IMG/VR virus record: IMGVR_UViG_3300032249_001318
Coordinates: 1 to 41,906 of that record
Source of the DNA: a virus
Direction: 5' to 3' (one strand)
Length of the DNA stretch: 41,906 nucleotides
The position numbers and the translations under genes were made by a program. The notes beneath the pieces are model-generated. The model did not search any database. It saw only the letters and a program-made list of their open reading frames with translations, and was not told where the DNA came from. Positions 1-41,906 of the stretch are shown here, piece by piece. Position 1 is the first letter of the stretch, and each line of letters starts with the position of its first letter.

Positions 1-17
1 ATTCACTATTCAACACC

Positions 18-827
18 ATGCAACTTCTACGATTTTCTACAGGCAATGCCAAGCTTGGTAAGCGTTTGATCTTTAGCTTGCCAGCAGGATACTCTTGCCC
101 TAACGCAGGGGTATGTAAGACAATGGCTGATCGTACCACAGGTAAGATCATGGATCTGCCGCAGCAACCTATTGATCCGACTACAGACTACAGGTGCTTT
201 GCTGCCATGTCAGAAGCCATGTATCCAAACGTACGTGATGCACGCTGGCACAACTGGGATTTGTTACGCGAGACAATGTATGGCGGTGACTATGGTAGCT
301 ACAGAGAATTACAAGGCAAGAGTTATGAACAGCAGGTTGAGTTGATTGCTGGACTGATTGAGTTGTCACTACTGGTACAACCAGCGCTTGAGATATGTCG
401 CATCCACGAGAGTGGTGACTTCTGGGCACGTGCTTACATGGAAGCATGGGCACGTGTTGCTACCAGGTATCCTGCCATTAAGTTCTATGCGTATACCAAG
501 ATGCTTAATGATTGGCTAGCTATACACGAAAAGATGCCAGCAAACTTTATGTTGACTGCATCGATCGGTGGTATGCTTGACCGTATGATTCCACAGTATC
601 CCGATGTGTTTAAACGTGTTGCTTATGTTGTGTACACAGAAGAGGAAGCTACGGAACTAGGGCTTCAAATTGATCATGATGACAGTCACTGCTTTGGTGA
701 CAAGCCATTTGCATTGCTGGTCCATAGTCCACAACGTGCTGGTTCAGATGCGCAAGCTGCTATCAATGCTCGGCGCAAACAGGGTAAGTTTACTGGTTAC
801 AACAAGACCAAGAAAGTACGTGCGTAA
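18..827 (+). CDS. GP88-like phage protein
   Basis: This 269-aa protein begins with STGNAKLGK followed by SLPAGYSCPNAGVCK. That 'sequence of Lys-rich turn, then S-LPAG-x-CP' start is what I associate with the phage GP88 family (first described in mycobacteriophages and also seen in cyanophages). The family's function is unknown. Several cysteines and histidines (C27, C33, C60, the CRIHESGDFW segment near residue 126) could bind metal. The ATG is preceded by CAACACC and not by a Shine-Dalgarno sequence, as for other early genes here. It is the first gene seen and is transcribed toward the DNA polymerase. Family assignment is from memory of the motif; role not inferred. Confidence 0.7.
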   Translation: MQLLRFSTGNAKLGKRLIFSLPAGYSCPNAGVCKTMADRTTGKIMDLPQQPIDPTTDYRCFAAMSEAMYPNVRDARWHNWDLLRETMYGGDYGSYRELQGKSYEQQVELIAGLIELSLLVQPALEICRIHESGDFWARAYMEAWARVATRYPAIKFYAYTKMLNDWLAIHEKMPANFMLTASIGGMLDRMIPQYPDVFKRVAYVVYTEEEATELGLQIDHDDSHCFGDKPFALLVHSPQRAGSDAQAAINARRKQGKFTGYNKTKKVRA

Positions 828-869
828 AGTTGCAAACGTGCTAACATTAGCCCGACTTCTTTTACATCC

Positions 870-1103
870 ATGAGCTACGTCATTGTTTCAATGAACACGG
901 ATCAACCATCCGCCATTACCGCTTGTACTCAAAGCAACTTTTTTGAGCTGGTTCCGTTAGACTCTGATGTAGCTTTGAACAAGATTTTTTCTCACCCGCA
1001 TCGCGCAGGTGCGCAACAAATCTTAACTTGGATTAACAAGAATGACCCCGCTCTCGCCAGTCAAGACCTCTCAATTCAAGATGAGTCCCGTTTTAGAAAA
1101 TGA
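870..1103 (+). CDS. Hypothetical 77-aa protein upstream of DNA polymerase
   Basis: A short open frame beginning ATGAGCTACG, 42 bases after the GP88-like gene, and overlapping the start of the polymerase gene by 23 to 62 bases depending on which polymerase start is used. No recognisable domain, signal peptide or membrane segment. The sequence is ordinary in composition (mixed hydrophobic and polar, ending RFRK). The compact spacing supports a real co-transcribed gene, but there is no family recognition and no Shine-Dalgarno site to confirm it. Confidence 0.5.
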   Translation: MSYVIVSMNTDQPSAITACTQSNFFELVPLDSDVALNKIFSHPHRAGAQQILTWINKNDPALASQDLSIQDESRFRK

Positions 1104-2907
1104 GACTTGGCTGGTATTTGACTTAGAGTCAGATGGATTGTATGACAATGTAACGGTTATCCATTGCATTGTCATATATGACATACAAACAAAACAAGTG
1201 CATCACTATGGACCCGACAACATCTCTGCTGCTATTAATCATCTTGCTACTGCGGATGTACTAATAGGGCAAAACATTTTGTTTTTCGACATCCCAGTAC
1301 TTCAAAAACTTTTCCCCGATACTGCAAAGTTTCGAGGAAGAATTATTGACACACTCATTTGTACACAACTCATTTGGCCAAAAGAAGTTCTCTATGACCT
1401 TGACACAGAACAATATCCGGAAGTACCAAAGAACCTCAAGGGTAGGGCCGGTCTTAAAGCGTGGGGTTATCGCCTCTCCAATTACAAGATTGAGTTCAAA
1501 GATTTTAGTGAGTACTCCAAAGAAATGCTGGCATATTGCGAGCAGGACGTTAGGGTTACTCTTCAATTATTTCAATTCATTCAGAAACAGAACTATGCGG
1601 AAACGGCACTTAAGTTGGAGCATGACTTTGCTCTTGCAATTAACAAACAAGTGCGAGCAGGTTTTCCTTTTGATGTGGATGCATGTCTTGATCTGGTGGA
1701 TGTACTCAGAGCAAAGAAAAATGAACTTCATGCAAAGGTAATGGAAGTATTTCCACCCATCAAACAAGAGTCAGTGTTTGTACCAAAGGTAAACAACAAG
1801 ACTCGTGGTTACGTTAAAGGTGAACCGTTTACCAAGGTAACGTACCAGGAATTTAATCCTGGTTCCCGCCCTCAAATTGTTGACAGACTCAAAAGTAAAT
1901 ACGGGTGGGTACCAGAGGAGCTGACGGATAAAGGTAATCCAATCCTTGATGACGAAGTGTTAAGTGCATTGGATTATCCAGAGGCCAAAGTCCTGGGTGA
2001 ATACTTGACTATTAAGAAAAGGCTAGGACAAATTGCCGATGGACAAAAGGCCTGGCTTAAATATGTAAACAATCAAGACTCATGTATGCACGGTGAGGTT
2101 GTAACTAACGGTTGTATCACCGGACGTTGCGCACACCGTAATCCAAACATGGGTCAAGTGCCAGCATCTTATAGCCCGTACGGTAAAGAGTGCAGGAGTT
2201 TATTTCATGCGCCAGATGGCTGGGACTTGTTAGGTGTAGATGCCAAAGCATTGGAGTTGCGTTGTCTTGGTGGGTATCTTGCCCTATGGGATGACGGTGA
2301 ATATGCCAACCTTGTGACAGATGAGTCAGTTGACATTCATGTGTACAACCAGGATAAGTTTGGTGTGCCTACCAGGGATATTGCTAAGCGTTTAATATAT
2401 TGCCTTTTATACGGGGGTGGTGCAGAAAAAGCTGGTACTATTATTGACCCAAAAGAAAAAGATCTTGTGCGTTTAAAACAACTGGGACGTAATGCAATCA
2501 ATGGTTTTATGGATGGTGTACCAGCGCTTAAACAATTGAAACAAAAATTAGCAAGCACTGTGCAAAAACGTGGGTACCTACGTGGATTAGATGGGCGTGC
2601 ATTGTATTGTCGTTCAGATTTTAAAGCATTGAATGTGTTGCTGCAATCATCGGGTGCACTCATTATGAAACAAGTTGTTATTGAATTACATAACAAGATG
2701 CATGACTTTGGTTATATTTATGGACATGACTGGCAACAACATGCTTTTATACACGATGAGATTGAAGTATCTTGTCGACCAGAACTAACTGAAGAATTAA
2801 AAAAAATTGCCTTAACATGTTTTAACGATGCTGGAAAGTTTTTTAGCTTCTTGTGCCGGATCGATGGAGATGCTAGAGTGGGCCACACCTGGATGGAGGT
2901 CCATTAG
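1081..2907 (+). CDS. DNA polymerase, family A, T7-like, with 3'-5' exonuclease
   Basis: Replicative polymerase of 608 aa (T7 gp5 is 704 aa). Exonuclease motifs are intact: ExoI D14-x-E16 (FDLESDG), ExoII N65 and D70 (GQNILFFD), ExoIII Y152-x3-D156 (YCEQD). The polymerase half has the TGRCAHRNPNMGQVP segment, motif A D387 (GVDAKALELR), motif B with K436 and the YG pair (RDIAKRLIYCLLYGGG), and motif C H558-D559-E560. The O-helix has Tyr (LIY), as in T7, rather than Phe. I chose the ATG at 1081 because the exonuclease fold begins immediately after it; an in-frame ATG at 1042 would add 13 residues with no clear function. An HNH gene follows after 3 bases. Confidence 0.95.
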   Translation: MSPVLENETWLVFDLESDGLYDNVTVIHCIVIYDIQTKQVHHYGPDNISAAINHLATADVLIGQNILFFDIPVLQKLFPDTAKFRGRIIDTLICTQLIWPKEVLYDLDTEQYPEVPKNLKGRAGLKAWGYRLSNYKIEFKDFSEYSKEMLAYCEQDVRVTLQLFQFIQKQNYAETALKLEHDFALAINKQVRAGFPFDVDACLDLVDVLRAKKNELHAKVMEVFPPIKQESVFVPKVNNKTRGYVKGEPFTKVTYQEFNPGSRPQIVDRLKSKYGWVPEELTDKGNPILDDEVLSALDYPEAKVLGEYLTIKKRLGQIADGQKAWLKYVNNQDSCMHGEVVTNGCITGRCAHRNPNMGQVPASYSPYGKECRSLFHAPDGWDLLGVDAKALELRCLGGYLALWDDGEYANLVTDESVDIHVYNQDKFGVPTRDIAKRLIYCLLYGGGAEKAGTIIDPKEKDLVRLKQLGRNAINGFMDGVPALKQLKQKLASTVQKRGYLRGLDGRALYCRSDFKALNVLLQSSGALIMKQVVIELHNKMHDFGYIYGHDWQQHAFIHDEIEVSCRPELTEELKKIALTCFNDAGKFFSFLCRIDGDARVGHTWMEVH

Positions 2908-2910
2908 TAC

Positions 2911-3342
2911 ATGAATACTAAAGAAGCAAAAGAAAATTTTAAATACGTAAACGGAGAAATGTATTGGAAAAAAGGAAAAAGAAAAAACAAAAAAGCAGGG
3001 TGTATGCATCCCACTGGATATATGCAAGTGTGTTGGAATAAAAAACTATGGCAATTACACCGTATTATTTGGATATGGCATGGAAATGAATTGGTAAAGG
3101 GGTTAGAAATTGATCATATAAATAGAATTAAAACTGACAACAGAATTGAAAATCTAAGGCAAGTCACGAGGTCTATTAACAATGCAAATAGAAAAGCAAT
3201 ATTTGTAAACTTTTGTAAAGGGAAATGGAAAGCGTATACCTCTCGAATACTGGGAAATGGCAAGCAAATACATATTGGTGTATTTGAAACAAAAGAAGAC
3301 GCTGAAAAAGCTGCTCAAGTTTATCTTTTGTCCCTAGTATGA
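2911..3342 (+). CDS. HNH homing endonuclease with AP2-like C-terminus
   Basis: A 143-aa free-standing HNH nuclease of the HNH_3 type. The core runs from LHRIIWIWHG through LEIDHINRIKTDNRIENLR (residues about 48-88): first His in HRIIW, the D-H pair in IDHIN, and Asn in DNRIENL. The C-terminal 45 residues (KWKAYTSRIL to AEKAAQVYL) resemble the DNA-binding AP2 domain that often accompanies such nucleases. It lies between the polymerase and SSB genes. The gene is richer in A (many AAA Lys codons) than its neighbours, which fits recent arrival. It ends inside the regulatory motif that precedes ssb. Confidence 0.9.
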   Translation: MNTKEAKENFKYVNGEMYWKKGKRKNKKAGCMHPTGYMQVCWNKKLWQLHRIIWIWHGNELVKGLEIDHINRIKTDNRIENLRQVTRSINNANRKAIFVNFCKGKWKAYTSRILGNGKQIHIGVFETKEDAEKAAQVYLLSLV

Positions 3343-3354
3343 CGTTAAACTGCT
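3333..3354 (+). promoter_or_regulatory. Early-gene upstream motif, copy 1 (before ssb)
   Basis: Sequence CCTAGTATGACGT then TAAACTGCT, ending 21 bases before the SSB start codon. The same 22-23 bp block occurs at 4442 and 6798, each time upstream of a plus-strand gene. This copy overlaps the 3' end of the HNH gene and lacks one base relative to the others. It could be a phage promoter or an operator; nothing in the sequence decides which. Confidence 0.6.
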
Positions 3355-3375
3355 TTCAACTACACTTTTGATTTC

Positions 3376-4185
3376 ATGAACTTTGTTACACTTTGCGCTC
3401 AGACTACTGAAGCGCCACGAGAAGTTTACACCAGTGCTACATCCACAGCAGCACGTTGTATGGTGTTGCTGCCGCCTATTGGAAACAAAGCACCTACTGC
3501 AATTGAACTCAATGTGTACGGAAAAAATGCTGAGCGTTTTTCTCGTACTCCTCAAGGAGCTCAGATCTACATCCATGGTGCAAAATTGCGGTTCGATCTG
3601 GAGACTAAAACTTATTCTCTCCACGGAGGAATCATTGCTCAAGTTAATGATCAGTTCCCAATCTTTAATACGGTGATCCTTAGTGGTCGCTGTGTTAAAG
3701 ACATTGATCATCAAGATGCACGTGCCTTCAAGACAACGGCTGATGGTACCATGATTTGCAACCAGACATTAGCTGTTAACACTGGACGTAATCAGTCTGA
3801 TCTGTTTAACTTCTATGCAATCAACAGTGCAGAAGACAAGCTTAAACAAGCGGAACTTCTTGTTAACTTCACGCGTAAAGGCACTGGTCTTACTATTCAA
3901 GGCCGCCTTGTTACTGACACTTGGGTAGATAAAGAAACAAAAGAACGTCGCAGTCTTACCAAGATTCAATTGGTGAGTATGACCCTGGCTCCCAAGGGGC
4001 AGGCAGGTGCTCAGGAAATCAAGCCACAGACGACAGTAGCTTCGCCAGAAGGGGTAACAACCTTGTGGGGTGGGCGCACAGCCGATGAAGGTTCTGACCC
4101 CTGGAACTTGACTTCTGGTGGTGGCCTGCCAGAATTACCTGGTCAATACGGCACTGCACCGGAGCTTAGCGATGAACCCTTCTGA
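3376..4185 (+). CDS. ssb: Single-stranded DNA-binding protein with acidic tail
   Basis: A 269-aa protein. Residues about 95-200 follow the bacterial SSB OB-fold pattern: a first strand FNTVILSGRCVKD, then TMICNQTLAVN, LFNFYAINSAEDKL, KGTGLTIQGRLVTDTW and RRSLTKIQLVSM. The C-terminus is a low-complexity linker ending in LSDEPF, matching the acidic DxxPF-type tip by which SSBs recruit replication partners. The first 85 residues also look beta-rich (ELNVYGKNAERF, GAQIYIHGAKLRF) and may be a second OB-fold. SSB in a polymerase cluster coats ssDNA at the fork. The ATG has no Shine-Dalgarno site and is 21 bases after regulatory motif copy 1. Confidence 0.8.
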   Translation: MNFVTLCAQTTEAPREVYTSATSTAARCMVLLPPIGNKAPTAIELNVYGKNAERFSRTPQGAQIYIHGAKLRFDLETKTYSLHGGIIAQVNDQFPIFNTVILSGRCVKDIDHQDARAFKTTADGTMICNQTLAVNTGRNQSDLFNFYAINSAEDKLKQAELLVNFTRKGTGLTIQGRLVTDTWVDKETKERRSLTKIQLVSMTLAPKGQAGAQEIKPQTTVASPEGVTTLWGGRTADEGSDPWNLTSGGGLPELPGQYGTAPELSDEPF

Positions 4186-4432
4186 AGAGATTACGGAAAT
4201 GGCTGAGCTGCACTTTCCTTTTGGGGATTATTGCTTTGCTTATGTAGATGAAGACCTTACGGTTCAAGTTAGTACCAGAAGTAATGAGTCAGTTGCTTTG
4301 GTTGGTGCTTTTGTTTCTTATATGAAAGCATTAGGATTTAGCCCTGAAACTATTGAAGAAACTTTGTACGACCAAGCAAATACAATGAAATTTTTTAGAT
4401 TACCTAATTCAATCTTAAAACCTAAAGAGTAA
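4172..4432 (+). CDS. Hypothetical 86-aa acidic protein overlapping ssb
   Basis: Starts at an ATG inside the last codons of ssb (14-base overlap), so it is probably translationally coupled to it. The protein begins MNPSEEITEMAELHFPFG, is acidic, and has a predicted alternation of strands and helices, with no motif I can name. An upstream in-frame start at 4118 would require a longer overlap and is less likely. Position between ssb and the DUF5895-like gene suggests an accessory role in DNA metabolism, but that is context only. Confidence 0.6.
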   Translation: MNPSEEITEMAELHFPFGDYCFAYVDEDLTVQVSTRSNESVALVGAFVSYMKALGFSPETIEETLYDQANTMKFFRLPNSILKPKE

Positions 4433-4441
4433 GTTAATCGT

Positions 4442-4464
4442 CCTGAGTATGACGTAAAACTGCT
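4442..4464 (+). promoter_or_regulatory. Early-gene upstream motif, copy 2 (before DUF5895-like gene)
   Basis: Sequence CCTGAGTATGACGT then AAAACTGCT, 26 bases before the next start codon at 4491. It differs from copy 3 (6798) at three positions and lies in a true intergenic gap of 58 bases, so selection on protein sequence cannot explain the conservation. Confidence 0.65.
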
Positions 4465-4490
4465 CACCAACAAACCCAACCTACCTTGAC

Positions 4491-5489
4491 ATGACTACGA
4501 AGACCGCTGCTATTGCAAAACGTGGAATCAATTCTTTCCAGCTTTTTCAGTCTAAAGAATTTGTTTCGGGGTACCAGAACCTCGTCACTATCCAACCTCT
4601 CAACAAGTCCAAGACACGAGGTTGGTTCGTGCGGAAGTCAGATCTTGACACTTGCGGATGGAGTGCCACTGAAGATCAATTTGCTAAGGATTCAGTTATC
4701 TGGAACTACAAGCAAACTTTTGGTATGGCTCCCAATACTTCAATTGAAGAAGGACTCAATTTTACTGAGCCTCGAATTCAAGTGCTTTTACGTTCTCCCC
4801 TCATGGTTGAGGAAACGACTGGGATGCGTATGACCATCGGTACGTTTGACAATCCCGATGTTAAAGATCTGTGGGATGCTGATAAGGCTGCCTCTGATCT
4901 TGCTAACAGCAAAGGTGAAATGTACAAGCGCAAGTTCAGTGTGCGCACCAAGTACCTCGTATATATCCTTACCAAAGATAATGTGCGTGCCCACAAAATT
5001 CCTATGGTGCTAACGCTGAAGGGATTGAATGGTACTGATGCAGCTGAGAAGATCAAGCTGTATGAAAAAGAAATGTCTAAGTGCCTTAGCAAAGCACTAG
5101 CCGCTGAAGTTCCCCTTGCATTCAATGAAAAGTTCTATGCAACTACCGTATTTACTCCGGTACTTGTCAACGACATGCGCGGCGCCAACAACGTTGAGAT
5201 CTGCGCAATTGAATCTTTTGACCTACCTGATTACAGCACAGAAGAAGCCGCCATCGAATCATTGAATCGCATGTCGATTCCTGATGAAGATCGTGAATCA
5301 ACTTGGAAATTCCAAGAACTGTTTGCTGACTACATTAATCAGCATTCCAAGCAAGATGCTGACAAGCTGGGTGGTGCCTATGGAATTAAAGAAGGAGTAG
5401 AAATCCTTCCTGCCTCCAGGGGAACCGAGCCACTCCAGTTAAAGTCAGCTCAAGATCCTATGACAGGTGAGGATGACTCCTTGCTTTGA
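4491..5489 (+). CDS. DUF5895-like protein, possible ssDNA/recombination factor
   Basis: A 332-aa protein whose N-terminal third (VTIQPLNKSKTRGWFVRK, then EEGLNFTEPRIQVLLRSPLMV) resembles the DUF5895 family of cyanobacteria and cyanophages as I remember it. No catalytic motif is visible. The central region (RKFSVRTKYLVYILTKDN) is basic and aromatic, and the C-terminus is acidic (MTGEDDSLL). That arrangement, next to ssb, is compatible with a nucleic-acid-binding or annealing protein, but this is inference. It starts MTTKTAA with no Shine-Dalgarno site and has regulatory motif copy 2 upstream. It ends directly against the stop codon of the opposite-strand gene. Confidence 0.65.
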   Translation: MTTKTAAIAKRGINSFQLFQSKEFVSGYQNLVTIQPLNKSKTRGWFVRKSDLDTCGWSATEDQFAKDSVIWNYKQTFGMAPNTSIEEGLNFTEPRIQVLLRSPLMVEETTGMRMTIGTFDNPDVKDLWDADKAASDLANSKGEMYKRKFSVRTKYLVYILTKDNVRAHKIPMVLTLKGLNGTDAAEKIKLYEKEMSKCLSKALAAEVPLAFNEKFYATTVFTPVLVNDMRGANNVEICAIESFDLPDYSTEEAAIESLNRMSIPDEDRESTWKFQELFADYINQHSKQDADKLGGAYGIKEGVEILPASRGTEPLQLKSAQDPMTGEDDSLL

Positions 5490-5756
5490 TTAGGATTTAA
5501 CCTTAGGGTTGGTAACAGCTGCATCATCTACAACAACATTGTTGAAGATGTGTATGTCTTTTACCAGCCCACGAATTACTCCCTGACGTTGAGTTGCAAT
5601 GGTCACTAAGAGCGTTGCAATCTCACGTAGTTCTTTGACTGATGTGGAATCTTGAATTGAGCGTTTGACTTTTTCTTCCCAGAACTTGTCATTAAGACTA
5701 GGCTCTATGTCAAACTTACTAAGTGGAACATAGGTGCCAGGCTTAAACTCTTCCAT
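5490..5756 (-). CDS. Hypothetical 88-aa protein, opposite strand
   Basis: A minus-strand open frame within a plus-strand cluster, ending tail-to-tail with the DUF5895-like gene with no gap. The ATG at 5756 begins MEEFKPGTYVPLSKFDIEP; a TTG at 5765 would add three residues. The middle (KFWEEKVKRSIQDSTSVKELREIATLLVTIA, residues about 27-57) looks helical. No known domain. The gene is divergent from the SWIM-protein gene, so the 65-base gap between them should hold both promoters. Confidence 0.55.
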   Translation of the reverse strand: MEEFKPGTYVPLSKFDIEPSLNDKFWEEKVKRSIQDSTSVKELREIATLLVTIATQRQGVIRGLVKDIHIFNNVVVDDAAVTNPKVKS

Positions 5757-5821
5757 GTCAGTCAAAGTTTTATTTAGTCTACAGCCTAATCAACTTCAAC
5801 TCAACTACCCAATCTGTATCA

Positions 5822-6766
5822 ATGACTACACTTCTAAATGAAACACTCAACACTGCACAGTCTTCAATTTATTCTCGGACTAACATACGTCGCGCTTTCC
5901 CTGGCTTTGATGACACAGGAGTGTCCGCCATTTATTTGGAACATGCAAATATTATCGTGGCTCGCGTTGATGGTACTACTCAGTGTTACGATCGTGGATT
6001 AATCAAGCAGGCTTACCTTAACTACACATTCAGACTCAAAGATTTCTTTTCTTATCTCGGAGCAAACTACCGTGGACCATCAATCTGGCACAACAACGCC
6101 TACGTCATTTTTAAAGGCTGGAATTATAACCATAGCTTGGGACATCTTACGGCATCCGCCAAGCTTCAAGCGTTATGGGCTGACAAGTTTATTCACATCA
6201 AAGACAAGGCGCGTTTGGAAGCGTTACTTCAGTCTGACCAAACAGATCTGGGTCATCTTATTGCTCCGGACGGCTGGCGAGCTGAGTCACAACCTGTTGA
6301 TATGGACTCTGAATTTGGAGAGGAATCTAATGGCAATAGAGTACAAACGTTGGCGCCATATTGCTCATGTGGATCATTCACTAGACAACTAAATAATCTG
6401 TCTGATTTCCAGGCTGAGATAGAAGGGTACAAGCCGTGGTGCATTCACCTGACTTGGTTTAATAAGTATCGTGAGCTACTTGTTAAACGTAGTGACGTAC
6501 GTAATAACGCACGTGGTGGTGCCAGTGAGAAGTGTGTGGCCTGGGCTTATGCTCCTCCATCAGATTCAGTAAGTGATGGAAGAATGGTTCTATTGCATAC
6601 TCAGTCTGGATCAATGGCTCCTTTAACACATTGGCGCACCTACAAGCCACGCACATTGTTTACGCAACACGACGCATGGAATTTGTTTGATAACATGATG
6701 GAGGCTGGCTACGTACCTTTTCCTTTGACTTCATTACCACAACTTCAAGGGTTTTTAAAGAAATAA
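5822..6766 (+). CDS. SWIM-type zinc-finger protein
   Basis: A 314-aa protein with no enzyme motif that I recognise, but with a C-x-C-x(n)-C-x-H arrangement: CSCGSF about residue 181 and then CIHLTWF about residue 207. That is the SWIM zinc-finger signature, found in proteins that bind DNA or mediate protein contacts. The N-terminal part (residues 18-145) is aromatic and rich in alternating hydrophobic residues (KDFFSYLGANYRG, YVIFKGWNYNHSLG). The leader CAACTCAACTACCC has no Shine-Dalgarno site. Position in the early replication block suggests a role in DNA metabolism; the precise role is unknown. Confidence 0.6.
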   Translation: MTTLLNETLNTAQSSIYSRTNIRRAFPGFDDTGVSAIYLEHANIIVARVDGTTQCYDRGLIKQAYLNYTFRLKDFFSYLGANYRGPSIWHNNAYVIFKGWNYNHSLGHLTASAKLQALWADKFIHIKDKARLEALLQSDQTDLGHLIAPDGWRAESQPVDMDSEFGEESNGNRVQTLAPYCSCGSFTRQLNNLSDFQAEIEGYKPWCIHLTWFNKYRELLVKRSDVRNNARGGASEKCVAWAYAPPSDSVSDGRMVLLHTQSGSMAPLTHWRTYKPRTLFTQHDAWNLFDNMMEAGYVPFPLTSLPQLQGFLKK

Positions 6767-6797
6767 AAGCACAATCAATTTTAAAGTAAACCTACGT

Positions 6798-6820
6798 CCT
6801 AAGCATGACGTTAAACTGCT
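6798..6820 (+). promoter_or_regulatory. Early-gene upstream motif, copy 3 (before small membrane protein)
   Basis: Sequence CCTAAGCATGACGT then TAAACTGCT, 29 bases before the ATG at 6850, in an 83-base intergenic gap. Third copy of the motif. The trailing bases in all three copies (AAC plus A/C/T-rich leader) are similar too, with TAACATAACTACAC here and TTCAACTACAC at copy 1. Confidence 0.65.
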
Positions 6821-6849
6821 TAACATAACTACACATTCAGAGTCAATTC

Positions 6850-6975
6850 ATGTTTGAGTTCTTTGCTGCCACGGTCCTTCCTTGCTTGACCAGTGCACTG
6901 CACAACATTTTAATTGCAGCCACGGGGGCACTTATTACTTGGGCTTTAGGTAAGCTACGTACTCAATTTGCCTGA
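6850..6975 (+). CDS. Small membrane protein, 41 aa
   Basis: A short gene: ATG at 6850, TGA at 6973-6975. The protein begins MFEFFAATVLPCLTSALHN and continues with ILIAATGALITWALGKLR, so a single hydrophobic segment of about 25-30 residues ends in a short basic tail. It is the first gene after regulatory motif copy 3. Size and topology would suit a small phage membrane factor (holin-like or an early host-modifying peptide), but there is no family match, so this is only a possibility. Confidence 0.55.
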   Translation: MFEFFAATVLPCLTSALHNILIAATGALITWALGKLRTQFA

Positions 6976-7002
6976 TCAACTTTATTCCAACGCAACTCAA
7001 CA

Positions 7003-7704
7003 ATGACTCAGTTAACTCACGCTAAACTTAATCAACTTACTGTATTAAAACTTTACGAACACTATGCTGCCCTGGAACGCAGTCTTCCTTTGCTTAGCCC
7101 TGAGTCCGAAGAGTTGGCAAGAGCAGAGCTTGAAGCTTGCGCCAACCTACGCTCAGAAAAAATTGATCGTATCTATTACGCGATCTCATCCCATGAGGAT
7201 GCCTTGGAGCGGGTCAAGAAAGAGTCGGAGCTACTCACGGATGCCAAACGTCACCACGAATCCCAACTGCGGAGCCTCAAGGGGTTACTAGGTTGGTTGC
7301 GTCGGTCGCTGCCAACGGATCACAACAAAATTACTGGACGCAACTATCAGTTCACTTTGGTACCAAAGAAGAACTTAACCGTAGAGGTGACGTCTGACGT
7401 TAGTACCTGGGACTTTGAAGACCAACAGAAATTTGCTATGGTTCAAGAGGTTACCACTACCACACAAACTGTGGTACGTTCTATAGATGGAACAATCCTT
7501 GAAGAAAAGGTTGTTCTTAAAACCAAAACTGAACTGCTTCCTGACCTTGACCACATCATCAATGCCTACCAAGCCCATGAGCAACTACCAGCCGGTGTCA
7601 AAGTCACCCAAGAATACGCAGTTCGTTCCAAGCGAATCCTTACTGAGCGCAAAGTGGAACTGGACACATCCGAATATTTCGGAAACGTTTTATCAGAAGC
7701 TTGA
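7003..7704 (+). CDS. Gp157-like coiled-coil protein
   Basis: A 233-aa protein. Residues about 5-105 are a long coiled coil (LYEHYAALERSLPLLS, then IYYAISSHEDALERVKKE and a run of LTDAKRHHESQLRSLKG) followed by LLGWLRRSLPTDHNKITGRNYQFTLV. A long helix pair followed by a basic GRNYQ strand is the layout of the siphovirus Gp157 family, of unknown biochemical function and often located near ssb or recombinase genes. The C-terminal half is a beta-rich segment (VQEVTTTTQTVVRS) and is longer than in short Gp157 members. Leader CAACTCAACA precedes the ATG, without Shine-Dalgarno. Confidence 0.6.
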   Translation: MTQLTHAKLNQLTVLKLYEHYAALERSLPLLSPESEELARAELEACANLRSEKIDRIYYAISSHEDALERVKKESELLTDAKRHHESQLRSLKGLLGWLRRSLPTDHNKITGRNYQFTLVPKKNLTVEVTSDVSTWDFEDQQKFAMVQEVTTTTQTVVRSIDGTILEEKVVLKTKTELLPDLDHIINAYQAHEQLPAGVKVTQEYAVRSKRILTERKVELDTSEYFGNVLSEA

Positions 7705-7738
7705 GGCACCTGCAGATCTTGAGGATGCACATGTGCGA

Positions 7739-7957
7739 ATGATTTGTCATCAACATTCAGTTGATGACTTTCAATTGCAAATTGATATGTGCTCACTTGA
7801 GCTATCTATGTTGTGCGGTGATGAGGAAGTTGCTCCTTATCAGGTCAAGCAAATGGAAGACCTTGAGAATAAAAAGCTCAAGCTGATGGCCGGCAAACGG
7901 TTTCATACTAATGCCAAGAATGCCTATTGGTATTATGGTATTAAAGCTGATAAGTAA
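7739..7957 (+). CDS. Hypothetical 72-aa protein, start uncertain
   Basis: Open frame downstream of the Gp157-like gene. The conserved-looking part is MICHQHSVDDFQLQIDMC to the YYGIKADK end. The ATG at 7739 does not overlap the upstream gene; GTG at 7733 or an ATG at 7577 (which would overlap Gp157 by 128 bases) are alternatives. Helical, mixed charge, ending in an aromatic YWYYG. No family recognised. Confidence 0.5.
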   Translation: MICHQHSVDDFQLQIDMCSLELSMLCGDEEVAPYQVKQMEDLENKKLKLMAGKRFHTNAKNAYWYYGIKADK

Positions 7958-7991
7958 ATCAGTTTAAAGTAGTACAAACACAAGGGGTACC

Positions 7992-8255
7992 ATGGCAGTA
8001 GAAGATCGCTTGACGCAAATAATGGCGAACTTTACGGCGGAAGGTACCCCTCTTTCTGCCATAATGGGTAACCGCCTTGAGTGGCAGGCTACTATTCTTA
8101 CAGCAGCAATGATCTCTAATGATCGATTAGCTGCCAGTATGGATGCAGAGGAAATGGTTGATGCTGCTATTAGCTATGCAACAATTATTCAAAAACGTTT
8201 AGGGCATTACCAAAGCAATCAAGTGCATTCATTAGAGCGTATGATGGAAGGGTAA
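7992..8255 (+). CDS. Hypothetical 87-aa helical protein
   Basis: ATG preceded by AAGGGGTACC, a plausible ribosome site, unlike the earlier genes. The protein is mostly helical (LSAIMGNRLEWQATILTAAM, AEEMVDAAISYATIIQKRL) with four evenly spread methionines and no Cys. It lies in a run of small genes. No family recognised. Confidence 0.6.
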   Translation: MAVEDRLTQIMANFTAEGTPLSAIMGNRLEWQATILTAAMISNDRLAASMDAEEMVDAAISYATIIQKRLGHYQSNQVHSLERMMEG

Positions 8256-8281
8256 TAGTACAATAAAGAAAAAGGTTTGTC

Positions 8282-8620
8282 ATGGCAATTACGTACACCT
8301 GGACTATCGGTCAACTTATTTCAGCACCTACTGAAAACAACTTGACAAATGTTGTAAAAACTGCCCATTGGAATCTTACGGCTACTGAAACCGTAGATAA
8401 TAAGACTTATACAACAAGTTCTTATGGGTCAGTTGGCTTAAGCCAGCCCAACCCTCAAGATTTTATTCCGTATTTTGATCTTGAATCGCCTGAAGTCATT
8501 GGTTGGGTTAAAGAAGCTATTGGCCAAGAACGTGTGACAACCATGGAACTGGCTTTGGCTAACGGAATTGAATTGCAAAAAAACCCCAAAACAGTGGTAC
8601 TACCCCTCCCTTGGGTATGA
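8282..8620 (+). CDS. Conserved cyanophage protein (MAITYTW type)
   Basis: A 112-aa protein starting MAITYTWTIGQL, with VVKTAHWNLTATE, TTSSYGSVGLS, FIPYFDLESPEVIGWVKEAIG and the ending NPKTVVLPLPWV. That order (ITYTW start, a 'Y-T-x-S-S-Y-G' middle, a 'FIPY-LTE-x-V-GW' helix and a NPxxxxxLPW end) is familiar from small proteins in many cyanophages, probably virion- or assembly-associated. Function is unknown. AAAGG upstream of the ATG is a weak ribosome site. Confidence 0.65.
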   Translation: MAITYTWTIGQLISAPTENNLTNVVKTAHWNLTATETVDNKTYTTSSYGSVGLSQPNPQDFIPYFDLESPEVIGWVKEAIGQERVTTMELALANGIELQKNPKTVVLPLPWV

Positions 8621-8622
8621 TT

Positions 8623-8645
8623 ACCCCACATTGGGGTGGTTTAAC
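8623..8645 (+). terminator. Weak terminator-like hairpin
   Basis: ACCCC-ACATT-GGGGT stem of 5 bp followed by GGTTT. It sits just after the stop codon at 8620. The T-run is short, and an alternative GGGTA/TACCC pairing competes, so termination is only partial at best. Confidence 0.35.
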
Positions 8646-8698
8646 CTATCCCGTTGTGTTTTAAATCGTGTAGAATTTGCACAGGTTTTATTGCACCC

Positions 8699-8896
8699 AT
8701 GGCCAACATTCAAGAAAAACTGGACAACCTTCACAAAGAGCTTGAGACTTCTGTTAATACTTACAACGAAGCTCTTAATACAGTCAATGCCACCAAAGAA
8801 AAAATCATTGCTCTCCAGGGGGCAATGCAAGTTTTGCGTGATCTTGTAGAAGAAGAAAATGTAGAGGCTGCACACGCAGTCGTGGATGCCAATTGA
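8699..8896 (+). CDS. Short coiled-coil protein, 65 aa
   Basis: ATG at 8699 gives MANIQEKLDNLHKELETS, with heptad spacing of Leu, Ile and Val nearly to the end (KEKIIALQGAMQVLRDLV), so the protein is a single long coiled coil. An upstream in-frame start at 8654 adds a Cys-rich stretch that does not look native. Small coiled-coil proteins of this kind are common in cyanophages; role unknown. Confidence 0.6.
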   Translation: MANIQEKLDNLHKELETSVNTYNEALNTVNATKEKIIALQGAMQVLRDLVEEENVEAAHAVVDAN

Positions 8897-8916
8897 AACA
8901 ATAAAAAACTTTACAA

Positions 8917-8961
8917 ACCTCTTAGGGATAACAGGTAAAAATCTGTTAGCCTTAAGGGGTC
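8917..8961 (+). promoter_or_regulatory. Stable hairpin containing the Shine-Dalgarno of the next gene
   Basis: ACCTCTTAGG plus GATAACAG on the left pairs with CTGTTAG plus CCTTAAGGGGT on the right (perfect TAACAG/CTGTTA core, 8-nt A-rich loop, then an imperfect outer helix). The only plausible ribosome site for the next gene, AAGGGG at 8955-8960, lies in the right arm. The hairpin could therefore act as a terminator (CTTTCTTTT follows) or a translational control element. Confidence 0.45.
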
Positions 8962-8974
8962 TTTCTTTTGCGTG

Positions 8975-9178
8975 ATGGATCCCGTTCCTGTTCCAAGTCT
9001 TACAGTTTCATTTGCAGTTGACATTGAAATTGAATACGATCCATTTAAAGGTCGTACACCAGAAGCAGTTGCAGGACTGTTGGAATCTTCTGTGAGTGAT
9101 CTTTTGTTTGAGGCACATTCTAAAGTTATTTCAACTTCTATTCAAACCACCAACATTGAGGTGCTAGGCAATGCCTAA
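8975..9178 (+). CDS. Hypothetical 67-aa protein
   Basis: MDPVPVPSLTVSFAVDIEIE start from the ATG at 8975, with GTG at 8972 as alternative. The protein has a beta segment followed by a helix (EAVAGLLESSVSDLLFEA), and no Cys. The stop overlaps the next start in an ATGCCTAA arrangement, so the following gene is likely coupled. Confidence 0.55.
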   Translation: MDPVPVPSLTVSFAVDIEIEYDPFKGRTPEAVAGLLESSVSDLLFEAHSKVISTSIQTTNIEVLGNA

Positions 9179-9419
9179 AATTGATTACAGCTACGAAACA
9201 ATTCTTCGTAATTGGGATGTTGAAAAAGAACAGCGGAAGGCTGATTTTCTAGAGCACATCTATCAGTGTTACCAGCCTGGTAATCATTGCTATACAGGAC
9301 TGTGGCAACGTTTTTGCCTAGAAGAAGCTGGGCCTCGGTGTCGAGATGATTACTTTGCTCGGCTTGAAGCAATTGAACGCTTTAAACAATCACTTGCAGA
9401 AGAACAAACTAATGCCTAA
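9171..9419 (+). CDS. Hypothetical 82-aa Cys-containing protein
   Basis: Overlaps the previous gene by 8 bases and the next by 8, forming a tight three-gene string. Four Cys and several His (HIYQCYQPGNHCYTG, RFCLEEAGPRCRDD) make metal binding possible, but the spacing matches no known zinc finger. Helical, mixed charge. No family recognised. Confidence 0.55.
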   Translation: MPKIDYSYETILRNWDVEKEQRKADFLEHIYQCYQPGNHCYTGLWQRFCLEEAGPRCRDDYFARLEAIERFKQSLAEEQTNA

Positions 9420-9633
9420 GCCCTACCCTACATGGATATGTTGGGATTGTGGTCCCAAGTTAGGCAAGTGGTATGCTACAAGTGCATACACTGGCCCCAA
9501 AAATCATTCCGCCACCATGCATTACGATACCTGTGATGCATGTGGTAAGTATAATGTCCCGTGCACTGAGCCGCGGGACTATGGTCATCTTGTTAGTGAC
9601 TGGGAATTAGTTGCCAGTACCAAGAGAGAATAA
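9412..9633 (+). CDS. Small zinc-ribbon-like protein, 73 aa
   Basis: Starts at the ATG at 9412, overlapping the previous stop. Contains CWDCGPKLG and later CDACGKYNVPC, two CxxC pairs 34 residues apart typical of a zinc ribbon, with conserved-looking aromatic residues (YPTWICWDC). Small zinc-ribbon proteins of this pattern recur in phages. The last 27 bases overlap the opposite-strand gene that follows. Confidence 0.6.
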   Translation: MPKPYPTWICWDCGPKLGKWYATSAYTGPKNHSATMHYDTCDACGKYNVPCTEPRDYGHLVSDWELVASTKRE

Positions 9634-9951
9634 TACAGTTGCCGCAGTGCCGCCCGATTCAGATACAAATACTGGTCGAACGTATCTCACCGGGTGGTTT
9701 GCTGTGTTGTAATGAGTTGTACCGTTGGCAGTAATGGTTGTATTAGCAATAATTTTGGACCAGTTAATGCCATCAATTGATCCTTCCAATGCAATAATGA
9801 CGTTGGTATTGATTGATGCTACCGTCACAAACAAGGCGTAGTTCTTTGTAACAATAGATGGTGGCAGATATACCACTGTATTAGCGCACGCTGCAGGCGC
9901 ATCAAGCAATGGATAAGTAACAAACAAACTATCGGGAAGACGTAAGCTCAT
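9607..9951 (-). CDS. Probable virion-associated beta-sandwich protein, 114 aa
   Basis: A minus-strand protein rich in beta-forming residues and Thr/Asn (FVTVASINTNVIIALEGSID, then GINWSKI and TITANGTTHYNT). The ALEGSIDGINW segment is a feature of phage structural proteins and small decoration or tail proteins with a beta-sandwich. No signal peptide. It ends within the tail of the opposite-strand zinc-ribbon gene and is divergent from the Dps-like gene, with an 82-base gap between. Confidence 0.5.
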   Translation of the reverse strand: MSLRLPDSLFVTYPLLDAPAACANTVVYLPPSIVTKNYALFVTVASINTNVIIALEGSIDGINWSKIIANTTITANGTTHYNTANHPVRYVRPVFVSESGGTAATVLFSLGTGN

Positions 9952-10007
9952 AGCTTTTACCTTTATCTTTTTATTTTACTCCATAAATTTGTTGTTGTAC
10001 TTCCCCT

Positions 10008-10018
10008 TATAATGGAGG
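10008..10018 (+). promoter_or_regulatory. -10-like box and GGAGG before the Dps-like gene
   Basis: TATAAT at 10008-10013 is a perfect -10 hexamer in the divergent 82-base gap. No good -35 lies at 16-18 bp; TTGTTG is only 13 bp upstream. GGAGG follows at 10014-10018 but sits 15 bases before the ATG, too far for an ideal ribosome site. The box is therefore a candidate only. Confidence 0.4.
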
Positions 10019-10033
10019 TATAGCAAAAGAATT

Positions 10034-10591
10034 ATGCAAAGCACTGGTTATCAGCAGATGCCTCCAGCTCCTGTAATGCAGGTAGAACAGCCGTTGCCGC
10101 AGGCACAAAATAAACCTAAAGCTCCTGCCAAGTCAAAAGCTGGTGGTGATGTTGGTGCATTCATTCAGCAATGCATTTCCCTGTGTGCTTACCTTAAAGA
10201 ACTTGAAACCCAATCTCACCTTATTCATTTAAACATAGAGTGTCCTGATTTTATTAGCGTGCATAGGTTTTTAGGTGAACAATATGAAGCACATTTAGAA
10301 CAGTTTGATACGCTCGCCGAATTTATTCGGTCTATGGATTTTTATCTTCCTAAATGCAATTGTGAACTGAGAGATGCAGCGCCTCAAATGCAAGTTGTTT
10401 CTTCTTATGAATGGAAAGGAATGTTGGGGGTGTATTACAAAAATCTTGAAGAACTTGGAATGAAAGCTAAAAAACTTGAGCCAGTTGCTCAAAAAATTGG
10501 TGCTATTGATATTGCTAATTACATGGCCGACTTAGTCGGACAGGCCTTTAAAGCTGCTTGGTTTATCAAAAGCATCTTGCGTGCCGCTTAA
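10034..10591 (+). CDS. Dps-like ferritin
   Basis: A 185-aa protein: 40 residues of Pro/Lys/Gln/Ala-rich tail, then a four-helix ferritin-like body. The second-helix block LIHLNIECPDFISVH and the block FDTLAE align with Dps ferroxidase residues: H65, H77, D92 and E96, with the exact 12-15-4 spacing of E. coli Dps H51, H63, D78, E82. The aspartate at Dps position 67 aligns with Gly81, with Glu82 adjacent. Helices after residue 120 carry the usual YYKNLEELGMKAKKLEP and FIKSILRAA. Dps proteins sequester iron and protect DNA from oxidative damage. Its last 60 bases overlap an opposite-strand endonuclease gene. Fold assignment is confident; activity and role in infection are inference. Confidence 0.7.
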   Translation: MQSTGYQQMPPAPVMQVEQPLPQAQNKPKAPAKSKAGGDVGAFIQQCISLCAYLKELETQSHLIHLNIECPDFISVHRFLGEQYEAHLEQFDTLAEFIRSMDFYLPKCNCELRDAAPQMQVVSSYEWKGMLGVYYKNLEELGMKAKKLEPVAQKIGAIDIANYMADLVGQAFKAAWFIKSILRAA

Positions 10592-11032
10592 ATATAAAGA
10601 AGCTTTTGCAATAGTCAAAGAACAGTCACCAAGTAAACCAATCGCACTATTGCAAGTAGCACATAAAAGACCTCTGATTTTTCCTGTTTGATGACAGTGA
10701 TCTACCGAAAAATATTTATGTTTTTTGCTTTTGGCTGAAGGGTTGTCTGTATTGCAAATAGCACAACAACCTTTTTGCTTTATAAATAAATCGTCGTAAT
10801 TTTGCTTGGTTATGCCGTAACGATATTGTAATTTGTTTTCCCAAATTTTTTGTTTATTTTTAGGTTTGGCATGGGCTATGCGATTTTTTTCTAAAATACA
10901 AGTTTTACATTGTTTTAAGTAACCATTTGATCGCTGTTGCGAGCGAGCCGGTTGTTTGTAAAAATCTTGCGTAAGATTTTTTTCTATTAAACATGTGCTG
11001 CATGTACGAAGCATATTATTGTTGTTAGGCAT
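10532..11032 (-). CDS. Recombination endonuclease VII-like HNH nuclease
   Basis: A 166-aa protein. The N-terminal zinc site is CSTCLIEKN then CKTCILEKN. The C-terminal nuclease segment YGITKQNYDDLF, CCAICNTD, SVDHCHQTGKIRGLLC and CNSAIGLLGD is the endonuclease VII family pattern (VDHCHxTGxxRGLLCxxCN). Start taken at the ATG at 11032. It overlaps the 3' end of the Dps-like gene by 60 bases on the opposite strand. Such genes act as mobile endonucleases or as Holliday-junction/debranching nucleases; which applies here is not clear. A/T-rich relative to its neighbours. Confidence 0.88.
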   Translation of the reverse strand: MPNNNNMLRTCSTCLIEKNLTQDFYKQPARSQQRSNGYLKQCKTCILEKNRIAHAKPKNKQKIWENKLQYRYGITKQNYDDLFIKQKGCCAICNTDNPSAKSKKHKYFSVDHCHQTGKIRGLLCATCNSAIGLLGDCSLTIAKASLYLSGTQDAFDKPSSFKGLSD

Positions 11033-11034
11033 TG

Positions 11035-11196
11035 TCACCAGTGACGTATTACTCCTGCAATAATAAACGCATTTGTGGTTAGGTACGACAAAAATATTGC
11101 GGTGCGTACCAGGGCAATCACATCTGCTTCAGCTTTGCGATCGGATGCTTTCTCACCTAAGGCTTTAGCCCATAGGCGGAACAACTTGGTGTGCAC
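11035..11196 (-). CDS. Small single-span membrane protein, 53 aa
   Basis: GTG start at 11196 with a good Shine-Dalgarno (AGGAG, 7 bases upstream) and TGA at 11035. The protein starts MHTKLFRLWAKALGEKA, then DRKAEADVIALVRTAIF and LSYLTTNAFIIAGVIRHW. This pattern (amphipathic start, then 'VALxRTxIFLxxLxTNxFIIxxxIRHW' as one membrane span) is familiar from cyanophage genomes. Its stop overlaps a GTG of the downstream endonuclease VII-like gene, whose ATG begins 3 bases later. Function unknown. Confidence 0.7.
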   Translation of the reverse strand: MHTKLFRLWAKALGEKASDRKAEADVIALVRTAIFLSYLTTNAFIIAGVIRHW

Positions 11197-11201
11197 TAAA
11201 C

Positions 11202-11241
11202 AACTCCTAATGAACTCCTAATTTATTTCAAATTAGGAGTT
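11202..11241 (-). promoter_or_regulatory. Duplicated Shine-Dalgarno with matching anti-SD inverted repeat
   Basis: On the minus strand the 11-base arm AACTCCTAATT at 11241-11231 pairs perfectly with AATTAGGAGTT at 11223-11213 (7-base loop). The same ten bases ATTAGGAGTT recur at 11211-11202, where they are the Shine-Dalgarno of the 53-aa membrane protein. One anti-SD copy could pair with either SD copy, a possible two-state translational switch. It might also serve as a terminator for the opposite direction. Confidence 0.5.
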
Positions 11242-11276
11242 AAGGCAAGGCCTAGTGTTTAACTTTAGCAAGCTTA

Positions 11277-11388
11277 CCCCTCCCCTATTTCAGTGTTTTG
11301 GGGCTTTTCAGCATTTGCTGAAAACGTCTTGGTAATTTTCACGATTTAGTGAAAACACAAAAAAAATGAAAATTGATGAGGGGCGGGG
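11277..11388. other. Nested hairpin region, non-coding
   Basis: Between genes. CCCCTCCCC (11277-11285) can pair with GGGGCGGGG (11380-11388), one mismatch. Inside it are two similar perfect hairpins: TTTTCAGC-ATTT-GCTGAAAA (11305-11324) and TTTTCAC-GATTTA-GTGAAAA (11336-11355). The rest of the gap, 11197-11450, contains the duplicated SD element and no gene. It could be an RNA structure, a replication/packaging site or a terminator; not decidable by eye. Confidence 0.45.
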
Positions 11389-11450
11389 CCAACTTTATGG
11401 GCGACCCTAAGCATTTAAGATTCGAGGCCTGCGAAATCCCCCTCATTAAC

Positions 11451-12077
11451 CTATACGGTAATTGTCTCGTACAAAAAATGATTAGACGTTTCAATCATAC
11501 GTGAATTTTCAACGCTGTACTCAGTCATGTCAATCTCATAACCAGGATTTTTTTCAATCCTGTTTTTAAGCCAGGCATCATCGTACCAAATGATTCGGTT
11601 GTTGGGGTAAGCATAAAAATTACCGTCATCCATTCGGAAGAAATGCGCACACTTGTGCTCAGGTGTTTCACTGAAATTAGTATTGAGAGTTGACTTGGAT
11701 TCCCAGGACCAATCCATAGTGAACATATAGATGCCACTATTTTTTTCACCTTTGAAATTAATTAGCTGTGCACGTAAATTTGAAAGGCGTGCCCTGACTT
11801 GTACATCAATATACGGAGAGAAACAATCCCACCACATGCACTCATTTAGTTCCGGTTTAGGTGCGTCTGGTTTCCAGCAGAGGGCATGAATGGGACGCCT
11901 TGTCCAGTTAACTCCATTCTCTAGAAACACTTCAAACAATGGGACGTGTTTCTCTAATGATGCAACAGAGTGTACGTCACATAACGTTACATGACCATGC
12001 CCCTGCTTGTGGTTATATAAGAATTCATTTCGTATGTAGCAAGTAAATGTTGGAAGGTTGTGATTTAAGTAGCTCAT
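11451..12077 (-). CDS. Conserved phage hypothetical protein, 208 aa
   Basis: The start MSYLNHNLPTFTCYIRNEFL followed by IHALCWKPDAPKPEL, CMWWDCFSPYIDV, MFTMDWSWE and HKCAHFFRMDDGNFYAYP is a pattern I associate with conserved, uncharacterised cyanophage and proteobacterial phage proteins. Many aromatic residues and Cys/His, no membrane segment. Ending VENSRMIETSN. No function known. Upstream lies a 58-base gap to the DUF5872-like genes. Confidence 0.6.
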   Translation of the reverse strand: MSYLNHNLPTFTCYIRNEFLYNHKQGHGHVTLCDVHSVASLEKHVPLFEVFLENGVNWTRRPIHALCWKPDAPKPELNECMWWDCFSPYIDVQVRARLSNLRAQLINFKGEKNSGIYMFTMDWSWESKSTLNTNFSETPEHKCAHFFRMDDGNFYAYPNNRIIWYDDAWLKNRIEKNPGYEIDMTEYSVENSRMIETSNHFLYETITV

Positions 12078-12135
12078 TTAATTTGTTAAAGCCCGTTTAC
12101 TGTAGCGTGCCTAACGGGTGCCAGGGCTATGCAGG

Positions 12136-12345
12136 TTACTTATCTTTATGTCGTTTGGCTGCACGAGCTGCCTTACCAGCTTTTTTTGCTGTCTCTGTGT
12201 TAGGTACAAATTGTTTTCCTTCTCTACTACCAACGCGTTTCTTGCGGTCAGTTTCTTCTCTTTCTTCTTTGGATAGAGAAGCCCATGCTTTTTCTGGCAG
12301 GTAACGTTTTGTGTATCCGTCTTGGATTGCTTTATCACTTGCCAT
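12136..12345 (-). CDS. DUF5872-like protein, C-terminal part (separate gene)
   Basis: A 69-aa, very basic protein: GYTKRYLPEKAWASLSKEER, RKKRVGSREGKQFVPN, then TAKKAGKAARAAKRHKDK. This resembles the second half of the DUF5872-type protein found in giant viruses and cyanophages. There it normally follows, in the same polypeptide, the sequence encoded by the upstream gene. Here the ATG lies inside the last codons of the upstream gene (ATGGCAAGTGA: start and stop overlap). Probably DNA-binding by composition; function unknown. Confidence 0.65.
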   Translation of the reverse strand: MASDKAIQDGYTKRYLPEKAWASLSKEEREETDRKKRVGSREGKQFVPNTETAKKAGKAARAAKRHKDK

Positions 12346-12619
12346 CTTGATACCTCTTTGCTGCTGACTTAGCTTTAGAGCGTTTCTCGTATTCGTCTTT
12401 GGTCTGCCACTTTTCCTTGCCCCATTTTTCTAGTGATTTTTGCCCTTCGCCTTTGCCACCTTTGTACCCACCGCCAGCTTTTTCATATTCTTGTGTTAAA
12501 AGTTGACTTCTTCGCGCACTCCATTGGCCGGGCTTACCTCCTTTGGATCCTGCCATTATGCGATCTTTAATGTTCTCACGTAATTCAGGTTTAGTATATT
12601 TGCTGTTGTCTTGTGCCAT
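12335..12619 (-). CDS. DUF5872-like protein, N-terminal part
   Basis: A 94-aa basic protein starting at the ATG at 12619: KYTKPELRENIKDRIMAG, then SKGGKPGQWSARRSQLLTQE and AGGGYKGG. This is the N-terminal half of the DUF5872-type sequence as I remember it. A longer frame begins 45 bases upstream, but without good codon evidence. It ends in an overlap with the C-terminal-half gene, so the two should be translated in equal amounts. The split may reflect a frameshift or a genuine gene fission. Confidence 0.65.
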   Translation of the reverse strand: MAQDNSKYTKPELRENIKDRIMAGSKGGKPGQWSARRSQLLTQEYEKAGGGYKGGKGEGQKSLEKWGKEKWQTKDEYEKRSKAKSAAKRYQDGK

Positions 12620-12668
12620 TAACTTATTTCTTTCTTCTATTTTACTCGGTATTGTTATTAACAATTAA

Positions 12669-12738
12669 TCAACGCTCCTGGAATCGAACCAGGTACAGAA
12701 CTCCTTGTCGGATTGCCTAACCATTTGGCTTAGCGTTG
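12669..12738 (-). tRNA. Aberrant tRNA-like gene, identity not assignable
   Basis: On the minus strand there is a 7-bp acceptor stem (CAACGCT with AGCGTTG), a D arm (GCC, a 9-nt loop AAATGGTTA, GGC), and a perfect T arm (CCTGG-TTCGATT-CCAGG), with A at the discriminator. The anticodon arm does not fold properly: AATCC with GAGTT forms at best a stem with one C-A mismatch and a 6-base loop (GACAAG), lacking U33. No CCA is encoded. The gene looks decayed or unusual, and I assign no amino acid. Confidence 0.55.
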
Positions 12739-12739
12739 A

Positions 12740-12884
12740 GGTGCGGGTCCCTTCCCCGCTGGGTTCATTTATAAGGTTAATGAACGCACCCCTCCGTTTA
12801 GCCGGAGGTACACTGTAAGGAGCGACCTTACATGTGAGGAGCTACCTCGGAGTTGACGCGCCGCCTTCTGGGCTATGAGCCCAA
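12740..12884. other. Hairpin array beside the tRNA-like gene
   Basis: A run of short inverted repeats: GGTGCG/CGCACC enclosing TTCATT/AATGAA (12740-12790); CCTCCG-TTTAGC-CGGAGG (12791-12808); TGTAAGG-AGCGA-CCTTACA (12814-12832); GAGG-AGCTA-CCTC (12836-12848); and CTGGG-CTATGAG-CCCAA (12868-12884). On the minus strand the last is TTGGG-CTCATAG-CCCAG, an exact-looking Met-tRNA anticodon arm (anticodon CAT), but no D or T arm is found around it. No gene. The remaining gap to 13008 shows only a weak GGAAGT/ACTTCC hairpin. Confidence 0.5.
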
Positions 12885-13008
12885 CGCGCTACGCAGTCAT
12901 CGGTAATATCATAACAAAAAATCTCCGGGTGTCAAGCTGGGGATCAGTAGATTTACTTACCGCTTCCACTCGGTTTTTACAGGGAAGTTGACTACTTCCG
13001 GTAGAAGT

Positions 13009-13212
13009 CTACAGCCCGGTCTTCTCTGTAGATGGTGCACTAAATTTACACATAAGTTCATCCATGTGCTCCAGGGATTCAATGCGCATGAGGATGTCGG
13101 TCAATGTGTGAATGGTGATTGGCTTCTCAGTTCTTGCAGCAAATGCAAGAGCTTCTCGTAGATTAGTAGTAGCTGCTTCTACGGAATCTTTGACGGGAGT
13201 AGTAAGGGCCAT
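13009..13212 (-). CDS. Hypothetical 67-aa helical protein
   Basis: ATG at 13212 gives MALTTPVKDSVEAATTNL, then REALAFAARTEKPITIHTL and TDILMRIESLEHMDELM. The sequence is helical and phage-like, and a similar pattern recurs in other cyanophage small proteins as I recall, but no function is known. An upstream in-frame start would only add a non-native hydrophobic stretch. Downstream of the methyltransferase-like gene. Confidence 0.6.
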   Translation of the reverse strand: MALTTPVKDSVEAATTNLREALAFAARTEKPITIHTLTDILMRIESLEHMDELMCKFSAPSTEKTGL

Positions 13213-13253
13213 TTGGGGAAATAAAATTTTTGTTTCAAAATGTAATGTACAAA

Positions 13254-13892
13254 TTATACAGCCCAGATCCAACCAACTTGATACTCATCAAAGTACGGTT
13301 CTACCCCCAGGGAATCCATGAGTTCGTAGATAAGGCGGCCTTTGCCGTAACGCTTGCCTTCAACTTGGATGTTGTCATCAATCACAATTAAAGTTCCTGG
13401 TTGCAGGCAAGGGTAAGCTGCTAACAATTCTTTAAGATGATGGGCGGACGGAGCCCAGTCATTGTGCCAATTTGTAATGTTATATGAATCTAAGTAAAGC
13501 AAATCAATCTTGCCTTCAAGAGTGTTAAGGAATTCTACGGAGTCAGAGCATACGACAATGGCGCGATCTGTTTCACGTAGTGCCAAGTCGCAGGCTTGTT
13601 GGTCATTGTCTACAGACCAAAGCACTCCACCGTGGGATGCAACATACTGGTCAAACAAAAGGGTTGAGCAACCATCGCCTTCGTAATTGTTTTCTTCTCG
13701 GTATGTGCCAGTTTCTACAATGACTGGATCTACTAGTGTTTCTAGGTAATCAAAGATTTGTTCAAAGGTATTAGCGCGTTTGTTAAGGCGTGGCTTGATT
13801 TGATCCCAATATGCGTCCCAGCAGGTAAACGCATTAGTTTTCGATTCGGAGGTAGTCAATTCCTTGTTCTTTGAGGAGGATTTCGTGGGCAT
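13254..13892 (-). CDS. Class I SAM-dependent methyltransferase-like protein
   Basis: A 212-aa protein (ATG at 13892; other starts possible). The Rossmann core shows motif I-like IVETGTYREENNYEGDG, VLWSVDNDQQACDLAL with an acidic residue at the ribose-binding position, VVCSDSVEFL, and KIDLLYLDSYN, followed by TLIVIDDNI and a C-terminal aromatic strand (GWIWAV). This order matches methyltransferase-24-like proteins. Substrate unknown; a small-molecule or sugar target is as likely as nucleic acid. It overlaps the next small gene on the same strand by 59 bases. Confidence 0.6.
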   Translation of the reverse strand: MPTKSSSKNKELTTSESKTNAFTCWDAYWDQIKPRLNKRANTFEQIFDYLETLVDPVIVETGTYREENNYEGDGCSTLLFDQYVASHGGVLWSVDNDQQACDLALRETDRAIVVCSDSVEFLNTLEGKIDLLYLDSYNITNWHNDWAPSAHHLKELLAAYPCLQPGTLIVIDDNIQVEGKRYGKGRLIYELMDSLGVEPYFDEYQVGWIWAV

Positions 13893-13986
13893 CTGCCTTA
13901 TCCAAATCATAGTCATCAAATGCTAGCTTGCGGAAATTCTCTCCGTCTTTTTCGCCGTAGTAGAAACGGACAGTATTAATAACCAT
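13834..13986 (-). CDS. Small hypothetical protein, 50 aa
   Basis: ATG at 13986 and TAA at 13834, in a different frame from the methyltransferase-like gene that it overlaps. It begins MVINTVRFYYGEKDGENF and ends GIDYLRIEN, ordinary in composition. It is the promoter-proximal gene of the leftward unit and starts only 39 bases from the divergent nuclease gene. Confidence 0.5.
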   Translation of the reverse strand: MVINTVRFYYGEKDGENFRKLAFDDYDLDKADAHEILLKEQGIDYLRIEN

Positions 13987-14025
13987 GATTTGTTGTTAGA
14001 ATAAAACTAATATACAAGATTATGC

Positions 14026-14859
14026 GTGACCACTCCCAGGAATTCCAGCCTTAAGGTATGGGAACCCACGCTTCAAGTACTGAATAAGAACCCTGTACGC
14101 ATTACGTTAAACGGAAGGCGGCACTATACCACACCGTTAGCACAAGGTGCAGCGCCATCGGTTACTACAATTCTTTCGCAGACCGCATCAGAAGCAAACA
14201 AGCAGAAGCTTGAGATGTGGTCTAAGAATAATCCAGGTGTGAAAGAGGCTGCTGCTGAGAGGGGTACAGCTATACACTATGGTATGGAGTGTTACTGCAA
14301 AAAAATTCAACATGAAGTTCCAGAGGAGTATGCGGATTTTTGGACGGGAATGCCGTCGATATTGGATCAATTTGAAGAATTTATTTGGGCGGAATCCCCG
14401 CTATTGGAAAAACATCAGTTTACTGTTGGCAGTGATGATGTGGCTCGTGTTTGGGGTTGCGACGAAGCAGGTCGTGCTTGGGCCGGTGCTCCTGATATTA
14501 TTGGCGTTGTGGGCGGTAAATTGACGCTGGCTGACTTAAAAACTTCGGTCAAGCCATACAGCAGGAAGTGGCCAAAAGATTTGGAGAAGGGGTCTCCAGA
14601 ATGGAGAGACCTGTTGGGTGGTCACCTAAAGTTTAAAAAAACCTGCAAACAATTGGCTGCTTACGATCTTGGGATTGAACAGACGTTGGGGATGAAAGTC
14701 CAGCAAGCTGCCATATTAGTATCAACGCCTTTGCGTACACAGGTTTTTAAAATTTCACGTCGGTTTTTGGATATGCTGCGGACTGACTGGCTGGCGCTAG
14801 TAGCGGAGTACTATGCTCAAGTAGATGAGTATGGAATGCAAGACCGAGATTTAATTTAA
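14026..14859 (+). CDS. PD-(D/E)XK exonuclease, RecB/Cas4-like
   Basis: A 277-aa protein with GTG start. The motifs of the RecB nuclease fold are in order: ERGTAIHYGMECYCK (motif I, E/His region near residue 78), GAPDIIGVVGGKLTLADLKT with the G-x-D and D-x-K pair (catalytic Asp about 151 and the DLK triad at about residues 165-170), and KKTCKQLAAYDLGIE (the Q-x-x-x-Y motif, about residue 211). Cyanophages of the T7 group carry a similar exonuclease that digests DNA for nucleotide salvage or recombination. Located upstream of the primase-helicase. Confidence 0.8.
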   Translation: MTTPRNSSLKVWEPTLQVLNKNPVRITLNGRRHYTTPLAQGAAPSVTTILSQTASEANKQKLEMWSKNNPGVKEAAAERGTAIHYGMECYCKKIQHEVPEEYADFWTGMPSILDQFEEFIWAESPLLEKHQFTVGSDDVARVWGCDEAGRAWAGAPDIIGVVGGKLTLADLKTSVKPYSRKWPKDLEKGSPEWRDLLGGHLKFKKTCKQLAAYDLGIEQTLGMKVQQAAILVSTPLRTQVFKISRRFLDMLRTDWLALVAEYYAQVDEYGMQDRDLI

Positions 14860-14914
14860 GAATTGCCGTTGGCTAGGGAGCTGTAGGATAAAGAGAACAA
14901 CAGCGCCCAATACC

Positions 14915-15100
14915 GTGGAGATCCAACTTTCTGTTGGTGAGTGGATGAATGCGCTTCAACGTCACATGGCAAATGCGGCGGACGGGGATTGCTTTTGCCT
15001 GCCAACCGACATCCATCTTCATGCGTACTGGCTGGTGAAGGACGCGTCGTTCCCACAACGGCAGTTTAGAGTAAAGAGAGTTGACCCGGTAGAAGCATGA
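14915..15100 (+). CDS. Hypothetical 61-aa protein
   Basis: GTG start giving MEIQLSVGEWMNALQRHM; ATG at 14945 is an alternative. The stop overlaps the primase-helicase ATG by the usual ATGA arrangement, which strongly suggests coupling. Ends FRVKRVDPVEA. No domain recognised. Confidence 0.55.
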   Translation: MEIQLSVGEWMNALQRHMANAADGDCFCLPTDIHLHAYWLVKDASFPQRQFRVKRVDPVEA

Positions 15101-17760
15101 GCAACGGAACCAAGCTGGCCCTCCGGGCAGGTGAGATTAACTTTAGTTACATTCCCCAAGATTGGCCCCTGACCCCACTAGGCGGTAATAAAAATCCTTA
15201 TGTTGATGGTTGGCAAAATAAACCTTTTAGTATTCGGGAAATTGAAGAAGAGATCGCTGGTGGTCAATGCAAAGCCATTGGACTCATTAGTGGCCCTGTC
15301 TTCAACTTGCCTTTTGGTTTGGTGTGGGTGGACGTGGATGGCGCAAGCGTATATCCCCTTATCGAAAGAATCACAAACAAAAGTTTTGCCGATGCCCTAC
15401 CAAGGACGCTAACTATTTGTAGTGGTAAGCCTGGCAGGGAAAGGCGTCTGTATCAGATTGCACGTGAAAAGCAACAGCATTTTGTTCGTAACAAATATAC
15501 ATGGCATGCTGAGGAGAAGGGGGAGAAGCTAGAGATTCTTTGGTCTAGGCACCAGGGTGTATTGATGGGTTTGCATCCTGAAACGGATGGATATTTTACG
15601 CAAGAGGGGATGGGGTTTGAATGGGTGGGCAACCTTCCGGAATTTCCGGAGTGTTTGTTGAATGAAATTATCACAAAGAATGTAAAGCAAGGTGTGCCTG
15701 CCAAGGAGGTGACCAGGTTTGTTGGTCAAAACTTTGCAATTAATGCAGAAGTTTCTTTGGAACGGGACATGCAGCTTGCAGTGGAAGCAATGCATGCACT
15801 GCCTGCAGAAGCAGCAGATGACTATGACATTTGGATCACCATAGGACAAACGTTGCATTCACTGGATGAATCGCTGCTGGATGAATGGGATGAATGGTCC
15901 AAGCAAAGTGATAAGTATGTAGATGGTGAATGCCATAGGCGTTGGCTTTCTTTTAGCAAGGGTGGTGGACGCGGCATTGGTTCACTTTTCTACATTGCAA
16001 AGGAACACGGATGGTCTCCTCCGCAGGACCATAAGGTAAAAACTGTTGACGATGAACAGCTTGAAAAGCTAGCAAAGCTACCCACTGATATGGACACATT
16101 GGAAATGGAAGCAATTTTGAAAAACGTAATGCCTCAGGCTGCCAAGGCTCCGGTAGCAACCGTTGTGCAAGAGAAAAGAAAGCCTGGTCGGCCACGTAAA
16201 AATACAGAAACTAATGAGCAAAAACAACGTGGTCGTAATGCATCTTCTGATCTTGTTACAGAGATGTTGCTGCAGATGTACCAGGGGGATTTGTTGTTTA
16301 GTTTGAAGCACAATCAATTCTTTATGTATGAAAGGGAAGGGCTGGGTCTTTGGTCTCCCATGAGTAAGGTTGAAATGGCTGGGGATATTCGTAGCAAACT
16401 ACTGCAAGTTCGTGATGAAGGGGAGTTGATTGAAGGGTTCAATACTAAGTTGATTAATGATGTGTATGAGCAATTGCAAGCAGCACTCTACTTTAAAGAG
16501 TGGTATGAAGAAAGCCGTTACCTGTTATTTACCAATGGGGTATTAGATATTGAGACCAGGGTATTGCTTCCTTTTAACAGAGAACTATATTTGACACAGC
16601 AACAACCTTACGCATATGATGCAGCCGCTACGTGTGAAGAAATTGTTAAATGGCTAAAACATGTGCAGCGTGATAGTTGGAATCGGACCCAAGTATTACG
16701 AGCTTGGCTGCGGGCAACACTGCTTGGTCGCTACGAGATGCAGAAGTTTGTTGAGATTGTTGGACCAGGAAAGTCTGGTAAATCAACCTATGCAAACTTG
16801 GCTGTAGCACTGGTAGGCAGGAAGAATGTGTACTCAACTGACTTTGAAAACCTGGAGAAGAATAGGTTTGAAGCAGCGGGATACATGGGTAAAAAACTGC
16901 TGCTGTTCCAGGATGCTGATCGTTGGGGCGGATCTGTTTCTCGGTTGAAGGCAATTACGGGCAGTGACTGGATTCGATCGGAACGTAAGTATCAAAATGA
17001 GAATCAAGAGCCATTTCAATTTAAAGGTGTTGTAATTATTACGGCAAACGAAGCCATTCAGTCAACAGACTATACGTCAGGCCTGGCCCGTCGTCGTCTT
17101 ACTATTCCTTTTGACCGCCCGTTCACGGGCGGGCCTAATGAACAAAAAGAATTGATTAAGTTTAACCAGAAGGGTGAACCGGAGGGTGAGTTTGCTCCGT
17201 TGCTGCCAGGGTTGGTGAACTGGTTATTAGATATGTCGGAGGAAGACATGAGGAGTTACCTGATGGAAACCTCTAAGAAAGTGGAGTTCTTCCGTAAGTA
17301 TGAGAAGATGCAGAACTTGCGGTCCAATCCATTGCTTGATTGGCTGGAACATAAGGTGATCTATGACCCAGGGGTGGCTAGTGCAATTGGTTTTACAAAG
17401 AATGCGCCTATGGGATCTTCACATATCTATGCCAACCAGGAGAAGTGGTTGTATGCAAGCTATGCAGAGTTCAGTAGGCAGTGCAATGTAGGTGTGCTGT
17501 CACGTAGTCGTTTTGAAGTGTTGCTAATGGATATCTTGACTCATCAGTTGAATTTAAAAGTGATTAGTAAGCGTACTACTAGGGGTGTTCGCATCATTAA
17601 TGTGGCGGTGCGTGAGTCTAGTCCTAAGTATGAGGGGTGGCCAAGCGTTGTTGAGGTTACGTCTGATTGGCAGAAGTACAAAGAATTTTATGGTATTGAT
17701 ATTAGTGCGGATTCTGGTGCGAAAATAGAAGATGAATATGAGTTAGAGACTGATGGGTAA
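15097..17760 (+). CDS. Primase-helicase: PrimPol plus PriCT plus SF3 helicase
   Basis: An 887-aa replication protein. Residues about 15-160 match the bifunctional primase/polymerase domain (AIGLISGPVF, WVDVDG acidic pair). Residues about 225-315 resemble PriCT_2 (DYDIWITIGQTLHSLDE, WLSFSKGG, GIGSLFYIAKEHGW). Residues about 360-370 carry an AT-hook-like KPGRPRK. The SF3 (D5-type) helicase follows: Walker A GPGKSGKST about residue 555, Walker B LLLFQDAD about 600, and motif C VVIITANE about 645, with the SGLARRRLTIPFDRPF segment next. In T7, primase and helicase are a different (DnaB-type) pair, so this phage is not a simple T7 relative. It primes and unwinds DNA for the family A polymerase. 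Overlaps the next gene by 8 bases. Confidence 0.9.
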   Translation: MSNGTKLALRAGEINFSYIPQDWPLTPLGGNKNPYVDGWQNKPFSIREIEEEIAGGQCKAIGLISGPVFNLPFGLVWVDVDGASVYPLIERITNKSFADALPRTLTICSGKPGRERRLYQIAREKQQHFVRNKYTWHAEEKGEKLEILWSRHQGVLMGLHPETDGYFTQEGMGFEWVGNLPEFPECLLNEIITKNVKQGVPAKEVTRFVGQNFAINAEVSLERDMQLAVEAMHALPAEAADDYDIWITIGQTLHSLDESLLDEWDEWSKQSDKYVDGECHRRWLSFSKGGGRGIGSLFYIAKEHGWSPPQDHKVKTVDDEQLEKLAKLPTDMDTLEMEAILKNVMPQAAKAPVATVVQEKRKPGRPRKNTETNEQKQRGRNASSDLVTEMLLQMYQGDLLFSLKHNQFFMYEREGLGLWSPMSKVEMAGDIRSKLLQVRDEGELIEGFNTKLINDVYEQLQAALYFKEWYEESRYLLFTNGVLDIETRVLLPFNRELYLTQQQPYAYDAAATCEEIVKWLKHVQRDSWNRTQVLRAWLRATLLGRYEMQKFVEIVGPGKSGKSTYANLAVALVGRKNVYSTDFENLEKNRFEAAGYMGKKLLLFQDADRWGGSVSRLKAITGSDWIRSERKYQNENQEPFQFKGVVIITANEAIQSTDYTSGLARRRLTIPFDRPFTGGPNEQKELIKFNQKGEPEGEFAPLLPGLVNWLLDMSEEDMRSYLMETSKKVEFFRKYEKMQNLRSNPLLDWLEHKVIYDPGVASAIGFTKNAPMGSSHIYANQEKWLYASYAEFSRQCNVGVLSRSRFEVLLMDILTHQLNLKVISKRTTRGVRIINVAVRESSPKYEGWPSVVEVTSDWQKYKEFYGIDISADSGAKIEDEYELETDG

Positions 17761-18112
17761 TGGCCGTCACTTAATCCTAGATCTGTATGGCTGCAATGCA
17801 GAGATCTTGAATGATTACGAAGAGCTTAAGCGATTTTTGGAAATTGCTCTGGTGCTGGCCAAGGCTAATATCCTGCGAATTTGTGGCCATAAATTTGAAC
17901 CACAAGGGGTTACATTGTTGGCATTACTCTCGGAATCCCATGCCAGCATTCACACCTGGCCTCAATTAGGTTATGCAGCGATTGATTTGTATACCTGTGG
18001 GGATACTACGCAGACGCATAAAGCGGCTGAGTTTTTAAAGAAAAAACTTCAAGCAGAAACTGCGGACGAAAGAGAATTACGTAGGTCCACAACATTGTCC
18101 AATAAGCTATAG
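17753..18112 (+). CDS. speD: S-adenosylmethionine decarboxylase proenzyme
   Basis: A 119-aa SpeD of the bacterial class 1b size. The self-cleavage site is intact: Glu61-Ser62 in SESHASIHTWPQ, with Ser62 becoming the pyruvoyl group, and the other conserved residues H67 and C82 (in TCGD) are present. The start HLILDLYGCN and GHKFEPQGVT are also typical. The enzyme decarboxylates SAM to provide aminopropyl groups for spermidine. The gene overlaps the primase-helicase by 8 bases, so it is expressed with replication genes. speD is a known auxiliary gene of cyanophages; a role in DNA packaging or host stress is plausible but inferred. Confidence 0.92.
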   Translation: MGNGRHLILDLYGCNAEILNDYEELKRFLEIALVLAKANILRICGHKFEPQGVTLLALLSESHASIHTWPQLGYAAIDLYTCGDTTQTHKAAEFLKKKLQAETADERELRRSTTLSNKL

Positions 18113-18135
18113 TAAATCGAGAATTATCCGATTTA

Positions 18136-19410
18136 ATGGCTAAACCTAAACTTTTGTGGTGTGGTGACATTGTTGCCATGACGGGATTTGCCCGTGTCAC
18201 AGAAAATGTGCTGGCAAGATTGTCTGATCAATATGAGATTGTGGTGCTGGGCCATAACTGGTGGGGGGACCCGACGCCACTGCAGGATCAGTACAAAATG
18301 TATCCGTCATCTAATCGTTTCCAGACGGCGCCTTTTGGTGAAGATCGCATTAGGGAAGTAGTGGAGAAAGAAAAGCCAGACATTGTGTTTACCATCAATG
18401 ATATGTGGATTATTAATGAGCAGTACAAGCGCATTAAAGATTTACACGACCAGAAGCTATTTAAGTTTGTGGGGTATGCCCCCATGGATTCGTATGGGTG
18501 GACTGGGTGCCTTGATGAGACCGCCAACAATTGGGATGGTGTTGTTTCGTATACGGAGTTTGGTGCGCACGAATTTATTCGAGGAGGAATTAAAAAACCA
18601 ATCACAATTATTCCGCACGGTATTACGGCAAATCAGTTTTATCCCATGGATAAAGCAGAGGCACGTAAGCGGCTCAGTTTGAAAGACGATATTTTTATTG
18701 TGTTTAATGGGAATAGGAATCAGTTCCGCAAACGCATTGATATTACGGTTGAGGGTTTTGCAAAATTTGCAAAAGACAAGCCGGATACTCAGTTGTACCT
18801 GCATATGGGGTTGAAGGACCAAGGGTGGGATCTAATGCCTTTGTTTGCCAGGGCAATGCAGAGGGAGGGAATTGATCCCAATGGTCGCATCATCCTTACG
18901 GCGCAGACCGGTGGGCCGCCAAATGTAGAGGTTGATTTTTTGAATGCGATCTACAACGCGGTTGACGTAGGTGTAAATACCTGTAAAGGAGAGGGCTGGG
19001 GGCTGGTGTCCCATGAACATGCTGCCTGTCGTGTGCCTCAGGTGGTGCCGAACCATACGTCATGTAAGGAGATCTTTGAGGGCTATGGGCGCCTTATCCG
19101 CTGCGACCACGTCGATGTAGATACCAACTACGCAAGGGAGATGCCCTGCCCCTCCAGTGACCACCTAGCAGCCATCCTGACGGAGCTGTACGAGGACCGG
19201 GAGAAGCTGGATGCTACGGCTGAGCTGTGCTACCTGCGGGCCACAGAGGAGCGTTTTAGCTGGGATACGATCGCCCATCAATTTGATGAGGTGTTCCAGG
19301 AGACCCTTAACGCCCAAGCCGCTAGTGATGCGACGCAGAGTGAGACGCAACCTAAGAAGAAGAAAAAGGGTAAGCCGGTTAAGCGATCGGTTTATTCGGA
19401 AAGGGAATAA
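18136..19410 (+). CDS. GT4-family glycosyltransferase
   Basis: A 424-aa GT-B fold enzyme. The N-terminal domain starts LLWCGDIVAMTGFARVTENV with the G-F-A/S motif of the acceptor domain. The linker GYAPMDSYGWTG and SYTEFGAHEF follow. The nucleotide-sugar domain begins IIPHGITANQFYPM and continues FNGNRNQFRKRIDITVEGF and GEGWGLVSHEHAACRVPQVV, the E-x7-E nucleotide-binding motif. The C-terminal 30 residues are a Lys/Gln/Ser tail (PKKKKKGKPVKR). Likely modifies phage DNA, a virion protein or host surface glycans; the acceptor is not known. It is followed by a strong terminator. Confidence 0.85.
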   Translation: MAKPKLLWCGDIVAMTGFARVTENVLARLSDQYEIVVLGHNWWGDPTPLQDQYKMYPSSNRFQTAPFGEDRIREVVEKEKPDIVFTINDMWIINEQYKRIKDLHDQKLFKFVGYAPMDSYGWTGCLDETANNWDGVVSYTEFGAHEFIRGGIKKPITIIPHGITANQFYPMDKAEARKRLSLKDDIFIVFNGNRNQFRKRIDITVEGFAKFAKDKPDTQLYLHMGLKDQGWDLMPLFARAMQREGIDPNGRIILTAQTGGPPNVEVDFLNAIYNAVDVGVNTCKGEGWGLVSHEHAACRVPQVVPNHTSCKEIFEGYGRLIRCDHVDVDTNYAREMPCPSSDHLAAILTELYEDREKLDATAELCYLRATEERFSWDTIAHQFDEVFQETLNAQAASDATQSETQPKKKKKGKPVKRSVYSERE

Positions 19411-19436
19411 CGGTCAATTATTAAGAAAACAAGTGG

Positions 19437-19462
19437 GCCTCCACGGAAGTGGGGGCTTTTTT
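19437..19462 (+). terminator. Strong intrinsic terminator after the glycosyltransferase
   Basis: GCCTCCAC-GGAA-GTGGGGGC (8-bp stem with one G-T, GNRA loop) followed by TTTTTT. It is nested within the further inverted repeat CGGTCAATT (19411-19419) and AATTGACCG (19471-19479). Ends the plus-strand unit from 14026. Confidence 0.85.
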
Positions 19463-19478
19463 GTGGGTGAAATTGACC

Positions 19479-19744
19479 GACTCTGCGGACTTTAGGATGC
19501 GACTTTGGCGACTTTGTGGACTTTAGGGGTCGTTCCAAAAACTATGCCTAGCAAATTACAAGAAAATTCCAAGTTGTCATTTTTGTTGCGGATTGTTAAT
19601 TCTCATAATTGTTACAAAACAACACAACCATTACAACTTGGAATTTTTTTGTAATTTGCTTAGGAGAGTTTTTAACTTGACCCCTAAAGTCCGAAGAGTC
19701 GCATCAAACTCTGCACATAAGCCCTAAAGTCCGGTGCTAGAGTC
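19479..19744. repeat. 266-bp imperfect palindrome with iteron-like GACTTT repeats
   Basis: The inner arms (19547-19577 and 19633-19664) pair over 31-32 bases with one mismatch and one bulge, separated by a 55-base AT-rich centre that itself has AATT-CTCAT-AATT at the midpoint. Further out, GGACTTTAGGGGTC (19518-19531) matches GACCCCTAAAGTCC (19679-19692) exactly. Further out again, GGACTTTAGG (19487) pairs with CCTAAAGTCC (19723), and GACTCT (19479) with AGAGTC (19739). The left arm has four direct GACTTT repeats at 19488, 19501, 19510 and 19519 (spacing 13, 9, 9). The rest of 19411-19733 holds only the terminator. A replication origin or a recombination or mobile element end are the leading options. 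Confidence 0.8.
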
Positions 19745-20090
19745 CCATGACACCACCAATTTTCCCGTGCCAGCTCCCGTAAAAAGCCTTCCACCCCTGG
19801 AGGACCTACAAAAAATTGTTCGGTTATCGGACGCCTATCCCTCAGGCCTGGAGTGGGCCGTCAGTGACCGTTGGAGGGAGGAGGGGAGGCAGGCTGGTGC
19901 GCTTTCCAGGCCCAACCCCTACTACGTCGTCAGGCTCTTGGGAGGCAAGTATGTGGCCCATAGGATCGTCTACTACATGCGGACGGGCAGGGACACGCCC
20001 AAGGAGATCCTGCACTTAGCAGACAACCTTGAACGGGACAACCGCAGGGAACTAGTTGAAAACACCCGTGGCGCCAGGAAGGTAGGTTGA
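19734..20090 (+). CDS. HNH-type endonuclease with an altered D-H motif
   Basis: A 118-aa protein. The N-terminal region (SLPPLEDLQKIVRLSDAYP, SGLEWAV) resembles the N-terminus of the HNH protein at 24975-25505 (PLPPLHELQTVFSLTEDHP, CGLIWKI). The HNH region is HRIVYYMRTGR, then ILHLADNLERDNRRELVENT: a first His, the second His and Asn are visible, but the Asp that normally precedes the second His is Leu. The GTG start lies in the outer arm of the palindrome; GTG at 19767 is an alternative start. May be inactive or a divergent variant. Confidence 0.6.
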   Translation: MLESHDTTNFPVPAPVKSLPPLEDLQKIVRLSDAYPSGLEWAVSDRWREEGRQAGALSRPNPYYVVRLLGGKYVAHRIVYYMRTGRDTPKEILHLADNLERDNRRELVENTRGARKVG

Positions 20091-20095
20091 TTGAT

Positions 20096-20773
20096 ATGGC
20101 AAACTTATATAAACCAGCCCAACCCCAACTTCTTCGTTATGTGAATCTTATTGATTGTCTTGACGGATTCCAGCTTGAAAATGAAGGGTACTATCGCGGT
20201 TACCCCTGCCCCCACGGGCATATTATTCGGGACATTGAACATCACTGGTGTTACCACTGCGCCAGAAAAATTAGCTCCAACGTTTGTGGCTTTGACGTAA
20301 ACTATCTTCACAAAGGATACAAAGTGAAGTATGCCAATCTCTGGCACAAAATAAACATTGGTTTTCCTGAAGACTGCTGGGAGTTCAAAAGTACTGGCAG
20401 CCATACTCCCAAAAGAGTTTGCATTCCCTCCTATCGCTCTGGTTATAGCAAACAAAAATCTGAAAACGTCAACGTACACAAGGCGTTATATCAGTGCGCT
20501 TGGGGAGATGTTGGTTCTCTACTGGTGACCAGGGTATGCAGCAATTCAAAGTGTTGCAATCCGTTACATATGGTTTCCACATTAAATACTGCTGCTGCGC
20601 CACCACAGTCTATTGTTCCCTTTGAGATTGATTTCAAAGCAGAAAAATTAATGTTGTTTAATCGCCAGGGATTACTCAATAATCAGCCAGAAAAAATTGT
20701 AGAAGAATCATTTAAACACACTATAACAAACCCATTGTATGCCAAGGCTCCTCCCGAGTATGACGAGGGGTAG
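20096..20773 (+). CDS. Zinc-binding HNH-like endonuclease (His-Me finger)
   Basis: A 225-aa protein. N-terminal zinc site CPHGH, then HHWCYHCARKI. Then SNVCGFDVNYLHKGYKVK, CWEFKSTG and RVCIPSYRSGYSKQK. Then NVHKALYQCAWGDVGSLL, VTRVCSNSKCCNPLHM. The last is the zinc-binding loop pattern (V-C-x(n)-C-C-N-P-x-H) of phage His-Me finger nucleases. The whole pattern recurs in cyanophages as I recall. Starts at the ATG at 20096, 5 bases after the previous stop. The 3' end carries a partial match (CCCGAGTATGACG) to the early-gene upstream motif. May be a homing or structural nuclease. Confidence 0.65.
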   Translation: MANLYKPAQPQLLRYVNLIDCLDGFQLENEGYYRGYPCPHGHIIRDIEHHWCYHCARKISSNVCGFDVNYLHKGYKVKYANLWHKINIGFPEDCWEFKSTGSHTPKRVCIPSYRSGYSKQKSENVNVHKALYQCAWGDVGSLLVTRVCSNSKCCNPLHMVSTLNTAAAPPQSIVPFEIDFKAEKLMLFNRQGLLNNQPEKIVEESFKHTITNPLYAKAPPEYDEG

Positions 20774-20815
20774 ATTCCCCGCGAGTACAATAAAAGAACG
20801 AGACTATATTTAATA

Positions 20816-21733
20816 ATGACACGTAATCAATCAACTCAACGTCAACGGACCGCTAAAAATCCGTTGTTGATTGGTTCGTTTAGCCAAACTTCTTTGCGTC
20901 TACTGACCGGTACGCTTGGTCCTTTGAACCAAGTTGTGGGGCGCAGTGATACCAATCAATATTCTAATGGTGGCCATGGGCAAGGAGCCATGAACCATTG
21001 GTTTCAAATTAATTTGCTAACTCCTGCTTGGATTATTACCAAGAAAGGCGGACCGCGTCCAAATTATATTGAAGTATCTGCATATGATTTAAACCATAAT
21101 CCAATCCAAGGTCGGATGATTTTTCAAGCCGATAGTATTTCTACTACGGCTAACGGAACTACAGCATTTTATCCGTATTTAGGTCATGTGATGGGTGCAG
21201 GCTCAGACCTGTACAACACATTTGAAAGGTTGCGCCTTGATAAAGGAAATGATTTGTATTTCCCCTTAGAGGCAGGTAGTTATTTAATTTGTGTGGCTAG
21301 CACTCGCAACGAACGGCTTGACTATACGCTTGGCCTTGTTGTTGAGGTACCAACAGATGACATGTATCTGTTGCTAGAAGACTTTGATGAAAATTTTTTA
21401 ACACAAGAAACCACCATTGATTTAGACAACACAATTATCGTTGGCCCCGTATTTTCATCAAACTATTCTCTTGCGTCAGGTTGCAACGCATACACATTTA
21501 GCCAGGCCACTATTTTGTCCGGCTATACCGTAACAATCCCAGCTACTTCTACTTGGTACATTGGTTTTGTATCTCCAGAGACCAACGATAAGTTTCTGCT
21601 TGATCAGGGTCCTGGCTATGATGGAAGCTCTACTCACGAACATTCACTCACTGAATGGACCGATGCTTGGCAACGGGAAAGAAGCCCTGGCGATTTATTG
21701 CCCGATTTGTTTGCTCCTCTTGTTAATCGCTAA
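20816..21733 (+). CDS. Predicted virion structural protein, 305 aa
   Basis: A beta-rich protein with low Cys: MNHWFQINLLTPAWIITKKG then GPRPNYIEVSAYDLNHNPIQ, followed by FPLEAGSYLICVASTRNER. The LTPAWIxxKGGPRPNYIEVSxYDLN block is a conserved element of cyanophage structural proteins. The C-terminal half is Ser/Thr/Asn-rich and ends with a helix-poor WTDAWQRERS. Probable tail or capsid decoration component; no exact role. Confidence 0.55.
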   Translation: MTRNQSTQRQRTAKNPLLIGSFSQTSLRLLTGTLGPLNQVVGRSDTNQYSNGGHGQGAMNHWFQINLLTPAWIITKKGGPRPNYIEVSAYDLNHNPIQGRMIFQADSISTTANGTTAFYPYLGHVMGAGSDLYNTFERLRLDKGNDLYFPLEAGSYLICVASTRNERLDYTLGLVVEVPTDDMYLLLEDFDENFLTQETTIDLDNTIIVGPVFSSNYSLASGCNAYTFSQATILSGYTVTIPATSTWYIGFVSPETNDKFLLDQGPGYDGSSTHEHSLTEWTDAWQRERSPGDLLPDLFAPLVNR

Positions 21734-21739
21734 CAATGA

Positions 21740-22177
21740 ATGAAAAAAACTCAACGCCGCAAAAAAGTATCTACCTATCACCTGCCGCAGGGCTATTTGG
21801 TTGTTGTTCGACTGATCCCATGGATTCAGACCAAGGACGGCTGCGTGTGGTTAGCAAGCTTTGCAGCGGGAAAAAACAGACGACAAATCAACGATTGGCT
21901 AAAGAGAAAAATAAAAAGAAAACGAGTCCGCCACCTGGATTCACATTTGACCGGTAAGCATGGAAACTTTATCCAAAGCTTAGGTGTTTACCAATTACGT
22001 AATTGGGTAGATAAATTGCTGCCAGGGGATTCTATTATTATGCGCTGTGAATCAGCAAATCCTGACAAGCAGTTCCGTGTGTGGAAAAAGTGGTTTCAAC
22101 GAAAAGAAGCCGCTGAATGGGATATCAATGAAGAGTTCAAATCTTTTTTCTATTACAAGCCAAGGCCAGTAAAATAA
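21740..22177 (+). CDS. Basic hypothetical protein, 145 aa
   Basis: A highly basic protein (MKKTQRRKKVSTYHLPQ, INDWLKRKIKRKRVRHL). The second half, GKHGNFIQSLGVYQLRNWVD to YYKPRPVK, is better structured, with several aromatic residues. DNA- or RNA-binding is suggested by charge only. The frame at 21736 on the same strand is a shadow. Sits between a virion gene and a small conserved gene. Confidence 0.55.
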   Translation: MKKTQRRKKVSTYHLPQGYLVVVRLIPWIQTKDGCVWLASFAAGKNRRQINDWLKRKIKRKRVRHLDSHLTGKHGNFIQSLGVYQLRNWVDKLLPGDSIIMRCESANPDKQFRVWKKWFQRKEAAEWDINEEFKSFFYYKPRPVK

Positions 22178-22197
22178 TAATAGTTACCTCCAAGATC

Positions 22198-22365
22198 ATG
22201 CACGGTACTTTTTCGGATTATGTTGGCGCTTTGCTTGCAATTCATGCAGCAGCTAGCGCTATTACTGCCCTAACAAATACGCCCAAAGACGACACTTTTG
22301 TAAAGAAGTTTTACAAAGTGATTGAGTTTCTTGCTCTAGTTACTGCCAAGACCAAGCAACGCTGA
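22198..22365 (+). CDS. Small conserved phage protein, 55 aa
   Basis: ATG at 22198: MHGTFSDYVGALLAIHAAAS, then AITALTNTPKDDTFVKKFYK and VIEFLALVTAKTKQR. The arrangement 'YVxALLAIHAAASAITALTxTPKDDxFVxKxYKVIExLA' is familiar from phage and plasmid genes, and consists of two amphipathic helices. Possibly a lysis-associated or structural accessory protein. Its stop ends 2 bases before the stop of the opposite-strand C39 peptidase gene. Confidence 0.6.
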   Translation: MHGTFSDYVGALLAIHAAASAITALTNTPKDDTFVKKFYKVIEFLALVTAKTKQR

Positions 22366-22367
22366 GC

Positions 22368-23042
22368 CTAGGCGACAATACACCACCCCGTGTTTGGTCC
22401 ATCAACCATCCAACGGGGTTCAAAATTTTTGTAGCTGTAGTGTTTCTTGGCACCATCAGCACTGGGATAGGTGCCCGTAAGTAGGTCACAGTCCCCCCAA
22501 GGGTCATTCACCCAGTAGCCGGTTTCGTCATAGCCGATGATACAAAGCCAGTGACCGCCACCAGTAGGTTTGCTTGGTGTGCCATGGTGCAGGAATCCTG
22601 CTGGCACTGGTTTACCTGCGTTAATTTGGTGTTTAATAAGTTCACGATTACCTCTTGTTGTAAAAACAGCAGGCAAACCAAAATGCTTTAGGGTTGCAAC
22701 CTGAGTAGCGCCTTCAGTTGTATCACCAAAAGTAAAGACTACTTTAATGTAATCATCATCGGTTTTAATGCTGCCAGACTTAAGGTACTTTAGAAGCATT
22801 GCACAGCTAGAGCTAAAGCAAGTCCTGTTAGCGTCACGGTAATTATCCCGCTGGCTCATATATTCAACACCCAACCAACTACTGTTATGTTTTACAGCAA
22901 GCTGAGCATTTCTAAATCGTTTCAAAAATTCAGCTTGTTGCTCTTTAGATAAAATTCCCCAAGCATAAGCCCAAGCTTTATCTTGGTGCTCCAGGGGGCT
23001 GTCTTTATCTGTTGCCCAGGCAGCGTCAAGGAATGAGGTCAT
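22368..23042 (-). CDS. C39-like peptidase, putative endolysin or tail lysin
   Basis: A 224-aa papain-fold peptidase of the C39-like family. EYMSQRDNYRDANRTCFSSS provides the catalytic Cys (C75, in NRTCFSSSCAM), GGHWLCIIGYDE the His (about residue 159), and YWVNDPWGD the Asp (about 174). A helical N-terminal segment of about 55 residues precedes it, with no export signal. In phages these act on peptidoglycan cross-bridges at lysis or during entry. It faces the 55-aa small gene and lies downstream of the tail fibre cluster. Which enzyme is the main lysin is unclear, as a GH24 enzyme is also present. Confidence 0.7.
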   Translation of the reverse strand: MTSFLDAAWATDKDSPLEHQDKAWAYAWGILSKEQQAEFLKRFRNAQLAVKHNSSWLGVEYMSQRDNYRDANRTCFSSSCAMLLKYLKSGSIKTDDDYIKVVFTFGDTTEGATQVATLKHFGLPAVFTTRGNRELIKHQINAGKPVPAGFLHHGTPSKPTGGGHWLCIIGYDETGYWVNDPWGDCDLLTGTYPSADGAKKHYSYKNFEPRWMVDGPNTGWCIVA

Positions 23043-23149
23043 TGTGGCGTGGTGGTAATATTAACCATTTTAATTGCTCAAAAACGAATCTGACTGATAA
23101 AAAATATGTCTGCCAGACTTGTATTGCACAAAAACAGTAGTGGCGTTGG

Positions 23150-23626
23150 TTAAGAGGCTTGACTGGTTTCCATGTAGGCCACAATGGCTTTAAGTTCAGC
23201 AAGCGTAGCATTATTCTTAATCATATTGGCCCGCATAGAAATCACGGCAATGTTGTTTGGTATATAACCTTTACCGTTGTCAATGCGATCCAGGCTGGGC
23301 GAGTTTTCCACTTGATCACGATTGGAGCGGCCAGCGCCAATACGAGCAAACAGCGGAATGCCCAAAACCGGGCAAGTTTCGGGAATTACAATGTCGTCAA
23401 CAGTGATGGTGCATTCCAATCCGCCCATGCGAGCACGGTTGCGAGCTGCGTAAACCATCTTCCGACGTGGATCTAGCTTTATGTACTTCTGCATTTCGCA
23501 CTGGCGACAGCGTGAGATGCGAGAAACGCCAAGGATGTCTTTACTCGCTCGCTTGACCTTGTAGAAGTCAGTCTGCGGCCTATGTTCTTTGCAGATGTTG
23601 CATTGACGAAGTGCGGGGCAAGTCAT
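23150..23626 (-). CDS. HNH endonuclease
   Basis: A 158-aa free-standing nuclease. Zinc site CNICKEHRPQTDF and CRQCEMQK; then TCPVLGIPLF with a histidine-poor core, and NSPSLDRIDNGKGYIPNNIA ending VISMRANMIKNNATLAELK. CPVLGIPL followed by PSLDRIDNxKGYxxxN is the signature of a group of phage HNH nucleases. The start is the ATG overlapping the tail-fibre stop codon (TAATG), so it is translated by reinitiation after the fibre. Most likely a mobile homing gene. Confidence 0.82.
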   Translation of the reverse strand: MTCPALRQCNICKEHRPQTDFYKVKRASKDILGVSRISRCRQCEMQKYIKLDPRRKMVYAARNRARMGGLECTITVDDIVIPETCPVLGIPLFARIGAGRSNRDQVENSPSLDRIDNGKGYIPNNIAVISMRANMIKNNATLAELKAIVAYMETSQAS

Positions 23627-24945
23627 TACCATGTGCTGATCGCTGTGCGCTTCCATGTGTTCGTGGCAGTGCAAACGTAGATGTAATTGGCATCCCAGCA
23701 AATTTCTCCGGCAGTGCCTGTGGCGGTTGCGGATGCTGGTGTTTTTGCCGTGCCAATTCTAACGCGATCACCAAACACTTGAAGCAGTGCGCCGCCGCTA
23801 TCTAGACTACCGCCAACTAAGAGCCTGCCGCTGCTGTCGATGCGGGCTTTTTCACCAGCATTTGATCCAAATATCAATGCGCTTGAAGTTCCGGCTTGAA
23901 CAATAACTTGCCCTGTACCTGCCAAGCCGTCATAAGCGAGCGAAGTACTAACCGCGAGGTTATTGCTGTTTACTCTTAAAGCAGACGTTAAAGACGTATT
24001 GCTTGTGGATAAAATATCAACAACTGTACCAGCGGCAGGAGTCATGCCAATCCCCAACCTCCCACTAGCATCCAACGTCATTGCCTGCGTGAAGCTGATG
24101 GTATTGCCTGCGGTGCCGGAGGGGGCGGTGGTCCAAATGTGTTGCCCCGCATAAGAATAATAATATCCCGCCGCTGCGGAAGTTGCATACTTCCACCCCG
24201 AAGAGTAATAAGCGTTATTTCCAATATACAAAGCGGTTGAATTGCCTCCAATAAAATTACCCTTTCCGGCAATTTCAAGAGCTGAGCCAAACGATGCCCA
24301 AGCACTCGGCATCACCCCAATCCCAACGTTGCCGCTGCTGTCGATGCGCATGCGTTCGGTAGCGCCAGCTCCCCAAATATGTGGATAAGACGCATTTTGC
24401 GTGTAATAATACGCCCCAGTGGTGTCAGCCGTTAGTCTAAATATACTGGTCCCATTATTGGATAAGTCAAGAATTCCTCCGGATGATCCGTTTATCCTTA
24501 AATTGGGATAGCCTACATAGTTTGCAGCGGTACCATTAATTCCAACATTTCCACTGCCATCCACAAACACCCTGCCCGTACCACCAGTGCTAATACCAAC
24601 CTGGTCAGCACCAGGGGAATAAATGCCGGTGTTGGCATCACCGCTAAATGCAATACTTGGTGCAGCAGCAGAGCCTAAGCCAAAAACACCAGAGGTTACG
24701 GTAGTAGTTACACCAGTGAGTGAAGTAAAAGAACCAGACGTAAATGTTGCAGTAGTTCCTGCAGTTGTGGTACCGGTAAGAGTTGTGAAGGTTGCAGTAG
24801 GAGCAGTTACGCTACCACCGGAGATTGTACCAGTAACAGTAAGTGCACCTGATGTGGAATAAAATAAACCTGAAACAGTAATTAATTTGTCAACACCACC
24901 ATTATCAAAGGTGATGTTATCGCATTTTAAAGTGCCGTAAGCCAT
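23626..24945 (-). CDS. Tail-fibre-like protein, 439 aa
   Basis: A low-complexity, Gly/Ser/Thr-rich protein. Residues 20-115 are a repeated V-T-G-T/S pattern (VTGTISGGSVTAPTATFTTL), then GDANTGIYSPGADQVGISTG, followed by a repeated GSGNVGI and IDSSGNVGIGV pattern. The C-terminus (AGEICWDANYIYVCTATNTW) is a typical globular fibre tip. A beta-helical or triple-stranded shaft is likely, with the tip binding the host. No Cys apart from the tip. The gene's start codons are duplicated upstream of the HNH gene at 24975. Confidence 0.75.
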   Translation of the reverse strand: MAYGTLKCDNITFDNGGVDKLITVSGLFYSTSGALTVTGTISGGSVTAPTATFTTLTGTTTAGTTATFTSGSFTSLTGVTTTVTSGVFGLGSAAAPSIAFSGDANTGIYSPGADQVGISTGGTGRVFVDGSGNVGINGTAANYVGYPNLRINGSSGGILDLSNNGTSIFRLTADTTGAYYYTQNASYPHIWGAGATERMRIDSSGNVGIGVMPSAWASFGSALEIAGKGNFIGGNSTALYIGNNAYYSSGWKYATSAAAGYYYSYAGQHIWTTAPSGTAGNTISFTQAMTLDASGRLGIGMTPAAGTVVDILSTSNTSLTSALRVNSNNLAVSTSLAYDGLAGTGQVIVQAGTSSALIFGSNAGEKARIDSSGRLLVGGSLDSGGALLQVFGDRVRIGTAKTPASATATGTAGEICWDANYIYVCTATNTWKRTAISTW

Positions 24946-24975
24946 TACCTTGTTGCTTTTTATTAATTCTATCCT
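24927..24975 (-). repeat. Fibre leader duplication, copy B (at the active fibre start)
   Basis: Start region of the fibre gene: reading the minus strand, AGGATAGAATTAATAAAAAG then GGTAATGGCTTACGGCACTTTAA. It resembles copy A at 25531-25589. This copy lies just downstream of the HNH stop codon (24975) and provides the start codon in use. Confidence 0.7.
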
Positions 24976-25505
24976 TAAAAATTTAAATGTATGAAAGCAG
25001 GGTCTAAGTGTTCCAAGGCTTTTTGATCTGCGTAAATTGCTGCTTCTTTAGCATCTGCAAAATAACCAAAGTACATGCTTTTGCCATTGACTTTGAACAT
25101 AACTCTCCAGGGTTTTGTTGGATTGTTTTTAGTAAATACAACTCTTCTGTACCCGGATGTTGCAATTTTTCTGGTTCTATTGTATTGGTTTTGACTTCTT
25201 GTAACTAGTCGTAATTCCGTTCTGTTGTCGCTTTTGTTTATTGTAGCGTGATCAATAAACTCATGAGGTTCAACCAGTCGATTATTTAATAAAGACCAAC
25301 GTATCCTGTGACACTGATATAATTTTTGCTTGTATTTAACTCTCCAGTATCCTTCATTTGAGCTGTAACCTGCAGGAGTTCCCGCTTTTTGTCCTCCTTG
25401 TTTGGCCGGATTAATTTTCCAAATCAAACCACAAGGATGGTCTTCTGTTAAAGAAAAAACTGTTTGCAGCTCATGCAAAGGCGGAAGGGGATTGGCAGAG
25501 CGCAT
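24975..25505 (-). CDS. HNH homing endonuclease with AP2-like C-terminus (in fibre leader)
   Basis: A 176-aa HNH nuclease: LPPLHELQTVFSLTEDHPCG, LIWKINPAKQGGQKAGTPAG, then CHRIRWSLLNNRLVEPHEF, IDHATINKSDNRTELRLVTR. The HNH residues are H (HRIRW), D-H (FIDHA) and N (DNRTELR). The C-terminus (KPWRVMFKVNGKSMYFGYFA) is AP2-like. It lies inside a duplicated tail-fibre leader, flanked by copies A and B, which is consistent with homing into the fibre's start. A/T-rich. Confidence 0.9.
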   Translation of the reverse strand: MRSANPLPPLHELQTVFSLTEDHPCGLIWKINPAKQGGQKAGTPAGYSSNEGYWRVKYKQKLYQCHRIRWSLLNNRLVEPHEFIDHATINKSDNRTELRLVTRSQNQYNRTRKIATSGYRRVVFTKNNPTKPWRVMFKVNGKSMYFGYFADAKEAAIYADQKALEHLDPAFIHLNF

Positions 25506-25530
25506 AAAAATTTTTTAATACCCTAGCACA

Positions 25531-25589
25531 CTTAAGTGCCGTACGCCATGAAAATACCGCTTGTAAACTACTTTTTCTTTATTCTACCT
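25531..25589 (-). repeat. Fibre leader duplication, copy A (5' remnant)
   Basis: On the minus strand: AGGTAGAATAAAGAAAAAG, spacer, then ATGGCGTACGGCACTTAAG. It matches copy B (AGGATAGAATTAATAAAAAG and ATGGCTTACGGCACTTTAA). Here, however, the reading frame is MAYGT followed at once by a stop (TAA). The leader and first codons are thus present on both sides of the HNH gene. Confidence 0.7.
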
Positions 25590-25604
25590 CAAAACTTATT
25601 CCAA

Positions 25605-27674
25605 TTACGGCAGAATAATCAACGGTCCTCTAATTATGAACCCACTGGTGCCACCAGAAACCACACCAGAACAAACAAGAGCAGGGCCTGCACCAGAAGG
25701 AGCCGTAATTGCAATTGTTAATCCAGTAATATTTGTAAATACGCCTGTTGCTCCAGTGACCGTAACACCTGTAACTGTACCAAAACCAGCTCTTACACCA
25801 GTAACATCCGTAAATTGACCCGCTTGTCCGGTAACGGTAACACCTGAAACTACAGTCGTAAATACACCAGAAGCACCGTTAAACGTAACAAAATTTGCGG
25901 TGGTTCCAGTTGTTGTAATACCTGTTAAAGAAGTATAGTTACCAGTGGTTGCAACAACTGTGGTGCCAGTGATTGTGGCTCCTGAAATACGCGTGGTAAA
26001 TACGCCTGATGCAAAATTGGCAGTAGTGCCCGTAACGGTTGTCCCTGTAACACTAGTAAATCCTGCTGCATCGCCAGTAATAGCAGCGCCTGAAATACGT
26101 GTAGTAAATACACCAGATACAAAATTAGCAGTAGTACCAGTAACGGTTGTTCCCGTAACAGCAGTGAAGCCTGCAGTATCACCAGTAATAGAAGTAAATT
26201 GACCTGATGTACCAGTAACGGTTACACCGCTGATTGTTCCTGTAACACTTACGCCAGAACTAAAAAATCCCGAGCCGCTAACACTAAGATTGCCGGCAAC
26301 TGCAACGCCAGTAAACGTAATAGTAGAGAAAATACCAGTGGTAGCTGCAACAGTTGTCCCAGAAATTGTGCCACTTGCCGTAAGGGCTGAAATAGTGACA
26401 AGACCAGTTGAGTCAATTCGCAAACGCTCGGTTGATCCAGCACCAATCAATACGGTACCAGTTAATGTTGTTGTAGATCCTCCGTAAGATTGAAGGTTAC
26501 CAATAATTGTATTGTTATCACCAGCAGTAATGGCTGAGCCAGCTTGGTTACCAATTCCAATATTATTAGATCCAGTGCCACGCTCAAACGCAGATGTTCC
26601 AATAAGTGTATTACCACTACCGGACACAATAACACTACCCGCAAGAAGACCTACCCCTACATTATTTGAGCTGCCTACAACAGAACTTAATGCATTAGGT
26701 CCCAGTGCTGTGTTAAACGCGCCTGACGTTAAATTTCTTAGTGCTTGATAACCAATTGCTGTATTGTATTGCGAAAAAGATGTTGCGTTTTGTAATGCTT
26801 CCCCGCCAACGACAAGGCTATGGAAGTCTCCACCAGAATCCCTTCCAATTGTGTGTGTATTTACGGTAATGTTTCCACTAAACGTAACGCCTGTTCCAAA
26901 TTGAGCAGTAGTTCCGGTTAAGGTAGTAAATACACCAGACGTAAAGCTAGCAGTAGTTCCGGTTACGGTTACACCTGTAATTGAGGTAAAACCGGCAGTA
27001 TTACCAGTAACAGAAGTACCTGAGATACTTGTAGTAAATACGCCTGACGCAAAATTAACTGTGGTTCCCGTTACGGTGACTCCAGTTACAGAAGTAAATC
27101 CTGCGGCTGTACCAGTAATAGCAGTAAAGGTGGCTGCATCACCTGTGATTGATGCAACGTTTACTGTTGTACCAGTAATGGTTTGACCTGTTAACGAAGT
27201 AAAGGCACCTGATGCGCCAGTAATTGTTACGCCACTAATCTTAGCAAGGAAATTGCCGGAACTTACATTGACAGTGCCACCGGTAATTGTTGTAAAATTA
27301 CCCAAGACACCATTGACATTAGTACCTTGAATATTGGAACCCGTAATAGTAACACCGCTAATTGTGCCGCTGACAGTTGCACCGCTTTGCGCAACGAGAG
27401 AACCAACGGTAACAGCGCCTGTAAACGTAGCTGTAGTAAAGCTTGTGCTGCCAGAGACCGTGAGGTTTCCTTGGACAACAACAGCACCACTAATAGTACC
27501 GCCTGTGCGCGGTAAGTAGTAAACATTAAGATATTCTTTTGTTCCAGATACAGTAAGCTTTCTGTTTTTAAGGGTAGGATCAACTTCAAAGACGTGAACA
27601 ACCGTAAGCAGGTCCTGATCCGCTAGGTCAAGACCTGCAAGCTCCTGAAGTTCGGATATGCGTCTGTTAGCCAC
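25605..27674 (-). CDS. Long tail-fibre protein with repeated VTGT motifs and YadA-like block
   Basis: A 689-aa GTG-start protein. The N-terminal 60 residues (MANRRISELQELAGLDL) are a probable tail-attachment domain. The shaft is a repeat of about 10-15 residues built on VTGTTxxFxSGVFTT and ITGxxAGFTSVTG. In the middle (about residues 320-400) NTAIGYQALRNLTSGAFNTA, SNNVGVGLLAGSV and SNNIGIGNQAGSAITAGDNN resemble the head repeats of trimeric autotransporter adhesins. The C-terminus is a short beta segment (IIRGPLIILP). A trimeric fibre is likely. The repeats in the coding DNA explain many opposite-strand shadow frames. Confidence 0.75.
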   Translation of the reverse strand: MANRRISELQELAGLDLADQDLLTVVHVFEVDPTLKNRKLTVSGTKEYLNVYYLPRTGGTISGAVVVQGNLTVSGSTSFTTATFTGAVTVGSLVAQSGATVSGTISGVTITGSNIQGTNVNGVLGNFTTITGGTVNVSSGNFLAKISGVTITGASGAFTSLTGQTITGTTVNVASITGDAATFTAITGTAAGFTSVTGVTVTGTTVNFASGVFTTSISGTSVTGNTAGFTSITGVTVTGTTASFTSGVFTTLTGTTAQFGTGVTFSGNITVNTHTIGRDSGGDFHSLVVGGEALQNATSFSQYNTAIGYQALRNLTSGAFNTALGPNALSSVVGSSNNVGVGLLAGSVIVSGSGNTLIGTSAFERGTGSNNIGIGNQAGSAITAGDNNTIIGNLQSYGGSTTTLTGTVLIGAGSTERLRIDSTGLVTISALTASGTISGTTVAATTGIFSTITFTGVAVAGNLSVSGSGFFSSGVSVTGTISGVTVTGTSGQFTSITGDTAGFTAVTGTTVTGTTANFVSGVFTTRISGAAITGDAAGFTSVTGTTVTGTTANFASGVFTTRISGATITGTTVVATTGNYTSLTGITTTGTTANFVTFNGASGVFTTVVSGVTVTGQAGQFTDVTGVRAGFGTVTGVTVTGATGVFTNITGLTIAITAPSGAGPALVCSGVVSGGTSGFIIRGPLIILP

Positions 27675-27726
27675 TTATGAGTAACGTAAACCTATTACGT
27701 TCATTATAATTGGTTGTGTCCCAGGG

Positions 27727-28071
27727 TCACTTAACACGTACTTCAATTTGCGGCAGATACTTGGAGGTAAAATTCCAGGCTCCTTGAATGCCGCCAACAA
27801 TGACGCAAGAAAGAACTACCATTACCAGGATTTCTGCAACGGTCATGTTGCGACGGACGTAAACAATCTTGGGTTCAGGAGCTTCGGGCATGTAAACGTA
27901 GCCACCAGGGAGCGTGACGGGTGCCTGAGGAGATTGTGGTGGAGGCGTTTGTTGTTGCATAGTCATGCGAATTGCCTGTTCTCTCGCACGTGCCTTCATT
28001 TCCGCTAGCTGCTCAGGAGAAATTCCTTGCAGTTGCTGGGGAACTTGACTGGCGGGAATCTGTTCTTCCAT
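27727..28071 (-). CDS. Phage membrane protein with proline-rich linker, 114 aa
   Basis: MEEQIPASQVPQQLQGI, EQLAEMKARAREQAIRMTMQ, then a TPPPQSPQAPVTLPGG linker and a predicted membrane span (VAEILVMVVLSCVIVGGIQG, residues about 77-97) with a basic C-terminal tail (PQIEVRVK). A coiled-coil-like start and one span suggest a peripheral tail or membrane protein found in several cyanophages. No function is known. Divergent from the HTH gene at 28128 with a 56-base gap. Confidence 0.55.
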   Translation of the reverse strand: MEEQIPASQVPQQLQGISPEQLAEMKARAREQAIRMTMQQQTPPPQSPQAPVTLPGGYVYMPEAPEPKIVYVRRNMTVAEILVMVVLSCVIVGGIQGAWNFTSKYLPQIEVRVK

Positions 28072-28127
28072 GGACCTAGCAAAATCTTTGCTTACACACT
28101 AGCATTAAACAAGTGAAAAGTGTTGCT

Positions 28128-28547
28128 ATGACCCATGGGATCAGAAAAGGTTTAGAAGATATTGCCCATGAGTTAAAAGGGATTAAAAACATTCTCTCTT
28201 CCATGTGGCACAGCAAGTATCAAACCGAAGAAACAAGCAGGTTGCACCCAGAGGCATTCACTGATGAGTACATTTCTACAGAAGAGTGTGCACGCAGGCT
28301 AAGCGTATCAGATCAAACAATTAGGAATTGGATTTTTGCTGGCAAACAAACCAAAGGCAAGGGATGGGTCGAAGGAATTCATTATGTCAATATTGCAATT
28401 GACAACAATAAACGAGCAGTGATCCGTGTTCCATGGACACAGCTAGTGCAATCATTTGCTAAAACTAAAGAAATAGATATTACTGACGTAAGAAATCCCC
28501 GGATGTATCAATCAACAAGAGTAGAGGAACCTCAGCGTGACAAATAG
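28128..28547 (+). CDS. Excisionase-like HTH protein
   Basis: A 139-aa protein. Start at the ATG at 28128 (GTG at 28113 is an alternative). The N-terminal helix (GIRKGLEDIAHELKGIKNIL) is followed by a MerR/excisionase-like helix-turn-helix: YISTEECARRLSVSDQTIRN then WIFAGKQ. The C-terminal half has VIRVPWTQLVQSF. This may be a transcriptional or recombination regulator; no integrase lies nearby, so an excisionase role is not supported. Probably a regulator of the following genes. Confidence 0.6.
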   Translation: MTHGIRKGLEDIAHELKGIKNILSSMWHSKYQTEETSRLHPEAFTDEYISTEECARRLSVSDQTIRNWIFAGKQTKGKGWVEGIHYVNIAIDNNKRAVIRVPWTQLVQSFAKTKEIDITDVRNPRMYQSTRVEEPQRDK

Positions 28548-29028
28548 ATTTCAAAGCATAGAGATACACAAGATCACTGTTGAGAACTATTCTCAATTAC
28601 TGCCTGAATCTTTGGCGTTGCAACTAGAAGATTTTATGCCGCCCTTCGGCTCATTTGATGACGGGTGCATCCAGCGATACCTGGAAAATATTAAGAAATT
28701 TGAAGAGGAGGATATTAACTCGGGCATGACCCTTGCCAATAGATTGCGTTTAGCATTTAAAGATTTAGTCCCAGATACGATCTGTGGTAAATTTCCGCAG
28801 GCAGAACTCCCGTTAAAAAGGCGTTTGCGTTGCGTAGCCGAATACTTGATTCGTGCCGGGGAATTTGATAAGATGAAAGACGAGACTGGCAAGTTGGTCA
28901 AAAAACGAGGAGTTCTTGGAAAACTTGTCGTTGTGTACCAGCCCCTTCCTAAACTGACTGAAGCACTCCTTAAGCAAGGACTTATACCCAATGAGCCGCC
29001 GAGAGAAGTTGATAGCCCAGGCTCTTGA
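28537..29028 (+). CDS. Hypothetical 163-aa protein
   Basis: GTG start, with GAGG about 10 bases before it and an 11-base overlap with the HTH gene, giving a compact operon. The protein is helical with many Leu/Lys (LALQLEDFMPPFGSFDDGC, YLENIKKFEEEDINSG, ELPLKRRLRCVAEYLIRA). No domain recognised. Confidence 0.5.
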   Translation: MTNRFQSIEIHKITVENYSQLLPESLALQLEDFMPPFGSFDDGCIQRYLENIKKFEEEDINSGMTLANRLRLAFKDLVPDTICGKFPQAELPLKRRLRCVAEYLIRAGEFDKMKDETGKLVKKRGVLGKLVVVYQPLPKLTEALLKQGLIPNEPPREVDSPGS

Positions 29029-29377
29029 GGGCAAAGTTGATGAGACCAGTGGAAAGATGCTTGATGCTGTTGTCAAGCTCGTATTGGGTGATCTGGCTAC
29101 GGTCTACAACCGCTTCTGGGAGTCGGAAGGGCCTGGAGTCATGTGTTTCCAGCCGTCCAACCAAGATCGTTCAATGTTCTTTCTTACGCTCAAGGAGTTG
29201 CACGCAGCCGAAGAATTGTGTGAACGAGAGAACAAGGGTGACCTAGCTGAAACATTTAGACGAATCCTTGGTGCCGCACAAAAAATTAACCCAGAAGAAA
29301 AAGCTGGTTACATCATTAACGATGAGGAAGGCATTCGCTATTCGGAAATAGACTATAACCAGCAATCGGAATCCTGA
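28991..29377 (+). CDS. Hypothetical 128-aa protein
   Basis: Overlaps the previous gene by 38 bases in another frame and adjoins the methyltransferase-like gene (ATGG overlap at 29377). Helical: MSRREKLIAQALEGKVDE, MLDAVVKLVLGDLATVYNRF, TLKELHAAEELCERE. No known domain. The same-strand order with the Dam-like and Dcd genes suggests a nucleotide- or DNA-modification operon, but no more than that. Confidence 0.5.
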   Translation: MSRREKLIAQALEGKVDETSGKMLDAVVKLVLGDLATVYNRFWESEGPGVMCFQPSNQDRSMFFLTLKELHAAEELCERENKGDLAETFRRILGAAQKINPEEKAGYIINDEEGIRYSEIDYNQQSES

Positions 29378-29961
29378 TGGGCGCACCGTTTAGAAAAAAA
29401 GTTGAAGACCGTGAGCTGATTACTAACACGGATTTGGCTTGTGCTGTCCACTCCCTTATGGGAAGCATTGACCTAGATCCTGCTAGCTCACGTGTTGCCA
29501 ATGAGTTTGTAGGTGCAGATAAAATTTACACACCACAAGATGACGGATTAAATGTCCAGGAATGGGCAGGAAAAGTTTACTTGTTTCCACCAAGTGGCGC
29601 TTATTTTTTTAGCAAAGAGTTGGATAAGTGGAAGCTGACTAGGGCTTCGTCTCCATCACTGATCTCATCACATTCGGTATGGTTTAAAAAACTTTACAAA
29701 CTTTGGCTTGCTGATGTGGTAACCGAAGCTGTGTACTTTACCAACTGTATGGACATGCTTAGATATGATCAACGCATTTTTGATTTTCCAATTTGTTTTC
29801 TCAAGACGCCTCCCATATTAAAAATGAATTCAAGCGAAGGGGTAGGCAACCACAAAACAGGTACGTGCTTTGTTGTGTACCTACAACCAAAACGCAATTC
29901 CGCTGCTGCTACCGAAAGATTTATAAATATTTACTCGCCAAAGGGCAGGATAGTCTGTTGA
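29377..29961 (+). CDS. Phage Dam-like adenine methyltransferase, altered catalytic motif
   Basis: A 194-aa protein with the overall layout of the phage N6-adenine methyltransferase (Dam) family: SIDLDPASSRVAN (FxDLDPAxS), TPQDDGLNVQEWAGKVYL and FFSKELDKWKL. The catalytic (N/D)PP(Y/F) motif is replaced by FPPSG, so the critical Asn/Asp and Tyr/Phe are missing. The protein may be inactive, or a different enzyme. Later RYDQRIFDFPICFLKTPP and CFVVYLQPKR agree with family C-terminal strands. Confidence 0.65.
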   Translation: MGAPFRKKVEDRELITNTDLACAVHSLMGSIDLDPASSRVANEFVGADKIYTPQDDGLNVQEWAGKVYLFPPSGAYFFSKELDKWKLTRASSPSLISSHSVWFKKLYKLWLADVVTEAVYFTNCMDMLRYDQRIFDFPICFLKTPPILKMNSSEGVGNHKTGTCFVVYLQPKRNSAAATERFINIYSPKGRIVC

Positions 29962-29992
29962 TTTTGTAGACTATTAATGAGTGGAAAAAACA

Positions 29993-30580
29993 ATGAGCAT
30001 TCTTTGCGACCGCGAGATCAGGGAACTGGCAGAACAAGAGGGAATGATTAGCCCGTTTCAGGATCGGTTGGTCAGTGAAGTAGATGGTCGCCGTATTTTA
30101 AGCTATGGCCTTAGCTCGTATGGTTATGATATTCGCCTGTCTCCCAAGCAATGCCTGATCTTTGGTCGCATCCAGGCTGGTGATTGCGATCCCAAAGATT
30201 TCAATCCCGATATCCTTAATAACGCAGAGTTGCTGAAAGATGAAAAGGGCCAATATTTTATTTTGCCTCCTTATGGGTATTGCCTTGGTGTTGCACAAGA
30301 GCGAATTAAACTTCCTCGTGATGTGACTGTAGTTGCTGTGGGTAAATCAACATATGCCCGTTCAGGTATCTTGGTAAATATTACGCCAGCAGAAGCAGGC
30401 TGGCAGGGATATCTTACGTTGGAGATTAGCAACTGCACTGGCTTGTTTAATCGTATTTACGCTGACGAAGGCATTACGCAACTGTTGTTCTATCGTGGCG
30501 AACCCTGCGAGGTATCGTATCAGGATCGAAAAGGTAAGTATCAAGATCAAAAAAAAGAAATTGTATTCTCCAAGCCATGA
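29993..30580 (+). CDS. dcd: dCTP deaminase
   Basis: A 195-aa trimeric dUTPase-fold enzyme converting dCTP to dUTP. The core has GLSSYGYDIRLSPKQCLIFG, ILPPYGYCLGVAQERIKLP, VGKSTYARSGILVN and TPAEAGWQGYLTLEISN (the second carries the catalytic Glu), then ITQLLFYRGEPC. All conserved motifs seen. Start at the ATG at 29993; GTG at 29981 gives four more residues. A hairpin TAGTCT/AGACTA separates it from the Dam-like gene. It would feed dTTP synthesis during phage replication. Confidence 0.9.
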   Translation: MSILCDREIRELAEQEGMISPFQDRLVSEVDGRRILSYGLSSYGYDIRLSPKQCLIFGRIQAGDCDPKDFNPDILNNAELLKDEKGQYFILPPYGYCLGVAQERIKLPRDVTVVAVGKSTYARSGILVNITPAEAGWQGYLTLEISNCTGLFNRIYADEGITQLLFYRGEPCEVSYQDRKGKYQDQKKEIVFSKP

Positions 30581-30792
30581 CAAACACTTCCGCTTTTGAT
30601 CTCAATGAAAGGCTTGAAATCCTTGAGACTATTTACGTAAGCATAATTGACTTAAACAATGAAGAAATATATTCAAAGTTAGCGCGTTATCGATCTAATA
30701 ATGTTCAATGGATTTTAAATAACCTTGATAAAACATTTTGCGAACTTAGGGATGTTCTTGAAATGGAGGAGTTAAATCACCAAGAACGTTAA
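30577..30792 (+). CDS. Hypothetical 71-aa protein
   Basis: Overlaps the dcd stop (ATGA) and so is probably coupled. The protein is helical and acidic (LNERLEILETIYVSIIDLNN, LDKTFCELRDVLEMEEL), A/T-rich. Its stop overlaps the stop of the opposite-strand gene. No domain recognised. Confidence 0.55.
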   Translation: MTNTSAFDLNERLEILETIYVSIIDLNNEEIYSKLARYRSNNVQWILNNLDKTFCELRDVLEMEELNHQER

Positions 30793-31217
30793 AATCCCTT
30801 AAATGTTCCAGAAGAAGCACCTGGTTTTTTGGAATAATTAGTACTGCCAGTTATTCCTATCTTGTCGCCCAAGGTAGGAACATTGGTGCCTTTAATGTTT
30901 GCCTCTATGCGAGGAGTATTACCTCGAATCCCAGGCTCATCAATCAATGCATTTTTTTGATATCTACCAGAAACTCTGGCAGCTGCAAGAAATTTTTGCG
31001 TGCGGTCGTCAGTGCCTTGATTATTGGTGCCAGCTTTTTCGGCGGTAGCTTTTTCAGACTTATCAAAATTCCTCGTATCTGTTACGTAAGAATTACCTGG
31101 ATTTCTATCGCTAGTATCGACAGACGATGAACCGCTATGGGAAGTAGGGTCATAACTTCCTTTTACAAAAGCACGACCGGCTTTGTGATTCCTGTTAGAG
31201 CTGTTAAATTTTCCCAT
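30789..31217 (-). CDS. Disordered Ser/Asn/Lys-rich protein, 142 aa
   Basis: A low-complexity, polar protein: MGKFNSSNRNHKAGRAF, SYDPTSHSGSSSVDTSD, NPGNSYVTDTRNFDKSE. No hydrophobic core. The C-terminal half (GRYQKNALIDEPGIRGN, GDKIGITGSTNYSKKPG) is Gly/Lys-rich. Possibly a tail-scaffold or packaged protein; no match. ATG at 31217. Confidence 0.55.
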   Translation of the reverse strand: MGKFNSSNRNHKAGRAFVKGSYDPTSHSGSSSVDTSDRNPGNSYVTDTRNFDKSEKATAEKAGTNNQGTDDRTQKFLAAARVSGRYQKNALIDEPGIRGNTPRIEANIKGTNVPTLGDKIGITGSTNYSKKPGASSGTFKGF

Positions 31218-31259
31218 GATAATATTTTAATTGAAGGTATTTATGTACTGAATATTTCA

Positions 31260-31580
31260 ATGAATACTCCCGATCCCGATGCGTTTTTAAATCAATTTAT
31301 TACTAGTGATGACGAGCTGATTAAGCGAATGGCATGCTGTTGTGATTTTGGTGCCCCCATGGCAACCGCAAAGCATGACGTTCCGATCTATGATCAATAT
31401 AACCGTGGGCTAGCACTGTGCCAGGACAGCAGACCGAGAACGAATTTAGCATTAGAGGGCAATCGACCCGGCGTGACTGGTTCCATTCCGTCGATGGAGG
31501 AAGCCCATCTGTATCCAGGAACTCTACCAATGGGTCAGAAATTACTGGTGAATTTGAATCCAACTCCTGTCCTCCGGTAG
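31260..31580 (+). CDS. Hypothetical 106-aa protein overlapping DUF3310 gene
   Basis: MNTPDPDAFLNQFITSDD, then LIKRMACCCDFGAPMATAKH and YDQYNRGLALC. The first 55 residues look native, but the rest (PRTNLALEGNRPGVTGSIP) overlaps the DUF3310 frame for over 160 bases. The DUF3310 frame is the better-looking protein in that stretch. This may be the true N-terminal part of one gene broken by a frameshift near 31420. Confidence 0.45.
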   Translation: MNTPDPDAFLNQFITSDDELIKRMACCCDFGAPMATAKHDVPIYDQYNRGLALCQDSRPRTNLALEGNRPGVTGSIPSMEEAHLYPGTLPMGQKLLVNLNPTPVLR

Positions 31581-31891
31581 ATTACGGCATTACAGCTGAA
31601 TGTGTTAATGGCGTGTGCCCGGTCCCCTGGGCCACTACCAAAGCATCTGTGGCGCCAAAGGGCGATCCAGTAAACCATCCTGAGCATTACACTGCCGGCA
31701 AAGTCGAAGTCATTGAAATTCTGGAACAAGCAGTACAAGATGCTCCAGATCCAATTAGCGGCGGCTTGCTGTGGCAAACATTAAAATATTTGTTACGGCT
31801 TTGGTATAAAGGCAATATGCTGCAAGATGCCAAAAAAGCGCGTTGGTATCTTAATCGCTTGATTGATCGCTTAGAAAGTGACTACGTTTAA
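31418..31891 (+). CDS. DUF3310 protein (T7 gp1.7-like nucleotide kinase family)
   Basis: GTG-start frame with a polar N-terminal region and a DUF3310 domain: PVNHPEHYTAGKVEVIEIL (the P-x-H-Y motif), LLWQTLKYLLRLWYKGNML and DAKKARWYLNRLIDRLE. In T7 the gp1.7 protein is a nucleotide kinase for dTMP and dGMP. The N-terminal 80 residues (Ser/Pro/Gly-rich, two Cys pairs) are unlike known members. Start uncertain; the overlapping frame at 31260 may be its true upstream part. Confidence 0.75.
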   Translation: MPGQQTENEFSIRGQSTRRDWFHSVDGGSPSVSRNSTNGSEITGEFESNSCPPVDYGITAECVNGVCPVPWATTKASVAPKGDPVNHPEHYTAGKVEVIEILEQAVQDAPDPISGGLLWQTLKYLLRLWYKGNMLQDAKKARWYLNRLIDRLESDYV

Positions 31892-32175
31892 AAGGGAACA
31901 GGAAAGTCTTCGCCGTCGTCATCGTCCTCTGTACAGGCGACGGCAAGCGCCTCTAACTCAATATCCGTCGGAATATCAAACTCAAGAATAATATTTTCGT
32001 TTTCCATGATGGTCTTGATTGCTTGCCATTCCATTAATCTGCGGTAGTACAGATTAAGCAATGCGGCACGCAGTTCATCCCAGGTCATTTCCTCTGCAGC
32101 AAGCTCAGCTTTCCGCATAGAAAACTGTAGTTCCAATGGAAGTTCAAATTCCTTTGGTTCTGGAAAATCTTCCAT
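31888..32175 (-). CDS. NblA-like phycobilisome-degradation protein
   Basis: A 95-aa protein. The N-terminal half FELPLELQFSMRKAELAAEE compares with the FELSLEQQFKLRVL start of known NblA proteins. The second helix (MTWDELRAALLNLYYRRLME, then WQAIKTIM) follows the NblA helix-turn-helix layout. The C-terminal 35 residues are an acidic extension (EFDIPTDIELEALA, then a D-rich tail). NblA guides phycobilisomes to degradation; cyanophages use it to dismantle antennae. Stop overlaps the DUF3310 stop by 4 bases on the other strand. Assignment is by pattern, so moderately sure. Confidence 0.62.
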   Translation of the reverse strand: MEDFPEPKEFELPLELQFSMRKAELAAEEMTWDELRAALLNLYYRRLMEWQAIKTIMENENIILEFDIPTDIELEALAVACTEDDDDGEDFPVPF

Positions 32176-32204
32176 TGGAATCAACAAGCTTTTGTGATTC
32201 TATT

Positions 32205-32894
32205 CTAAGCCCGATCTCCATGCCAACAGTCTCCTGGAAACTGAAAAAGACTGTCAAGCGATTCGTCGTTTAGTGGCACCCAAGGGTCTTTAGTAATGGA
32301 AAAATCATTTGCAAATTCTGCAAGAACATAAGGGTTGATTTTTTGCTCTAGCTTGCGAATAGCGGATACTTGTTCGGCGGACGCAGCGTAACTCCTAAAT
32401 GCAGTCAGCAACAAATCTTCACATTTGGGGATGGCTTGCTTTACTTCAGTCAAGAACAACATGCTTTCTTCTCTGCGGCGTTCCAGGAGACCTCCAATTA
32501 CCTGGTGCTCTTGATCAAAAATCCACTGGGAAAATTCTTCTACAACACCAGCCCAATCTTCAACTTCAATACAGTCAATCAATGCGCTGTATAAAAATGG
32601 CTTCCATCCAACTGAATGAATAAACGAGATCAAAGCCTGCCTCATATATTCGTCTAAGTGCAGGTTTAATTCATTTAGCTCCTTCTCAATTGCACGTATT
32701 TCATGCATCAAATATTCCAAGGCTTTCTGTTTAGTGCAACAGTGACCAGACTTTACAGGTGAACCGTCTGGATAAAATTGCGTACCAAAACCAAATGTAT
32801 AAGGAGCACCTCCTGTCTCTGGATCGGCATAGGCTTTTTCATTAAAGCCTTCGTGCTTACAAATTAGCTCCAGAGCAAGAGGATAGTAAGACAT
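32205..32894 (-). CDS. GH24 lysozyme (T4-like endolysin)
   Basis: A 229-aa enzyme (ATG at 32894, GTG at 32924 alternative). The core has LALELICKHEGFNEKAYAD with the catalytic Glu (HEGF), the Asp (ADPETGG) and YTFGFGT with the Thr, then KALEYLMHEIRAIEKELNE and ALISFIHSVGWKPFLYS typical of the family. No signal peptide is evident, so export would rely on a holin. The C-terminal 80 residues are a separate helical region. A second lytic enzyme is the C39-like peptidase at 22368. Confidence 0.85.
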   Translation of the reverse strand: MSYYPLALELICKHEGFNEKAYADPETGGAPYTFGFGTQFYPDGSPVKSGHCCTKQKALEYLMHEIRAIEKELNELNLHLDEYMRQALISFIHSVGWKPFLYSALIDCIEVEDWAGVVEEFSQWIFDQEHQVIGGLLERRREESMLFLTEVKQAIPKCEDLLLTAFRSYAASAEQVSAIRKLEQKINPYVLAEFANDFSITKDPWVPLNDESLDSLFQFPGDCWHGDRA

Positions 32895-32940
32895 GGGAGC
32901 ATAATATGTACTCCCATCATACACATCTTAAGTGTTGATG

Positions 32941-33060
32941 TTAGCCTTGGCCACGGCTTTTTTTGCGGCCATGGGATGGCTTGGAGTGCTGCCCATCTCC
33001 TTGACGAGTCTTCTTGGGCTTGGATTCGATTTTGTTTGCGACAGCTTTGGCTTTGGCCAT
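32941..33060 (-). CDS. Small basic protein, 39 aa
   Basis: ATG at 33060 and TAA at 32941: MAKAKAVANKIESKPKKTRQ, then GDGQHSKPSHGRKKSRGQG. The pattern of Lys/Arg and 'KKTRQGxGQHSKP' is known in cyanophage and cyanobacterial small proteins. Probably nucleic-acid binding by charge. The plus-strand frames here look hydrophobic and are shadows. Confidence 0.6.
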   Translation of the reverse strand: MAKAKAVANKIESKPKKTRQGDGQHSKPSHGRKKSRGQG

Positions 33061-33095
33061 GGATCAGAAATGAACAGCCTGCATCCTACCAGAGA

Positions 33096-33389
33096 TCATC
33101 GCCCCCAGAGGTCCTGGCACGCCCAGTAGCGTGGGGTGTTTTTGTCCATGGGTTTGTCGCACCCCATGCGAGATCGGAAATTGGCGCGGCGATCCTTGTC
33201 ACCATGTTGTGTGTAGTCTTCATAGCCCCTGGCACCGTAACGCACTATCTTCTCCTTTCCATTGTGACAAGACTTAACGACTTTTTTGTGCTTGTCTCCA
33301 GGGGGTGCCTTTTGCGGTACGTTGCATTTCATCTGGTCTTTTTTGTAGCGATGCGCAGCGCCAGCAGCTTTTTTATGTTGTTCTGACAT
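33096..33389 (-). CDS. Conserved phage hypothetical protein, 97 aa
   Basis: A basic protein with KVVKSCHNGKEKIVRYGARG, YEDYTQHGDKDRRANFRSRM and DKNTPRYWACQDLWGR. That ending (HGDKxRRxNFRxR, DKNTPRYWxC) recurs in phage and giant-virus proteins. Function unknown. Its ATG overlaps the stop of the 1273-aa gene (TGATG). Confidence 0.65.
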   Translation of the reverse strand: MSEQHKKAAGAAHRYKKDQMKCNVPQKAPPGDKHKKVVKSCHNGKEKIVRYGARGYEDYTQHGDKDRRANFRSRMGCDKPMDKNTPRYWACQDLWGR

Positions 33390-36300
33390 CAGAAGCTAGT
33401 CCAGGAAGAAAAGTCAACAAAGGAGTTACTTTTGGAACTACTTGAAAGACTCGGAAAGAAATTACCTATAGAACTAATTTTACTACTGGTACTTGCTTTA
33501 ATTGTTCCAAATGGATTAGAGCTTTCTAAGAATGGATCATTGGTTTCTGCAAATGGATCGCCAATGCCAACCTCATCAAATGGATCACCGATTCCCATTT
33601 CTTCTTTACCAGAAGAAGTTGCAAACGGATCTTTAAAGCTAAAGGAATCTTCTGTTCCAGTCTCATCAAAAGAAAGTAGTGAGGTCTTTGGTGCAGTAGT
33701 TGTAGTTCCTTTTCCTGTTAAAGAAGATATCTCAGAAAAACTTGTATCTCCAAATAATGAACTAATGTTTGTAAATTGATCTGTTGCGCTTGCCGTTGTA
33801 TCTATTCCAGTAAGATCTTTGATTCCCCCTGGAGTATACGCAGCATTAATTATGTTAATGTCTTCTTTACTAGCCCCAGGCATGAATTGATCATAAAATT
33901 GTTGCTCAGTGCCAGTGAATCCGGCATTTTTAAAAACTGCATACACACCGCTTGGCTGTGTTGTTGTGCCAGTGGGGGGTGTTTCTTTTTGAATGTATTC
34001 AACTCCAGCAGTCAACTGATTAATTTCAGCTTGCTGGTCGATTAAACCACCAATTGTGTTTTTAATATTTGCCGTTGAATCTTGCGCCAGGGCAGATGCT
34101 AATTCGTTTTTTAAATCTGTCAGGGAACTGTTTGGATCCAGGCCATGATCTTTGAGGAGTTTCTGCCATTCAGGAGTGCCTTGAACTAAACCTACGGCTT
34201 TAACCAAATTATTTACATATTCTTCAGGTTTAATAAACTGACCAAAAACAGTGCCAATTTTATCAGCTTCTTTGATTAAAAGAGGTGTTAATACTTTTGA
34301 AATATATAGGTTTGCAATGCTAGGTGCCAGCATTGCCGGTGAACCGTCATATGACAAAAGCTCAGGCATTTTATTGCCTTGTGAATCCAAGATGTAATTG
34401 CCTTTATCATCTTGTTGGTAAACAATGTTTCCATCTTTATCTTTTTTGGCTGCACGCAACCCAACCATTTGATAGTGCAGGTTTGCAAATTCGTTTGGAT
34501 TTGTAATATCAATTCCATACTCATAAGCTTTTGCTGCCCAGTTAATAGCATTTCCTTGATCATCTTTAGTAATTCTTCCAGCTTTTGCCGCCTCCCAATC
34601 ATCTGCAACTCTTTTTGCCTGAACAGAGTTATTAAAACCAGCTACGGTATCAACAAACCCATCAAAGGCATCAGGAGCCAATAAACCAATTTCTCCACCC
34701 TTAGCGTCTTTTCCTACCAAGCCATATTGCTGAAGGTATGTATTTGGATCAGTGTAGTACTCAGCATTGAATCCTTGCTCTGTATTGTTTAGTTTTTGTA
34801 AGTTTGCGTACCACCTGGTTATATCATTTTGCGCCGCCATTTTCAAGGCGTTTACTTTGTCTTGCGTTTGAAATGGGTTTTGAGTTTTATCTGTAACATC
34901 AATATAATCTTGAAATTCAGCAATTGATTGCGAGGCATCAAAGCGCGGTTTTAAGTATTGAGTGTAAAAATCTCTAGCAAACTGAACCTCTTGTCCCATC
35001 CGCTTATCTGGCGGAATATATCCTTCTGGTTTTTGAAGCTTGTTGTACGCCTCAAGGGCTGCAGCTTTTGCGCTGGATCCTTCGAGCTGATCCTGCCAAT
35101 TACGCCAAGCATCGTCATACTGCTTCCAAGAAGCTACTGTTTCTGGATCTACATACCCATTAGCTTTCAATTGATCTTCATATTTTTTCCAACTATCTTG
35201 AACTACTTTTCTGCTTTCTACCGGAACGTATCCCTCTGGAAGATTTTTGATTACATTTTTAGATGTAAAATCATTTGGATTTGTTTTTAAAGTAAGATAC
35301 GCTTTGTCTGCTTTGTCCCAGGCTGCTTTCTTTTCAGTGCTCCACCCTGTTTTATCAATAAATCCATTTGCTTCTGTGCGCAAGTTTAATGGAACATAAT
35401 CATTTGGAATGTCAATACCGCCAGCATATTTCTTTTCAATTTCATTGTTTATCCAATCTTGCCAGTTATAAATCAAGCCATTTTTTGTGTTAAAAATATT
35501 ATTAATGCCAAAATCTAGTTTGTATTTTTGTTGTGTATTTGCCTGTTGTCCTCCAATGGGATTAACATTTCCTAACCCAGAATCGCTTAAGACTGCACTA
35601 TTTATTGATGCATTGAACTCATCCTGTACGGATTGAAGATCTTTGATAAGAGGTTGAAAGTAAGCAATTTTACCTTCTTTTTGTTTTGCTTCTTTTAGTG
35701 CTGCAATAGTATCGGTTAACGCCTGTCTACGTAATAGGTCAAACTGTTGTTTTTGGACAACATCTGATTGACTGATTACCTGTTTAAAAACATTTGTAAT
35801 TTCTGGAGCGGAAGAAGTCAGCTCAGTAAATGTTGAGTCAGAATTTAAGCCGTTAATAGAATCGTAAAGGGTTTTGTTGTTAGAAATTACTTGACTATTT
35901 TGCTGTGGATCCAGGGTTGCCGCTAATCCTAGAAAGCTGGCAAACGCTGCTTCTGAACTTGTTACTGTTTTAAGGTCTGTCTTTACACCCTTTGTACTTG
36001 AAACATCATTTACAAGTTTTGTCCATGGGCCTGAAATATTTCCTAACTCTAAAAGACCAGCTTCTTTTCGTGCTTGCGCAAATAAGTTGCTTGCGGTTTT
36101 ATTGCTTTTTACAAAAGATGCTAATTCCTCTCCTGTTCCGGTATTTTTTAGCTCGTAAGTTAATGCGCCAGTTTCATCCGTGGTAGACCTTAAGCCAAAA
36201 ATGTTGTCTCTTATTTCAGCATTATTTGCATCCGTCCTAATAGGCTCTTTATATTCTTGACTTTTAAGCGGAGCAATTTCGCTACCGCGAATATTTATAT

Positions 36301-37210
36301 TATTGGGATCTCCCTTAAGGGCTTGTAAGTATTTAGAAAGACCATACTGTTCTTTGCTATAGTCATAGCGAAGAAGTATGTCTAGATCATTTGAGTTTAG
36401 TGCGTCATCCCATTCCTTTGCGGCTTGTTTTCCTAAATCTGTTTTATCAAAAAAGTATCCCGAGGTTCCATTTCTATATTTATTAAAACGATCAAAGGTT
36501 TGATTTGCGCTAAGCGCACCCTCTCTATTAGATAGCAGTAACTTATCTTGATCGGTAGCCGAATAAACCGAAGGTTTTATGCTTGGATCGCTTCTGTAAT
36601 ATTGATCCAGGGAGCCGGAGTACGGTGCTATTAAGTTGTTTATTTCTTTATCGGCTTCTTCACTGGTATGGCCTCCGTTGGTTAAAAGATACTTTAAGTT
36701 TTTGATTTCATTCTGAACGGTTACATACTTACTGACCGGAGCAATTGACTGAATATTTACTACTTTTTTTAAGTTATCAATTGAAGTCTTTGCTTGCGCT
36801 TCGAATTGATTTTTTGCAACAAGTTTTTTATTTGTAATTATTGCCTTGTTATTATCTTCCTCATTAAGCTGAAGAGTTTTAACAGTTGCCGCTATTGTTT
36901 CTGTAATATTTGCAGGAATAAAACCAATGCCAGATAACCCTAAATTAGAAGATCCCGATGGCGTTAATTTTAAAATTGTATATGTTGGTGCCGGGGGGTA
37001 AATTGTGCCATACCTGTCTCTATAAGGAGCGGGTGTAATAGGAGGGGTTTCAGATAATGAGTAACTTGTGGTTCCCCCTCCTCTACCGTCTCCATATGAT
37101 GTAAACGAAGATATAAGATATAGTGTTTTTGTTGTTGGTAAATCAGTCTTTTCCAGTTCGTATGGAGACAGCTTCCATGTTTTATTTGCGCTGTCGTAGA
37201 AAAGAGTCAT
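33389..37210 (-). CDS. Very large virion-associated protein, 1273 aa
   Basis: A soluble-looking, helix-rich protein with long polar stretches and no membrane span. Residues about 1-70 contain TTSYSLSETPPITPAPYRDR and a proline-rich turn; the middle is Gln/Asn/Lys-rich with repeated blocks (NLPEGYVPVESR, KLQKPEGYIPPDKR) that suggest a duplicated module. The C-terminus is low-complexity with five D/N-P-F motifs (FKDPF, IGDPF, IGDPF, NDPF, NPF). Likely an ejection or internal virion protein, but this is context-based only. HNH gene follows upstream and a conserved phage gene downstream. Confidence 0.55.
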   Translation of the reverse strand: MTLFYDSANKTWKLSPYELEKTDLPTTKTLYLISSFTSYGDGRGGGTTSYSLSETPPITPAPYRDRYGTIYPPAPTYTILKLTPSGSSNLGLSGIGFIPANITETIAATVKTLQLNEEDNNKAIITNKKLVAKNQFEAQAKTSIDNLKKVVNIQSIAPVSKYVTVQNEIKNLKYLLTNGGHTSEEADKEINNLIAPYSGSLDQYYRSDPSIKPSVYSATDQDKLLLSNREGALSANQTFDRFNKYRNGTSGYFFDKTDLGKQAAKEWDDALNSNDLDILLRYDYSKEQYGLSKYLQALKGDPNNINIRGSEIAPLKSQEYKEPIRTDANNAEIRDNIFGLRSTTDETGALTYELKNTGTGEELASFVKSNKTASNLFAQARKEAGLLELGNISGPWTKLVNDVSSTKGVKTDLKTVTSSEAAFASFLGLAATLDPQQNSQVISNNKTLYDSINGLNSDSTFTELTSSAPEITNVFKQVISQSDVVQKQQFDLLRRQALTDTIAALKEAKQKEGKIAYFQPLIKDLQSVQDEFNASINSAVLSDSGLGNVNPIGGQQANTQQKYKLDFGINNIFNTKNGLIYNWQDWINNEIEKKYAGGIDIPNDYVPLNLRTEANGFIDKTGWSTEKKAAWDKADKAYLTLKTNPNDFTSKNVIKNLPEGYVPVESRKVVQDSWKKYEDQLKANGYVDPETVASWKQYDDAWRNWQDQLEGSSAKAAALEAYNKLQKPEGYIPPDKRMGQEVQFARDFYTQYLKPRFDASQSIAEFQDYIDVTDKTQNPFQTQDKVNALKMAAQNDITRWYANLQKLNNTEQGFNAEYYTDPNTYLQQYGLVGKDAKGGEIGLLAPDAFDGFVDTVAGFNNSVQAKRVADDWEAAKAGRITKDDQGNAINWAAKAYEYGIDITNPNEFANLHYQMVGLRAAKKDKDGNIVYQQDDKGNYILDSQGNKMPELLSYDGSPAMLAPSIANLYISKVLTPLLIKEADKIGTVFGQFIKPEEYVNNLVKAVGLVQGTPEWQKLLKDHGLDPNSSLTDLKNELASALAQDSTANIKNTIGGLIDQQAEINQLTAGVEYIQKETPPTGTTTQPSGVYAVFKNAGFTGTEQQFYDQFMPGASKEDINIINAAYTPGGIKDLTGIDTTASATDQFTNISSLFGDTSFSEISSLTGKGTTTTAPKTSLLSFDETGTEDSFSFKDPFATSSGKEEMGIGDPFDEVGIGDPFAETNDPFLESSNPFGTIKASTSSKISSIGNFFPSLSSSSKSNSFVDFSSWTSF

Positions 37211-37216
37211 TGATAT

Positions 37217-37549
37217 TTAAGCAAACAGGTCAACAATTCCCTGTTTGGTCCAGGAGGTAATTTTATCCATCCTAGCTTGAGTAAAAAAATCCTGGCGCAC
37301 ATACCATTCTTCCATTCGAGTGCTGGACTTTGCTTGATTGCAACGGCGGCAACATGGAACAAGATTATGCCTGTTACTGGAACCAGACCGATGGCGTGGA
37401 ACAATGTGATCTAGGCTTGTGGCAGGTTCTTCACAGTAACCACAAAGGTGATTCCATTCATCATATATACATTGTCTAAAACGTTTCTTGGCCAATTTAG
37501 GAGTTAGTTCAATGAGCAGTGCGAGCGGTTCCTGTGCGCTGCTGAACAT
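37217..37549 (-). CDS. HNH endonuclease
   Basis: A 110-aa HNH nuclease. YDEWNHLCGYCEEPATSLDH, IVPRHRSGSSNRHNLVPCCR and RCNQAKSS show the classical C-x-x-C, D-H and H-x-N...C-x-x-C arrangement. The stop lies 6 bases before the start of the 1273-aa gene. Candidate homing gene. Confidence 0.9.
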   Translation of the reverse strand: MFSSAQEPLALLIELTPKLAKKRFRQCIYDEWNHLCGYCEEPATSLDHIVPRHRSGSSNRHNLVPCCRRCNQAKSSTRMEEWYVRQDFFTQARMDKITSWTKQGIVDLFA

Positions 37550-37631
37550 AAGTTCCTATGTCGTTAACTTATTTTAAGTTGGGCTTCCCAAGGCTAAGCA
37601 AAAAGCAATTGTGAAGTTTTAATAAAATCTG

Positions 37632-37659
37632 TTGACAGGGGCCGGTCATGTCCTAGGTT
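37632..37659 (+). promoter_or_regulatory. Sigma-70-like promoter for the HTH gene
   Basis: TTGACA at 37632-37637, 16-bp spacer, TAGGTT at 37654-37659. The -35 is perfect; the -10 is 3 of 6 to consensus. It lies 25 bases before the HTH gene ATG, in a 134-base gap. Confidence 0.55.
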
Positions 37660-37683
37660 GGGGCTGTACAAGACTTTTCGGTC

Positions 37684-37905
37684 ATGACAACGCACCAAGG
37701 ATGGGTCTCTGCTAACAGGGCCGGCGAGATGTTGGGCCTTGATCGCAAAACGCTTTTTAAGATGCGTGACAACGGGACCCTTCGCCTTGGTCCACACTAT
37801 GCAGCATTTCCTGAAACGCGTTCACGAGATAGCTTCCGCTGGAACGTCAATGCTATTCGCAAGACCATGAGCAAGCTTGAGAAGCTAGAGCTGGCTGCAG
37901 TGTAG
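37684..37905 (+). CDS. Small HTH DNA-binding protein, 73 aa
   Basis: MTTHQGWVSANRAGEMLGL then DRKTLFKMRDNGTLRLGPHY, a MerR/excisionase-like winged HTH, followed by FRWNVNAIRKTMSKLEKLE. It is transcribed alone from a TTGACA-type promoter and ends at a strong terminator, so it forms its own unit. A regulator of phage expression is likely; target unknown. Confidence 0.7.
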   Translation: MTTHQGWVSANRAGEMLGLDRKTLFKMRDNGTLRLGPHYAAFPETRSRDSFRWNVNAIRKTMSKLEKLELAAV

Positions 37906-37926
37906 ACTACTGAGGATATGGGATCT

Positions 37927-37953
37927 AACAGCCTCCGCAAGGGGGCTGTTTTT
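37927..37953 (+). terminator. Strong intrinsic terminator
   Basis: AACAGCCTCC-GCAA-GGGGGCTGTT, a 10-bp stem with a GNRA loop, followed by TTT. It ends the HTH unit and touches the end of the opposite-strand gene at 37952. Confidence 0.85.
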
Positions 37954-38248
37954 ATGCAGGTGGTGTGTTGTTAAGGTAAGCAGCCCACGCTAAGCCCATT
38001 GCTTCTATTGTTGAGATTTCTCCTGATGCGTAGGGAAGATACACTACATCTCCAGCGTGGTAGACAGAGGGAATGTCTCCACTGGCTCTGATTTGACTGA
38101 AGCCAAACGCACGTGTATCTATTTGATTTGCGGACTGTACGTATTGTGTTTGGATAATGTCTCCAAACTTTGGAAGTACACCAATAAAAATGCTTCCAAA
38201 AGATCCTCCCCACGCATAGCCAAATGATGTGCCCCAGGCAGAAGCCAT
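37952..38248 (-). CDS. Predicted small virion protein, 98 aa
   Basis: A Gly/Ser/aromatic-rich protein: MASAWGTSFGYAWGGSFG, SIFIGVLPKFGDIIQTQYVQ. A repeated WGxSFG pattern lies at the start. Likely a structural accessory protein. ATG overlaps the stop of the large gene (TAATG). Confidence 0.55.
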   Translation of the reverse strand: MASAWGTSFGYAWGGSFGSIFIGVLPKFGDIIQTQYVQSANQIDTRAFGFSQIRASGDIPSVYHAGDVVYLPYASGEISTIEAMGLAWAAYLNNTPPA

Positions 38249-41200
38249 TATGCTGGTCCCCAGGGCGTCGCTTCTGTGCCGGTGCCCGTGATTAATAGGC
38301 CGTTGATTTTAGAGATATTTACATCTGGTGGAGTGGCATTCATTGCGGCAAGTGTCAACGCCGAGCTTTCTGTTGCAATATCGGTTTTATCGGCAGCACT
38401 AATCTCTGCGGTGATGTGCGTCCATGGTGCGTATTGCATCACGATATCAGATGTATTCATTTCAACTGGTGAGTACGTAGGATACGCAACGTAGACCGCT
38501 GGATCAACACCGATGACAATTGGCAAGAGATAGCCTAAGTTAGTAGGTGTAGTTACTTCATCTGCCACCTTCCAGTAGAAAGTGTAGTTTGAAATTAACA
38601 CACCTCCTTGAATAAATTTAAAACCATTAATGGAACCGCCATAAATTACTGCCGCACCAAACCAGTAGCCTTGAACTGCAGTGTAATACTGCAAGGCATT
38701 TATTACCTCGGCCGTTGAATAGCCCCGCAAATCTTCGTTAATAGTCAAGGGAATCCTGTTGTTTACATCTAGGTAAGAACCAAATTTTGAAGTAATTATA
38801 TCTCGAACGATGGGATCAAGAGTGGTATCAACATATATCTCTGGAATCAAAGATATCCTAAAAGTTGTAAAATCATCGGCCGTTGCGTAAAACAATCCTG
38901 GCTGGTAGCCATAGGCAATAGCATAAATGTAGAAAAAGTCTCCTTCTGCTACTTCCAGGACACGTGCTGGATCTGACGAAACCCAACCCAAGTCTGTCGT
39001 ATTGTTTTGTCCAACATATGTTGACAAGTCAAGGGCATCTACTGTTGTAATTTCTATGTTGGCTCTGACCAATACATTGGATCCTGCAATGAACCAATCT
39101 GATGTGCCTGCCCTAAATACTTTGACTACGCCTATGCCGCTATTGCTAATTGTTCCAGTAACTACACAATCAGTAAATGTGACATTGATATCGGTATCCG
39201 TGTTGTACGTCAGGTTACCATTAATTGTTATTCCTGTAAAATCAGTCGGGGTGTCTTGAGTTACGTTGCCGGTGATGATTACACCCTCTGATAATGCACC
39301 ATTTAACGTTACGCTTCCTACCACAGTCCCAGCAGTCAGGGTACCGTCAATTACAAAGGTGTAGCTGCTGTAATAAGCAATGCCGTTGTTAGTTGAAAAA
39401 GGATCAGGTTTTGTTAAGTTGGCAAGCAAACAGATATCATCCTGTACTGCAGACCAAACCTCTACCGCAGGAAGACTGCCAGATAAGGTAACTGTAGATG
39501 CACCATAATCAACTGTCACATCTGTTACGCCCGATACATACAAAGGATTTTCGTCTAGATCAACGACTTCTGTTTGCGTAATTGGAATAGAGATATCTAC
39601 TTTTGTATAAGTGCCTGTCAAGCTGCTAAATGTCCAGCCAACTTTACGTGCAATTAAACGGTATGGGACAGGCACCGCATCGTAGTCATACGGCATAGGA
39701 ACGGACCCTGTACTTCCAGGGAGTACAAGACTGCTTTGCAGTACGGGAGTTGCTGGCACTGAATTTAAGTATCCCGCAATCAACGTACCTGCTTGTGCGT
39801 TAAAAAATCCAATTTGCGTGTTGAATACGGGAGGGTTGTATGTTGCATCAATCGTGACAGGCAGTTTCATGCTCATGAGATAGCGTCCTGCCACCGCTGT
39901 TGTGCCGGTGATGCGAAGCTGTAGATCAATGCCAACTGAGGAGCTGTAACCACTCAACGCCGCACGGGCGGTCTCCAGGCTGGCATTATTTGTGAACGCA
40001 GTCCAAGCACCAGTATTTGGCGTACCCCAGTTGGTCATCCTAAATTCAACGGTTGTGCCAGCAGGAATAGGATTCGTACCAGCGCCCAGGTTGTAGTTGA
40101 AATCGAAGGCGGTGCCTGTGAAGTTGGTGACTCCCTTGAGCGCAAATACCGATTTAATGATGACGGAATCACCAATCGCGGGGTAGTAAATACGACCAAG
40201 GTTATCCAGATACGTACCGCCGACAAACGTGTACATATCAAACTGGTTCTGCGCTGAGAACGGACCCGCATATACAGAGCCAACCGTTTTTGCCGTGTTA
40301 GATAAGACAACGATTGGCTGAACGTCCACCAAATTGGGGACGATGGTGCTTGTGGCGCCAGTGGCATAAAAACGATGGGGGCCTGCCAGCACGTCAAGCT
40401 CTGTGCCGCCTTTCATTGCACCGCCCGTGGATGTCGTGGTGGCTGTGATTGAGTCAATCAACAGCATCCGAAATAGGCGACCGCTGTTACTTGTGATGTT
40501 ACTCGTAAGATAACTTGAAGCTGTTGTGATGCGAGGGTTTGTAACTGAAATCCACGCGATGATGCTGTTTAGACCGGCATCGGCTGCGATTGCAGCGAGT
40601 TGTGATCCACCGTTGATTGCGGGGTAGCCTTTATTGTGAACTACAACACTTTCGCAATCAGCGTTAATCAAGGCTATGTAGGTGCGGTGGGCAAGGCCGC
40701 CATCCCATATTTGCAATCCACGGAAGGTGCTGTTGACTGTGCTGGTTAGATACAGCACAACGGCAGTGTCGCTAGTGCCAGCGGAGTAGCTACCCGGCTG
40801 TGACGATATGTAGATGTTTTTAATGTCTGCGTTGGTTAGTGCAGTGGTATAGATAGTGAAGTTAGCGTAGATGCCGTCGATAGGTGTGGCGCACTTTACG
40901 GTTGTAAATGCGATTGACCTAGTGTTGAGATTGGCAGAGGCGGATCTGTTATACATCCTTACTCGCACATTGCTTATTGCTTGCGCGTTTTGGACGTTAG
41001 AGAATGTAAGCCCTGTAGCATTAGTAATTAAAGTATAGTTGACATTTGCATGGATATTGGCAAAACTTCCGCTGCCGATCATAGAAGCAAATGAAATTAC
41101 AGCCGCCGCACCCCCCGGAGCTTGATAGCCGCCGCCAGTTGCACTAATGGTATCTAGGCTGTATGTCCCAGCAGAGCTTGTGACCGTCAAGAAATAGGCG

Positions 41201-41906
41201 CCAAAGTTTTTTAATGTTAGAGCTGCATAGTTGTTAAACGTGCAGCACATTTTTAAGCCGGTGCTGCACACCTGCATATCAACCGTGCCGGATGCGTTGG
41301 TCGTAAATGTGGCGTTATTGGTGGTAGTGTTATTTGCTGGAATCCAATAGACCAATGTGCCGATTGGAAAGCTCGCTTGCGCTGTAGTTCCAAGAGCGCC
41401 CCTGAACATACCTGTTGCGCTGACCGTTGTGCCCGAGCGTGTAGTGTATGAAATGCGTTCAATCGTTGAGCCGTTGATTAACAGCAATGTGCCAAAATAT
41501 CCCGTTGCAGAGGCAGTGTTTGTTCCCGCCCCTATTGCTGCTGTAAGCGTGATGGCTTGCGCCGCCGTGCTTGTAATGGCTGCTGCAAGCGTTGTTTGCT
41601 GCACAGCGGAATTGAAGTGGATATTGGGAACGCGCACCCTGGCGCCTGTGGGAATCTTTGTGCCGTTGGTGCCATCCCCCATTGTTACCGCAGTGGTCAA
41701 CGGGTTAAAGAACAACACTTTGCCAATGTCGCCCGCGCCCACTTGAGTGGCGCTGATAAGTGAGCCACTGCGAATAATGTACGAGGTTCCTGCGGCAATC
41801 ACACCACCCGTATAGGTGGAGCCATCTAGTTCCTGAATGGTGATTGATGTGGCGGAAGTGTAGGAGCCAACAACAAAATCACGGGCAATACCCGGAAGCT
41901 TGAACA
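38248..41906 (-). CDS. Large structural protein, 5' end outside window
   Basis: The frame is open to the right edge; an in-frame GTG at 41802 is not a reliable start because codons continue upstream of it (VVGSYTSATSITIQELDGST). At least 1184 aa, beta-rich, with Ala/Thr/Gly-rich stretches (TTLAAAITSTAAQAITLTAA, GNLTYNTDTDINVTFTD). The centre has a beta-helix-like run (GSVTLNGALSEGVIITGNVT). Likely a tail fibre, baseplate or tail-spike protein. Its stop overlaps the start of the 98-aa virion gene. Confidence 0.65.
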   Translation of the reverse strand, partial: FKLPGIARDFVVGSYTSATSITIQELDGSTYTGGVIAAGTSYIIRSGSLISATQVGAGDIGKVLFFNPLTTAVTMGDGTNGTKIPTGARVRVPNIHFNSAVQQTTLAAAITSTAAQAITLTAAIGAGTNTASATGYFGTLLLINGSTIERISYTTRSGTTVSATGMFRGALGTTAQASFPIGTLVYWIPANNTTTNNATFTTNASGTVDMQVCSTGLKMCCTFNNYAALTLKNFGAYFLTVTSSAGTYSLDTISATGGGYQAPGGAAAVISFASMIGSGSFANIHANVNYTLITNATGLTFSNVQNAQAISNVRVRMYNRSASANLNTRSIAFTTVKCATPIDGIYANFTIYTTALTNADIKNIYISSQPGSYSAGTSDTAVVLYLTSTVNSTFRGLQIWDGGLAHRTYIALINADCESVVVHNKGYPAINGGSQLAAIAADAGLNSIIAWISVTNPRITTASSYLTSNITSNSGRLFRMLLIDSITATTTSTGGAMKGGTELDVLAGPHRFYATGATSTIVPNLVDVQPIVVLSNTAKTVGSVYAGPFSAQNQFDMYTFVGGTYLDNLGRIYYPAIGDSVIIKSVFALKGVTNFTGTAFDFNYNLGAGTNPIPAGTTVEFRMTNWGTPNTGAWTAFTNNASLETARAALSGYSSSVGIDLQLRITGTTAVAGRYLMSMKLPVTIDATYNPPVFNTQIGFFNAQAGTLIAGYLNSVPATPVLQSSLVLPGSTGSVPMPYDYDAVPVPYRLIARKVGWTFSSLTGTYTKVDISIPITQTEVVDLDENPLYVSGVTDVTVDYGASTVTLSGSLPAVEVWSAVQDDICLLANLTKPDPFSTNNGIAYYSSYTFVIDGTLTAGTVVGSVTLNGALSEGVIITGNVTQDTPTDFTGITINGNLTYNTDTDINVTFTDCVVTGTISNSGIGVVKVFRAGTSDWFIAGSNVLVRANIEITTVDALDLSTYVGQNNTTDLGWVSSDPARVLEVAEGDFFYIYAIAYGYQPGLFYATADDFTTFRISLIPEIYVDTTLDPIVRDIITSKFGSYLDVNNRIPLTINEDLRGYSTAEVINALQYYTAVQGYWFGAAVIYGGSINGFKFIQGGVLISNYTFYWKVADEVTTPTNLGYLLPIVIGVDPAVYVAYPTYSPVEMNTSDIVMQYAPWTHITAEISAADKTDIATESSALTLAAMNATPPDVNISKINGLLITGTGTEATPWGPA

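Follow-up and report, generated by a model that had tools for sequence, protein, structure and literature searches.

Genes and features around the palindrome

The sequence analysed is a virus record from IMG/VR, 41,906 bases in length (hereafter the window); it belongs to an uncultured relative of Synechococcus phage S-EIV1. By its replication protein S-EIV1 is the nearest cultured relative (55% identical), and no useful nucleotide similarity to cultured phages was found around the palindrome described here. Four genes lie upstream of the palindrome on the same strand: an exonuclease (PHROG 298), a PrimPol-PriCT_2-D5_N-SF3 replication protein (PrimPol-SF3 protein), an S-adenosylmethionine decarboxylase and a glycosyltransferase. 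The glycosyltransferase gene is followed by an intrinsic terminator and then by the palindrome, after which come two ORFs, one of HNH type (from 19734) and one of zinc-finger/His-Me-finger type (from 20087) (Table 1). The terminator, just upstream of the palindrome, was absent from the first-pass annotation, which had been made by a model from the letters of the window. That annotation had placed the palindrome 1.7 kb after an SF3 primase-helicase gene, in agreement with a primase gene end at 17760; the S-adenosylmethionine decarboxylase and glycosyltransferase genes separate the two. It had also located the GTG start of the next gene in the right arm, and the GTG of the HNH ORF (19734) lies at the outer edge of that arm. 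Elsewhere in the window, positions 12001-13000 have a strong AT skew (-0.31), unlike the remaining window.

Table 1. Coordinates of the features at the palindrome locus (window positions)
Feature	Position	Strand	Basis or remark
PrimPol-PriCT_2-D5_N-SF3 helicase replication protein, proposed initiator	15097..17760	+	Pfam Prim-Pol, PriCT_2, D5_N, DUF5906
Intrinsic terminator of the upstream operon	19435-19458	+	Between genes and palindrome; GGGCTTTT terminator words recur here in relatives
Left iteron block	19478-19529	+	GACTTT at 19488, 19501, 19510 and 19519 within CGGACTTTAGG/GCGACTTTG units
Left arm, ungapped	19508-19586	+	Inverted-repeat and palindrome scans
AT-rich centre, candidate unwinding element	19587-19623	.	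GC minimum spans centre and inner arms
Right arm, ungapped	19624-19702	+	Inverted-repeat and palindrome scans
Right iteron block, mirror orientation	19681-19733	-	AAAGTC at 19686 and 19726; CTCTGCAC at 19709-19716
Zinc-finger/His-Me-finger protein	20087..20773	+	Orthologue in 23/23 records; always beside the palindrome, also after gene-order change

Symmetry about position 19605 had been reported for the palindrome, and this centre was exact on re-checking. Without gaps the arms are 79 nt each, 80% complementary and separated by a spacer of 37 nt; with gaps allowed, 109 of 122 positions pair (89%), with a score of 113.5 compared with a shuffle maximum of 32. Both the outer exact block of 14 bp (GGACTTTAGGGGTC/GACCCCTAAAGTCC) and the inner segment, which is nearly perfect, were present as first described. 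The best palindrome score was 39, compared with 11.5-12.5 for six random sequences matched in composition. Folding of the region, which had been suggested as a check, gave a DNA fold of -73.4 kcal/mol for the palindrome compared with -25.9 +/- 4.0 for shuffles, that is 12 SD below them (z -12). The palindrome is thus real and beyond chance. The AT-rich centre was likewise recovered: the most AT-rich 100 nt of the 13-24 kb interval (GC 0.27, at 19556-19655) span the centre and the inner arms. No second copy of the palindrome was found elsewhere in the window, and no transposase was seen adjoining it.

Four GACTTT repeats at spacings of 13, 9 and 9 had been noted in the left arm and were confirmed at the positions in Table 1; the mirrored AAAGTC copies of the right arm are an addition to that description. 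In the window's clade, inverted sets of GACTTTAGG flank the most AT-rich stretch nearby, with four copies at the site and none elsewhere in the window, G003 or G004 (three clade genomes). The word CTCTGCAC of the right block is enriched at the palindrome site across the family, and GTCTCA, GTGCAGAG and GACTTT are enriched family-wide in the slot that holds the palindrome. The repeat of the window's clade was not found in distant clades. The GACTTT iterons, which had been put forward as an origin feature, are mainly a property of the window's clade; the stem-loop itself is the family-wide feature.

The replication protein matched a P4-family primase model below the cut-off. The SaPI5 primase-helicase (7ola) was the only solved sequence relative found for it and was also among its top fold matches. 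At the C-terminus, where there was no Pfam match, a moderate-confidence structure model places helices at residues 785-796 and 803-817 and strands at 823-827 and 830-838 (helix-helix-strand-strand), so that residues 785-838 could be winged-helix-like.

Conservation of symmetry among relatives

Relatives of the primase were gathered in two scans, and the slot was taken as the stretch downstream of the PrimPol-SF3 gene and upstream of the zinc-finger gene. The slot palindrome exceeded the maximum of 12 control stretches from the same locus in 90 of 97 measurable related loci, a set that includes some contigs twice and is not composed entirely of independent loci. In all 13 records that were scanned whole (42-85 kb) it was the best palindrome of the record, and the cultured phage S-EIV1 also carries it (record KJ410740, around 7840-7960). 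Between clades the palindrome sequences could not be aligned and are unrelated to the eye, and each is symmetric; the surrounding genes are kept in 23/23 records although the palindrome sequence differs, with orthologues of both the glycosyltransferase and the zinc-finger ORF in every one of the 23 records searched. In five loci with changed gene order (L043, L115, L122, L123 and L161) the palindrome and the zinc-finger gene precede the glycosyltransferase gene, and the palindrome stays beside the HNH/zinc-finger genes, apart from the glycosyltransferase of the primase side. The neighbouring HNH gene is missing from 7 of the first 22 relatives, which still hold the palindrome, and we therefore do not count this gene as part of the element.

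These comparisons bear on whether the palindrome is the remnant of a mobile element (a MITE or homing insert), as the inverted repeats at its ends and the HNH gene beside it might suggest. The first-pass annotation had held that relatives without the arms, or a copy elsewhere flanked by a transposase, would favour such a remnant; relatives instead keep the palindrome at the same place, with a single copy in the window. An ordinary mobile insertion, including one linked to HNH, is refuted by the fixed slot (90/97 loci), the single copy and the presence of the palindrome where the HNH gene is absent, and the lack of any sequence relation between clades also speaks against it. We regard a mobile origin as hardly credible.

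The palindrome is not strong everywhere. One primase clade (11 loci, L176-L189) is without a strong palindrome; in several of its members the slot still contains a shorter inverted repeat (12-15 nt, loop of 145-146 nt) together with the GTCTCA-TGAGAC motif that flanks it. The palindromes of L114, L137 and L185 are weak too. From the weak or absent palindromes in L176-L189, L114, L137 and L185 it follows that the long stem is either not essential in every member or replaced there. As a separate observation, the slots of most relatives have a short inverted motif, GTCTCA-nnn-TGAGAC, close to the palindrome, and it also occurs in the clade that lacks the long stem.

Covariation of the arms, another check that had been proposed, was found in part. 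Within clades, two-sided changes that keep a pair numbered 85, compared with 23.7 expected from independent change (the sequence pairs being non-independent), and one-sided breaks were far commoner than paired changes (688 of 4695 cells). The symmetry is therefore kept loosely and not base by base. Mismatches in the stem comprised 60 G-T and 77 A-C, with no strand preference; since G-U pairing is not preferred, the symmetry seems to matter in DNA and not in RNA. A structured RNA made from the region would fit the very stable fold, and Rfam returned one match, a sub-threshold plant miRNA that is explained by the long hairpin; no Rfam family scored above its threshold. With one-sided breaks this common, and with mismatches this even, we rejected the RNA reading and consider it very improbable.

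Neighbouring protein, GC skew and inversion of the middle

The zinc-finger/His-Me-finger protein gave weak matches to zf-His_Me and HNH profiles and weak PHROG endonuclease matches. Its structure model had weak, non-significant fold matches to I-PpoI and Smad MH1 and no confident PDB match. Active His-Me-finger enzymes carry H-x-C before a CxNPxH motif; nearly all members of this family have R-x-C at the H-x-C position. Judged from these residues the protein is likely to be catalytically degenerate; with R-x-C instead of H-x-C it may bind but not cut DNA, and is possibly a DNA-binding partner.

Such a protein would also suit a transcription control region, in which the palindrome would supply operators or a boundary before the zinc-finger operon and its inverted sites would be bound by a regulator of the phage, for which the zinc-finger protein is a candidate. 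The position directly behind an intrinsic terminator and before co-directional genes agrees with this, as do the company that the palindrome keeps with the zinc-finger gene through changes of gene order and the resemblance of the protein to a DNA-binding, non-cutting His-Me-finger. The dimensions and history of the element agree less well: arms of 60-130 nt far exceed the length of an operator, the turnover of sequence with kept symmetry misfits a fixed operator, and within the genome the repeats are confined to this site, whereas regulators usually have several sites. A search for sigma-70-type promoters found no sigma-70-like promoter. We consider a control region unlikely.

A switch in GC skew had been suggested as a further test of an origin. 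Genes to the left of the palindrome have a positive sense-strand GC skew when fourfold sites are counted (about +0.1 to +0.33 in 10 of 13 genomes); to its right and over the remaining genome the skew is negative. In the window the genes of 14026-19410 have a skew of +0.31, and the other genes, like those of its relatives, are negative; the positive skew is confined to the segment from exonuclease to glycosyltransferase (~5.5 kb). The skew thus does change at the palindrome in those 10 genomes, but the palindrome is also an operon boundary, and the sign is the reverse of the bias that leading strands usually have and wrong for a simple bidirectional origin. For these reasons (an operon boundary, ~5.5 kb only and the opposite sign) the skew was counted neither for nor against an origin, and as proof of one it was rejected as ambiguous.

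Compared with L039, L040 and L042, the window and L041 carry the middle of the palindrome (window 19540-19670) in inverted orientation. In the closer pairs 79-82 of 89 positions match in the inverted alignment compared with 61-64 in the forward one, and the outer flanks keep their direction. This is the one inversion event among alignable pairs, and it implies that the arms recombined at least once.

Both the inversion and the skew, whose change has the sign of a terminus and not of an origin, could point to a replication terminus or to a recombination or packaging site, where a phage nuclease would cut the hairpin or forks would stop; a nuclease-like gene does adjoin the palindrome. That neighbour, however, seems to lack the expected catalytic His, and the other neighbour, the HNH gene, is frequently missing. 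In S-EIV1 the terminase gene is far from the palindrome, and contig ends are not clustered at it. A site of this kind appears quite improbable.

Comparison with stem-loop origins

The first-pass annotation had proposed a candidate replication origin, and the kept position in relatives, the lack of a second copy and the lack of an adjoining transposase favour that proposal as far as sequence comparison goes. We put the probability at roughly two in three that replication of this phage lineage starts at the palindrome, which would then be a stem-loop origin as suggested for PrimPol-SF3 replicons. Further points in favour are the top rank of the palindrome in every record scanned whole, the excess of paired changes, the even mismatches, the confinement of the GACTTTAGG repeats to the site and the AT-rich core. 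Speaking against it are the loci with a weak or missing palindrome, the two genes between primase and palindrome, the company that the palindrome keeps with the HNH/zinc-finger genes in rearranged loci, and the result for pRN1 that its protein did not bind the stem-loop specifically. The parallels with pRN1 and BPP-1, the SaPI5-like replication protein and its possible winged helix together led us to take the palindrome as an origin that would be opened and primed by the PrimPol-SF3 protein.

The closest described system, of a kind that has been little studied, is the pRN1 replicon, in which a stem-loop of ~100 nt lies 3' of a PrimPol-SF3-winged-helix gene and is needed for replication; broken symmetry of its stem was rescued by a compensating change, specific protein binding to it was not seen, and among the pRN plasmids its fold is conserved and its sequence is not (PMC4234260). 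The same work drew attention to a stem-loop that follows the replication gene in Bordetella phage BIP-1 (PMC4234260). The window resembles pRN1 (a Sulfolobus plasmid; protein ORF904) in having a large stem-loop 3' of a PrimPol-SF3 gene with a terminator between, and in keeping structure between relatives while sequence is lost. The pRN1 stem is 21 nt with a loop of 58 nt at 75 C, compared with arms of 79 nt ungapped, or ~120 pairs gapped, in the window. Unlike pRN1, the window has two intervening genes, repeats that flank the core and PriCT_2 as the helical domain, and the origin role in the window is a proposed one. Of the features of the pRN1/BIP-1 type, the following were found in this lineage: an upstream protein with PrimPol and SF3 domains, a long stem-loop 3' of its gene (1.7 kb) and, with L176-L189 as the exception clade, a structure kept as sequence diverges.

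Phage BPP-1, which is near-identical to BIP-1, has a long stem-loop ~0.5 kb 3' of its primase gene, with short repeats in the arms; it is the strongest palindrome of a 7.5-kb stretch. The domain order of its replication protein (Prim-Pol, PriCT_2, D5_N, DUF5906) is that of the window, whereas the replication proteins are ~22% identical and the stems have no sequence in common. The published BIP-1 proposal concerned one phage type; in the window's lineage about 90 related loci show such a palindrome. Descriptions of PICI/SaPI and SCCmec origins (PMC6092414, PMC7581432) are not based on a long stem; in the window the two repeat sets mirror each other and form one continuous palindrome. PICI/SaPI origins are expected immediately 3' of the rep gene, whereas two genes intervene in the window.

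As an origin, the palindrome would be bound by the PrimPol-SF3 protein, in the window's clade through the two inverted GACTTT-type repeat sets on either side of the AT-rich middle. Two helicase hexamers would assemble face to face, the AT-rich middle would open or the arms would extrude as hairpins, and the Prim-Pol domain would then prime on the exposed single strand. The direction of replication at the palindrome would be part of this proposed working. A variant that we find rather unlikely is that the element acts as an extruded cruciform, with its hairpins as the initiation substrate, arms that recombine to flip the middle, and the degenerate His-Me-finger protein as a partner that binds hairpins or junctions; the origin would then be recognised by shape more than by sequence.

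How phages with PrimPol-SF3 proteins choose their start sites is poorly known, and the basis on which stem-loop origins were suggested in 2014 was the pRN plasmids and one phage type. The present lineage consists of freshwater phages that are widespread and uncultured; S-EIV1 is their one cultured relative. It provides about 90 natural variants that retain the shape although the sequence has been lost, and these make it directly testable whether the initiator reads shape, sequence or both. The palindrome may also help to mark origins in phages known from metagenomes.

Further cultured phages that encode D5-type primases gave a mixed outcome, and a palindrome behind the primase gene is therefore not a general rule. 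No palindrome of note was found in Alteromonas phage R9Y1 or Escherichia phage Pondi, and in 9NA and Tbat2_2 the inverted repeats are weaker and lie about 4 kb beyond the D5-type primase gene. In Serratia phage Smarc4 a long palindrome with 66-nt arms (L197, 8227-8470) lies 108 nt behind the Prim-Pol/D5 primase gene and is possibly another origin of the stem-loop kind.
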